Shown here: positions 1-46,136 of the stretch, in pieces
How the letters are laid out: the number at the start of each line of letters is the position of its first letter
Numbering within the stretch: the stretch's first letter is position 1
Assembly: GCA_019115335.1 (NCBI GenBank)
Contig: DXDT01000188.1
Span: 1-46,136 of the forward strand
Source: Candidatus Brachybacterium merdigallinarum
GTDB lineage: Bacteria > Actinomycetota > Actinomycetes > Actinomycetales > Dermabacteraceae
Direction: 5' to 3'
Length of the DNA stretch: 46,136 nt
The notes under the pieces: generated by a model
Database searches by the model: none
Seen by the model: only the letters and a program-made list of their open reading frames with translations
Told to the model about the DNA's origin: nothing
Program-made: the position numbers and the translations under genes

Positions 1-894
1 AAGATGGTCCACAACGGCATCGAGTACGCCGACATGCAGGTCATCTCCGAGGCCTACGACCTGATGTCCAAGGCCCTGGGCATGGGCGCCACCCAGATCG
101 GCGACGTGTTCGCCGAGTGGAACAAGGGCGACCTGGAGTCGTTCCTCATCGAGATCACCGCCGAGGTGCTGCACCACACCGACGTCACCACCGGCAAGCC
201 GTTCGTGGACGTCATCCTCGACCGCGCCGCCCAGAAGGGCACCGGCGCCTGGACCGTGCAGACGGCCCTGGACCTCGGCGTCCCGGTCACCGGCATCGCC
301 GAGGCCACCTTCGCCCGCTCCACCTCCGGCTCCACCCCGCAGCGCGAGGCGGGCCTGAAGGTCCTGCCGGCCGAGGCGCAGACCCTCGAGATCGCCGACG
401 AGGCCCAGTTCATCGACGACCTGCAGAAGGCGCTCTACGCCGCGAAGCTGGTCTCCTACTCGCAGGGCTTCGACGAGATCGCCGCCGGCGCGAAGGAGTA
501 CGGCTGGGACATCGACCTCGGCGCGATGGCGCGGATCTGGCGCGGCGGCTGCATCATCCGCGCCCGCTTCCTCAACCGCATCACCGAGGCCTACGAGCGC
601 GACGCCTCGCTGCCGCTGCTGCTGGCGGACGAGTACTTCACCACCGAGATCGCCAAGTGCATCCCGGCCTGGCGCCGCATCGTGGCCTTCGCGGCGGCCT
701 CCGGCTTCCCGGTCCCGGTGTTCTCCTCGACCCTGTCCTACTACGACGCGGTCCGTGCCGAGCGCCTCCCGGCCGCCCTGGTCCAGGCCCAGCGCGACTA
801 CTTCGGTGCGCACACCTACCAGCGCGTCGACGCCGAGGGCACCTTCCACGTGGAGTGGTCCGAGGATCGCCGCGAGACCAAGCAGGACTGGTGA
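1..894 (+). CDS. gnd: 6-phosphogluconate dehydrogenase, decarboxylating (C-terminal part; 5' end outside window)
   Basis: Oxidative decarboxylation of 6-phosphogluconate to ribulose 5-phosphate with reduction of NAD(P)+, in the cytosolic pentose phosphate pathway. The window opens in frame on an AAG codon directly followed by MVHNGIEY; in characterised family members this Lys is the catalytic Lys183 and the Glu of NGIEY is Glu190, so the NADP-binding Rossmann domain lies upstream and about 297 residues of the all-helical domain are present. Further family signatures are the KGTGAWT segment and the C-terminal tail with the tyrosine-rich FSSTLSYYD and DYFGAHTY segments. The stop TGA is followed 50 nt later by a strong hairpin. 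There is no sign of damage. The methionine at position 4 is internal and not a start. Confidence 0.97.
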   Translation, partial: KMVHNGIEYADMQVISEAYDLMSKALGMGATQIGDVFAEWNKGDLESFLIEITAEVLHHTDVTTGKPFVDVILDRAAQKGTGAWTVQTALDLGVPVTGIAEATFARSTSGSTPQREAGLKVLPAEAQTLEIADEAQFIDDLQKALYAAKLVSYSQGFDEIAAGAKEYGWDIDLGAMARIWRGGCIIRARFLNRITEAYERDASLPLLLADEYFTTEIAKCIPAWRRIVAFAAASGFPVPVFSSTLSYYDAVRAERLPAALVQAQRDYFGAHTYQRVDAEGTFHVEWSEDRRETKQDW

Positions 895-943
895 CAGCGC
901 ACTGCTGAGGACCTGCCACGGGGCATGATGATGCGGTGCACCG

Positions 944-985
944 CATGAGGAAGGCCCGGACCGAATGGTCCGGGCCTTCCTCATG
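944..985. terminator. Perfect 19-bp hairpin, probable bidirectional terminator
   Basis: Arms 944-962 and 967-985 are exact reverse complements around the tetraloop GAAT. It lies between the 3' ends of convergent gnd (+) and the small membrane protein gene (-), so it can serve both. No clear U-tract follows on the plus strand, as is common in high-GC actinobacteria. Confidence 0.85.
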
Positions 986-1039
986 TCGCGGCGGAGTTCT
1001 GTGCGCCGCGCTGCGGGTCGTCTCCCCGTGCGAAGTGGC

Positions 1040-1324
1040 TCAGTTGGTCTCGATGGTGGCCGTGAAGGCACCGGTGAGTGCGAGGAGCACCCAGAGGAGG
1101 ATCATCAGGACCCAGACGATCGCGAAGACGATCCAGCCCCACTTGTAGTACTTGTTCGCGGCCTCGAGGTCGGTGTCCGCCTTGACCAGGCCCAGGATCG
1201 CCAGAATCACGGTGATGATGTTGCCGCCGCAGAGGAACGACACGACCAGCTGGACGATCCACTTGGTCTTGGGGACCGGTGCGGATCCGCCGGCAGGAGC
1301 GGAGCTGAAGTTCTGTGAGGTCAT
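1040..1324 (-). CDS. Small two-helix membrane protein of unknown function (94 aa)
   Basis: A short Ala/Ser/Pro/Gly-rich N-terminus (about 20 residues) is followed by a Lys-Trp boundary, a hydrophobic segment at about 25-47, a short charged loop rich in Lys/Asp/Glu/Ala/Asn (KADTDLEAANKYYKW) and a second hydrophobic segment at about 64-88. The layout loosely recalls CD225/dispanin-like or DUF4190-like bacterial proteins, but I cannot assign a family with certainty. The start at 1324 is chosen because AAGGGA lies about 9 nt upstream on the minus strand; the open frame continues further upstream but that extension is hydrophilic with atypical composition. The 3' end faces gnd across a perfect hairpin. 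Confidence 0.7.
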   Translation of the reverse strand: MTSQNFSSAPAGGSAPVPKTKWIVQLVVSFLCGGNIITVILAILGLVKADTDLEAANKYYKWGWIVFAIVWVLMILLWVLLALTGAFTATIETN

Positions 1325-1500
1325 GGTGATCGTCCCTTCATCAAGGTGCGGAGCACGGTCCGCTGGACTCTTACTGAGCGCGCCGTGGGAAAATCCCCCC
1401 TCTGGCGTCGGCATAGCATAACCACCGGCGACCTCCTGAGTGCCATGGGGACCACTCCCCACGGCGAGTGTCGCGAAACGCGACATCGGCTGCGTTCCAC

Positions 1501-3669
1501 CTACCCCAGGGTCACGCGGTGCACGAGCACGGTGAACTCCTCCGCCCCGCCCTGCTCACGGGCGCGCAGCCGCCCGCCCTCGAGGGACACCGGGCGGGCG
1601 CGCCGCACAGTGACCCCGCCCTTGCCGTCGACGATCCCGAGCTCGATCTCGCTGCCGTGCGCGATCGCCTCCAGCAGGCGGTCGGTCACCGAGAGGTTCG
1701 CATCCCCGGCTTCCGCGGCGCGGATCCGTGCCACTGCCTCCGCGGGCGGCAGGCGCAGCTCCGGCCCATCCACGGTCACCAGCTCGGGTTCGGTTGCGCG
1801 TCCGGTCAGCGCATGGGTGAGCTCATCGTCGACCGGCCTCCCGTCGGTCCCGACCGCGGTCGGGGACAGGCCGGCCCGGCGCGCGGCCTGCAGGGCGAAT
1901 CCAGGGTCGGAGCGGGACACGGCGACCGTCGGCGCGAGCCGGTGCAGGGACAGGGGGGCGGCCTCCGGGGAGACCAGCAGCAGGTCCAGCACCTCGGGCT
2001 CCGCGGTCAGCACCGTGGTGGCCCGAGAGATCTGCACTCGGCCATGGCGACGCTGCTCATCGCGGATCAGGTAGTCCAGTGCCTGGGGGACAGGCGCGCG
2101 GGAGGTCTCCGCGAGCAGGTCGAGCAGCTGCTGAGGATCGCGCCCGGCCGCCATGCCCTCCCGCAGCGAGGCGGCGTCGAAGCGCAGTCGCAGGGCGCCA
2201 CCGCGGGAGAGCACCCGAGCCCAGTCCAGCAGGGCCAGCAGACGCTGGCTGGGCCTGCCCGGCACGGTGGCGGTGAGATCCGCGTCCAGCAGCACCTCGT
2301 CCACGGGCGGGGGAGCGGTCCTCTCCAGCGCCGCCGCCAGGCGCGCATCGGCCTCGGTCACCTCCAGATCCAGGGCCAGCACCAGCTCCTGGCCCAGCTC
2401 GGTCAGCGCTCCGGAGTCGAGCAGCCCGAGCACCTCGCCCTCGACCAGCAGGCAGCGGGTCTCCTCCTGGATCACCTCCGCGGGGACCAGGGGGAAGGCC
2501 CAGGCCAGGGCCGCGGCGAGGGAGTCCTCGGTGGCGGCGATGCCCGGCGTGGTGCGCAGCAGACGCAACAGGCTGCCGCGACGGGTGCGGACCCCGTCCC
2601 GCCGGGTGAGGTCCGAGAGCAGGGAGCGGTTGGTCCCGGCCGCATCGGGGGTGCCGACGATCGCGGCGAGATGGTGGCCCCGAGCCCATGCCAGGGCCAG
2701 CTCGGCCCAGCGCTGATCGGCGGGCAGCTCCCGGTAGGCGTCCCAGTCCCGGGAGGGGCGCCATTCCTGCCCGTCGTGGCCGAGCAGCCCGGCCTGCCAG
2801 CCGGCCTGCAGCACCGTGGCGTACGTGAGCAGCTCGGTCCCGGCCCGTTCGGCGAGCCGCCGCAGATCGCGCTGTGGGATCCCGCCTCGCCGCAGCACCC
2901 CGGGCGGGTCCTCGTCGAAGCCCCTGATCGTGCCGAGCAGGCGCAGCGCCTCGAAGGCCCGCTCGACGGCCTGTGCGGTGCGGCCGCCGGCGATGCGCTC
3001 GGTGAGCTCCTTCCCCTCCGGAGCGGGGCGCTGCGCGGTGAACGTCCGACGCACCCGGCCGTCCCGGAGCGCGAGATGGATGCTGCGCGGGATCTGCAGG
3101 GTCCCGTCCTCCTGGGCCACCACGATCCCGGCGGCCTGCAGCGCATGGGCGAGGCGGCCGCTGCCCGCCACGGTGGAGGGCCCCCAGGTCAGAGCGTCCA
3201 GTGCCGTCGAGAGCGCCTCATCGGACTGTGCGATGTCCACCAGGCGGGCGGCATCGCGCGCGGAGGGATCCGCGGGAGTGGCGGGAGCGAGGCCCGCGGG
3301 GGCGCGCATCCCGTCGCGCAGGGGCCGGATCAGGTGCAGCTCGTCCTCACCCCACACCAGTGCGATGGTCTCCAGTCGCTCCAGGGCCGGTGCGATGGTG
3401 GCCGGATCGGAGCTGACCGCGGCGGCCAGCTCGGCGGGGGAGGCGCCGTCCTCCAGCGCGGCCAGGGCCTCCACCAGGTGCAGCTCGGGGAGGGTGAGGG
3501 AGTCCAGCGCTCGTCGTGCGGAGGTGGCCCCGGCGCAGCGCGCCGCGAGCGGACCGATGCCGCCGGGCAGAGGCGAGGCGAGATCCGGTCGGGCGACGAG
3601 CAGAGCCTCCAGGCGATCATCGCCGAACCGTCGCAGGGAGTCCGCGAGGGACCGGATCACAGCGGTCAT
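1501..3669 (-). CDS. Helicase-associated (XPB/Ssl2 N-terminal-like) domain protein, 722 aa
   Basis: Large, Ala/Leu/Arg-rich helical protein of the type annotated in actinobacteria as helicase-associated domain protein (XPB/Ssl2-like N-terminal domain, winged-helix repeats). The N-terminus (IRSLADSLRRFGDDRLEALL and the following ARPDLASP) and a motif near the centre (RRGGIPQRDLRRLAE) are typical. I see no Walker A or DEAD/DEAH motif, so it has no motor of its own. In many actinobacteria the gene lies beside an XPB-type helicase; none is next to it here. The ATG at 3669 is preferred; an in-frame ATG at 3684 would add five residues. A TATGCT hexamer at 3680-3685 (minus strand) would place transcription initiation only a few bases before 3669. 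Further 5' extension would run into the tRNA gene and is rejected. Its role in DNA repair or transcription is inference. Confidence 0.85.
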   Translation of the reverse strand: MTAVIRSLADSLRRFGDDRLEALLVARPDLASPLPGGIGPLAARCAGATSARRALDSLTLPELHLVEALAALEDGASPAELAAAVSSDPATIAPALERLETIALVWGEDELHLIRPLRDGMRAPAGLAPATPADPSARDAARLVDIAQSDEALSTALDALTWGPSTVAGSGRLAHALQAAGIVVAQEDGTLQIPRSIHLALRDGRVRRTFTAQRPAPEGKELTERIAGGRTAQAVERAFEALRLLGTIRGFDEDPPGVLRRGGIPQRDLRRLAERAGTELLTYATVLQAGWQAGLLGHDGQEWRPSRDWDAYRELPADQRWAELALAWARGHHLAAIVGTPDAAGTNRSLLSDLTRRDGVRTRRGSLLRLLRTTPGIAATEDSLAAALAWAFPLVPAEVIQEETRCLLVEGEVLGLLDSGALTELGQELVLALDLEVTEADARLAAALERTAPPPVDEVLLDADLTATVPGRPSQRLLALLDWARVLSRGGALRLRFDAASLREGMAAGRDPQQLLDLLAETSRAPVPQALDYLIRDEQRRHGRVQISRATTVLTAEPEVLDLLLVSPEAAPLSLHRLAPTVAVSRSDPGFALQAARRAGLSPTAVGTDGRPVDDELTHALTGRATEPELVTVDGPELRLPPAEAVARIRAAEAGDANLSVTDRLLEAIAHGSEIELGIVDGKGGVTVRRARPVSLEGGRLRAREQGGAEEFTVLVHRVTLG

Positions 3670-3750
3670 GATGCACACCAGCATAGGGGTCGCGCGTCGG
3701 CGCATAGACTTCTGCGCGCGGCGATGTCCGAGCGCCGCGCGCGGCTGTCC

Positions 3751-3827
3751 GCCCCTATAGCCCAATCGGCAGAGGCACCCGACTTAAAATCGGTTCAGTG
3801 TGGGTTCGAGTCCCACTGGGGGCACCA
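3751..3827 (+). tRNA. tRNA-like gene, anticodon UAA (Leu codon UUA) but class I variable loop
   Basis: Seventy-seven nucleotides fold into a cloverleaf: 7-bp acceptor (GCCCCTA with TGGGGGC, one T-G pair), D-arm with GG in the loop, anticodon arm, 5-nt variable loop TCAGT, 5-bp T-stem GTGGG/CCCAC with loop TTCGAGT, discriminator A and encoded CCA. The seven-base anticodon loop CTTAAAA puts UAA at positions 34-36, which reads UUA. Bacterial tRNA-Leu normally has a long variable arm; this one does not. The D-arm region is one nucleotide longer than usual with only three clear pairs, and the outermost anticodon-stem pair is C-T. It may be a genuine unusual tRNA or a decaying one; charging identity cannot be read from sequence alone. 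Confidence 0.8.
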
Positions 3828-3856
3828 TGAATCGGCGGCAAGCGTTCGTGGTCATA

Positions 3857-4699
3857 TCAGACGATCGCGGCACCGCGGAACAGAGTCGTGGTCGCGCCGC
3901 CGACCCACACCGCTCCTGTCTCGTCCGGGGTGATCGTGATGTCACCTGCTCGACCGAGCTTGGTGCCCTGCGAGACACGATAGGCCCCGGCGACCTCGCC
4001 CGTGCGAATGAGCCACTGACCGACCGAGGCGTTCATCGACCCGCACACCGGGTCCTCCGGGACACCGAGCGCGGGCGCGAAGGTCCGCATCTCGAAAGCG
4101 TGCTCGGAGCCCTCCGGATAGGCGCCGATCGCGCCGACCATCGCATCAGGAATCAGAGAGAGGTCGGGATCGAGGTCGAGGACTTCCTGTGCAGTCGCCA
4201 GGCGGATGACCGTCCAGCCAGGGCCGTTGTCCACCCACTGATGCGAAAGCACCGTGTTCCGCGGGATGCCGAAGGCCGCGATGACCTGTTCCAGATGGGC
4301 CGCTTCCAGCGCACCGCTGCGGACCGTGGGCGGTGCCGCGAACGACAGGATGCCCTCTCCCCGGCGAATCTCCACGAGCCCCGTGGCGACCTCCTGCACG
4401 ATCGTGTCCTCCTCGTGCGGGGTGCCTCCGTTCTCCAGCCAGGCATGCGCCGAGCCGAGGGTGGGGTGCCCGGCGAAGGGCAGCTCACCACCCGGCGTGA
4501 AGATGCGCAGTCGATAGTCCGCCGCATCCGTCGAGGGCGGGAGGACGAAGGTGGTCTCCGAGAGGTTGGTCTACCTGGCGACTGCCTGCATCTCCTCGTC
4601 GCTCAGGCCTTCGCCGTCCAGGATCACCGCGACCGGGTTCCCCGTGTACGGCTGGGTCGAGAACACATCGACCTGGGCGAACGGGCGAGAACGAGGTAT
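3857..4699 (-). pseudogene. PhzF-family isomerase pseudogene (in-frame amber at codon 43, no usable start)
   Basis: Conceptual translation of 280 codons gives a full-length PhzF/diaminopimelate-epimerase-fold protein: FAQVDVF at the N-terminus, YTGNP, then R-stop-TNLSETTF where family members have RWTNLSETTF, FTPGGELPFAGHPTLGSAHAWL, and in the C-terminal half APALGVPEDPVCGSMNASVGQWL. The codon at 4573-4571 is TAG where TGG (Trp) is expected, a single G-to-A change just upstream of the catalytic Glu. The position where ATG is expected (4699-4697) reads ATA, with no in-frame ATG, GTG or TTG between it and the preceding in-frame stop. The remaining frame is intact, so inactivation looks recent. 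The longest open part (from 4399) begins after the catalytic Glu and would not be an active enzyme. Confidence 0.85.
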
Positions 4700-4894
4700 G
4701 AGACCGGGGCCTTTCGTGAGCAGAGAAGTGGTGTGACGTCACTGAGAACAACGCTACGCGCTACGCCGCGGCAACGGATTGCGTCGTCTGCGCAGAGCCG
4801 CCTCCGGACGAGTGTGATCCTGTCGCTGATTCCGAGAACTGCGTAGCAGCGGGGACCGAGCACGGAGGAACAGGATCACCACAGGTGAGCCACA

Positions 4895-5665
4895 ATGGAT
4901 GTCATGTCCGCGCAGAACCCCGCCTCCCCGCCGTCGACCGAGCCCGCCTCCGGAGCCGACGCCCTCGCCGCGCGCCTCGATGAGGTCCTGGCCAGGATCG
5001 ACGCCGCCGCCGAGCGCGCCGGGCGCGACCCTCGCGAGATCACCGTGCTGCTGGCCACCAAGCTGCGCACCCCCGAGCAGATCGCCGGCGCCATCACCCT
5101 GCTGCGCGAGCGCGAGCGCACCATCGCGGTGGGGGAGAACCGCGCCCAGGAGATCGCCAAGCACGCCGACCCGCTGCTGGCGGGCAACGGCGTGCCGCGC
5201 CACTTCATCGGCCGCCTGCAGACGAACAAGGCCCGCGACGTGTTCGCCTTCGCCGAGCTCGTGCACAGCGTGGACCGTGACGACATCATCGACGCCCTCG
5301 CCCGCCGCGCCGCACTCGCCGAGCAGCCCCGCGACGTGCTGATCCAGGTCAACACCTCGGGGGAGGAGTCCAAGGGCGGGTACGCCCCCGACGCGGACGT
5401 GCTCGAGGCGGCGGTCCGCCGGGTCAGCGACACCGGGATGCTGCGGCCCGTGGGCCTGATGACCATCGGGGCGAACACCACTGACGAGACGGAGGTCCGG
5501 GCGTCGCTCGGCAGCCTGCGCCGACTGCGCGACGAGCTGCGCGAGCGCGGCCACGAGGACCTCCGCGAGCTCTCGATGGGGATGAGCGGCGACCTCGAGA
5601 TCGCCGTCGAGGAGGGTGCGACGATCGTGCGCGTGGGATCGGCGATCTTCGGCGCCCGCCCCTGA
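4895..5665 (+). CDS. YggS/PLPBP family pyridoxal-phosphate-binding protein
   Basis: Single-domain alanine-racemase-fold protein that binds PLP and helps regulate vitamin B6 and amino-acid homeostasis in the cytosol; no catalytic reaction is established for the family. The PLP lysine is K56 in VLLATK, followed by GENRAQE, HFIGRLQTNKA, VLIQVNTSGEESKGG, GLMTIGANT and the phosphate-binding C-terminal segment LSMGMSGDLEIAVEEGATIVRVGSAIFGAR. Length (256 aa) is normal. The N-terminal 20 residues are Pro/Ser/Ala-rich and precede the domain. ATG 4895 has AGGTGAG about 8 nt upstream; an alternative ATG three codons later has no better site. The gene stands alone, between the PhzF pseudogene and the MFS gene. 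Confidence 0.93.
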   Translation: MDVMSAQNPASPPSTEPASGADALAARLDEVLARIDAAAERAGRDPREITVLLATKLRTPEQIAGAITLLRERERTIAVGENRAQEIAKHADPLLAGNGVPRHFIGRLQTNKARDVFAFAELVHSVDRDDIIDALARRAALAEQPRDVLIQVNTSGEESKGGYAPDADVLEAAVRRVSDTGMLRPVGLMTIGANTTDETEVRASLGSLRRLRDELRERGHEDLRELSMGMSGDLEIAVEEGATIVRVGSAIFGARP

Positions 5666-5697
5666 GGCGGACGACGAGCACTCCATGTGACCGTTCT

Positions 5698-5720
5698 CCC
5701 TGTCCGGGGACAGCACAGGG
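5698..5720. promoter_or_regulatory. Inverted repeat upstream of the MFS gene, possible operator
   Basis: CCCTGT and ACAGGG are separated by 11 nt, and within this lies a tighter dyad CTGTCC-GG-GGACAG. It sits about 25-45 bp upstream of the likely -10 box for the MFS exporter. This is a plausible binding site for a dimeric regulator; that role is inferred. Confidence 0.4.
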
Positions 5721-5745
5721 CTGGCATGCCGGGGCCCGGACCCTC

Positions 5746-5751
5746 TAGCGT
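5746..5751 (+). promoter_or_regulatory. Putative -10 box for the MFS gene
   Basis: TAGCGT fits the actinobacterial TANNNT consensus; TGGCAT at 5722-5727 is a weak -35 with 18-bp spacing. Initiation near 5758 would give a leader of about 118 nt that contains the fold at 5760-5801. Confidence 0.45.
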
Positions 5752-5759
5752 GGGGTGCG

Positions 5760-5801
5760 AAGGTGCTGAGCGCGGATGCAGATGCCGCGGCGGCACCTTT
5801 T
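5760..5801 (+). terminator. Terminator-like fold in the 5' leader of the MFS gene (possible attenuator)
   Basis: Outer arms AAGGTGC (5760-5766) and GCACCTT (5793-5799) enclose an inner stem CGCGG/CCGCG, and the outer arm runs into TTTT (5798-5801). The fold starts almost at the predicted transcription start and ends 74 nt before the GTG start of the exporter, too far from yggS (95 nt past its stop, with a promoter-like box between) to be simply its terminator, although it could also act as one. Confidence 0.45.
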
Positions 5802-5875
5802 CTGTGCCTGCGACCTCGCGCCCGCGAGCTCCTCGTATCCCGCCCTGATCCCCGCGACCCACCGGGAGGTGTCCT

Positions 5876-7261
5876 GTGACTGCCGTGAGCCCTCGACCTG
5901 ATCATTCCGCCCCGTCGTCCAGGACCGGCGCCCCCGGCCCCACCCCGCCCGCGCTCAGCCGCGGCAAGCGCTGGGCGGCGCTGTTCGCCCTGGCCCTGGG
6001 CGGGTTCGGGATCGGCTCCTCCGAGTTCGTGACCATGGGGCTGCTGCCCCAGATCGCCGACGGGCTGCTGCCCGAGCTGATGGCCACCGACCCGGACCAG
6101 GGCCTGGCCCGCGCCGGCTGGGCGATCAGCGCCTACGCGATCGGCGTGGTGATCGGCGCGCCGGTGCTGTCCCTGCTCGCCGTGCGCTACTCCCGCACGG
6201 TGCTGATCATCGCCTTCGCGGTCCTGCTGACCCTCTCCACGCTGGCCTCCGGCATCCTGCCCAGCTTCGAGCTGACCCTGCTGGCCCGGTTCGTCGCCGG
6301 GTTGCCGCACGGCGCCTACCTGGGCGTCGCCGCCCTGCTGGCCAGCTCCCTGATGGGCCCCGGCTCCCAGGGCAAGGGCGCTGCGCTCGCCCTGTCCGGT
6401 CTGACGGTCGCGAACCTCCTCGGGGTGCCGCTGCTGACCGCTCTTGGCCAGGCCGCCGGCTGGCGCGCCGCCTTCCTCGCGATCGCCGCGCTGTTCGCCC
6501 TGACCGCAGTGCTGCTCGCCACCGTCGTCCCCGCCGCCCCGGCCCCGCAGGGCCGCCGCCTGGTCGACGAGCTGCGGGCCTTCCGCCGTGTGCAGCTGTG
6601 GATCGTGGTGCTGATCGCCGCGGTCGGCTTCGCGGGCTCCTTCGCCGTGTTCAGCTACATCGCCGACATCGGCACCCAGGTCGCCGGGATGAGCGCATCG
6701 ACCATCCCGTGGCTGCTCGCGCTCGCCGGGCTCGGCATGACCATCGGCAACGCGCTCGGCGGGATCGCTGCGGACCGCAGCCGCCGCGGCACCATGCTGC
6801 TCGGCTTCCCCGTGTACATCGCCGCGATGGGCGTGATGGTCGCCGTGGTGGAGAGCCCGGTGGGCCTGGCGATCACCTTCTTCGTCGCCAACCTCGCCCA
6901 CTCCGCGCTCAGCCCCACCATGCAGACCTGGCTGATGCACGTGGCCGGGCGCTCCGAGATGCTCGGCGCCTCCCTCCACCATGCCGCCTTCAACGTGGCC
7001 AACGCCGTGGGTGCGCTGCTGGGCGGCGCGGTGATCGCCGCGGGCTTCGGCCTGGCGGCTCCCACGGTGATCGGCACCGCCGTCGCCACCCTCGGCTTCG
7101 CGATGCTGCTGGCCACCTACGCACTCCTGGAGATCCGTTCCCGGCGCCGGGTCCGCCAGCTCGCGCAGGCCCGCATCGAGCACTCCGGGGACGACCTCGG
7201 CGGCGGCGACCATACCTCGACCTCGGACACCAGCACGCTCGAGCACGCCCCGATCTCCTGA
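5876..7261 (+). CDS. MFS transporter, drug:H+ antiporter-1 / AraJ-like
   Basis: Inner-membrane secondary transporter of 461 aa with about 12 hydrophobic segments between residues 35 and 425 and hydrophilic ends. Typical DHA1/AraJ-type motifs are visible: GFGIGSSEFVTMGLLPQIA in helix 1, RYSRTVLI in the loop 2-3 motif, ARFVAGLPHGAYLGVAALLA in helix 4, LSGLTVANLLGVPLLTALGQ and WRAAF around helix 5-6. These are found in sugar-efflux, arabinose-efflux and chloramphenicol-exporter relatives; the substrate cannot be read here. The GTG start at 5876 has GGGAGG six nt upstream. The C-terminus is a His/Ser/Thr/Asp-rich tail. The leader carries an inverted repeat and a terminator-like hairpin, suggesting ligand-responsive expression. 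Confidence 0.92.
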   Translation: MTAVSPRPDHSAPSSRTGAPGPTPPALSRGKRWAALFALALGGFGIGSSEFVTMGLLPQIADGLLPELMATDPDQGLARAGWAISAYAIGVVIGAPVLSLLAVRYSRTVLIIAFAVLLTLSTLASGILPSFELTLLARFVAGLPHGAYLGVAALLASSLMGPGSQGKGAALALSGLTVANLLGVPLLTALGQAAGWRAAFLAIAALFALTAVLLATVVPAAPAPQGRRLVDELRAFRRVQLWIVVLIAAVGFAGSFAVFSYIADIGTQVAGMSASTIPWLLALAGLGMTIGNALGGIAADRSRRGTMLLGFPVYIAAMGVMVAVVESPVGLAITFFVANLAHSALSPTMQTWLMHVAGRSEMLGASLHHAAFNVANAVGALLGGAVIAAGFGLAAPTVIGTAVATLGFAMLLATYALLEIRSRRRVRQLAQARIEHSGDDLGGGDHTSTSDTSTLEHAPIS

Positions 7262-7357
7262 GAGCTCGCCACCATGGGGCGGCCCCACGGGCCGAGCCCC
7301 CGGAACCGCAGCTCGACGGGGCGCAGGCTCGGTACGTCACATTCCGTCACGCTTTCC

Positions 7358-7386
7358 TTGGGTGCTCCATAGCCTCAGCTTAGGAT
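7358..7386 (+). promoter_or_regulatory. Promoter of the trans-sulfuration enzyme gene
   Basis: TTGGGT (7358-7363) and TAGGAT (7381-7386) are separated by exactly 17 bp, the best sigma-A-like promoter in the window. Initiation near 7393 gives a leader of about 44 nt before GTG 7437. Confidence 0.65.
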
Positions 7387-7436
7387 GAGCGGTGGCCGGA
7401 GCCCCGGCCGTGATCACCGCGACACCGGAGGACAGC

Positions 7437-8573
7437 GTGCATATCCAGACCACTGCCGTGCAGACCCTGCGAGACCATGAGCATGGCGCCGTCGTCCCCC
7501 CGGTGCACCTGTCCTCCACCTTCGAGCTGGATCCGGAGACCGAGAGCAACCCCTTCGCCTACCAGCGCGGCAGCAACCCCACCCGCGCCCAGCTGGAGAC
7601 CGTGCTGGCCGCCCTCGAGGGCTCCGAGCACGCCTTCGCCTTCGCCACCGGGATGGCCGCGACCGCCGCCGCCTTCTCCACCCTCGAGTCCGGTGACGAG
7701 GTGCTGCTCTCCGCCAGTGTCTATGGCGGCACCTTCCGCTTCATCGACAAGGTCTTCCCGGGCCGCCGCCTCACCGGCCGTTTCGTCGCCGATCTCGGCG
7801 CCCTCACCGATGCGGATTTCACCGAGCACACCAAGATGGTCTTCGTCGAGACCCCGGCGAACCCGACCCTGCGGGTGACCGACCTGCGCCGCATCTCCGA
7901 GCTCGCCCACCGCCACGGCGCCCTGGTGGTGGTGGACAACACCTTCATGACCCCGGTCCTGCAGCGCCCTCTCGAGCTGGGAGCGGACGTCGTGGTGCAG
8001 TCCGCCACGAAGTTCCTCGCCGGCCACTCCGATCTGCTCGCCGGCACCGTCGCCACCAACGACGCCGGCCTCGCCGAGGCCTACGCTCTCTCCCAGAAGG
8101 CCGAGGGCGGGGTGCTCTCCCCGTTCGACGCCTACCGGCTGATCCAGGACCTCAAGACCCTCCCGCTGCGCCTCGAGCGCCAGCAGGCCAATGCCATCGC
8201 CCTGCGTCACTTCCTCGACGCGCGCGAGGACATCTCCCAGGTGTGGTTCCCCGGCTCGCACAGCGAGGAGGAGGCCCGCATCCACGCCTCGCAGGCTTCC
8301 GGCCCCGGTGCCGTGGTGTCCTTCGAGCTGGCACCCGGCCTGGACCGGGTCACCTTCCTGCGGGCGCTGCGCTTCCCCGCCTTCGCCGTGAGCCTGGGCG
8401 GGGTCGAGTCCCTGATCTGCCGCCCGGCCACCATGACCCATGAGGCCATGACCGACCAGGCGCGCAGCGAGGCAGGCATCAGCGACCAGATGCTGCGGCT
8501 CTCCGTCGGCATCGAGGACGAGCGCGATCTGATCGCGGACCTCGAGCAGGCGCTGGTCGCCGCCGCCCGCTGA
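7437..8573 (+). CDS. Trans-sulfuration family PLP enzyme (cystathionine gamma-synthase/lyase or homologue)
   Basis: Fold-type I PLP enzyme of 378 aa in the Cys/Met metabolism family. Visible signatures: YxR motif at Y42-R44 contacting the cofactor phosphate, [49 protein letters not shown] with the Schiff-base lysine K192, and the C-terminal [17 protein letters not shown] and LRLSVGIED. Sequence alone does not separate cystathionine gamma-synthase, cystathionine beta- or gamma-lyase and methionine gamma-lyase. GTG 7437 is chosen because GGAGG lies five nt upstream; an upstream GTG at 7392 would start at the predicted transcription start and lacks a ribosome site. The next genes form an amino-acid ABC importer, which suggests a joint role in taking up and using cystine or another sulfur amino acid. 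Confidence 0.92.
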
Positions 8574-8677
8574 GCCCCGCCCCACTCTCCCTCCGAGCAC
8601 CACACGCTTCACACCCCACGCCCGACACGCCACTCCACCCCGTTACGCCTCCGAACCCCTCCAGAAGGAGACCTGCC

Positions 8678-9544
8678 ATGAGCGCACTGTCCCGCCCCAC
8701 CCGTCGTCTCGCCCTCGCCGCCGGTGGCGGCCTCGGTCTCGCCGCCCTCCTCGCAGCCTGCGGGGAGAGCCAGAACCGCGATGGCAGCGCCCCCGGTGGG
8801 GATGCCGGCGCCTCCGACGGCGGCGGCTCCGGCGAGGACGTGCTGGCCCGCATCCAGGAATCCGGCACTGTGCGCATCGGCGTCGAGGGCACCTACCGCC
8901 CCTACGCCTTCCACGACGACTCCGGTGCCCTGGTCGGCTTCGAGAAGGAGATCGCCGACGCGGTCGCCGCGCAGCTCGGCGCCGAGCCCGAGTACATCGA
9001 GACCGAGTGGGATTCGCTGATCGCGGGCCTGGACGTGGATCGCTACGACATCGTCATCAACAACGTGGGCATCACCCCGGAGCGCGAGGAGGTCTACGCC
9101 TTCTCCGAGCCGTACGCCCGCTCGATCGGCCGCATCGCGGTGCCGGCGGACTCCGAGATCACCACTGTCGACCAGCTCGACGGGGTGCGCGCCGCCCAGA
9201 CCGCCACCAGCAACTGGGCCGCCGAGATGACCGAGCTCGGGGCCGAGGTGGTGCCGGTGCAGGGCTTCGCCGAGGCGGTGGAGCTGCTGGTCCAGGGCCG
9301 CGCCGATGCCTCCGCCAACGACCTGGTCTCCTTCCAGACCTACCTGGAGGAGAACCCCGACGCGCCCATCCGCCTGCTGGACGAGGAGCTGCCCACCGAC
9401 ATCCTGGTGGGCGTCATCATGCAGCAGGACCAGCAGCCCCTGCTCGACGCCGTCAACGAGGCGCTGGCCGCCATCACGGAGGACGGCACCCTGACCGGCA
9501 TCTACGAGGAGTGGGTGGGCCAGGACATCAGCCCCGAGGCCTGA
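8678..9544 (+). CDS. Polar amino-acid ABC transporter substrate-binding lipoprotein (family 3)
   Basis: Extracytoplasmic receptor of an amino-acid importer, 288 aa. The signal peptide begins with Arg-Arg after ten residues and ends in a lipobox LLAAC with the lipidated cysteine at C28, followed by a Gly/Ser/Asp linker to about residue 48. The mature domain has the SBP_bac_3 features GTVRIGVEGTYRPYAFHDDSGALVGFEKEIADAVAAQLG, the ligand-loop segment WDSLIAGLDVDRYDIVINNVGITPEREEVYAFSEPY and a C-terminal DGTLTGIYEEWVG. The overall look is closest to cystine-binding (FliY/TcyA-like) members, in line with the trans-sulfuration gene 104 nt upstream, but the ligand is inference. AAGGAG precedes ATG 8678 by seven nt. 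Confidence 0.93.
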   Translation: MSALSRPTRRLALAAGGGLGLAALLAACGESQNRDGSAPGGDAGASDGGGSGEDVLARIQESGTVRIGVEGTYRPYAFHDDSGALVGFEKEIADAVAAQLGAEPEYIETEWDSLIAGLDVDRYDIVINNVGITPEREEVYAFSEPYARSIGRIAVPADSEITTVDQLDGVRAAQTATSNWAAEMTELGAEVVPVQGFAEAVELLVQGRADASANDLVSFQTYLEENPDAPIRLLDEELPTDILVGVIMQQDQQPLLDAVNEALAAITEDGTLTGIYEEWVGQDISPEA

Positions 9545-9578
9545 TGCCCCGCCGACCTGCTTCTGTGATTCCTACGTG

Positions 9579-9597
9579 ATGCTCTGATGCTCTGATG
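9579..9597 (+). repeat. 8-bp tandem repeat spanning the permease start
   Basis: ATGCTCTG occurs twice in tandem (9579-9586, 9587-9594) directly before the permease ATG at 9595. Each copy carries an ATG in a different frame, and there is no Shine-Dalgarno sequence. Gain or loss of a unit would not change the permease reading frame but could alter initiation efficiency. Confidence 0.55.
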
Positions 9598-10260
9598 TCC
9601 AGAATCCTCGAACTGTGGATCGACTCCCTGCCCCGAATGCTGCTGGCGCTCGTGGAGACGACCGTCCCGCTGTCCATCCTCGCCTTCGCGATCGCGATGG
9701 CGATCGCCGTGGTGGTCGCTCTGGTGCGGCTGTACGTCCCCGGCCCGCTGGCCTGGCTGGCCTGGGCCTACGTGCAGGTGTTCCGCGGCACCCCGCTGGT
9801 GGTGCAGCTGTTCATCGTCTACTTCGGTCTGCCGAACGTCGGGATCGTGCTCGAGGCCTTCCCGGCCGCGGTGATCACGCTCGCTCTGAACTCGGGGGCC
9901 TACGCCTCCGAGGCGGTGCGCGCCTCGATCCTCTCCATCCCTCGCGGCCAGTTCGAGGCGGCGCAGACCCTCAACCTCTCCCGCGTGGCGACCTTCCGCC
10001 GGGTGGTCGCCCCGCAGGCGATCCGGATCGCGGTGCCGCCGCTGGCCAACGACTTCATCGACGTGGTCAAGGGCACCTCCCTGGTCTTCGCGATCACCCT
10101 GATCGACGTGTTCCAGGTGGGTCGACAGGTCGCGGCGGCCACCTACGAACCCCTGATCATGTACACCCTGGTCGCCCTGATCTACCTGGTGATGGTCTCC
10201 CTGCTCAGCCTCGGCCAGAGCGCTCTCGAGAGGAAGGTGTCCGCCCATGTCCGCAGCTGA
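9595..10260 (+). CDS. Polar amino-acid ABC transporter permease
   Basis: HisM/GlnP-type inner-membrane permease, 221 aa, about five transmembrane segments. Typical features: the first helix LLALVETTVPLSILAFAIAM, the WAYVQVFRGTPLVVQLFIVYFGLP segment shared by the family, and the ATPase-docking EAA loop at about 120-150 (EAAQTLNLSRVATFRRVVAPQA, in pieces). It lies 50 nt after the binding-protein gene and its last 14 nt overlap the ATPase gene, so the three form one transporter operon. The start at 9595 keeps the usual N-terminus but has no ribosome-binding site; translation may depend on re-initiation, and the start codon sits in a tandem repeat. Confidence 0.93.
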   Translation: MSRILELWIDSLPRMLLALVETTVPLSILAFAIAMAIAVVVALVRLYVPGPLAWLAWAYVQVFRGTPLVVQLFIVYFGLPNVGIVLEAFPAAVITLALNSGAYASEAVRASILSIPRGQFEAAQTLNLSRVATFRRVVAPQAIRIAVPPLANDFIDVVKGTSLVFAITLIDVFQVGRQVAAATYEPLIMYTLVALIYLVMVSLLSLGQSALERKVSAHVRS

Positions 10261-11035
10261 TCCGCAGCGCTCCACCGATCCCGCGGCCACCGGCCACCCG
10301 CTGCGCCTGAGCGGGATCCGCAAGACCTTCGGCGACCTGGTCGCACTGGACGACATCGACCTCGAGGTCGCCCGCGGCACCACCACGGTGCTGCTGGGCC
10401 CCTCGGGCTCCGGCAAGTCGACCCTGCTGCGCTGCGTGAACCTGCTGGAGAAGCCGGATGCCGGACAGATCGACCTCGGGGACGGCCCGATCGAGGTGGG
10501 CGGCGCGCTCAGCGCCCGCACCACCCGGGAGATCCGCTCCCGCTCGACCATGGTCTTCCAGCAGTTCAACCTGTTCCCGCACCTGACCGCGCTGGGCAAC
10601 GTGACCCTCGCTCCCGTCGAGACCCTGGGTCGCAGCAGCCGGGTCGCGGAGGAGGAGGGCCGCGCACTGCTGGCCAAGGTGGGTCTGGCGGACAAGGCCG
10701 ATGCCTACCCGGACCGTCTCTCCGGCGGCCAGCAGCAGCGCGTCGCGATCGCCCGTGCGCTGGCCATGGATCCCGACTTCCTGCTGTTCGACGAGCCGAC
10801 CTCCGCTCTGGACCCCGAGCTCGCCGCCGAGGTGGTCGCGGTGCTCGCCGACCTCGCCGCGGAGCAGCGCACCCTGGTGGTCGTCACCCACTCCCTGGCC
10901 TTCGCCCGCCGCGTCGCCGATCGAGTGGTGTTCCTCGAAGCGGGCAGGATCGTCCAGGACGGCTCCCCGGAGGAGTTCTTCTCCAGCCAGGAGCCCCGGC
11001 TGCGCCGCTTCCGGGAGGTCATCGGCTCGGTCTGA
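10247..11035 (+). CDS. Polar amino-acid ABC transporter ATP-binding protein
   Basis: Cytoplasmic ATPase of the importer, 262 aa. Walker A GPSGSGKST at residues 51-59, Q-loop in VFQQFNLFPHLTALGNV at about 103-119, ABC signature LSGGQQQR at 158-165, Walker B and D-loop LLFDEPTSALD at 179-189, H-loop VVVTHSL near 212. The N-terminal 18 residues are a hydrophilic extension. ATG 10247 has AGGAAGG eight nt upstream, inside the permease gene, giving a 14-nt overlap and probable translational coupling. Best matched in style to GlnQ/TcyN-type ATPases. No further gene follows in the operon; the next start is 170 nt downstream. Confidence 0.95.
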   Translation: MSAADPQRSTDPAATGHPLRLSGIRKTFGDLVALDDIDLEVARGTTTVLLGPSGSGKSTLLRCVNLLEKPDAGQIDLGDGPIEVGGALSARTTREIRSRSTMVFQQFNLFPHLTALGNVTLAPVETLGRSSRVAEEEGRALLAKVGLADKADAYPDRLSGGQQQRVAIARALAMDPDFLLFDEPTSALDPELAAEVVAVLADLAAEQRTLVVVTHSLAFARRVADRVVFLEAGRIVQDGSPEEFFSSQEPRLRRFREVIGSV

Positions 11036-11204
11036 GTGCCGGATCAGCTGCCGTCCGAGCCCGGGATCCGGCGCCTGCCGACCCGATCTGAGTTGCCGAG
11101 CTGTTACCGCCCTTACAGCTGGCATTCGACAACGACCGATAGAGTGTCCTGGTCGGAGGTCCACGCCGCGACCTCCACCCGATATCTACTCCGTGAGGAG
11201 CCCC

Positions 11205-12095
11205 ATGGCCCGCCATAATGTGATCTTCGGTCGCGACCAGGCCGTTCAGCAGGGACGCCACAGCGGCCCCCAGTTCGGAACCTCCCCCCAGGGTGGTGCC
11301 CGTGGCCAGACCCAGTGGTCCTCCGGCTTCGAGCAGCAGGGCGGGGATCAGCTCGAGGCGATGTACGCCCGCCCCGCAGCGACCGGGCACGACACCGGCC
11401 GGATGACGATGCGCGATGCGCTCAACGCCATCACCGCGACCCTGGGCGTGATCATCATCGTCGGCACCGTCGTCGCGATCTCGCCGTACGTCCTGGGCTT
11501 CGTCGGCGGGGAGACCGGCCTGCAGCTGGGTCTGCTGCTGACCGGTGTGGCCACCGTGATCGGTGTTGTCGGCGGGCTGGTGACCGGCCTGATCAACGCG
11601 TTCAAGAAGGTGCCCTCCGCCGCCCTGGTGCTGCTCTACGCCCTCTTCGAGGGTCTGCTGCTGGGCGGCATCAGCGGCGCCATGGAGTACGTCTACTCCG
11701 GCATCGCCCTGCAGGCGGTGACCGGCACCCTGCTGGTGGCGGGCACCGTGCTGCTGTTCCAGCACCTCGGGATCCTCCGCACCTCCCCGGCGATGAACCG
11801 CATCATCGCGATCGCGATGGTCGCCTACCTCATCTTCGGCCTGGTCAACATCGGGTTCCTGCTGATCTCGGGCATCAGCCTGCGCGACGGCTGGGTGGGC
11901 CTGGCCATCGGCGGCCTCGCCGTCGTGATGGCCTCCTACTGCCTGGTGGGCGACTTCGAGGACGTCAAGGCCTCCGTCAACGGCGGCGTGCCCCGCGTCT
12001 ACGCCTGGCGCTGCGCCTTCGGCATCGCGGTCTCCATGGTCTGGCTGTACATCGAGATCCTGCGGATCATCGCGATCCTGCGCGGGAACGACTGA
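11205..12095 (+). CDS. Bax inhibitor-1 / YccA family membrane protein
   Basis: Integral membrane protein of 296 aa. Residues 1-70 are hydrophilic and rich in Gln, Gly and Ser (cytoplasmic); seven hydrophobic segments follow, roughly 80-100, 106-128, 138-158, 160-182, 195-215, 220-240 and 262-285. Actinobacterial BI-1 members share the long Gln/Gly-rich N-terminus and motifs such as LYALFEGLLLGGIS and VGDFEDVKASVNGGVPRVYAWRCAFGI, which carries acidic residues near the pore of the family. Members act as calcium leak channels or stress-protective membrane proteins in studied organisms; the role here is unknown. ATG 11205 has GAGGAG four nt upstream. Confidence 0.92.
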   Translation: MARHNVIFGRDQAVQQGRHSGPQFGTSPQGGARGQTQWSSGFEQQGGDQLEAMYARPAATGHDTGRMTMRDALNAITATLGVIIIVGTVVAISPYVLGFVGGETGLQLGLLLTGVATVIGVVGGLVTGLINAFKKVPSAALVLLYALFEGLLLGGISGAMEYVYSGIALQAVTGTLLVAGTVLLFQHLGILRTSPAMNRIIAIAMVAYLIFGLVNIGFLLISGISLRDGWVGLAIGGLAVVMASYCLVGDFEDVKASVNGGVPRVYAWRCAFGIAVSMVWLYIEILRIIAILRGND

Positions 12096-12132
12096 CCACT
12101 CCGTTCCACCGGCGCGGTCTGTCGCGCCGCCT

Positions 12133-12138
12133 ATGATC
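12133..12138 (+). promoter_or_regulatory. Putative -10 box for the cardiolipin synthase gene
   Basis: TATGAT matches five of six consensus positions. No convincing -35 is seen. Initiation near 12145 would place the hairpin at 12139-12172 at the extreme 5' end of the transcript. Confidence 0.35.
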
Positions 12139-12172
12139 GGACGGCGGGCCCCGAACGGGGCCCGCCGTCCGT
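12139..12172. terminator. 15-bp GC hairpin between the BI-1 gene and cls
   Basis: Arms 12139-12153 and 12158-12172 pair perfectly around loop GAAC and are followed by TCTTTCCC. It lies 43 nt after the BI-1 stop and only 19 nt before the cls start codon, so it can terminate the upstream gene. Confidence 0.75.
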
Positions 12173-12191
12173 CTTTCCCGGGAGGACCCCG

Positions 12192-13676
12192 ATGGTGCTG
12201 TGGCAGTGGATCCTGGATCACTGGGTCGTGGTGTGGACCTATGCCTACATCGCCCTGGACGTGGCGTTGCGCATCGCGGGGCTGATCCTGGTCCCGCGCA
12301 ATCGCCGCCCGGGCTCGGCGCTCGCCTGGCTGCTGGCGATCATGGTGCTTCCGCTGGTCGGATTCCCCCTATACCTGCTGCTGGGCAAGGCCGAGCTGCC
12401 GCGCAAGCGCCGCATCAAACAGGAGCGGATCAACGCCGTGATGCGGGCCCGCGCGGAGCGGATCCCCGACAGCGAGCTCGACCATGACGCGCCCAGCTGG
12501 CTGCAGTCCGCGGTGCGCCTGAACCGGGAGCTGGGCGCCTTCCCGCTGACCGGCAACAACTCCGCGGACCTCGAGATCGACTACGACTCCTCGATCGCGG
12601 CGATGGCGGCGGACATCCGCAGCGCCGAGCGGGATGTGCACGTGCTGTTCTACACGATGGTGCTCGACGAGGTCACCGAGGACTTCTTCGCCGCTCTCGC
12701 CGAGGTCGCCGACCGCGGGGTGCAGGTGCGGGTGCTGTACGACCACTGGGGCTCGCTCAGTCACGGCAAGGTGTACCGGGCGATGCGTCGCCTGCTGGAC
12801 GCTCACGGGATCGAGCACTACCCGATGATGCCGGTCAAGCCGTTCAGCGATGGCGCGTTCCAGCGCCCGGACCTGCGCAACCATCGCAAGCTGCTGGTCG
12901 TGGACGGCGAGATCGGCTGGATGGGCAGCCAGAACATGATCGCGCCCCACTACGACAAGCCCTCGAACATCCGGCGCGGCCTGCACTGGCAGGAGACCAT
13001 GATCCGCTTCCGCGGCCCGATTGTCTCGGAGATGAACCTGCTGTTCGCGATCGACTGGTACTACGAGTCCGATGAGCAGCTGGAGGAGGAGACCCTGGTG
13101 CGGCGGGCCTCGGACACCTCCGGCACGTACGAGTGCCAGCTGGTCCCCAGCGGTCCCGGTTTCGTGTTCGAGAACAATCTGCTGTTGTTCAACCAGCTTT
13201 TCTACTCCGCCGACCATCACATCCGCGCGGTCAGCCCGTACTTCGTGCCCGATGAGTCGATGCTCGCGGCGCTGATCACGGCGGCGCGGCGCGGCGTGGA
13301 GGTGGAGCTGTTCGTCTCCGAGATCGGGGACCAGTTCCTGGTCTTCCACGCCCAGCGCTCCTACTACACGGCGCTGCTGGAAGCCGGGGTGCGGATCTGG
13401 CTCTACCGGGCGCCGACGATCCTGCACGCCAAGCACGTGACGATCGACGAGTCCGTGACGGTGCTGGGATCCTCCAACATGGACATCCGCTCATTCCTGC
13501 TGGACATGGAGAGCTCGGTGATGGTGGGCGGCACCGACTTCATGGAGAAGATGCACGAGGTCGAGGAGGTCTACCGCTCCCGCAGCAGGGAACTGACCCT
13601 GGAGGAGTGGGAGCGGCGTCCCCGGGCCATGATGCTGCTGGACAACCTGTGCCGCCTCGCCTCGGCAGTGGTCTGA
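12192..13676 (+). CDS. cls: Cardiolipin synthase (phospholipase D superfamily)
   Basis: Condenses two phosphatidylglycerols, or phosphatidylglycerol with another lipid, to cardiolipin at the cytoplasmic membrane. 494 aa. Two N-terminal transmembrane segments (about 8-32 and 42-64, a typical PLDc_N domain with PRNRRPGSALAWLLAIMVLP) precede two HKD motifs: H231-K233-D238 in HRKLLVVDGEIGWMGSQN and H412-K414-D419 in HAKHVTIDESVTVLGSSNMD. Length and domain order are those of ClsA-type enzymes. GGGAGG lies eight nt before ATG 12192. A 15-bp hairpin sits in the short gap upstream. Confidence 0.95.
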   Translation: MVLWQWILDHWVVVWTYAYIALDVALRIAGLILVPRNRRPGSALAWLLAIMVLPLVGFPLYLLLGKAELPRKRRIKQERINAVMRARAERIPDSELDHDAPSWLQSAVRLNRELGAFPLTGNNSADLEIDYDSSIAAMAADIRSAERDVHVLFYTMVLDEVTEDFFAALAEVADRGVQVRVLYDHWGSLSHGKVYRAMRRLLDAHGIEHYPMMPVKPFSDGAFQRPDLRNHRKLLVVDGEIGWMGSQNMIAPHYDKPSNIRRGLHWQETMIRFRGPIVSEMNLLFAIDWYYESDEQLEEETLVRRASDTSGTYECQLVPSGPGFVFENNLLLFNQLFYSADHHIRAVSPYFVPDESMLAALITAARRGVEVELFVSEIGDQFLVFHAQRSYYTALLEAGVRIWLYRAPTILHAKHVTIDESVTVLGSSNMDIRSFLLDMESSVMVGGTDFMEKMHEVEEVYRSRSRELTLEEWERRPRAMMLLDNLCRLASAVV

Positions 13677-13734
13677 GAGGTCGCTGGCGCCCCGGGACGC
13701 GGCACCGGGCCCGCGCTCCGCCCAGCCGCCCCGC

Positions 13735-14577
13735 TCAGCCGGACAGGCCGGTGAGCGACTCGTAGGCGGAGGCGGTCGCCTCCTCGTGCTCGGTCACTCC
13801 GATCGCCGTGTCGGAGTGGAAGAAGCTGGGGCCCTCGGGGGTCGTCAGCACCACCACCACGATCTCGGTGGCGGAGAACGTCTCGAGGTTGTGCTGGCCG
13901 AAGTGCAGCTCCGCCCGGGTGCGATAGCCCGGCATCCCGGCGATGGTGACGGGCTCGGTGACCTTGTTCTCCACGGTCCGCTGGCTGGTGTCGCCCCAGA
14001 TGGAGCCGTCGGCGACGATGCAGTCCACCATCCGGATGGAGGCCGCTTCGTCGCCCGGGTACTCGACGCCGGGCTGCCATTCCACGGCCCCCACGGCGAC
14101 GAGGGAGACCCAGGTCCCCTCGATCACGCCGTAGGCGGTCTGGGTGTCCGCCATGAAGGCGCCGTAGGTCAGCTCGCTGCGCGAGGTGTACGCGGCCGGG
14201 GGGATGAACTCGAGGCCGCCGCCCCGCAGCCGGCTGGAGGGGTTGGAGGAGGTGTGGCCGCGGTCGGTGTCCCAGCAGCGCTCCTCGGTGACCGGGGCGG
14301 CCGAGGTGGTGGTCTCGCCCGAGCTCGGGGTGGCGGAGTCGGTGAGCTCCGGTCGGGGCGAGGCGGAGGACGACGCGGAGGTGGTCGCTCCCGCTGACGG
14401 GTCCCCGCCTCCGCCGGGACCGCGCAGCAGCAGGTAGCCGACGGTCGCCCCCACGATCAGCAGGAACACCAGGGCGAAGGCGATGCCCCCGATCAGCAGG
14501 GCACTGCCCCCGCCGCTGCCGCCGGGTCCGCCGGCCGGGTGCTGGGGTGGGGTGTGCTGGGGAGGTGGGGTGTGCAC
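13735..14577 (-). CDS. Single-pass membrane protein with extracytoplasmic domain, paralogue of the next gene
   Basis: No assigned function. 280 aa: residues 1-24 are Pro/Gly/Gln/His-rich; a transmembrane helix at about 26-51 (ALLIGGIAFALVFLLIVGAT) ends in Arg-Gly; a Ser/Thr/Pro/Ala-rich linker runs to about 95; and a globular domain of about 185 residues follows with two cysteines that may pair (C102 in EERCWD and C179 in MVDCIV). Type II topology is likely. The globular domain aligns by eye with that of the neighbouring gene (RGGGLEF vs RGGDLEY, GMPGY vs GYPGW, VLTTPEGPSFFHSD vs VVEGPDGPSALSSD, EHEEA vs DHEDH). GTG 14577 has AAGGAG five nt upstream. The gap of 42 nt to the upstream gene suggests an operon. 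Confidence 0.8.
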   Translation of the reverse strand: MHTPPPQHTPPQHPAGGPGGSGGGSALLIGGIAFALVFLLIVGATVGYLLLRGPGGGGDPSAGATTSASSSASPRPELTDSATPSSGETTTSAAPVTEERCWDTDRGHTSSNPSSRLRGGGLEFIPPAAYTSRSELTYGAFMADTQTAYGVIEGTWVSLVAVGAVEWQPGVEYPGDEAASIRMVDCIVADGSIWGDTSQRTVENKVTEPVTIAGMPGYRTRAELHFGQHNLETFSATEIVVVVLTTPEGPSFFHSDTAIGVTEHEEATASAYESLTGLSG

Positions 14578-14619
14578 GGATGCTCCTTCAGACCGCAGCG
14601 GGGCGCAGGGACGGGAGGA

Positions 14620-15570
14620 TCATTCGACGACCTCCAGGGATGCGATGATCTCCTCGAGTCCAGCGGCGTGGTCCTCGTGGTCGGCGGCGACGTCGGAGGA
14701 CAGCGCGCTGGGGCCGTCGGGTCCTTCGACGACGATCGCGGTGACGATGGAGGCGCTCGAGGTCTGCAGCGCGTCGGGATCCTCGAAGTGGTAAGTGGCC
14801 TGGACGATCCATCCCGGGTAGCCGTCCACGCTGGTCGCCTCGGTGCGGTAGTCCGTGACAGTGGGGTTCTCGCCGAAGGTGGTGATCACCCCGGCGGTGG
14901 TCGCGTAGCACTGGAAGATCGCCACCGCCGCCGTCTCGAGGCCTGGATAGCCGCCCTCGTCCTCGGGGAAGGAGACCTTGCCGAGGTTGACCACGCTGTA
15001 CCAGTTGTTCTCGACGTTGCGGCCCTGCCCGGCGACCTCCGACATGTACGGCAGGGCGCTGTGGTGCCAGGGGAAGTCCCATCCGTCCGGGATCGTGTAC
15101 TCGAGGTCGCCGCCGCGGATCCTGCCGCGCGGGGAGGGCTCTGCGCCGGCGCCGTCGTAGGGGATCGAGCACTCGGTGGTGGGCGCCTGGGTGAAGATCG
15201 GCGGGGGCGGGGCGATGTCCGGGTCATCGGGGTTGGGGACGTATTCGTCCTGCCCCTCGCCGGTACGGGGCGCGGCGGAGGGCGGTGCCCCGTCGGAGTC
15301 CTCCAGCACCGAGCGGAACACGGTCTGCGACAGGATCAGGGCGAGGATCGCCAGGACCACGACGCTCGCGCCGACCACCGAGAGAGTGATCGCCAGCGCC
15401 CGATTCCGGGAGCGCTCGGAGGGCTCGCCGAGGGTCGCCGGACCGGAGGTCTCCCCGAACTGGGGCAGGCCCTCGCCGTCCTGGGCGGGTCCGAAATCCG
15501 GCAGGGTGGTCAGCGGGGGCTCCTCCGACGGCGCCCCCTGCGCCTGCGGATCCTGCTGATCCTGAGTCAT
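14620..15570 (-). CDS. Single-pass membrane protein with extracytoplasmic domain, paralogue of its downstream neighbour
   Basis: No assigned function. 316 aa: an acidic, Gln/Pro-rich cytoplasmic N-terminus (1-57), a transmembrane helix at about 59-82 (ALAITLSVVGASVVVLAILA) and a Pro/Asp-rich linker to about 130. The C-terminal domain of about 185 residues has two cysteines (TTECSIP and FQCYATT), like its tandem paralogue. ATG 15570 is preceded by GGGGAGG with four nt spacing on the minus strand; the frame stays open upstream to 15864 but that part overlaps the divergent thiD-like gene. Probably transcribed with the following paralogue; divergent from the thiD-like gene across about 157 bp. 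Confidence 0.8.
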   Translation of the reverse strand: MTQDQQDPQAQGAPSEEPPLTTLPDFGPAQDGEGLPQFGETSGPATLGEPSERSRNRALAITLSVVGASVVVLAILALILSQTVFRSVLEDSDGAPPSAAPRTGEGQDEYVPNPDDPDIAPPPPIFTQAPTTECSIPYDGAGAEPSPRGRIRGGDLEYTIPDGWDFPWHHSALPYMSEVAGQGRNVENNWYSVVNLGKVSFPEDEGGYPGLETAAVAIFQCYATTAGVITTFGENPTVTDYRTEATSVDGYPGWIVQATYHFEDPDALQTSSASIVTAIVVEGPDGPSALSSDVAADHEDHAAGLEEIIASLEVVE

Positions 15571-15693
15571 CGATTCCTCCCCACCCTCCCCGAGCCTCCG
15601 CGGCACTGCTGGGTGCCGTCCTCGCGCGGCACGACCGTACCCCGGAGATTCTCGCACTGCCGACCATGATAGGAGCTGTCCAGCACCCCTTGA

Positions 15694-15699
15694 TACTCT
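15694..15699 (+). promoter_or_regulatory. Putative -10 box for the thiD-like gene
   Basis: TACTCT fits TANNNT; initiation near 15706 leaves a 22-nt leader containing GGAGA before ATG 15728. No clear -35. Confidence 0.35.
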
Positions 15700-15727
15700 C
15701 GCCGCACCCGAGCTGATGGAGACCCGA

Positions 15728-16603
15728 ATGCGCCCGCCCCTGGTCCTTGCGATGTCCAGCGCCGATTCCGACGGGGCGGCCGGGCTGCCGGCAGACCTCA
15801 AGACCTTCACCGCGCTCGGCGTGTACGGCGCCGGGGTCACCACCATGGTCTGCTCGGCCACCACGCAGGGCGTCGGAGATGTCCATCATCTGCCGCCCGC
15901 GGTGATCCGCTCCCAGATCGATGCGGTGGTCGGGGATCTGCTGATCGACGCCGTGAAGATCGGGGCCCTCGGCTCCGCCGCCGCCGTCGCCGCCGTCGCC
16001 CAGGCGGTGCGGGAGCACCGGGGCCGGCTGGGCCGGATCGTGCTGGATCCGGTCATGATCTCCTCCCAGGGTGAGGCGCTGATCTCGGCGGAAGGAGCGC
16101 AGGCGCTGCGCGACCAGCTGGTGCCGCTGGTGGACATGGTCTGCGCGAACATGTCCGAGGCCGCTCAGCTGCTGGGTCGACCGCTCGCCACCACCATCGA
16201 GGAGATGCGCGACCAGGCCCTCGCCCTGCAGGCCATGGGCCCCGACTCGGTGCTGATCACCGGCGGGCGCCTGGTGGATGCCGATGCGGTGGACGTCCTC
16301 GTCCATCCCGGGGGCACTGATCTGCTGCGCGCTGCCCGGGTCCCGGATCGCCGGGTGCGCGGGGCCGGTTCGACCCTGTCGGCCGCGATCGCCGCCCAGG
16401 TCGCACGCCTGGCCGACTTCGACCGCGCCGGGGAGCTCGGCGAGATCGGGGAGGAGGGTGCCGACGACGACGTGGTCACCGTGGTCGCCTCCGCCCGCGA
16501 GTTCCTGGCCAGCGCGATCGAGAACGCCGCCGACTGGCAGATCTCCCGCCGGCCGGGCGGCAGCGTTCCGGTCAACCACCTGATCACGCTCGACGCCCGC
16601 TGA
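15728..16603 (+). CDS. thiD: Hydroxymethylpyrimidine/phosphomethylpyrimidine (or pyridoxine-type) kinase, ThiD/PdxK family
   Basis: Ribokinase-fold enzyme of 291 aa phosphorylating a hydroxymethylpyrimidine or vitamin B6 precursor with ATP. Family signs: SSADSDGAAGLPADLKTFTALG near the N-terminus (usual form is DSxGGAGIQADLKT, here with AAGLPADLK), TTMVCSATTQGV, DAVKIGALGS, GRIVLDPVMISSQGEAL, NMSEAAQLLG, VLITGGR and the anion-hole region RGAGSTLSAAIAAQ. The replacement of GxGD by GAGS in that last motif matches many ThiD proteins (GAGC), where Cys is commoner. ATG 15728 is preferred because GGAGA lies five nt upstream; ATG 15716 would add four residues. Converges with the GH3 gene. Confidence 0.82.
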   Translation: MRPPLVLAMSSADSDGAAGLPADLKTFTALGVYGAGVTTMVCSATTQGVGDVHHLPPAVIRSQIDAVVGDLLIDAVKIGALGSAAAVAAVAQAVREHRGRLGRIVLDPVMISSQGEALISAEGAQALRDQLVPLVDMVCANMSEAAQLLGRPLATTIEEMRDQALALQAMGPDSVLITGGRLVDADAVDVLVHPGGTDLLRAARVPDRRVRGAGSTLSAAIAAQVARLADFDRAGELGEIGEEGADDDVVTVVASAREFLASAIENAADWQISRRPGGSVPVNHLITLDAR

Positions 16604-16632
16604 CGAGCAGCATCCCGAGCAGCCCCCGGGCC

Positions 16633-17868
16633 TCAGCTCGTGAGCACTCCCCGCGCCGTCTTGACCCGCAGCATCCGGGCGGCGGACTCCCGGACCCGCT
16701 GCTCCTGCTCGGAGCTCTGCGCGGCCCAGTCCTCGATCGCATCGACCAGCTGCCCGGCGAGCCCCGGGTCCGCGGTCAGCACCGCGTCCCCGCCGGCGGC
16801 CAGCAGGCGGGTGGCGCGGTCGGCGACGGGGACGTCCGCCACCGCCTCGGCTGCCCCGATGTCATCGGTGACCACCAGGCCGTCGAAGCCGAGCTGATCA
16901 CGCAGCAGGTCCTGCACGCATGCGGCGGAGAACATCGCCGGCACTCCGTCCTCGAGGCGGGGGTAGATCGCCGAGGAGAGCATCACCGCGTCCGTGCCCG
17001 CCGCGATCCCGGCCCGGAAGGGCTCCAGGAACGGGTCCCTGGGCCCGGTGGTCTCGTCGACGATCCCCTCGGCGGAGAAGTCCGTGTTCTGCTCCACCCT
17101 GCCCAGGCCCGGGAAATGCTTGAGCGTCGCCCCGATCCCCGCCTCATCCAGCGTCTCGACGGCCGCCGTGACGCAGTCGGCGACCGCGGTGGGATCGGTG
17201 CCGAAGCCGCGGTCCAGACCGCCGACGGGCTCATTGGCGTCGCCCAGCTGCGGGTCCACCACGTCGGCCACCGGTGCCAGGTCCAGGTGCAGGCCCCGGG
17301 CCGCGAGGTCCTCACCGATCGTGCGATAGGCCGTTGCGACGGCCTCGGTCCCCTCCTCGCCGAGCGTCGCGGCGGAGTCGACCTCGCTCGCGGCGTCCCC
17401 GCGCAGCATCCGCACCTGGCCGCCCTCCTGATCCACCGCGAGCAGCGGCGGGACGGCGTCCTCGGGTCCGTCCTGGGCGGCGGCGACCATCGCCTCGACC
17501 TCCTCCGCGCTCTCCCAGACCCCCAGCAGGAAGTAGCCGCCCACCTGGTCGTCGGTGCGGGTCGAGCGCGGGAATTCGGTGCCGGCGGGGATCCCCACCA
17601 GCACCAGCTGGCCGGCGATGCCGCGGGGATCCAGGGCGTCGAGCCGCTCCTGGATCGCGGCCTCCGCCGGATCCTCGGTCCGTGTCGGCTCCGTCGGAGC
17701 GTCGGTCCTCTCCGGCGTCCCGGTGCCGCCGGCGTCGGAGGGATCTGCCGTCCCCGCGGGAGCACCCCCGCCCTCCGAGGGCCCGGTGGTGCCGGGGTCC
17801 TCCTCCAGCGCGGTGCAGGCCGCCGCGGCGAGCACAGGGGAGGCGAGCAGGAGCTGACGTCGGCGCAT
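16633..17868 (-). CDS. Glycoside hydrolase family 3 lipoprotein (beta-N-acetylhexosaminidase-like)
   Basis: Exported, lipid-anchored hydrolase, 411 aa. Signal peptide MRRRQ followed by LLLASPVLAAAAC, lipidated C18, then a Pro/Thr/Asp/Gly-rich linker to about 67. The single GH3 barrel domain carries LLAVDQEGGQVRML (143-155), LHLDLAPVADV (193-203), LKHFPGLGRVEQNTDFS (249-265), AVMLSSAIYP and the nucleophile loop LVVTDDIGA at 331-339. In NagZ the conserved loop after KHFPG ends in Asp-Ser-His with the His as acid/base partner; here the aligned residues are D263-F264-S265, so the NagZ dyad is missing although KHFPGLGRV-type sequences are usual in actinobacterial members. The ATG at 17868 follows AACACT by seven nt and is probably leaderless. 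Confidence 0.9.
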   Translation of the reverse strand: MRRRQLLLASPVLAAAACTALEEDPGTTGPSEGGGAPAGTADPSDAGGTGTPERTDAPTEPTRTEDPAEAAIQERLDALDPRGIAGQLVLVGIPAGTEFPRSTRTDDQVGGYFLLGVWESAEEVEAMVAAAQDGPEDAVPPLLAVDQEGGQVRMLRGDAASEVDSAATLGEEGTEAVATAYRTIGEDLAARGLHLDLAPVADVVDPQLGDANEPVGGLDRGFGTDPTAVADCVTAAVETLDEAGIGATLKHFPGLGRVEQNTDFSAEGIVDETTGPRDPFLEPFRAGIAAGTDAVMLSSAIYPRLEDGVPAMFSAACVQDLLRDQLGFDGLVVTDDIGAAEAVADVPVADRATRLLAAGGDAVLTADPGLAGQLVDAIEDWAAQSSEQEQRVRESAARMLRVKTARGVLTS

Positions 17869-17875
17869 GACCGCC

Positions 17876-17881
17876 AGTGTT
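17876..17881 (-). promoter_or_regulatory. Putative -10 box of the GH3 lipoprotein gene
   Basis: AACACT on the minus strand ends seven nt before ATG 17868. It differs from TANNNT at the first base. It fits the leaderless pattern seen at several other genes here. Confidence 0.35.
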
Positions 17882-17909
17882 CCACGCCCCCGGCACGGAT
17901 CCGCTCGAG

Positions 17910-17939
17910 TGACCTGGCGCACGGCGATCGACGTAGGCT
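17910..17939 (+). promoter_or_regulatory. Leaderless promoter of the DUF4287-like operon
   Basis: TGACCT (17910-17915) and TAGGCT (17934-17939) are 18 bp apart; the -10 ends seven nt before ATG 17947. There is no Shine-Dalgarno sequence. The promoter is divergent from that of the GH3 gene within about 80 bp. Confidence 0.55.
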
Positions 17940-17946
17940 GTGGTCC

Positions 17947-18543
17947 ATGGATCTCACCATGCCGCCCGCCGAGCATCCGCGCTCCGCCCCAATCGAGAAC
18001 GCCACCGCGGTGACCTTGGCGACCTGGGTGCAGCGCCTGGACGAGGCCGGGGGCCGCGACCTCGACCACACCGCCATCGCTCGCCTGCTCGTCGCGGAGT
18101 GGGACGTCCAGGAGTGGTGGGCGCAGGGCGTCACCGTCGCCTACGAGCAGCTGATCGGCCGCCGGGTGGTCGGGCAGAGCTGCGACGGGGACTTCAGCGC
18201 CTCCGCCTCCCGCACCCTGCCCGGGAGCATGGACTGGGTGCGCGAGGCCTGGGACGCGTTCATGACCGCGGACCGCCGCCAGGAGCTCGGCCTCGAGGAC
18301 CCCTCCCTGACGGACACCGCCGCCTGGCGCTACTGGCGCGCCGCCGTGCAGGACGGCACCCGGCTCTCGGTCAACATCACGGCGAGGACGACGGGCTCCG
18401 AGAACCCTGCCGCCGCCCGCTCCACCCTGGGCATCGAGCACAAGGGCCTGGAGACCGCCGAGGCCCGGGACGCCTGGAAGACCACCTGGAAGCGCACGCT
18501 GGACGCCTTCGTCACCCAGCAGAAGGAGAAGAACGACCGATGA
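17947..18543 (+). CDS. DUF4287/SRPBCC-like protein of unknown function
   Basis: 198 aa, soluble. An N-terminal helical part (about 15-72) has LDHTAIARLLVAEWDVQEWW followed by AQGVTVAYEQLIGRR, a Trp-Trp-containing motif resembling DUF4287 proteins. The C-terminal part (about 75-190) with FSASASRTLP, LSVNITART, STLGIEHKGLE and WKTTWKRTLDAF resembles an AHSA1/SRPBCC-type lipid- or ligand-binding fold, often called activator of Hsp90-like. Assignment of the second domain is tentative. It is the first gene of a four-gene operon: its stop overlaps the next start (ATGA), so translation of the peptidase is probably coupled to it. The start at 17947 fits a leaderless transcript. Confidence 0.75.
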   Translation: MDLTMPPAEHPRSAPIENATAVTLATWVQRLDEAGGRDLDHTAIARLLVAEWDVQEWWAQGVTVAYEQLIGRRVVGQSCDGDFSASASRTLPGSMDWVREAWDAFMTADRRQELGLEDPSLTDTAAWRYWRAAVQDGTRLSVNITARTTGSENPAAARSTLGIEHKGLETAEARDAWKTTWKRTLDAFVTQQKEKNDR

Positions 18544-20753
18544 CCGCCCCCCGGCCCGCGACCCCCTCCCAGCAGCCCGGTGCCCAGCAGCCCGGCGCCC
18601 AGCTGCCCGCCGCCGACGGCAGCGCCGATCCCCACCAGTGGCTCGAGGACGTCACCGGGGAGGACGCCCTGGCCTGGGTGCGGGAGCGCAACGCCCGCGC
18701 CGAGGCGGAGCTGGACACGGTGAAGGACCCGGTGACGGGGGAGCCCCTGGCCGCGCTGCTGGGCGAGGAGATCCGCGAGATCCTCGACGCCAAGGACAAG
18801 ATCCCCGGGGTCACCCTGCGCGGGGAGCACCTGTACAACTTCTGGACCGACGCCGAGCACGAGCGCGGGCTGTGGCGGCGCACCACGATGGACTCCTACC
18901 GCAGCGAGGATCCGCAGTGGGAGATCCTGCTGGACGTCGACGCCCTGAACGCCGCGGAGGGCGAGGACTGGGTGTGGCACGGTGCCCGCCTACTGCGGCC
19001 GGAGGGGCTCGAGGACGGCGAGCCGTACCGCCATGCCCTGATCGACCTCTCCCACGGCGGCTCCGATGCGGATGTGACGCGCGAGTTCGATCTCGAGACC
19101 CTGCAGTTCGTCGCCCCGGAGGACGGCGGCTTCCTGCGCCCCGAGGCGAAGGGCTCCCTGCACTGGATCGACCGCGACACCGTCTGGGCCACGACCGACT
19201 TCGGCGAGGGCACCATGACCACCTCGGGCTACGCCCGCCAGGCCCGCATCTGGCGCCGCGGCACCGCCCTGCTCGACGCCGAGCTGGTCTTCGAGGGCGC
19301 CGAGGACGACATGGGCATCTTCGCCCTCCACGACTCCACCCCCGGCTGGGAGCGCGACTGGATCGTCCAGAACCACGCCTTCTACGACGCCACCCTGCAC
19401 CTGGTGGACCGCAGCCAGCAGCCGCCGGCGCTGACCACCCTCGAGATCCCGCGGGACATGGAGGCCACCGCGCATCGCGACCTGGCGATCTTCCTGCCGC
19501 GCAGCGACTGGGAGGTCGGGGACGGTATCCACCCCGCCGGCTCCCTCGTGGTCGGCGACCTCGACGCCTTCCTGGCCGGGGAGCCCGGGCTGACCACCTT
19601 GTTCGAACCCACCGAGACCACCTCGCTGGCTGGGATGACGATCACCCGCACCACCGTGGTGCTGACCATCCTCGAGGACGTCGTCCACCGCCTCGAGGTG
19701 CACGTCCGCGACGAGCACGGCACCTGGGTGCGGGAGGACCTCCACCCCGAGCTGCAGGGATCGATCGGCGTCGCCGCCGTCGACGCTGACCGCAGCGACG
19801 AGATCTGGGTGACCGTCACCGGGTTCGTCGACCCCACCGCGCTGATGCTCGGCGACCTCGCCGACGTCCCCGGCGGCGGTGCCCCCGGCGAGCTGACGGT
19901 GATCAAGTCCACCCCCGCCCGGTTCGCGGCGGACGGCCTCGAGGTCACCCAGCACTTCGCCACCAGCGACGACGGCACCCGCATCCCGTACTTCGAGATC
20001 GCTCGGGTGGATCGTGCGGAGTCCGACGGCCCCGCCCCGACCCTGCTGTACGGCTACGGCGGCTTCGAGATCTCCCTGACCCCGAGCTACCTCGGGGCGA
20101 TCGGCAAGGCCTGGCTGGAGCGCGGCGGCACCTATGTGCTGGCGAACATCCGCGGCGGCGGCGAGTACGGCCCCCGCTGGCACCAGGCCGCCCTGAAGGA
20201 GAACCGCCACCGCGCCTACGAGGACTTCTCCTCGGTCGCGAAGGACCTCCTCGAGCGGGGCGTCACCGACCGGGAGCACCTCGCGGTGCGTGGCGGCTCC
20301 AACGGCGGCCTGCTCACCGGCAACATGGTCACCCGGTACCCGGAGCTGTTCGGCGCGGTCATCATCCAGGTGCCGCTGCTGGACATGAAGCGCTACTCGC
20401 ATCTGCTGGCCGGAGCCTCCTGGATGGCCGAGTACGGCGACCCGGACACCGAGGACTGGGAGTACATCCGCACCTTCAGCCCGTACCACCTGCTGCGCGA
20501 GGACGTCGACTACCCGCCGACCTTCCTGCTCACCTCGACCCGCGACGACCGGGTCCACCCCGGTCACGCCCGCAAGTTCGCGGCCGCGATGGAGTCCCTG
20601 GGCGCTCCCGTGCAGGCCTGGGAGAACATCGAGGGCGGCCACGGGGGAGCGGCGACCAATGCGCAGTCCGCCCGCATGAACGCGCTGATGTACACCTTCC
20701 TGTGGTCCACCCTCGGCGGGCGGCCGGAATCCCGCCGGGACGAGGGCGCATGA
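18540..20753 (+). CDS. Prolyl oligopeptidase family serine peptidase (S9)
   Basis: Cytosolic-looking serine peptidase, 737 aa, no signal peptide. After a Gln/Pro/Ala-rich N-terminal 30 residues comes DPHQWLEDVTGEDALAWVRE, the usual start of S9A enzymes, then a beta-propeller (about 70-430) and an alpha/beta hydrolase domain (about 460-725). Catalytic residues: nucleophile S587 in RGGSNGGLL, acid D669 or D670 in STRDDRVHP, and H701 in EGGHGG. YGYGGFEISLTPSY and NIRGGGEYGPRWHQAALKENR are conserved blocks around the oxyanion hole. It cleaves short proline-containing peptides in characterised members; substrate here unknown. Overlaps its neighbours by four nt on each side, hence co-translated. 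Confidence 0.95.
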   Translation: MTAPRPATPSQQPGAQQPGAQLPAADGSADPHQWLEDVTGEDALAWVRERNARAEAELDTVKDPVTGEPLAALLGEEIREILDAKDKIPGVTLRGEHLYNFWTDAEHERGLWRRTTMDSYRSEDPQWEILLDVDALNAAEGEDWVWHGARLLRPEGLEDGEPYRHALIDLSHGGSDADVTREFDLETLQFVAPEDGGFLRPEAKGSLHWIDRDTVWATTDFGEGTMTTSGYARQARIWRRGTALLDAELVFEGAEDDMGIFALHDSTPGWERDWIVQNHAFYDATLHLVDRSQQPPALTTLEIPRDMEATAHRDLAIFLPRSDWEVGDGIHPAGSLVVGDLDAFLAGEPGLTTLFEPTETTSLAGMTITRTTVVLTILEDVVHRLEVHVRDEHGTWVREDLHPELQGSIGVAAVDADRSDEIWVTVTGFVDPTALMLGDLADVPGGGAPGELTVIKSTPARFAADGLEVTQHFATSDDGTRIPYFEIARVDRAESDGPAPTLLYGYGGFEISLTPSYLGAIGKAWLERGGTYVLANIRGGGEYGPRWHQAALKENRHRAYEDFSSVAKDLLERGVTDREHLAVRGGSNGGLLTGNMVTRYPELFGAVIIQVPLLDMKRYSHLLAGASWMAEYGDPDTEDWEYIRTFSPYHLLREDVDYPPTFLLTSTRDDRVHPGHARKFAAAMESLGAPVQAWENIEGGHGGAATNAQSARMNALMYTFLWSTLGGRPESRRDEGA

Positions 20754-21400
20754 TGAGTCCCAGCCACCGCGCCGAGGTCCCGCGCGCCGCGGAGCCCCCC
20801 GCACCTTCCGACCCCGATGAGCTGGACTTCCTCGTCGACCGGCTCGCCCAGGAGCAGACCGATCAGGCCACCGCCCGGGAGATCGCGGAGGATGCGACGC
20901 CCGACCGTCCCCGCGCGCCCCTGGTGGGCGGGGAAGTCGAGACGCTCCACGGCACCCTCGAGGAGCTCCGCGCCTCGATCCGGTGGAAGGTCGAGGGGCT
21001 CAGCGACGAGCAGGCCTCCCGGCGCCTGGTCGGCTCCGACACCACGGTGATCGGCATGCTCCAGCACCTGGCCGACACCGAGCGCTACTGGTTCCGGGCG
21101 ATCCTCGGGGCCTATCCCGCGGAGGAGGTCGGCTACCGGTGGTCGCAGGACCATGACGCCGAGGCCGAGTGGTCCCTCGCCCTGGACGCCTCCCTCTCCC
21201 GCGCGTGCGAGGACTACGAGGACGCGATCGCCGCGTCCCGTGCCCAGCTGCTGGGCCGTGACCCGGACGAGGAGCTGCGGGCCGGGCCCGAGGTGCGGAC
21301 CGTGCGCTGGGTGCTCGTCCACATGATCGCCGAGACCGCGCGCCACGCCGGCCAGCTCGACATCCTCACCGAGCAGACCGACGGTCGGACCGGCGAGTGA
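20750..21400 (+). CDS. DinB / DUF664 family protein
   Basis: Four-helix-bundle metal-binding protein of the DinB superfamily, 216 aa. Actinobacterial relatives include mycothiol-dependent S-transferases, but this role cannot be assumed. After a 60-residue hydrophilic N-terminus, the bundle shows MLQHLADTERYWFRAIL (H106), a DYEDAIAASR helix and WVLVHMIAETARHAGQLDIL (H191, H199), the histidines expected to bind metal. ATG 20750 overlaps the stop of the peptidase gene by four nt; a second ATG follows directly at 20753. The stop overlaps the next start (GTGA). Located third in the operon. Confidence 0.88.
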   Translation: MMSPSHRAEVPRAAEPPAPSDPDELDFLVDRLAQEQTDQATAREIAEDATPDRPRAPLVGGEVETLHGTLEELRASIRWKVEGLSDEQASRRLVGSDTTVIGMLQHLADTERYWFRAILGAYPAEEVGYRWSQDHDAEAEWSLALDASLSRACEDYEDAIAASRAQLLGRDPDEELRAGPEVRTVRWVLVHMIAETARHAGQLDILTEQTDGRTGE

Positions 21401-22767
21401 GCCCCCGCCCCCGCTCCCGCCGGACCGAGCTGTTCGAGCGCTCCGCCCAGGACGACCTGCTGCTGATGCGGAACGACCTGATGACGGTCTACCGCGAGCA
21501 CTCCGCGCAGGACCAGCGGCTGTTCCCGCTGCGCTATGCCCGCAGCGCGCCTCGCCGCGGGGCCCGGATCCCTCCGGAGGAGGCACCGCCGCAGGTGCCG
21601 GCGCTCATCATCCCCGACGGGCCCGGCACCGCCTCGGTGCTGCCCTACCATCTCCTGCGCAGCACCCTGGGCGGTCACGGCCTGGACGTGCTGATGATGG
21701 AGCATCGCGGAGTGGGCCTGTCCCGTCTCGATGCGCGAGGGGAGGATCTCCCGCTGTCGGCCATGCGGGTGACCGAGGTGGTCGAGGACCTGCGTGCCGT
21801 GCTCGACCATGCCGGGGTCGAGCAGGTGGCGGTCCTGGGCAGCGGCTACGGCGCCTATCTCGCGCTCGCGCTCGCCGCCCGGCACCCGCAGCGGGTCCAT
21901 TCCCTGGTGCTGGACTCCCCGCGCACCAGTGCCGAGGACGAGCGCATCAGCCAGGCGGCCCTGCGCGCCGCGTACTGGGACGGCGAGGATCCCCATACCG
22001 CCCGCACCGCCGCCTCCCTGCGTCGCCTCATCGAGGGTGAGGAGGTCGATGCGCAGCGCGCCGGGCCGATCATCCTGGCGGTCCACGAGCACGGCGGGGC
22101 GGAGTCGGTCCAGGAGCTGGTGCGCCTGCTCGAGGTCGGCCGAGGCCACCTCACCTGGAACAGCGTCCGCCAGGTGCTCACCCAGGGATGGCTCGAGTCC
22201 ACGCCGTACGTGGTCGAGCACGATCTGGTCGCCCCGATCTCCCACACCGAGCTCGGCTACGGCGCCTCGGCGGACGGGGAGCCGCTGGACGCGCTGGCGA
22301 TCACCGCGCAGCGTGCCCGTGCGGTCCCACCCTTCGCCGGGGAGCCCTGGGACCTGCCGGTGCTCGCAGAGTCCATCACGGTGCCGACGATCATCCTGTC
22401 CGGCACCCGGGACATGATCACCCCGGCGGTGATCGCCCAGGACCTCGCCCGCCGGATGCCCGCCGCGCAGCTGCTGAGCATCCCCGGGGCCGGGCACAAC
22501 CTGCTGGATGCTCGCAGCCGGATCGCACAGGTCGCGCTGCGCTGGTCGGCCGCCGGCATCGGTCAGCGGCTGCCACCGCTCGCCCCGCAGCTGGCCCGGC
22601 TACCGGTGAGCCCGGCGGACCGCTCCGTCTCCCGCGGTCTGCACATCGCGCTGGCCGCGGAGCGGCTCTCCCCGTGGCGGCTGGCGATGGAGAGCGCGCG
22701 CGAGCGTCGGGATCGGGCGCTGGTCGATCCCACGGCCCGCCGCACCCGCACCACTCGCGTGCGCTGA
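21397..22767 (+). CDS. Alpha/beta hydrolase, proline-iminopeptidase/TAP-like
   Basis: Predicted serine hydrolase of 456 aa without signal peptide. The core shows PALIIPDGPGTASVLPY (oxyanion strand, about 68-85), LMMEHRGVGLSRL, the nucleophile elbow VLGSGYGAYLAL with S149, acid D339 in LSGTRDMITPAV and H367 in IPGAGHNLLDA. The order and the large cap (about 175-310) resemble the tripeptidyl-aminopeptidase/proline-iminopeptidase group. The neighbouring prolyl oligopeptidase supports a peptide-degrading role, but this is inference. C-terminal about 70 residues are basic and Arg/Thr-rich. GTG 21397 overlaps the preceding stop by four nt. Confidence 0.85.
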   Translation: MSPRPRSRRTELFERSAQDDLLLMRNDLMTVYREHSAQDQRLFPLRYARSAPRRGARIPPEEAPPQVPALIIPDGPGTASVLPYHLLRSTLGGHGLDVLMMEHRGVGLSRLDARGEDLPLSAMRVTEVVEDLRAVLDHAGVEQVAVLGSGYGAYLALALAARHPQRVHSLVLDSPRTSAEDERISQAALRAAYWDGEDPHTARTAASLRRLIEGEEVDAQRAGPIILAVHEHGGAESVQELVRLLEVGRGHLTWNSVRQVLTQGWLESTPYVVEHDLVAPISHTELGYGASADGEPLDALAITAQRARAVPPFAGEPWDLPVLAESITVPTIILSGTRDMITPAVIAQDLARRMPAAQLLSIPGAGHNLLDARSRIAQVALRWSAAGIGQRLPPLAPQLARLPVSPADRSVSRGLHIALAAERLSPWRLAMESARERRDRALVDPTARRTRTTRVR

Positions 22768-22846
22768 GCGGTCTCCCCTGTGAGCAGTGTGATCGACGGA
22801 CGCACGCGCACGGTGACCACCAGCGCCCGGAGCAGGAGGAGGGGAC

Positions 22847-23662
22847 ATGGCTCGACGAGCCCGCGGCATCCGCAGCGTCGTGCCCCTGCCCGGCAGATCG
22901 CGGACCATGGCGGTCCTGGCGGCGGCGACCATCGCGGCCGTCGGCGCTCTGACCGGCCTCGGGGCGGTGGGCATGGGGCCCTTGGCCGCGCTCTCGGCGC
23001 GCACTGCCGAGACCGACGCCCGTGACGGCCAGCAGGACCCGGCTCCGGCCTCGCCCGCCGTCTCGGACGGGGGCGGGGAGGTCCCGCCGACCGGGGACCC
23101 CACCACGCAGACGACCCCGCCGCTGCCCCCGAGCAGCGAGCAGCCCACCATCGACGAGCCCTCGCCCGAGCTGACCGAGGGGGAGCCCGTCGAGGACGGC
23201 GGTGCGGGCGACCGAGGCACCTCGGGCGGCTCCTCCTCCGAGGGAGGCCGCTCCGGCGGATCCTCGAGCGGTGGTTCCGGTGGCTCCGGTGGCGATGGTT
23301 CCGGGAGCGGCGGCTCCGGTGGCGGTGATCCCAGTGGCGGAAGCTCCGGCGGGAACGACGGCTCCCCGGGCGACGGCGGCTCCGGCGGGGGTGAGGAGCC
23401 CGGTGACGGCGGCGGCTCAGGTGAGCCCCCGGGCGACGACGGAACTCCCAGCGACGGCTCCGACGGGGAGGAGGGCCCCGGCGACAGCGGTCCTGGTGGA
23501 GGTGACGAATCCCCGCCCGGCGATGGCACCACGCCCCCGGGCACCGGTGGCGGCGGCAGCGGCAGCGACGGCGGTGGCACGCCGAGCCCCGGCAGCCCCA
23601 CGCCGTCTGATCAGACGCGGCAGCTGACCACGAACTCGGACTCCTCGAAGACCGTCTCGTAG
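22847..23662 (+). CDS. Gly/Ser/Asp/Pro-rich low-complexity exported or membrane protein
   Basis: 271 aa. An Arg-rich start is followed by one hydrophobic segment at about 21-50 (MAVLAAATIAAVGALTGLGA), likely a membrane anchor or signal. Everything after about residue 55 is disordered: an acidic Pro/Thr/Glu part to about 120, then a long Gly-Ser-Asp region with short GGSGG, GDGG and PGDG units to about 255. No catalytic domain. The last 17 residues (from about DQTRQ) change composition because the frame reads antisense through the end of the DUF2079 gene; the two genes overlap tail-to-tail by 52 nt. AGGAGGAGGGG lies about four nt before ATG 22847. Function unknown; a cell-wall spacer or stalk is one possibility. 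Confidence 0.65.
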   Translation: MARRARGIRSVVPLPGRSRTMAVLAAATIAAVGALTGLGAVGMGPLAALSARTAETDARDGQQDPAPASPAVSDGGGEVPPTGDPTTQTTPPLPPSSEQPTIDEPSPELTEGEPVEDGGAGDRGTSGGSSSEGGRSGGSSSGGSGGSGGDGSGSGGSGGGDPSGGSSGGNDGSPGDGGSGGGEEPGDGGGSGEPPGDDGTPSDGSDGEEGPGDSGPGGGDESPPGDGTTPPGTGGGGSGSDGGGTPSPGSPTPSDQTRQLTTNSDSSKTVS

Positions 23663-25014
23663 GCGGTTCCCCAGCGCTGCTGCGCCCAGATCGACGCCTC
23701 CGGGGGCGGGGTCCCGTTCCAGGAGAAGTTGAAGCGGTCCACCAGCACGCAGTCCGGGACCCGCTCGTTGGGGCCGTGGAGCCACTGCACCTCGTGATCG
23801 GTGACGGCGGGGGCGAGCAGCGTGATGTCGACGGCGAGCACCGACCCGTCGGGCACGGCGTCCAGGGCGGCCTCGGCGGCGGGAGCGCGCCAGGTCAGCT
23901 CCCACCGGTCTGTGCGCACCACGTCCAGCAGCGGCAGGGCGGAGCTGAGCACCAGGGTGGCGGCCGCCGAAGCCGCGACCGCCACCGTGCGCACCGTGGC
24001 AGACGGTCTCGGAGCGCGGTCGCGCAGCCAGGCTGTGGCGCGCCCGGTGCGGGGATCGCCCAGGGCGTCCAGCATCGCGGCCAGCGCGATCGGCATCAGC
24101 ACCGCGTTGTAGTGCCAGTACCAGTCCCAGTAGAACTCGACGGTGCCGGTGAAGCGCCACGCGAGGGTCGGCAGCATCAGCCAGATCAGCGGGGAGCGCG
24201 CCCCGATCACCCCGGCGGCCAGCACCAGCAGCCCCACCGTGAACCACTTCGCGGGCGGCCAGAACACCTCCAGCACGCTGCCGAGATTGTCGGTGTAGTC
24301 GTACTGCCCGGCGGTGTTCAGCAGCGGCAGGATCACGAAGGTCGACAGCAGGAACCAGCCGATCCCCCAGCAGGCCAGCCCCGCCCCCTCCAGCCGGTAG
24401 GCACGGTCTCGCAGGGCGATCACCCCGCCGAGCACCGCGACGGTCAGCCCGAGATCCTCCTTGACCAGCACCAGCGGTGCGGCCCAGAGGATCGCGGCGG
24501 GGATCCGGCCGCGCAGCAGTGCGGTCAGGGAGAACGCCAGCAGCGGCACCGCGAAGGCGATCTCGTGGAACTGCACGGCCGCCGCGGACTGCAGCCCGAA
24601 GGAGAACACGTAGGCGGTGCCGGCGAGGCTGCCGAGCACCGGTCCCAGTCGGTCTACGGCCATCCGGGTCAGCGGGATCGCGGAGATCCCGAAAAGCAGC
24701 GCCTGGGTCCACAGCAGCGCCAGGCCGGACGGCCAGATCCACCACACCGGGGCGAGCAGCACCAGGATGGGATGGAAGTGGTCGCCCAGCAGGTGGACGT
24801 CGTCCCCCTTGATCGGGACGATCGGTGCCCGCAGCTCGCCGTAGGCCTTCGCCAGCTGGGTGAAGATCCCCAGGTCCCAGGAGGGGGAGACGAGGTTCCG
24901 CCACTGCTGCAGCCCCAGCAGTCCGTAGGCGCCGGTGGCGAGCACGGCGAGCAGGACCGGTACGAGCCGCCGGGTCCACACTGCAGCGCGGCTCTCCGTC
25001 GGCTCAGGGATCAC
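23611..25014 (-). CDS. DUF2079 polytopic membrane protein
   Basis: 467 aa with about ten hydrophobic segments and a soluble C-terminal domain of about 110 residues. N-terminal signature NLVSPSWDLGIFTQLAKAYGELRAP and DVHLLGDHFHPILVLLAPVWW, plus VQFHEIAFAVPLLAFSL, are typical DUF2079 motifs; the family resembles GT-C-fold glycosyltransferases and the WDLGIF acidic residue lies in the first external loop as expected there. No substrate can be named. The GTG at 25014 has no ribosome-binding site but lies seven nt after a TACCCT hexamer, consistent with a leaderless mRNA. The 3' end overlaps the Gly-rich gene on the other strand. Confidence 0.85.
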   Translation of the reverse strand: MIPEPTESRAAVWTRRLVPVLLAVLATGAYGLLGLQQWRNLVSPSWDLGIFTQLAKAYGELRAPIVPIKGDDVHLLGDHFHPILVLLAPVWWIWPSGLALLWTQALLFGISAIPLTRMAVDRLGPVLGSLAGTAYVFSFGLQSAAAVQFHEIAFAVPLLAFSLTALLRGRIPAAILWAAPLVLVKEDLGLTVAVLGGVIALRDRAYRLEGAGLACWGIGWFLLSTFVILPLLNTAGQYDYTDNLGSVLEVFWPPAKWFTVGLLVLAAGVIGARSPLIWLMLPTLAWRFTGTVEFYWDWYWHYNAVLMPIALAAMLDALGDPRTGRATAWLRDRAPRPSATVRTVAVAASAAATLVLSSALPLLDVVRTDRWELTWRAPAAEAALDAVPDGSVLAVDITLLAPAVTDHEVQWLHGPNERVPDCVLVDRFNFSWNGTPPPEASIWAQQRWGTAYETVFEESEFVVSCRV

Positions 25015-25021
25015 ATGCTCG

Positions 25022-25027
25022 AGGGTA
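25022..25027 (-). promoter_or_regulatory. Putative leaderless -10 box, DUF2079 gene
   Basis: TACCCT on the minus strand ends seven nt before GTG 25014. Confidence 0.45.
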
Positions 25028-25062
25028 GCGGTGCTCGTGCCCGGAGTGTGCGCGCTGCGCGA

Positions 25063-26649
25063 TCAGAGCGAGACGACGAGCTGGACCACGATGATCTTCA
25101 CGATGATGCCCATCGCGTAGAGCGCCGAGTACCCGGATTCGGCGCGCTCGTCGTCGATCATCGTGCCGACGTGGCTGAGCAGTGCGGGCTGGCCCACGAA
25201 TCCGGCCATCGCCCCGGCGGTGCGCGGGGCCGAGAGCCCCACTGCCCGGCCCAGCGCCCAGAAGGCGAGCAGACCCACCACCAGCATCACGACCGCGGCG
25301 AGCACCACCATCGCACCGGTCCGGCTGAAGGCGGTGGCGGCGAAGGCCTGCCCGTTGGACAGCCCCACCGCGGCCAGGAACAGCACCAGTCCGAGCTGGC
25401 GGATGGTGAGGTTCGCGGCCCCCGGCATCGCCCACACGAGCGGGCCGGTGCGCTCCAGCCGGCCCAGCAGCAGCCCGACCAGCAACGGCCCGGCGGCGCT
25501 GCCGAGCGCAAGGCTGATCCCGCCCAGCGGCAGGGTGATCAGCCCGGCCAGGACACCGACGGTGATCCCCAGGCCCACGGTCAGGAAGTCGACCTCGGTG
25601 ACCTTCTTCTCGGAGTCCCCGAAGAGGCGCGAGATCGCTGGCATCTGCTCCCGCGGCACCACCACTCGCACCCGGTCCCCGAGCTGCAGGCGCATGTCGG
25701 GCAGGGCCAGCAGGTCGCGGTCGCCGCGGCGGATCCGGGTGAGGATCCCGCGGAACCGTGCCGGGATCCGCAGCTGGGCGACGGTGCGGCCGGCGACCTG
25801 CGGGTCGGAGACGACGAAGCGGCGGAAGTCGACCACGGTGCGGTCGTCGGCCAGATGCCGGTCGGCGCGATGCCCGATCGCATCGGCCGCGTGCCGGACC
25901 GCCGCGGGGATGCCGACCAGCACCAGGTGGTCGCCGGGCTGGAGGGTGTCCTCGGGCAGCGCGACCCGCACCTCCGCCCCGCGCAGCAGGTAGGACATCC
26001 GCACCTGCCCGTCGGAGCGGCCCGGGGTGACGGCGATCCCGGGGATGTCCTCCACCCGCACCTCCCGTTCGATCTCGACGGTGATGTCCAGCAGCCCGGC
26101 GGCGGCCAGCGGCTCCGGGTCCCGCGTCCCCGGCAGCGGCCGACGCACCACGAGGGTCAGCATCAGCATGGTCACCAGCACCCCGACCGGGTAGGCGATC
26201 GCGTAGCCGACCGCGGGATCGGTCGAGCCGTCCAGGGCACTGGTGGCGGCGGCGAGGGCCGGGGTGGCGGTGAGCATCCCGGCGAAGGTGCCGCCGATGA
26301 CCCCGGGGTCCAGGCCCAGCAGGCGGGCGAGCAGGATCGCGATCGCCCCGATCACCACCAGCAGGGCGGCGGCCCCGGCCATCAGCGGGGTCTGGGTGCG
26401 CAGGTCGCGGAAGAAGGAGCCGCCGGCGGCGATGCCGATCGTGTAGACGAACAGGGCCAGGCCGATCGCCTGGGCGAGCCCCAGCCCTTCCCCGAGCCGG
26501 GGATCCAGCGCTCCGATCGCGAGGCCGACGAACAGTGCCCCGGCCGCACCGAAGCGCACCGGGCCGAGCTTGATCGCCCCCAGCGCAGACCCGAGCGCGA
26601 CCACCAGGAACACGGTCAGCAGCGGGGTCTGCGCGAGGATCTCGGTCAT
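25063..26649 (-). CDS. AspT/YidE/YbjL-type transporter with tandem RCK_C domains
   Basis: Putative aspartate:alanine-exchanger family (AAE) membrane protein, 528 aa. Two hydrophobic halves, about 1-170 and 375-528, flank a soluble centre with two TrkA-C (RCK_C) domains, the first about 205-285 and the second 290-365. Family signs are LGLAQAIGLALFVYTIGIAAGGSFF in the first half and LTIRQLGLVLFLAAVGLSNG in the second. Characterised relatives exchange amino acids or dicarboxylates; substrate here unknown. The ATG at 26649 follows TAGATT by six nt, with no Shine-Dalgarno sequence. It is separated from nanE by 64 nt on the same strand, so it may have its own promoter. Confidence 0.9.
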   Translation of the reverse strand: MTEILAQTPLLTVFLVVALGSALGAIKLGPVRFGAAGALFVGLAIGALDPRLGEGLGLAQAIGLALFVYTIGIAAGGSFFRDLRTQTPLMAGAAALLVVIGAIAILLARLLGLDPGVIGGTFAGMLTATPALAAATSALDGSTDPAVGYAIAYPVGVLVTMLMLTLVVRRPLPGTRDPEPLAAAGLLDITVEIEREVRVEDIPGIAVTPGRSDGQVRMSYLLRGAEVRVALPEDTLQPGDHLVLVGIPAAVRHAADAIGHRADRHLADDRTVVDFRRFVVSDPQVAGRTVAQLRIPARFRGILTRIRRGDRDLLALPDMRLQLGDRVRVVVPREQMPAISRLFGDSEKKVTEVDFLTVGLGITVGVLAGLITLPLGGISLALGSAAGPLLVGLLLGRLERTGPLVWAMPGAANLTIRQLGLVLFLAAVGLSNGQAFAATAFSRTGAMVVLAAVVMLVVGLLAFWALGRAVGLSAPRTAGAMAGFVGQPALLSHVGTMIDDERAESGYSALYAMGIIVKIIVVQLVVSL

Positions 26650-26655
26650 GGATCC

Positions 26656-26661
26656 AATCTA
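26656..26661 (-). promoter_or_regulatory. Putative leaderless -10 box, AspT-type transporter gene
   Basis: TAGATT on the minus strand ends six nt before ATG 26649. Confidence 0.5.
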
Positions 26662-26713
26662 GGGCAGTAGCAGTGCGGGCAGGAGGGACCGTCGCCGCTC
26701 CCCGGGAGGAGGG

Positions 26714-27397
26714 TCAGGGTCCCTGCATCGCCGCGGCGAACCAGGAGGTGATGCTGGTGGGGTGCGTGATCGCCGTGCCGACCACCACCGCGAACGCCCC
26801 CGCCTCGCGGGCCGCGCGGGCCTGGGCGGGGGAGTGCACACGCCCCTCGGCGACCAGCACGGAGGTCGGGGGCAGCCTCCCGGCCAGCTCCTCGATCAGG
26901 GCCAGGTCCGGCCCGTCGGTCCGCTCCCGCGCGCCGGTGTATCCGGCGAGGGTGGTGCCGATGATCTCGACTCCCGCGTCGGCGGCCGCGAGCGCGGAGT
27001 CGACGCTGTCGCAGTCGGCCATCAGCGGCCCCTCGAAGCGCTCCCGCACCCGCTGGACGGTCTGCGCGAGGGTGAGACCGTCGGGCCGGGGCCGGGTGGT
27101 GCCGTCCAGGGCGAGGACGTCCGCCCCGGCATCGATCACGGCCAGGCAGTGCTCGAGGGTGGGGGTGATGAACACGCCCTCTGTGCCGTCCTTCCAGATC
27201 CCGATCACCGGGACGTCGACCGCGGTGGAGACCTGCCGGATGTCCTCGAGGCCCTGTGCGCGCACCGCAGCGGCGCCGCCGGCCCGCACGGCGGCGGCGA
27301 TCTGCGCCATGGTGCGCGGATCCCGCATCGGCTCCCCGGGGTAGGCCTGGCAGGAGACGATCAGGGCACCCTCGAGCGGGGCGATGAGGGGATGCAT
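26714..27397 (-). CDS. nanE: N-acylglucosamine-6-phosphate 2-epimerase
   Basis: Converts N-acetylmannosamine 6-phosphate to N-acetylglucosamine 6-phosphate in the cytosol. 227 aa, TIM-barrel. Motifs: ALIVSCQAYPGEPM at the N-terminus, GAAAVRAQGLEDI, VPVIGIWKDGTEGVFITP with the active-site Lys (K69) and the following barrel strand, DVLALDGTTRPRP, LMADCDSVDSALAA, IIGTTLAGYTG, VLVAEGRVHSPAQA and VVVGTAITHP. All match NanE. AAGGAG lies five nt upstream of ATG 27397. It follows the ROK kinase gene by 27 nt, the expected partner that makes its substrate. Confidence 0.93.
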   Translation of the reverse strand: MHPLIAPLEGALIVSCQAYPGEPMRDPRTMAQIAAAVRAGGAAAVRAQGLEDIRQVSTAVDVPVIGIWKDGTEGVFITPTLEHCLAVIDAGADVLALDGTTRPRPDGLTLAQTVQRVRERFEGPLMADCDSVDSALAAADAGVEIIGTTLAGYTGARERTDGPDLALIEELAGRLPPTSVLVAEGRVHSPAQARAAREAGAFAVVVGTAITHPTSITSWFAAAMQGP

Positions 27398-27424
27398 GAG
27401 GGCTCCTTCGGCTGCCGGGCTGGG

Positions 27425-28429
27425 TCAGTTCACAGGGTGGGGGTCTGCGCTGTCCAGGCCGGTTCCCTCCGTGTCCCGACCGTTCCCGTCGGGGCGGAAC
27501 CTGTCCCGTGCCGCTGCGGCCGCGCCCAGCAGCGCGGCGTGGGTCCCGGCGGCGGCGGGCAGCACCGGGGTCTCGGCGACCACGTCCATCGCATCGGTCG
27601 CGATCCCGGCGTCCAGCGCCCCGCGCCATATCGGAGCGGCGGAGGCGACGCCGCCGGTCAGTGCGACCACATCGACGTCCAGCAGATTCAGGACGCCGCC
27701 GATCACCCGCCCGGTGGCGTGCCCGGCGAGCCGGTAGGCCTCGAGCGCGGCGCGATCGCCCTGCTCGGCGAGGCGGGCCAGATCGTGCCCGGTCCCGACG
27801 TCGCGGGCACCGAGCCGCTCGGCGAGGCGCACGATGCCGGGGCCGGCGGCGAGCCCCTCGAGGTGCCCGGTGCGGCCGCAGGGGCAGGGGACCCCCTCGG
27901 CCTCCGGGACGCTGAGGTGCCCGATGTGCCCGGCGGCTCCGCGGACCCCGGCGACAGGGGTGCCGTCGCGCACGATGCAGCCACCGATGCCGGTGCCCAC
28001 CGCGACCAGCAGCAGGGAGTCGTGCCCGGCGCCGACCCCGAAGCGATCCTCCCCGAGTCCGTGGGCGTGGACGTCGTTCAGCACGGTGACCGGTACCGCG
28101 AAGTGCTCCTGGAACGGATGGGCCACATCGGTCCCCGCCCAGCCCGGCAGGGAGTCGGTGGCATGGGTCACCTGGCTGGTGCCGGGAGCGATCACCCCGG
28201 CCGAGGCGATCCCGATCCCGGTGACCGCAGGGGACCCGGCGGGGGAGGAGGCCAGCACCGCCTGGGCGCAGTCCATCGCCGCCGCGATCACCGCGGAGGG
28301 GCCCTCCGGCGCGGGGGTGGGGATGGTGACCACCCGTTCGATCACCGGCCGGTCCCCGCCCAGGCGCACCCGGGCACCGGCGATCGTGGTGCCGCCGATG
28401 TCCAGGGCCAGGAGGTGCTGCTCAGGCAT
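27425..28429 (-). CDS. nanK: ROK family kinase, probable N-acetylmannosamine kinase
   Basis: Cytosolic sugar kinase, 334 aa. ATP phosphate motif LALDIGGTTIAGARV at the N-terminus, VTGIGIASAGVI, the sugar-binding VTVLNDVHAHGLGE with the catalytic Asp, LLVAVGTGIGGCIV, and the ROK zinc site GHIGHLSV followed by CPCGRTGHLEGLA, where the usual third Cys (CGxxGC) is His. Pairing with nanE points to N-acetylmannosamine as substrate, although ROK specificity cannot be read from sequence; glucokinase is the alternative. The ATG at 28429 (or GTG one codon upstream) lies inside the end of msrA, overlapping it by 8-11 nt, so it is translated from the same mRNA. Confidence 0.85.
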   Translation of the reverse strand: MPEQHLLALDIGGTTIAGARVRLGGDRPVIERVVTIPTPAPEGPSAVIAAAMDCAQAVLASSPAGSPAVTGIGIASAGVIAPGTSQVTHATDSLPGWAGTDVAHPFQEHFAVPVTVLNDVHAHGLGEDRFGVGAGHDSLLLVAVGTGIGGCIVRDGTPVAGVRGAAGHIGHLSVPEAEGVPCPCGRTGHLEGLAAGPGIVRLAERLGARDVGTGHDLARLAEQGDRAALEAYRLAGHATGRVIGGVLNLLDVDVVALTGGVASAAPIWRGALDAGIATDAMDVVAETPVLPAAAGTHAALLGAAAAARDRFRPDGNGRDTEGTGLDSADPHPVN

Positions 28430-29192
28430 CACTTCTGCCCGGCAGTCCGGTCTGCTCGAGCACGGATTCCTGGCTGGGCAGCTGATCCTGGGGCTGCGGT
28501 TCGAGCGAGCAGGCCACGCCGTTGAAGCCGTGGTTGCAGTAGCCGCCGGGATTCTTGGCGAGGTACTGCTGGTGCTCGGGCTCCGCGGTGTAGTACACGC
28601 CGTTGCCGGCTTCGGCCAGGGGCTTCAGCTCGGTGGAGATCTGACCGCGTCCCGCCTGGTCCAGCGCCTGCTGGTAGCGCTCGGCGGAGTCGAGCACGAT
28701 CTCGCCCTGCTCCGCGGTGGTCCAGTAGACGGCGCTGCGGTACTCGGTGCCCACGTCATTGCCCTGCCGCATCGCGGTGGTGGGATCGTGCTGCTCCCAG
28801 AACTGGGTGAGCAGTGCCCGCAGGGTCGTCACGCCTCCGTGGTAGATCACGCGCACTGCCTCGGCGTGCCCGGTCCGTGCGGAGAAGACCTCCTCGTAGG
28901 TGGGGTGCGGGGTGTACCCGCCCGCGTACCCGCTGGAGGTGGTGTGCACGCCCGGGACCTTCCAGGCGATCCGCTCGATGCCCCAGAAACAGCCCCCCGC
29001 CAGGATGATCTCCTCAGCACCCGCCGGCCACGGAGCGGGGTCGAGCGGGGCGTCGGGGCCGAGCATGTCGGTGCCCAGGACCACGTGCTCGCGCGCCGGA
29101 CGGTACGGGTAGCGGTCGCGCCCGGGGAGGGCGTCCTCCGGCGCGACCATGTCCTTCTTGTGCGCGTACAGGAGATCCATCATCTGCCACAT
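28422..29192 (-). CDS. msrA: Peptide methionine sulfoxide reductase MsrA
   Basis: Reduces methionine-S-sulfoxide in proteins and free methionine. 256 aa; the catalytic motif GGCFWG has the active Cys at C68, followed by YAGGYTPHPTYEEVFSARTGHAEAVRV, LTQFWEQHDPTTAMRQGNDVGTEYRSAVY and a C-terminal YCNHGFNG with a probable resolving Cys. The N-terminal 50 residues (DRYPYRPAREHVVLGTD) are an extension also seen in actinobacterial members. ATG 29192 lies six nt after TACCGT, consistent with leaderless translation. First gene of an msrA-nanK-nanE transcription unit. No msrB is nearby. Confidence 0.95.
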   Translation of the reverse strand: MWQMMDLLYAHKKDMVAPEDALPGRDRYPYRPAREHVVLGTDMLGPDAPLDPAPWPAGAEEIILAGGCFWGIERIAWKVPGVHTTSSGYAGGYTPHPTYEEVFSARTGHAEAVRVIYHGGVTTLRALLTQFWEQHDPTTAMRQGNDVGTEYRSAVYWTTAEQGEIVLDSAERYQQALDQAGRGQISTELKPLAEAGNGVYYTAEPEHQQYLAKNPGGYCNHGFNGVACSLEPQPQDQLPSQESVLEQTGLPGRSDA

Positions 29193-29779
29193 GCCCCCAC
29201 GGTACGCCGGGGAGGGTCACCTCGCCGTGGTCGCCATCACCTGAGGTCTCGCCGACGACGCTCGCGGAGGGAGGGGAGGTTTCTGTGCCCGCGGGACGAA
29301 ATAGCGAAAGAAGGGGCGCTTTCGAGAATATCCCTGCGATGCGACATTCGAAGATTCCGCTGTGGAGCCATGGTGTGGCGGAGTGGCGAGCTCGGCATTT
29401 CGACCTTGCGAGCTTCCGGAATGCCGTGATTCCGCAGGTGGCCCTCGCGGCCTGGGGCGGCGAGATGCCTGCCCCGGTGACTGCCCGCTGGCTGTGGGTG
29501 CCAGATGGCCTGGGGCTGCATGGTGGCCTGCGGATGCCTGGTGTGCTGCGAGCGCCAGATGCGGCGTCAGTGCCCGGTGCGATGTCGGTGCGAGGAGCGC
29601 TTTCGGCGTCAGAAGAGTCATCCATCGTTCCTCCTCAATGGATGGTCTTCCGCATTATTGACGAATTTCTGAATATCCCTTGTGGTGGCCGAATGGGTGC
29701 GGAAGAATGGGGTGAGTGGTCGGTGCAAGGATTCGTTCACGCCGTGATGGATATTCGGAGAGATCGAGGGGGTGAGGTC
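29193..29779. other. 587-bp stretch without a secure gene, upstream of the DUF222 gene
   Basis: Less GC-biased than the rest of the window (for example around 29290-29345 and 29645-29685). On the plus strand an open frame covers it but its composition is not coding-like. On the minus strand ATG 29625 has a perfect AGGAGG four nt upstream, and AATAAT at 29654-29659 could be a -10 box; the resulting frame (MDDSSDAESAPRTDIAPGTD and on) is Ala/Pro/Arg-rich and stays open until 29014, running antisense-in-frame into msrA, so I do not call it a gene. Words are repeated: GCGCTTTCG at 29316 and 29597, GAATATCCCT at 29326 and 29671. It may be the decayed flank of a 13E12-type element. Confidence 0.4.
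29199..29204 (-). promoter_or_regulatory. Putative leaderless -10 box, msrA
   Basis: TACCGT on the minus strand ends six nt before ATG 29192. Confidence 0.5.
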
Positions 29780-31280
29780 ATGAACGTCGGGATGCAGCAG
29801 TTGATGCAGGAGATGCAAATCATGGCGCACGCCGTTTCGGAGCGGGGGGGCTCTCGAGGCGGCAGATGACGCCGCCCTGATCGACCTCATCGCCCTCACC
29901 GAGTCGCTCAAGGGCACCCTCGCCGCGCTGCAGGCCGGTGCCGAGAAGGCGTTCCGGGACTCCCATCTCCGCCGACAGCGCGAGGCCGGAGTTCCGCGCG
30001 AGCATCTCGGGCGGGGCATTGCGGACCAGGTCGGTCTGGCTCGGCGGATCAGCCCCAAGCAGGCGGGTGATCAGATGGCCCTGCGCAGAGTGCTGCTGGA
30101 GAGCCTGCCGCGCACCACCGAGCTGCTCGCCCGCGGTGAGATCAGCGAGTGGACCGCGCACGAGGTCGCCAAGAACGTGCTCGTGCTCGATGACGAGGAC
30201 CGCGCACTCGTCGACGCCGGGCTCGCCGATCAGCTGCCGTCGATGAGCGCGACCCGAGCCGGGCGCACCGCGAGGGCACACGCCCAGGAGCTGGACCCGG
30301 CGGCAGCGGTCAAACGGGCCCGCAAGAAGATCTCCGAGCGCAACGTTTCCCTGCGACCGGCACCGGATGGAATGGCCATCCTCAGCGCTCTCCTCCCGCA
30401 GAAGGAAGGCGTCGCCGCCTACGCGGCGCTGCACCGCGAAGCGCGTTCCCGGAAGAGCCAGGGCGATCCGCGCCGCAAGGGTCAGATCATGGCCGACACC
30501 CTCGTCGAACGCGCCACTGGAGCGGCCACCGTCGATGACATCCCCGTCGAGATCCAGCTGCTCATGACGGACAAGGCCCTGCTGGACGGGGGAGAGGAGA
30601 CCGCATGGCTGAACGACCACCCGGTGCCCGCCGCTCTCGCTCGTGACATCGCACTGGGAGTCCGTGGCGCGAACATCGAGGGCAGCTCTACCGGGTCCGA
30701 GGAACAGCTCTCGGCACCGGAACTCTCCGAGGCACGGCGCTGGATCAGGCGCCTGTACAGCGATTCCCCCAGCGCCGAGTTCGCCGCCGTCGACTCCCGC
30801 CGCAGGCTCTTCACCGGGAACGTGCGACGCTTCATCCTGCTGCGCGACCAGCGCTGCCGCACACCGTGGTGCGATGCCCCGATCCGGGACATCGACCACG
30901 CCCATCGCAGCGCCGACGGCGGACTCACCACCGTCGACAACGGCGTCGGGCACTGCCAGCAGTTCAACCTCGCCCGCGAGACACCCGGCTGGGATTCACA
31001 GATCGTTCCGGCCGACGGGGCCGAGCCGAGCACTCTGCTCATCACCACCCCGACCGGCCACACCTACCGCTCACCGGCCCCGCGCCTGCGACCAGAACGA
31101 AGAACCCCCTCCGCCCCGACCGCCACGGCCCCGCCGGGCCTCAAGCCACCGGGCCCCGACCCAGCAGCTCCCGAACCACCGGAACGAGAACTCATGCTCC
31201 GCCGGCCGACCATCGAGCGAGGGGCCCAGCCGCTCAGACCAGCACGGGCAGCATCGGCGCCCCGCGCGGCCAGCGGCTAG
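29780..31280 (+). pseudogene. DUF222/HNH endonuclease-domain protein (13E12 family), frame broken at a G7 tract
   Basis: ATG 29780 (GAGGGGG seven nt upstream) opens MNVGMQQLMQEMQIMAHAVSER and runs into seven G at 29844-29850, after which the frame stops at 29869. The family sequence continues in the +1 frame: ALEAADDAALIDLIALTESLKGTLAALQ, AFRDSHLRRQREAGVPREHLGRG, then the DUF222 core, and ends with the HNH domain RFILLRDQRCRTPWC, IDHAHRSADGGLTTVDNG, HCQQFNLARETPGW. With six G instead of seven, one continuous 499-codon frame results and SERGALEAADD reads smoothly. HNH residues are intact. The Pro-rich tail (from about 31090) is normal. Alternatives to decay are phase variation, slippage or a sequencing error. 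Without the shift, translation could start at ATG 30075 and lose the N-terminal DUF222 part. Confidence 0.8.
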
Positions 31281-31321
31281 CGCGAACCACGCATCAGCGC
31301 GAGGTCACCCCTTCTGCGCGT

Positions 31322-31879
31322 TCACTCCTTCTTGCGAGGCAGCAGCACGATCAGCAGCACTATCACCGCCAGCACCCCGACCACGGTGACCGCCGGCGCC
31401 AGATGGACCCCTGACAGGGCGAGCACGAGCCCGCCCGCTATGAGACTCCCGGCGAGCACCACGATCAGGACCACTCCCGCCGACCCCCACAGGGAGGAGA
31501 GGAACACCCCGTGCGCGGGACCGAGCGCCGCCCACGACCACGCCATGTGCGCGACCAGCATCAGCAGGCCCACCGCACCGACCCGCATCAGCGAGACCTC
31601 CCCCTGCCCGAGGAAGCACAGCACGATCAGCCCCATCGCCGCCAGGCCCGCCGCAGAATCCGGCAGGAACAGCTGGGCCAGCAGCAGCACGGGCACCAGC
31701 AGCAGCGCCACCGCGGAGAACACCCCCGCGGTCAGCCAGCCCCCAGGGGTCGCGAGGATCAGCGCCGACACCATCGTCCCCGCCCCCAGCAGGCGCAGCA
31801 GCCACTGCGCCCCGCTGATCGTGCGCAGCTCCAGGAGCTTCTCCGCCGCGGCGTCGACATACCGGGTCAGTCCGAGCAT
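31322..31879 (-). CDS. Small polytopic membrane protein at the end of the MoxR-DUF58 cluster
   Basis: 185 aa. After a short amphipathic start (MLGLTRYVDAAAEKLLELRT) there are about five to six hydrophobic segments between residues 25 and 180, ending in a basic RKKE tail. No enzymatic motif; I do not recognise a family. The ATG at 31879 shares its A with the TGA of the DUF58 gene (TGATG) and uses GGAGGAGG inside that gene, so translation is coupled to DUF58. Last gene of the cluster and convergent with the DUF222 pseudogene 41 nt away. Confidence 0.8.
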   Translation of the reverse strand: MLGLTRYVDAAAEKLLELRTISGAQWLLRLLGAGTMVSALILATPGGWLTAGVFSAVALLLVPVLLLAQLFLPDSAAGLAAMGLIVLCFLGQGEVSLMRVGAVGLLMLVAHMAWSWAALGPAHGVFLSSLWGSAGVVLIVVLAGSLIAGGLVLALSGVHLAPAVTVVGVLAVIVLLIVLLPRKKE

Positions 31880-33180
31880 CAGCCCCTCCTCCTGCGCGGT
31901 GCCGAACGCGCCACCGACAGCGACAGCAGCACCGGCGCGAGCGAGGCCGGCCCCTCCCACGCCGTCACCGGCACCCCCTGCTCGGTCAGCTCCTGCACCG
32001 TCTCCTCCCGCAGCATCCGCCGCAGCGCCCACGCCTCCGGCCAGAACCGATCCGGACCGGAGCCGCCGTCGCGCACCGGCGAGCCACGCAGCATCGAGAG
32101 ATCCCCGATGCTCGGCGGCAGCGTGTCCACCACGATCACATCGGCCCCCTGCACGCGCAGCAGTCCGATCTGCTCGATCGCCAGCTCGCTGAGCAGAGGC
32201 GAGCACACCACCACCAGCGTGCCCGGCCGGACCGTGCGCAGCGTGCGCGCCGGCCGCAGCTGCCCGTCGGCCCGTCGTGCCCGGGACAGCACCTCGGTGA
32301 GCACCCGCAGCTGACGGGGCCCGGTCCCGGCGCGCACCGGACCGATCAGCGAGCCCAGATCGAACACCGCCACCCGGTCCCCGGCGATCAGATAGTGCCG
32401 AGCGATCGCCGCGGTGGCCCGGATCGTCATGTCCAGACTGCTGGGGGCGTCCTCCGCTGCCCACGGCGCCGGCGGCACATCGGTGAGCGTGTCGGTCACC
32501 AGCAGCACATCCGTGTCCTGCTCGGTGAACGTCGCATTCGTGTGCAGCGTCCCGGTACGGCTGGTCACGCGCCAGTTGATCCGATGCAGCCGGTCCCCGG
32601 GACGGAACTCCCGCACCTCCGACAGCGCCGTGCCCTCACCCCGCCGGCGCGAGAGATGCATCCCGCTGACCCCGATCGGCGTCGGCACCTCCGTCGGGGC
32701 GTCCAGCACCGGGGCCGACGGCACCACCTGCACCGTCACCGGCTCCAGACGGTGCTGCCTGCGGTGCGCACCGAGCGGATCGGCGACCACCGTGTGCACC
32801 GGACCGACCTTCACCATCCCCCAGCGCGTCGCGGTCACCCGCAGCGGGACCTCGTGCCGCGCCGTCGCGGAGCCGAAACGGGGGAACAGGTCGGCGTGCG
32901 CGGTCAGCGGCACGCTCACGCTCAGCAGCAGGTCCGGCGAGGCGGTGACGGTGATCGCGGTGCTCCCGCCCTCCTCGATCGCCCGCACGCCGCGCCGGAT
33001 CCGCGGACTGTCCGGACGGGTCGCGTCGGCGTGCAGCAGCCGCCAGCAGGCGGCCACCAGGGCCCACACGAGCAGCGGCGCGCCCAGCAGCATCAGCTCG
33101 GTCCGCCCCACCAGAACGGCGAGCAGCACGGTGCCGACACCGATGCTCACGGCGCGGACCAGTGCGGGAGTGGGACTCAC
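31879..33180 (-). CDS. DUF58 domain-containing membrane protein
   Basis: 433 aa. Two hydrophobic N-terminal segments (about 7-25 and 28-46) anchor a large soluble part. The DUF58 signature is VSGMHLSRRRGEGTALSEVREFRPGDRLHRINWRVTSRTGTLHTNAT (about 192-238, given in pieces), followed by a von Willebrand-like fold with VLLVTDT and IVVDTLP. DUF58 proteins are regularly encoded beside MoxR ATPases and are thought to be their clients or partners. The GTG at 33180 overlaps the MoxR stop (GTGA) and the end overlaps the next start, so the three genes are co-translated. Confidence 0.9.
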   Translation of the reverse strand: MSPTPALVRAVSIGVGTVLLAVLVGRTELMLLGAPLLVWALVAACWRLLHADATRPDSPRIRRGVRAIEEGGSTAITVTASPDLLLSVSVPLTAHADLFPRFGSATARHEVPLRVTATRWGMVKVGPVHTVVADPLGAHRRQHRLEPVTVQVVPSAPVLDAPTEVPTPIGVSGMHLSRRRGEGTALSEVREFRPGDRLHRINWRVTSRTGTLHTNATFTEQDTDVLLVTDTLTDVPPAPWAAEDAPSSLDMTIRATAAIARHYLIAGDRVAVFDLGSLIGPVRAGTGPRQLRVLTEVLSRARRADGQLRPARTLRTVRPGTLVVVCSPLLSELAIEQIGLLRVQGADVIVVDTLPPSIGDLSMLRGSPVRDGGSGPDRFWPEAWALRRMLREETVQELTEQGVPVTAWEGPASLAPVLLSLSVARSAPRRRRG

Positions 33181-34187
33181 GGGGCGGGTCGTGCGCTCGC
33201 CGCCGGGACCGGGACCTGGCCGAGCGCCCCCTCGACCACTCCGGCACCGGTCGCGTTCTGCAGCCACAGCTCGGGCTTGACCGTCACTCGGTGGTCCAGC
33301 ACCGGGTGAGCCAGCTCCTTGATGTCCTCCGGCACCACGAACCCGCGCCCCCGGATCACGGCCAGCGCACGGGCGCACAGGATCAGGGCGAGGGTGCCGC
33401 GCGGCGAGGCCCCCACCAGGGCCGACGAATGCACCCGGGTCGCCGCGACCAGCTCCACCGCGTAATGACCGATCGCCTCCTCCACGTGCACGGACTCCAC
33501 CGTCCGCTGCGCGGCGAGCAGGCCCTCCCCGTCCAGGATCTGCGGCACCGTGACTTCCTCGCGGGCACGGTCCAGGCGCCTGGCCACCACCTCCCACTCC
33601 TGCACGGGGCTCGGGTATCCGAAGGAGAGCCGCAGCAGGAAGCGATCGAGCTGCGCCTCCGGCAGCGGGTAGGTGCCCTCGTGCTCGATCGGGTTCGCGG
33701 TCGCCAGCACATGGAACGGCTGCGGCAGCGCGCGGGTGGTGCCCTCGACCGAGACCTGCCGCTCCTGCATCGCCTCCAGCAGGGCGGACTGCGTCTTGGG
33801 CGGGGTGCGGTTGATCTCGTCTGCCAGCAGCAGCCCCGTGAACACCGGGCCGGGGCGGAACACGAACTCGCCGGTGCGCTGGTCGAACACCTCCGCCCCG
33901 GTGAGGTCCGACGGCAGGAGATCAGGCGTGAACTGGGCACGGGTGAACGGCAGCCCGAGCGCCTGCGCGAAGGAGCGGGCAGCGAGGGTCTTGCCGAGGC
34001 CGGGCAGATCCTCGAGCAGCACGTGCCCGCCGGCCAGGATGCCGGCCAGGACCAGCTCCAGCTCCGGGCGCTTGCCGACCACCGCCGTCTCGACGGCGTC
34101 GAGCACCTGGCCGGTCGCCTCGGTCGCCTCGGACAGGGGCAGCGCGTGGTGGGGGGATGCGGTGGGGGAGACCGTGTGCTGGGGCAT
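33177..34187 (-). CDS. MoxR-type AAA+ ATPase
   Basis: Chaperone-like ATPase, 336 aa. Walker A is LPGLGKT at 61-67 (G-L-G-K-T), Walker B LLLADEINRTPPKTQSALLEAMQE with D123-E124, sensor-1 region HVLATANPIEHEGTYPLPEAQLDRF, and the C-terminal lid with ASPRGTLALILCARALAVIRGR. This is the typical bacterial MoxR subfamily (AAA_3 plus lid). It probably acts on the adjacent DUF58 protein. The ATG at 34187 has TAGTGT six nt upstream, so although it follows the small membrane protein gene by 41 nt, it seems to have its own leaderless promoter. Confidence 0.95.
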   Translation of the reverse strand: MPQHTVSPTASPHHALPLSEATEATGQVLDAVETAVVGKRPELELVLAGILAGGHVLLEDLPGLGKTLAARSFAQALGLPFTRAQFTPDLLPSDLTGAEVFDQRTGEFVFRPGPVFTGLLLADEINRTPPKTQSALLEAMQERQVSVEGTTRALPQPFHVLATANPIEHEGTYPLPEAQLDRFLLRLSFGYPSPVQEWEVVARRLDRAREEVTVPQILDGEGLLAAQRTVESVHVEEAIGHYAVELVAATRVHSSALVGASPRGTLALILCARALAVIRGRGFVVPEDIKELAHPVLDHRVTVKPELWLQNATGAGVVEGALGQVPVPAASARPAP

Positions 34188-34193
34188 GAGCCG

Positions 34194-34199
34194 ACACTA
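34194..34199 (-). promoter_or_regulatory. Putative leaderless -10 box, moxR gene
   Basis: TAGTGT on the minus strand ends six nt before ATG 34187. Confidence 0.5.
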
Positions 34200-34228
34200 C
34201 GTGAGACCTGCCCCACAGCGGGCGGACC

Positions 34229-34732
34229 TCAGCGCTCGGGCGTCGCCAGCTCGTGCAGGATGCGATGCAGGAAGCGGCGATCCACCGGTCGCGGTGCATC
34301 GTGCACCTTCGGATCCCGGGAGTGCCCGATCAGGTCCTGCAGGGCAGGGCTGAGGGGCGGCGTGCCCTGCGGCCCGGCACGGTGCTCGCGCTGGTCGGCG
34401 AGCCGGCCCAGCAGCTGACCGAGGGCTCGGGTGCTGGTCCGGCGCCGAGGCTGAGCCCCGTACAGCGTGTCCTCGATCCGGCGCACCGCGGGATCCTGGG
34501 CATGGGGCAGGGCGTAGCCGGGGTCCAGGTTCAGCTCGGGCGACTCCAGGGGGATCGCGACCTCGGCCCCGGCACCGACGATCCACCACAGAGCGCCGCC
34601 CGCCAGCGCGACCGCGAGCGGCACCGGGAGCGCGAGGTGCATGCCGATCAGCCGCAGCGCGATCACCAGCAGCAGCACCGCCGCGACGGCGAGGAGCAGC
34701 CGCGGGACCAGTCCGCGCAGGATCCGGGTCAC
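34229..34732 (-). CDS. Small membrane protein in the MoxR cluster
   Basis: 167 aa. Two hydrophobic segments at about 7-28 and 33-53 are followed by a soluble C-terminal part of about 110 residues, rich in Arg, Pro, His and Gln, with no recognised domain. The GTG at 34732 overlaps the stop of the DUF4129 gene (GTGA), so it is translated together with it. It occupies the position where related clusters carry an extra membrane protein between DUF4129 and MoxR. Function unknown. Confidence 0.8.
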   Translation of the reverse strand: MTRILRGLVPRLLLAVAAVLLLVIALRLIGMHLALPVPLAVALAGGALWWIVGAGAEVAIPLESPELNLDPGYALPHAQDPAVRRIEDTLYGAQPRRRTSTRALGQLLGRLADQREHRAGPQGTPPLSPALQDLIGHSRDPKVHDAPRPVDRRFLHRILHELATPER

Positions 34733-35502
34733 GACGACGACCTCCCCGGCTGCGGGGCGGGCTCCGCCGGCTGGTCGAGCTGCGCCTGCTGATCGGGTTG
34801 CGCCGGCTGGTCGAGCTGCGCCATCAGGGCGTCCAGCAGCGCGATCGCCTCGCGGCGGTCGTGATCGGTCAGCGGCGCATCGTCGAACAGCGCCCGCTGG
34901 TAGAGCTCGGCGAGCCGTCGTACGGCGGAGACGTCCAGGGCATGCGCGCCCAGCACCGCGGAGACGAACTCGAAGGTGGTCTGGGAGGAGCCGCGCTGCA
35001 GTCCGGCCTCCGCGATCGACTCCTCGAGGGTGAGCCAGACGGCGATCACGGCGCCCTGCGCCTCCACGATCGTGTCCAGCCTCCGGCGCGCCATGTCCAG
35101 GGCCGCGCGGGCCTGCTCCTCGCTGAGCTCCTCGTCGCCGACCAGCTCCTCGGCCTCCGAGGCCGCGGTGCTCGGCAGGGCGCGGGCTCGCTGGAGGATC
35201 CGCACCACCAGCCATCCGATCCCCACCGCCGCCACGACGGCCAGCAGGATCAGCAGCCAGCGCAGCAGCGAGCCGTCCCCACCGGCCGACGGCGGGGGCT
35301 GCCACTGCTCCAGCGGATCATCGGTCGGACCGACCTCGATGGTCGGCGGGGGGACGGGATCCTCCTGCGGCGTGGCAGGGGCCGGGGGATCGAAGGTCAC
35401 CAGGGTGCCGCGCTCCGCCCCGGCCCCGAGCACCGCGAGGGCCAGGCACAGAGCGCTGAGCACGATCAGACCCAGCGCGGACAGCCGCGCACGGGAGGTC
35501 AT
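34729..35502 (-). CDS. DUF4129 membrane protein
   Basis: 257 aa. A signal-like hydrophobic segment at about 8-29, an external Pro-rich loop (about 30-78), a second transmembrane helix at about 80-104 (LLRWLLILLAVVAAVGIGWL) and a cytoplasmic DUF4129 domain: ARAALDMARRRLDTIVEAQGAVIAVWLTLEESI, FEFVSAVLG and VSAVRRLAELYQRALF. DUF4129 domains commonly occur in MoxR-DUF58-transglutaminase clusters. The C-terminus is a Gln/Pro/Asp repeat-like tail (LDQPAQPDQQAQLDQPAEPAPQ). The ATG overlaps the methyltransferase stop by four nt (ATGA). Confidence 0.87.
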   Translation of the reverse strand: MTSRARLSALGLIVLSALCLALAVLGAGAERGTLVTFDPPAPATPQEDPVPPPTIEVGPTDDPLEQWQPPPSAGGDGSLLRWLLILLAVVAAVGIGWLVVRILQRARALPSTAASEAEELVGDEELSEEQARAALDMARRRLDTIVEAQGAVIAVWLTLEESIAEAGLQRGSSQTTFEFVSAVLGAHALDVSAVRRLAELYQRALFDDAPLTDHDRREAIALLDALMAQLDQPAQPDQQAQLDQPAEPAPQPGRSSS

Positions 35503-36788
35503 GAATCGGTGCCTGCCGCATGATCCTCCCGGTGCGGGGAGGCGACGATGACGGACTGCTCCCCGGCGATGCGGGTGAGGATCAGGGTGGCGGACTCGTC
35601 CCCGAAGCGTCGGGGTCGCAGGGAGCGACGCAGCTCGTCCGGCTCCACCGCCGTGCCCCGCTTCTTGATCTCCAGCACCCCCAGCCGATGCTCGCGCAGG
35701 TACGCGGTCAGGCGCTTCATCCCGAAGGGCATCACATCGCGCACCGTGAATCCGCGGGCGAACGGCGTGCTGGTCCGACGGTCCGAGGTCAGGTACGCGA
35801 TGGTGGGATCCAGGGTGCGGGCCTCGAGGGACCGGGCCAGGTGCCCGATCAGGCCGGCGCGGATCACGGCGCCGTCCGGTTCGTACAGATGATCCCCGAG
35901 GGCGCCCGGCTCGGGGTCGGGGACCGGTTCCTCCCCACCGGTCAGCTGGTGAGCGCCCGCGCGGTCGATCACCAGGGCCGAGGAGCTCACTCCCGGCTGG
36001 GCGAGCGGCCCGCACCACAGGGTCGCCTCCAGCACCTGGCCGTGGAAGGACAGCCACTGCACCTCGGCCTGCGCGGGCAGGGCGGAACGGTCGATGCCCG
36101 GTCCGAGCTTCGCTCCCAGCGGTCCGAGCCGATCCGGGTCACCGGGCAGGTCGTAGCCACCGAGCCGACGTGCCATCTCCAGCACCGCGGAGAGCGGCGG
36201 CTCGTACTCCTCCGGATCGTGCACGCGGCGGGAGCGGCCGTGCGTGGTCCGACGGGCCGGGTCCAGCCAGATCCCCTCCGTGAGCGTCGGATCGTGGTCC
36301 TCGGCGCTGCCGAGCCGGACCGCCACCGTCGGGAAGGGGCGCAGGTTCACGGTTGCGACGGCCACGGTCACCGGGTCCCGGTCCACCGCGAGGACCTCGA
36401 GATCCAGGCCCGCCATGGCCATCGCGTCCCCGCCGATGCCGCAGCCCAGATCCGCGACCGAGCTGATGCCGGCCCGCTGGTAGCGACGAGCGTGCAGAGC
36501 GGCGACGGGCAGCCGGGTCGCCTGCTCCAGACCGTGCGGGGTCAGCAGCATCCCGGCGGCGAACTCCCCGAACTTGTCGGCGGCGCGGGCGCGGAGGCGC
36601 GACTGGGTCATCACCGCGGAGACCAGCTCGGGGGAGTGCCCGGCGGCGCGCAGGGCCGATCCGCGCTGCAGCGCCTCCTGCTCGCGGTAGGGCGGCTGCG
36701 CGTTCAGCAGCGCGAACCCGGCAGGATGCAGGACCGGTTCGACGGCGGCGAGAGCGGCATCGGCATCATCGCTGCGGGGGGAAGGCAT
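35499..36788 (-). CDS. Class I SAM-dependent methyltransferase with THUMP-like domain
   Basis: 429 aa. An N-terminal helical part (about 1-100) is followed by a Rossmann-type methyltransferase core with motif I SVADLGCGIGGDAMAMAG (about 110-127), motif II VLAVDRDP and a motif IV-like GIWLDPARR, then a THUMP-like C-terminal domain (TPFARGFTVRDVMPFGMKRLTAYLREHRLGVLEIKKRGTAVEPDELRRSL in pieces, about 340-395). Proteins of this build are annotated as THUMP-like methyltransferases and are probably RNA-modifying; target unknown. The ATG at 36788 lies seven nt after TACGCT, consistent with leaderless translation. First gene of the cluster that continues into DUF4129. Confidence 0.88.
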   Translation of the reverse strand: MPSPRSDDADAALAAVEPVLHPAGFALLNAQPPYREQEALQRGSALRAAGHSPELVSAVMTQSRLRARAADKFGEFAAGMLLTPHGLEQATRLPVAALHARRYQRAGISSVADLGCGIGGDAMAMAGLDLEVLAVDRDPVTVAVATVNLRPFPTVAVRLGSAEDHDPTLTEGIWLDPARRTTHGRSRRVHDPEEYEPPLSAVLEMARRLGGYDLPGDPDRLGPLGAKLGPGIDRSALPAQAEVQWLSFHGQVLEATLWCGPLAQPGVSSSALVIDRAGAHQLTGGEEPVPDPEPGALGDHLYEPDGAVIRAGLIGHLARSLEARTLDPTIAYLTSDRRTSTPFARGFTVRDVMPFGMKRLTAYLREHRLGVLEIKKRGTAVEPDELRRSLRPRRFGDESATLILTRIAGEQSVIVASPHREDHAAGTDS

Positions 36789-36795
36789 ACCGGCG

Positions 36796-36801
36796 AGCGT
36801 A
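36796..36801 (-). promoter_or_regulatory. Putative leaderless -10 box, THUMP-like methyltransferase gene
   Basis: TACGCT on the minus strand ends seven nt before ATG 36788. Confidence 0.5.
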
Positions 36802-36815
36802 CCCGCCGGACGGCA

Positions 36816-37802
36816 TCAGGCGCGGGCGTCGAGGATCAGCTTGCCGCGGGTGTGGCCCTCCTCGAGCAGGCGATGGGCCCGCGCGATCTCCCCGAGCGGC
36901 AGCACCTGCGAGGCCTCGAGCGGGTAGCGGCCCGAGCGCATGCCCTGGACCAGGTGATCGAGCCGGTTCCGGCCCGCCACGATCCGGGGGATCACTGCGG
37001 TGATGCCACGCTCCTGCGCCGGGCTGAGGTCCGCGAGCGAGGGCAGAGGGATGATCCGCCCGCCCTCGGCCACATGGTCCAGGCTGGGCACGAAGGTCGA
37101 GAAGTAGTGGGTGTCCAGGATGACGTCCACCCCGCGACCGTCGGTCGCCTCGCGGATGACCTGCTGCCAGTCCTCCTGGTCGTAGGCGATCGCCGTGGCG
37201 CCGAGCTCCTCGATCCGGGTGGAGTTGCGGGCCCGGCCCGTGGCCCAGACACGGGCGGCCCCGGCCTCGAGGGCCATCGGGATCAGCAGCTGCCCCACCC
37301 CGCCGCTGCCTCCGTGGACGAGCACCGTCTGCCCCTCGGAGACCTCCGCGGCGTCCTGGATGGTCGCGATCGCGGTGAGCCCCGCGAGGGCGAGCCCGGC
37401 CCAGGCGGGCAGGGCCTCCGCCGTGACGTCGTCGGGGATCGGGGCGACGTCCTCTGCGCTGAGCGTGATCAGCTCGGCGGCGGTGCCCCGGCGATCCGTG
37501 GGCCCCCGCATCCCGAACACGCGGGTGCCGGGGGTCAGGCCGCGCGAGCCGAGCTCGGCCTCGTCGAGGTCGGCGCCGGCGCCGCGCACCACCCCGGCCA
37601 TCTCCCGGCCGGTCCCGGCGGGCAGCTGCAGGTCCTTCGCCATCCCGGAGGAGCCGTCGCGGATCTTGTAGTCCAGTGGGTTCAGGCCCACGTGGGTGAC
37701 CTCCACCAGCACCTCCCCGGGCCCGGGCTCCGGCTCGGGCGAGTCGGTGTGGAGGGTCAGCACCTCGGGACCGCCGAAGCGATCGAACAGAATCTCGCGC
37801 AT
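36816..37802 (-). CDS. NADPH:quinone oxidoreductase-like, zinc-independent alcohol dehydrogenase family
   Basis: 328 aa medium-chain dehydrogenase/reductase. GroES-like N-terminal domain with FGGPEVLTL, VGLNPLDYKIRDG and PAGTGREMAGVV, then the nucleotide-binding domain with VLVHGGSGGVGQLLIPMALEAGA (AxxGxxG-type motif, about 174-195) and a short WATGRARNSTRIEELGA strand where the Arg would select NADPH. No zinc-binding Cys set. C-terminal LGEIARAHRLLEEGHTRGKLIL is the usual ending. Likely reduces quinones or enones in the cytosol. The ATG at 37802 is chosen over an upstream in-frame GTG because CAGAAT lies six nt before it and conserved sequence begins there. Confidence 0.92.
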   Translation of the reverse strand: MREILFDRFGGPEVLTLHTDSPEPEPGPGEVLVEVTHVGLNPLDYKIRDGSSGMAKDLQLPAGTGREMAGVVRGAGADLDEAELGSRGLTPGTRVFGMRGPTDRRGTAAELITLSAEDVAPIPDDVTAEALPAWAGLALAGLTAIATIQDAAEVSEGQTVLVHGGSGGVGQLLIPMALEAGAARVWATGRARNSTRIEELGATAIAYDQEDWQQVIREATDGRGVDVILDTHYFSTFVPSLDHVAEGGRIIPLPSLADLSPAQERGITAVIPRIVAGRNRLDHLVQGMRSGRYPLEASQVLPLGEIARAHRLLEEGHTRGKLILDARA

Positions 37803-37808
37803 GGATCC

Positions 37809-37814
37809 ATTCTG
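37809..37814 (-). promoter_or_regulatory. Putative leaderless -10 box, quinone oxidoreductase gene
   Basis: CAGAAT on the minus strand ends six nt before ATG 37802. Confidence 0.4.
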
Positions 37815-37985
37815 CACCCGCTCGCCCCGGAACGGGGTGTCCACCTGTCTGCCGCCGGGATGTCCGCTCTCGGGCGGGGACGCGCCGGGGCAGGGGGCGC
37901 TCGAGCGTCATGGCAGGATCGTTGACGGAGTCCTCGAGGGACATCGAGGCAGGGGACACCGGGACTGGACCGGTCTGGACAGGCC

Positions 37986-38030
37986 CCGAGACAGGACCCC
38001 CCGAGACAGGACCCACCGAGACAGGAGCCG
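37986..38030 (+). repeat. Three 15-bp tandem repeats just upstream of moeA
   Basis: Units 37986-38000, 38001-38015 and 38016-38030 share CCGAGACAGGA and differ in the last four bases. The third unit supplies the AGGAG ribosome-binding site (38023-38027) of moeA. More diverged copies may extend upstream to about 37958. The repeat is in frame with moeA and would encode PETGP-type units if translation began at ATG 37910. Confidence 0.75.
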
Positions 38031-38035
38031 GAGCG

Positions 38036-39316
38036 ATGGGCGTCCACGAGATGACGGCCTGGCAGTGGCGGGCCGAGCTGCGGGCCGAGCTGGCGCCGGC
38101 CCTGGCCCGTCGCCGCGCCCGCGACGGAGCGATCCAGGAGCTGCCTCCGGATGCTGCCCTGGGACGACACCTCGCGGCTGCGGTGGAAGCACCCGAGGAC
38201 CAGCCCGCCGTGCCGGTCTCCGCGATGGACGGCTTCGCGGTGCGCGCCGCTGATCTCTCCGCCGACGCCCCGGTCGAGCTCGTGGTCCGCGGAGAGCTGG
38301 CGGCCGCTCCGCAGCTCGGCCCGGCCCCGACCGTCGGCCCGGGGGAGGCGCTGCGGATCATGACCGGTGCCCCGGTGCCACCCAGCACGGACACCGTGGT
38401 CGAGGTCGAGCGCACCGATGTCGATCCCCACGGCGCACTGCCCTCCCGCATCCGGATCCGACCTGACGGCTCGGTGCGGCCCGGCCGGCATGTGCGGGGG
38501 ATCGGGGAGGAGATCGCCCGCGGCGACCTGCTCGCCGAGACCGGGGACCGGATCGGACCCGGCCTGATCGCTCTGGCGGCGACGCTCGGGATCCGCACCC
38601 TGCCGCTCGCGCGCCCGCCGCAGATCGCGGTCGTCGTCACCGGTGACGAAGTGGTCGACACGCGCAGTGGACCGGTGCAGGACATCGCCCCGGGGGCGGT
38701 GCGGGACTCCAACGGGACGATGCTCGCCGCCGCGATCACCGTGACCGGTGGCCGGGCCGAGCTGCGCACCACCGACGACGATCCGGCGCGGCTGCGGACC
38801 CTGCTCGACACCCTCGCCGAGGGGTCGGACCTGGTGCTGACCACCGGCGGAGTGGGCCACGGCGCCTTCGACGTGGTCAAGGCCGCGCTCGGTGATCGCG
38901 GTGCCGGCCTCTCCCGGTTCGAGCACCTGCGCCTGCGGCCCGGCGGCCCCCAGGGGTATGGGATGCACCCGAGCGGGACCCCGATGATCCACCTGCCCGG
39001 CACCCCCGTGGGGGCCCTGGTCGGCTTCCATCTGTTCGTCGCGCCGCTGCTGGGCCACGGGCGGATCGAGCGCGCCCGCTGGGATCAGGCCGGGGGAGCG
39101 GAGCCCCGCCCGAGTGGGCGGAGGGCCTGGTCGGGCCTGCAGGTGCTGCCGGGCCGACGGATCGAGGCCGCGCGTGGGCCGTCCCAGCCGCAGGTCGAGG
39201 TGGTGCCCGGGCGGCGCCTGGCCCCGTTCGGGCGCGCCGACTGCCTGCTGCTGCACGAGGAGGATGCAGCCTCGACCGACCGTTCCTGGGTGCCGGTCAT
39301 CGACCTGCGGGCCTGA
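38036..39316 (+). CDS. moeA: Molybdopterin molybdenumtransferase
   Basis: Inserts molybdate into adenylylated molybdopterin, the last step of molybdenum cofactor synthesis. 426 aa, usual length. Motifs: VPVSAMDGFAVRA, EALRIMTGAPVPPSTDTVVEVE, RHVRGIGEEIARGDLLAETG, PQIAVVVTGDEVV, VRDSNGTML, DLVLTTGGVGHGAFDVVK (usual form TTGGVSVGxxD) and the domain IV region IHLPGTPVGALVGFHLF. The start ATG 38036 has AGGAG eight nt upstream. An in-frame ATG at 37910 would add 42 residues of low-complexity PETG-type sequence and is less likely. A MoeB/ThiF-type gene begins 6.3 kb downstream, past the peptide transporter. Confidence 0.93.
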   Translation: MGVHEMTAWQWRAELRAELAPALARRRARDGAIQELPPDAALGRHLAAAVEAPEDQPAVPVSAMDGFAVRAADLSADAPVELVVRGELAAAPQLGPAPTVGPGEALRIMTGAPVPPSTDTVVEVERTDVDPHGALPSRIRIRPDGSVRPGRHVRGIGEEIARGDLLAETGDRIGPGLIALAATLGIRTLPLARPPQIAVVVTGDEVVDTRSGPVQDIAPGAVRDSNGTMLAAAITVTGGRAELRTTDDDPARLRTLLDTLAEGSDLVLTTGGVGHGAFDVVKAALGDRGAGLSRFEHLRLRPGGPQGYGMHPSGTPMIHLPGTPVGALVGFHLFVAPLLGHGRIERARWDQAGGAEPRPSGRRAWSGLQVLPGRRIEAARGPSQPQVEVVPGRRLAPFGRADCLLLHEEDAASTDRSWVPVIDLRA

Positions 39317-39329
39317 GCCAGCTCACCGA

Positions 39330-39629
39330 TCAGCCCTTCAGGGAGCGGTCCAGGTTCGCCCTCGTCGCGTCCCGCTGCTGGGCGCGCTCGTGACGGCGGG
39401 CCAGGGCGCGGCGGGACCAGATCGTGATGGTGCGGACCGAGATGCCCAGCGCGTACCCCAGCGACAGCGCTGCGAGCCAGGCGCTGTAGTACCAGCCGGC
39501 GGCGATCACCAGCGGGATCGTCGCCAGCGCCGCGATCCAGGTGCCGATCCTGGCGCGCTCCAGCAGATCGCACAGGGCAAGGGCGATCGCCACGCCGAGC
39601 GCGAGGACGATACAGTGCACGATGGTCAC
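39330..39629 (-). CDS. Small three-helix membrane protein (99 aa)
   Basis: Hydrophobic segments at about 3-22, 29-48 and 50-68 are followed by a basic, Arg/Gln-rich cytoplasmic tail (RRALARRHERAQQRDATRAN). No recognised family. The GTG at 39629 lies six nt after TATGCT and has no Shine-Dalgarno sequence, consistent with leaderless expression. The gene is convergent with moeA, with 13 nt between the stop codons. Confidence 0.7.
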   Translation of the reverse strand: MTIVHCIVLALGVAIALALCDLLERARIGTWIAALATIPLVIAAGWYYSAWLAALSLGYALGISVRTITIWSRRALARRHERAQQRDATRANLDRSLKG

Positions 39630-39635
39630 GATTCG

Positions 39636-39641
39636 AGCATA
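39636..39641 (-). promoter_or_regulatory. Putative leaderless -10 box, small membrane protein gene
   Basis: TATGCT on the minus strand ends six nt before GTG 39629. Confidence 0.5.
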
Positions 39642-39766
39642 TCCTCATGCCTGAACGTGCGATCCGCACCTGTTTACGGCACAGTAGCCCGATGCAGGAC
39701 CGCCGAAGACGTCGGCAGCAGGGAAAGGACACCGCCTCATGCAGGACCGCGTGACGAGGAGCCGTC

Positions 39767-40759
39767 GTGGCTAGATTCATCGCCATCCGCACGCTCACGT
39801 ACCTGATCCTCGCGTTCGTCGCGACCAGCTTCGCCTACCTGCTGGCGGCCTCGCTGATGAACCCCGAAGCGGTGCTGTACCCCCCGATCGCGACCAACCC
39901 GGTCCCGGCCGAGACCGCGCAGCAGTACCTCAACGTGCGCAACGTCAACCCCGACACCCCCCTGTTCGAGCGCTACGCGACCTGGCTCGGCGGCCTGATC
40001 CGCGGCGACATGGGCCTGACCACCGGCACCGACCGCCAGCTGCTCGAGGTCACCGACGTGATCCTCTCGCGGGTCCCGATCAGTCTGCAGCTCGTGGTCA
40101 TCGGCACCGTCATCGGCACCGTCGCCGGCGTGGCGCTGGGCATGTGGGCCGCGGTCAACCGCAACGGGATCGGCGACCGCCTCTCCACCCTCCTGGCCTT
40201 CGTGGTGCTGTCCCTGCCCACCCCGGTCATCATCCTGACCGTCCAGCAGACCAACGAGTTCATCGGCAACCGCAGCGGATTCAAGCTGCCCGCCATCAAC
40301 CGCGTGAACCCGCTGCTGACCGAGGGCACCTGGGCCTATACCGAATATCAACTGCTCGCGCTGATCATGCCCACCATCGTGCTGGCGCTCGCCGGCGCCG
40401 CCTCCTACTCGCGGTACATGAAGGTCACCACCCTGGACGTGCTGGGCAGCGACTACCTGCGCACCGCCCGCGCGAAGGGCCTCACCCGCTCCCAGGCGAT
40501 GCGCCGCCACGGCCTGCGGATGGCGCTGATCCCGATGGGCCAGTACTTCGCCTTCGCCGTCGGCGCGGCGTTCACCGGCTCGCTGTTCGTCGAGCTGATG
40601 TTCAACTGGGAAGGGGTGGGCCGGTACGCGATCTCCTCGATCGCGCTGGCCGATGTCAACGGCACCGCCGGCGTGGTGCTCTACACGGCGGCCCTCACCC
40701 TGCTCTCCGCGACCTTCGCCGACATCCTGCAGGCCGCTCTCGACCCGAGGATCCGGTGA
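39767..40759 (+). CDS. Peptide/nickel-type ABC transporter permease (DppB/OppB family)
   Basis: 330 aa inner-membrane permease, first gene of a dipeptide/oligopeptide-type importer. The first helix (about 8-29) is followed by a periplasmic domain of about 70 residues ending in FERYATWLGGLIRGDMGLTTGT, the usual DppB segment; five further helices follow. The EAA loop reads DYLRTARAKGLTRSQAMRRHGLRMALIP (about 226-254, shown in pieces). GTG 39767 has AGGAG five nt upstream. The stop lies four nt before the second permease gene. A 12-bp word ATGCAGGACCGC occurs twice upstream (39692 and 39739), perhaps from a short duplication. Confidence 0.93.
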   Translation: MARFIAIRTLTYLILAFVATSFAYLLAASLMNPEAVLYPPIATNPVPAETAQQYLNVRNVNPDTPLFERYATWLGGLIRGDMGLTTGTDRQLLEVTDVILSRVPISLQLVVIGTVIGTVAGVALGMWAAVNRNGIGDRLSTLLAFVVLSLPTPVIILTVQQTNEFIGNRSGFKLPAINRVNPLLTEGTWAYTEYQLLALIMPTIVLALAGAASYSRYMKVTTLDVLGSDYLRTARAKGLTRSQAMRRHGLRMALIPMGQYFAFAVGAAFTGSLFVELMFNWEGVGRYAISSIALADVNGTAGVVLYTAALTLLSATFADILQAALDPRIR

Positions 40760-40763
40760 TCTC

Positions 40764-41777
40764 ATGACGAACCCCTCTGACATGCGATCCACGGACGACG
40801 CCGCTCAGCTGGCCCACGAGACGGACCCCTCCGAGAACCCGCTGATGGGCAACCCGGACTACGCCCCCGGGGCGGAGGACGCGACGGCACCGCCCGGCGG
40901 TCCGGCCATCGAGTCGATGGGCCGCGGCGAGCTGCTGCGGCGCCGCTTCCTGCGCAGCCGCAGCGGCTGGGTCGGGATGGTGGTCTTCACGATCCTGGTG
41001 CTGATGGCGATCTTCGCGCCGATGTTCTACCAGTACGAGCCGTTCGACCGCGACCTGCGCAATGTGCTCTCCGGCCCCACCCAGTACCACTGGTTCGGGG
41101 TCGACGACCGCGGCTACGACATCTTCGCCCGCACCATGGAGGGCCTGCGGATCTCGCTGATGATCGGCATCGGCACCGCCGTGCTCACCTCGATCCTCGC
41201 CCTGCTGGTGGGCACCACCGCCGGGTTCGTCAGCGGCAAGGGCAAGTGGGGCGCCTTCGTCGACGGCGGCCTGGTCAACGTGATCAACCTGTTCCTGGTG
41301 ATCCCCTCGATGCTGCTGCTGATGCTGTTCAGCCCGATCCTGCAGCAGGCCACCTGGCTGTGGCTGATCCCGCTGCTGGCGCTGTTCGCCTGGATGCTCA
41401 CCGCCCGTGTGCTGCGGGCGATGACCCAGCAGCTCGTGCGGACCGAGTACGTCGAGGCCGCGAAGTTCATGGGCGTCAATCCCGTGGTCAGCATCGTCCG
41501 GCACATCATCCCCAACATCGCCAGCTGGATCATCATCGACACCACCCTCGGGGTCAGCGCCGCGATCCTCGGGGAGACCGGCCTGTCCTTCATCGGCTTC
41601 GGCATCCAGTACCCGAACGTGTCGCTGGGCACCGTGCTGCAGGAGTACAACATCGCCTATCCCCACACCTGGGTGCTGCCCGCGGCGGTGCTCGCCGCCC
41701 TGATCATCTCCATCAACCTGATGGGTGAAGCGCTGCGTGACGCCCTGGATCCGACCAGCGGCTCGAGCCGGATCTGA
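40764..41777 (+). CDS. Peptide/nickel-type ABC transporter permease (DppC/OppC family)
   Basis: 337 aa. A hydrophilic N-terminus of about 60 residues with many Pro and Glu leads to LLRRRFLRSRSGWVGMVVFTILVLMAIFAP (OppC_N region) and to WFGVDDRGYDIFARTMEGLRISLMIGIGTAVL, both typical of DppC. The EAA loop YVEAAKFMGVNPVVSIVRHIIPN is complete (about 230-252). C-terminal ETGLSFIGFGIQYPNVSLGTVLQEY is conserved in the family. The start at 40764 is four nt after the preceding stop, so the two permeases are co-translated. The ribosome-binding site is weak (GGTGATCTC). Confidence 0.94.
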   Translation: MTNPSDMRSTDDAAQLAHETDPSENPLMGNPDYAPGAEDATAPPGGPAIESMGRGELLRRRFLRSRSGWVGMVVFTILVLMAIFAPMFYQYEPFDRDLRNVLSGPTQYHWFGVDDRGYDIFARTMEGLRISLMIGIGTAVLTSILALLVGTTAGFVSGKGKWGAFVDGGLVNVINLFLVIPSMLLLMLFSPILQQATWLWLIPLLALFAWMLTARVLRAMTQQLVRTEYVEAAKFMGVNPVVSIVRHIIPNIASWIIIDTTLGVSAAILGETGLSFIGFGIQYPNVSLGTVLQEYNIAYPHTWVLPAAVLAALIISINLMGEALRDALDPTSGSSRI

Positions 41778-41798
41778 GACGAGCCGAGGAGATCACCC

Positions 41799-43592
41799 AT
41801 GACTGAACCGATCCTGTCCGTGAGGGACCTCAGCGTCACCTTCCCCTCCGAGTACGGCACCGTCCAGGCCGTCAGGAACCTCTCCTACGACGTGCACAAG
41901 GGCGAGGCCCTCGCGATCGTCGGCGAATCCGGCTCCGGCAAGTCCGTCAGCTCCCTGGCGGTGATGGGGCTGCTGCCCCGCACCGCGACGATCAGCGGCG
42001 AGATCGACCTGCTGGGCCGGCAGATGTTCACCCTGAACGACAAGCAGCTCTCCGATCTGCGCGGCAACGTGCTCTCGATGGTCTTCCAGGACCCGCTCTC
42101 GGCCCTGACCCCGGTGTACACGGTGGGCAGCCAGATCGCCGAGGTCGTGCGGATCCACCATCCTGACGTGTCGAAGGAGCAGGCCCACGGCCGCGCGATC
42201 GAGCTGCTGGACGCGGTGGGGATCCCCGAGCCGCAGCGTCGCGCGAACCAGTACCCGCACGAGTTCTCCGGCGGCATGCGCCAGCGCGCCGTGATCGCGA
42301 TGGCGATCGCGAACGAGCCCGAGCTGATCATCGCCGACGAGCCCACCACCGCCCTGGACGTGACGATCCAGGCACAGGTGATGAGCCTGCTGAAGTCCGC
42401 CCAGGAGCTGCTGGGCGCCGCGACCATCCTGATCACGCACGATATGGGCGTGGTCGCCGGCTTCGCCGATCGCGTGCTGGTGATGAAGGACGCGCAGCTG
42501 GTCGAGACCGGTGGGGTCGACGACATCTTCTACCGGCCCCGCGAGGAGTACACCCGCAGCCTGCTCTCCGCCGTGCCCCGCGTGGACCTGCAGAAGTCGG
42601 GCACGACCGACTCCGGCAGCCAGAGCGTGGCCGGCACCGCCTTCCGCGCTCTCGCCCGCGAGGAGGGCGAGGTCGCCCCCCGCGAGCAGCGCTCGACGGT
42701 CCTCGAGGTCGAGGATCTCCAGCGGATCTACCCCATCACCAAGGGGGCGCTGGTGCGCCGCAAGGTCGGCGAGCAGCGTGCGGTCGACGGCATCTCCTTC
42801 GACATCCGCGAGGGGGAGTGCCTGGCCCTGGTCGGCGAGTCCGGCAGCGGGAAGACCACCACCCTGATGGAGATCATGCAGCTGCGCGCCCCGCAGAGCG
42901 GCGCGGTGCGCATCGACGGCAAGGACACCCGGGCCCTGTCCCGGGCCGAGCGCTCCGCGATGCGCGCCCGCGTGACCATGGTGTTCCAGGATCCGATGGC
43001 GTCCCTGGACCCGCGCATGCCGATCGGCGACATCCTCAAGGAGCCGATGCGGGTGCAGGGCTACAGCAAGCAGCGGATGGACGAGCGGGTGGACTGGCTG
43101 CTGCGGAACGTGGGGCTCACCCCGGAGCACGCCGCCCGCTATCCCACCGAGTTCTCCGGCGGGCAGCGGCAGCGCGTGGGCGTGGCCCGGGCGCTGGCCT
43201 GCGACCCGACGCTGATCGTGCTGGACGAGCCCACCTCGGCGCTGGACGTCACGGTGCAGGCCGGCGTGCTGGCCATGCTCGCGGACCTGCGCAACCGGCT
43301 CGGCGTGAGCTTCCTGTTCGTCTCCCACGACCTCTCGGTGGTCCGCCATATCTCGGATCGCATCGCGGTGATGAGGAACGGGAAGATCGTTGAGATCGGC
43401 GATACCGAGGAGGTGTTCACGAACCCGCAGCACGAGTACACCCGTGAGCTCCTCTCCGCCGTGCCGATCCCGGACCCGCAGATCGCCCGCAACCGGCGTC
43501 ACACCGAGATCGACACGGACGCCTTCGCGCGCAGTCACGTGGATGCCACGACCGACGGCGACGCCCCCGAGGGGGAGGGCCTCGCAGGCTGA
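41799..43592 (+). CDS. Dipeptide-type ABC transporter, fused double ATP-binding protein (DppD-DppF)
   Basis: 597 aa with two complete ATPase domains. First: Walker A GESGSGKS at 42-49, signature FSGGMRQRAVIAMAIA, Walker B IIADEPTTALDVT. Second: Walker A GESGSGKT at 346-353, QDPMASLDPRMPIGDIL Q-loop, signature FSGGQRQRVGVARALA, Walker B LIVLDEPTSALDV, H-loop VSHDLSV. Each domain ends with the oligopeptide-type extension (VFTNPQHEYTRELLSAVP in the second, an equivalent YTRSLLSAVP in the first). Such fusions occur in many actinobacteria and supply both ATP sites of the importer. GAGGAG eight nt before ATG 41799; 21 nt after the permease gene. Confidence 0.95.
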   Translation: MTEPILSVRDLSVTFPSEYGTVQAVRNLSYDVHKGEALAIVGESGSGKSVSSLAVMGLLPRTATISGEIDLLGRQMFTLNDKQLSDLRGNVLSMVFQDPLSALTPVYTVGSQIAEVVRIHHPDVSKEQAHGRAIELLDAVGIPEPQRRANQYPHEFSGGMRQRAVIAMAIANEPELIIADEPTTALDVTIQAQVMSLLKSAQELLGAATILITHDMGVVAGFADRVLVMKDAQLVETGGVDDIFYRPREEYTRSLLSAVPRVDLQKSGTTDSGSQSVAGTAFRALAREEGEVAPREQRSTVLEVEDLQRIYPITKGALVRRKVGEQRAVDGISFDIREGECLALVGESGSGKTTTLMEIMQLRAPQSGAVRIDGKDTRALSRAERSAMRARVTMVFQDPMASLDPRMPIGDILKEPMRVQGYSKQRMDERVDWLLRNVGLTPEHAARYPTEFSGGQRQRVGVARALACDPTLIVLDEPTSALDVTVQAGVLAMLADLRNRLGVSFLFVSHDLSVVRHISDRIAVMRNGKIVEIGDTEEVFTNPQHEYTRELLSAVPIPDPQIARNRRHTEIDTDAFARSHVDATTDGDAPEGEGLAG

Positions 43593-43610
43593 GCCGGCGG
43601 TCGGGGCCGT

Positions 43611-43682
43611 GAGGTCTCGAACATGTGACCAGGAGGTTGCGAACCGGTAACGGGCGGCGGCTATGAGGTTTCGCACGGGTGG
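43611..43682 (+). promoter_or_regulatory. Three direct repeats upstream of the peptide-binding protein promoter, possible operators
   Basis: Copies at 43611-43628, 43633-43650 and 43665-43682 fit GAGGTNNCGNACNNGTNN. Copy starts are 22 and 32 bp apart, close to two and three helical turns, so they would lie on the same face of the DNA. They end nine bp before the likely -10 box (43691-43696). This layout suggests a DNA-binding regulator; its identity is unknown. Confidence 0.5.
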
Positions 43683-43690
43683 AGTGTCCC

Positions 43691-43696
43691 TAGACT
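43691..43696 (+). promoter_or_regulatory. Putative -10 box of the peptide-binding protein gene
   Basis: TAGACT fits TANNNT. TTTCGC at 43669-43674 is a weak -35 (16-bp spacing) and lies inside the third direct repeat. Initiation near 43703 gives a leader of about 100 nt. Confidence 0.45.
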
Positions 43697-43805
43697 GTCC
43701 GCACCGCGCATGACGATGTGCCACGGCGGACATCTCCCCAGCGCGACGCATCATCACACCTGGCGGTACCGGCGATCCCGGTGCCGTGACTGAATGGAGA
43801 AACAC

Positions 43806-45542
43806 ATGCGATTCTCGCGGCGTTCCATGCTCGGAGCAACAGCGATGACGGCCTCGCTGGTGACCCTGGCGGCCTGCAGCCAGGACCCGGGCACCGGCGG
43901 GGGTGACGGGGGTTCCGACGGGGGCGGCGACGGCGGCGAAGCCATCGACGCGACCACCAACGACATCAACGCCACCGAGCGCGACGGCATGGGCCAGGGC
44001 GGCGTGCTCCGCATCGCCAACAACGCCTTCCCGGCGAACTGGAACCCGTGGCACTCGGACGGCAACGAGAAGAACACCTCCGACATCCTGCGTGCGATCT
44101 ACCCGCTGGAGCTGTGGTACTCGGATGCCGCCGGTGAGGTCACGGCGAACCCGCACTACCTCACGCGGATGGAACTCACCTCCGAGGATCCCCAGATCAT
44201 CGAGATCGAGCTCAGGGAAGGCATGACCTGGTCGGACGGCACCCCCATCGACTGGACCTCCATCGCTAACGTGTTCAACACGATGAACGGCACTCAGGAG
44301 GAGTACGGCATCGCCTCCTCCGAGGGCTACGACAAGGTCGAGTCCGTCGAGCAGGGCGAGAACGAGCTCACCGCCGTGGTCACCTTCGCCGAGCCCTACG
44401 CCGACTGGATGGGGCTTCCCGGGATCGCACCGGACTCCCTCGTGGAATCTGCCGACGCCTTCAACTCCGGCTGGCTCGCGGAGCCGCTGGTGACCGCCGG
44501 CCCGTTCAAGATCGGCCAGATCGACGCCACCAACCGCACCGTGCTCATCGAGCCGGACGAGAACTGGTGGGGCGACGCCCCGTTCCTGGACCAGGTCCTG
44601 TTCACCACCATCGAGGATCCCTCCGCGATGGCCACCAGCTTCCAGAACGGCCAGCTGGACGTCATCGAGACCACGGTCGCCGCCACCTACACCGTGGTCG
44701 AGCCGATGATCGGCAACGGGGCGACCCTGCGCCGCGCCGCCGGACCCAACTGGACCCACATCACCCTCAACGGGGTCGAGGGCCGCGCCCTCAACGACGT
44801 CGCGGTGCGTCAGGCGATCCACAAGGCGATCGACCGCGAGGAGGTGTTCCTCTCGGTGACCGCGGCCCTGCCGTACCCGGAGAACACCGAGCCCCTGAAC
44901 AACCACCTCCTGATGACCAACCAGGAGGGCTACCAGGACAACGCGGGGGACCTCGGCACCTACGACCCCGAGGGTGCCAAGGCGCTGCTCGAGGAGGCCG
45001 GCTACACCTTCGACGACGCGGGCCTCGCCTCCAAGGACGGCGCCCCGATCGAGATCAACTACGTCTACAACGACGGCTCCGCGACCAACGAGGCCGTGGT
45101 CCCGATCGTGCAGGAGGCCCTCGCAGCCATCGGCATCACGATGAACGTGCAGACCGTCCCGCCCACGGACCTGTTCACCCAGTACGTGATCCCCGGCGAC
45201 TTCGACCTCACCCTGTTCGGCTGGAACGGCACCCCGATCCTGTCCTCGGGCGATTCGATCTGGAAGACCGGCGGCGAGCAGAACTTCGGCCAGGTCAGTG
45301 ACCCGGAGTCCGACGACCTGCTGAACCAGGCCGCGGTCGAGACCGATCACGAGGCGCGCCTCGACCTGATCAACCAGGCCGATGCCGTCATCTGGCAGTC
45401 CGCCGGGGTGATCCCGCTGTGGCAGGCCTACGACTTCTTCGTCCAGCACGACGACCTCGCGAACTATGGTGCGTGGGGCTTCGAGAGCCCGGACTGGACC
45501 AAGATCGGCTACGTCGCCGGCTCGGACAAGCTGTCCGCCTGA
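43806..45542 (+). CDS. Peptide ABC transporter substrate-binding lipoprotein (SBP family 5)
   Basis: Extracytoplasmic receptor of the importer, 578 aa. Signal peptide with Arg-Arg (MRFSRRSMLG), lipobox LAAC with lipidated C24, a Gly/Asp/Ser linker to about 45, then an SBP_bac_5 fold. Family features: ELREGMTWSDGTPIDWTSIANVFNTM, LTAVVTFAEPYADWMGLPGIAP, TAGPFKIGQIDATNRTVLIEPDENWWG, VRQAIHKAIDREEVFL and DLTLFGWNGTP. ATG 43806 is preferred because GGAGA lies five nt upstream; ATG 43794 would add MEKH. It is separated from the ATPase gene by 213 nt with its own promoter and repeats, so expression can exceed that of the membrane parts. Confidence 0.95.
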   Translation: MRFSRRSMLGATAMTASLVTLAACSQDPGTGGGDGGSDGGGDGGEAIDATTNDINATERDGMGQGGVLRIANNAFPANWNPWHSDGNEKNTSDILRAIYPLELWYSDAAGEVTANPHYLTRMELTSEDPQIIEIELREGMTWSDGTPIDWTSIANVFNTMNGTQEEYGIASSEGYDKVESVEQGENELTAVVTFAEPYADWMGLPGIAPDSLVESADAFNSGWLAEPLVTAGPFKIGQIDATNRTVLIEPDENWWGDAPFLDQVLFTTIEDPSAMATSFQNGQLDVIETTVAATYTVVEPMIGNGATLRRAAGPNWTHITLNGVEGRALNDVAVRQAIHKAIDREEVFLSVTAALPYPENTEPLNNHLLMTNQEGYQDNAGDLGTYDPEGAKALLEEAGYTFDDAGLASKDGAPIEINYVYNDGSATNEAVVPIVQEALAAIGITMNVQTVPPTDLFTQYVIPGDFDLTLFGWNGTPILSSGDSIWKTGGEQNFGQVSDPESDDLLNQAAVETDHEARLDLINQADAVIWQSAGVIPLWQAYDFFVQHDDLANYGAWGFESPDWTKIGYVAGSDKLSA

Positions 45543-45570
45543 GCCTCCGACCCGCGCTGCAGCGCGACCC

Positions 45571-45606
45571 GGGAAGCCCTCGAGCCATCATGCTCGGGGG
45601 CTTCCC
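45571..45606. terminator. Hairpin terminator after the peptide-binding protein gene
   Basis: Arms 45571-45585 and 45592-45606 pair over 15 positions (one T-G pair) around the loop CATCAT. It lies 28 nt past the stop. Confidence 0.75.
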
Positions 45607-45646
45607 CCGTCCGCGGAGGTCCTTCGCGCACCCTCGCCGGCTCGGG

Positions 45647-45652
45647 CAGACT
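45647..45652 (+). promoter_or_regulatory. Putative -10 box, MoeB/ThiF-like gene
   Basis: CAGACT ends seven nt before ATG 45660, the spacing seen at the leaderless starts. A GGAG also lies four nt before the ATG, so both modes are possible. Confidence 0.35.
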
Positions 45653-45659
45653 GGAGCAC

Positions 45660-46136
45660 ATGAGCACGAGTCCTGAGACGGAGGCGCCCGGCAACGAGAC
45701 GGCGCCCCTGATCCGCGAGCGCGCGATCCCTGATGACCGTCTGCAGCGCACCGAGGGCTCGGAGGTCGCCCTCGAGGATCCCGCCGACCAGCAGCGGTAC
45801 CTGCGGCAGATGCGGCTGCCGCAGCTGGGCGCAGGCGGCCAACGACGGCTCGGGGCGGCCCGCGTCGCGGTGATCGGCGCCGGTGGCCTCGGGGCTCCGG
45901 TGCTGACGTACCTCGCCGCCGCGGGCATCGGTGAGATCACCCTGTTCGACCCGGACACCGTCGACGAGACGAACCTGCACCGGCAGGTTCTGTTCACCGG
46001 GGAGGACGTCGGGCGCTCCAAGGCGGTCGCTGCCGCCGAGCACCTGCACGCCCTGAACCCCCAGGTGCGGGTCAGCGCCGTGGTCGATGCGCTCACCCCC
46101 CGCAATGCGCTCGAGCTGCTGGCGGGCCATGACCTG
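45660..46136 (+). CDS. MoeB/ThiF-type sulfur-carrier adenylyltransferase (5' part; continues beyond window)
   Basis: First 159 residues of an E1-like enzyme that adenylylates the C-terminus of a sulfur-carrier protein such as MoaD or ThiS. After a 42-residue hydrophilic N-terminus come the family motifs QQRYLRQMRLPQLGAGGQRRL, VAVIGAGGLGAPVLTYLAAAGIG (ATP-binding glycine-rich loop), LFDPDTVDETNLHRQVLF with the conserved Asn and Arg of NLHRQ, and GRSKAVAAAEHL. The frame is open to the last base. Whether a C-terminal rhodanese domain is present (MoeZ type) cannot be seen. moeA lies upstream, which favours molybdenum cofactor synthesis over thiamine synthesis, but this is inference. Confidence 0.93.
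   Translation, partial: MSTSPETEAPGNETAPLIRERAIPDDRLQRTEGSEVALEDPADQQRYLRQMRLPQLGAGGQRRLGAARVAVIGAGGLGAPVLTYLAAAGIGEITLFDPDTVDETNLHRQVLFTGEDVGRSKAVAAAEHLHALNPQVRVSAVVDALTPRNALELLAGHDL

Follow-up and report, generated by a model that had tools for sequence, protein, structure and literature searches.

A DUF222-HNH gene beside msrA

The window analyzed here, a stretch of 46,136 nucleotides, corresponds to contig 111 in the draft assembly of an environmental genome whose nearest named relatives are Brachybacterium. This assembly comprises 307 contigs with a total of 3.05 Mb, at a completeness of 81 % and a contamination of 4.5 %. The window harbors a gene for a DUF222-HNH protein that lies next to a divergent msrA and whose reading frame is broken shortly after its start (Table 1). 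The species is represented by one assembly in our comparisons, and the nearest orthologues come from other species.

Table 1. Features of the broken DUF222-HNH gene and its surroundings (positions in the window).
Feature	Position	Strand	Remarks
msrA	28422..29192	-	divergent neighbor, conserved in seven other Brachybacterium genomes
Purine-rich Shine-Dalgarno-like stretch	29766..29777	+	GAGGGGGTGAGG, upstream of ATG 29780
N-terminal frame, ATG to TGA	29780..29869	+	29 codons; several in-frame ATGs, all of which run into G7
DUF222-HNH family frame	29805..31280	+	stop-free; no ATG, GTG, or TTG before 30075
G7 homopolymer	29844..29850	+	sole run of at least four bases in the 62-bp interval where the frames can join
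First ATG of the family frame	30075..31280	+	401 aa; product would miss the first 98 residues
HNH-type motif	30855..30968	+	CRTPWC...DIDH...VDN...GHCQQFN; H-N-N, conserved in orthologues

The gene is found close to msrA in seven other Brachybacterium genomes, six of which also hold a protein of the downstream operon nearby, namely the product of 31879-33597 or that of 33177-34187, a MoxR-type ATPase. As both msrA and these operon neighbors are shared across genomes of the genus, the gene is conserved in position rather than newly arrived. A mobile or viral origin was considered and rejected, given that no viral relative was found, that the sole plasmid match was weak, and that the locus is syntenic within the genus. 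A 41-bp similarity shared by 30194-30234 with most of the genomes in the genus was likewise discarded; in the three loci examined it belongs to another conserved long frame, and it probably reflects chance at the codon level. PADLOC returned no match to a known defense system, and no solved structure for the protein was retrieved by sequence.

DUF222-HNH proteins are numerous across Actinobacteria and have no known function. Eight DUF222 matches are present in the window genome and between four and 15 in its relatives. In the genome search, the window gene scored 36.3 bits against a curated DUF222 cut-off of 24.4; taken by itself, the window protein had no hit in a filtered hmmscan, and two of the three orthologues scanned matched PF02720 (39-40.5 bits). 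With the Pfam HNH model, two orthologues scored 11-13 bits, which is under the cut-off, and the window protein was not hit. According to the initial annotation, the rest of the gene is intact including its HNH residues. This holds for the downstream frame, but the third residue of the motif is asparagine (CQQFN), so that the motif reads H-N-N. The orthologues (loci L010 and L020-L025) conserve this H-N-N motif (CQxFN), in which asparagine stands where a histidine usually ends the motif, and together with the window gene they belong to one DUF222 subfamily. With PF02720 proteins such as the mycobacterial REP13E12/13E12 family, the window protein shares the DUF222 domain, a putative C-terminal HNH-type motif, and multicopy occurrence. 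Unlike them, its subfamily carries asparagine at the third catalytic position, the gene has a conserved position beside msrA, and the window copy is frame-broken. For M. tuberculosis, REP13E12 copies have been listed as adjacent gene pairs (e.g., Rv0094c/Rv0095c) and described as gene conversion hotspots (PMC13061034). Our literature search for frameshifts in 13E12/DUF222 genes found nothing.

Joining of the two frames at the G7 run

Translation from ATG 29780 gives MNVGMQQLMQEMQIMAHAVSERGGSRGGR and terminates at TGA 29867-29869, and the nearest stop upstream of the family frame is TGA 29802-29804; these two stops confine the crossover between the frames to 29805-29866. A one-base joining of both frames results in a protein of exactly 499 aa. 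The proposal of the initial annotation that the frames meet at the G7 run to give 499 codons is thus borne out, as there is a single candidate homopolymer in the permitted interval and the joined protein is collinear with its orthologues, the closest of which are ~57-61 % identical and align gap-free across the junction. That orthologues in five Brachybacterium species share the start codon and show no gap at this point takes the joining beyond chance. In this DUF222-HNH gene, the length of the homopolymer at the junction sets the reading frame.

The start codon is preceded, 7 nt upstream, by a Shine-Dalgarno-like GAGGGGG run. In five genomes (G011, G013, G023, G027, and G028), the orthologues begin at the identical position, 44 codons before the reference residue, and are likewise preceded by purine-rich ribosome sites, and those of G015 and G010 begin 2-4 codons later than the window gene. 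The N-terminal 22 residues of the joined protein have weak similarity to the orthologues, and the assignment of ATG 29780 as start consequently rests on its position and ribosome site. Similarity to the proteins of relatives sets in near 29860, well before the first possible start of the family frame. A shorter protein that is initiated at the internal ATG and retains the nuclease-like domain might be envisaged, as GGGTGATC is situated directly upstream of this in-frame codon. The residues lost would, however, include the conserved stretch RGIADQVGLARRISPKQAG found in the orthologues, and we regard such a product as very improbable.

The initial annotation had also suggested comparing the tract length in orthologues. 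This was done, and a G run of five or more bases at the junction site was absent from every close orthologue examined. The same result bears on a possible read-through of the tract, by which +1 ribosomal slippage on GGG-G or transcriptional slippage would furnish a little full-length protein. The shift needed is indeed +1, a glycine tRNA could conceivably re-pair on GGGG, and the downstream frame looks conserved, but orthologues possess neither tract nor break at the junction, and we regard read-through as very improbable.

Compared to its orthologues, the window gene has dN values of ~0.34-0.47 and dS values of ~0.8-1.5, which fall near the values that separate other subfamily members from one another. 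Its protein was not flagged for a long terminal branch, and the remaining 470-odd codons are free of stops. Taken together, these observations suggest a recent break rather than a long-decayed pseudogene.

Homopolymers, indel repair, and other broken copies

G7 runs are strongly depleted in this genome. By composition, 35 G7 runs would be expected (shuffled windows) versus one observed in the window, and the 3.05 Mb assembly as a whole contains 29 distinct runs of seven or more bases. We inspected 19 of these, of which 14 are located outside called coding sequence, three are coding with the frame kept, and two sit at breaks. Both break-associated runs belong to DUF222 genes, namely the window G7 and a C7 on contig C60. 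The DUF222 genes of the window genome therefore carry two of the 29 runs against ~0.1 expected (DUF222 sequence makes up about 12 kb of the 3.05 Mb), an excess that is small and unexplained. No such excess is evident in relatives, with one G/C run of at least seven bases in 80 kb (60 DUF222 genes) as compared to eight in 280 kb of flanking sequence, and 51 further, partly overlapping DUF222 loci of relatives were devoid of such runs.

The DUF222-HNH gene on contig C60 (~13188-14400, L111) has two breaks. The first, near 13786-13814, is not associated with a homopolymer, and the second coincides with the C7 run (14201-14207) inside the HNH region. Because the former break has no tract, this gene resembles plain decay. 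Another broken copy was encountered in Brachybacterium sp. EE-P12, where the syntenic orthologue beside msrA is interrupted near query residues 295-314 (L024/L045; L092 ~17649), in the linker ahead of the nuclease-like domain and without a homopolymer of five or more bases. This break is a loss independent of that in the window. Loss of one DUF222 copy seems to be tolerated, as expected for genomes with so many copies, and the broken state of both the EE-P12 orthologue and the C60 gene suggests that the window gene, too, is dispensable.

An error of sequencing or assembly, in which case the true tract length differs and the gene is intact, would be in keeping with the fragmentation, incompleteness, and contamination of the draft as well as with orthologues that are unbroken at the junction and a window gene that looks conserved. 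On the other hand, the three other coding G/C7 runs keep their frame, and a codon-usage frame scan of 277 kb of the assembly revealed no further switch of frame that lacked an explanation. Applied to 400 kb from relatives, the same scan detected one, which is the EE-P12 break. The scan overlooks short or atypical segments and flagged neither the C60 nor the window break, and hence bounds the error rate of the assembly only roughly. All in all, we judge an error to be rather unlikely, albeit well within consideration.

With respect to the stability of such tracts, MutS_V had no match in the 81 % complete assembly and NucS is present. NucS without MutS is the pattern expected for an actinobacterium. 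In M. smegmatis, indels of 1-2 bases are not repaired by NucS (PMC11551767). A hypervariable GGGGGGG run in glpK of M. tuberculosis frequently undergoes one-base expansion, which has been found in many isolates (PMC6667613), and G/C runs of more than six bases are variable and disrupt reading frames in P. acnes (PMC4746626). The glpK case (PMC6667613) is similar to ours in that an actinobacterial gene bears G7 in its 5' part and a one-base change leads to loss of function; it differs in that G7 is the in-frame state there and varies across many isolates, whereas the G7 of the window gene is out of frame and known from one assembly. The frame-disrupting tracts of Propionibacterium acnes, again in an actinobacterium, were documented as variable among 90 genomes (PMC4746626), in contrast to the single assembly at hand. 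Given these precedents and the NucS result, slippage from six to seven Gs is a sufficient cause of the break, and slippage back is possible.

Origin and meaning of the G7 allele

The initial annotation had likened the break to a phase-variable on/off switch and named a recent mutation or a sequencing error as the simpler explanations. The latter two have turned out to be better supported, since the tract is absent in orthologues and the DUF222 genes of relatives are not enriched in such runs. A selected switch of this nuclease-like gene via its G tract could draw on the position of the tract just past the start codon of an otherwise intact gene, on a repair background in which NucS but not MutS was found, on the glpK precedent, and on the second DUF222 gene of the window genome with a tract at a break. 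Against it stand, in addition to the comparison with relatives, the tract-free second break on contig C60 and the modest length of the tract. Seven Gs are at the short end of the range for contingency loci, and the inspected tracts of eight to nine bases in the window genome are all located outside called coding sequence. We consider such a switch improbable, and nothing points to selection keeping the G7 allele for this purpose. The broader notion that some Brachybacterium DUF222-HNH genes are reversibly silenced by slippage at G/C runs, so that populations would mix cells with and without each protein, likewise appears quite improbable to us. If true, a reversible OFF state would hint that the activity of DUF222-HNH proteins carries a cost or is of use only on occasion.

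Instead, the break probably arose when a G6 run recently slipped to G7 in a DUF222-HNH(N) gene that is inherited vertically, seems dispensable, and occupies the conserved msrA locus. In such a scenario, a run of about six Gs would have gained one base by slipped-strand mispairing during replication. Translation from ATG 29780 would then end after 29 codons, and the full-length protein would presumably not be produced, except perhaps in traces via slippage. In bacteria that lack indel repair, slippage at short G runs continues, and the allele may therefore revert occasionally; by analogy with the tracts discussed above, such reversibility is plausible as an incidental property. As it stands, this is an ordinary frameshift allele that matters only if the length of its tract varies in cultures.

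Two minor observations concern the remaining DUF222 genes. A G9 run on contig C87 (7696-7704, L115) of the window genome was considered as a tract inside another DUF222 gene and rejected, as it sits in non-coding sequence several hundred bases ahead of that gene and has no obvious connection with it. Among the 60 DUF222 genes of relatives, 46 retain an in-frame HNH pattern. The other 14 are mostly long frames, with three short-framed exceptions (L157, L201, and L204), and most of them probably carry a variant motif.
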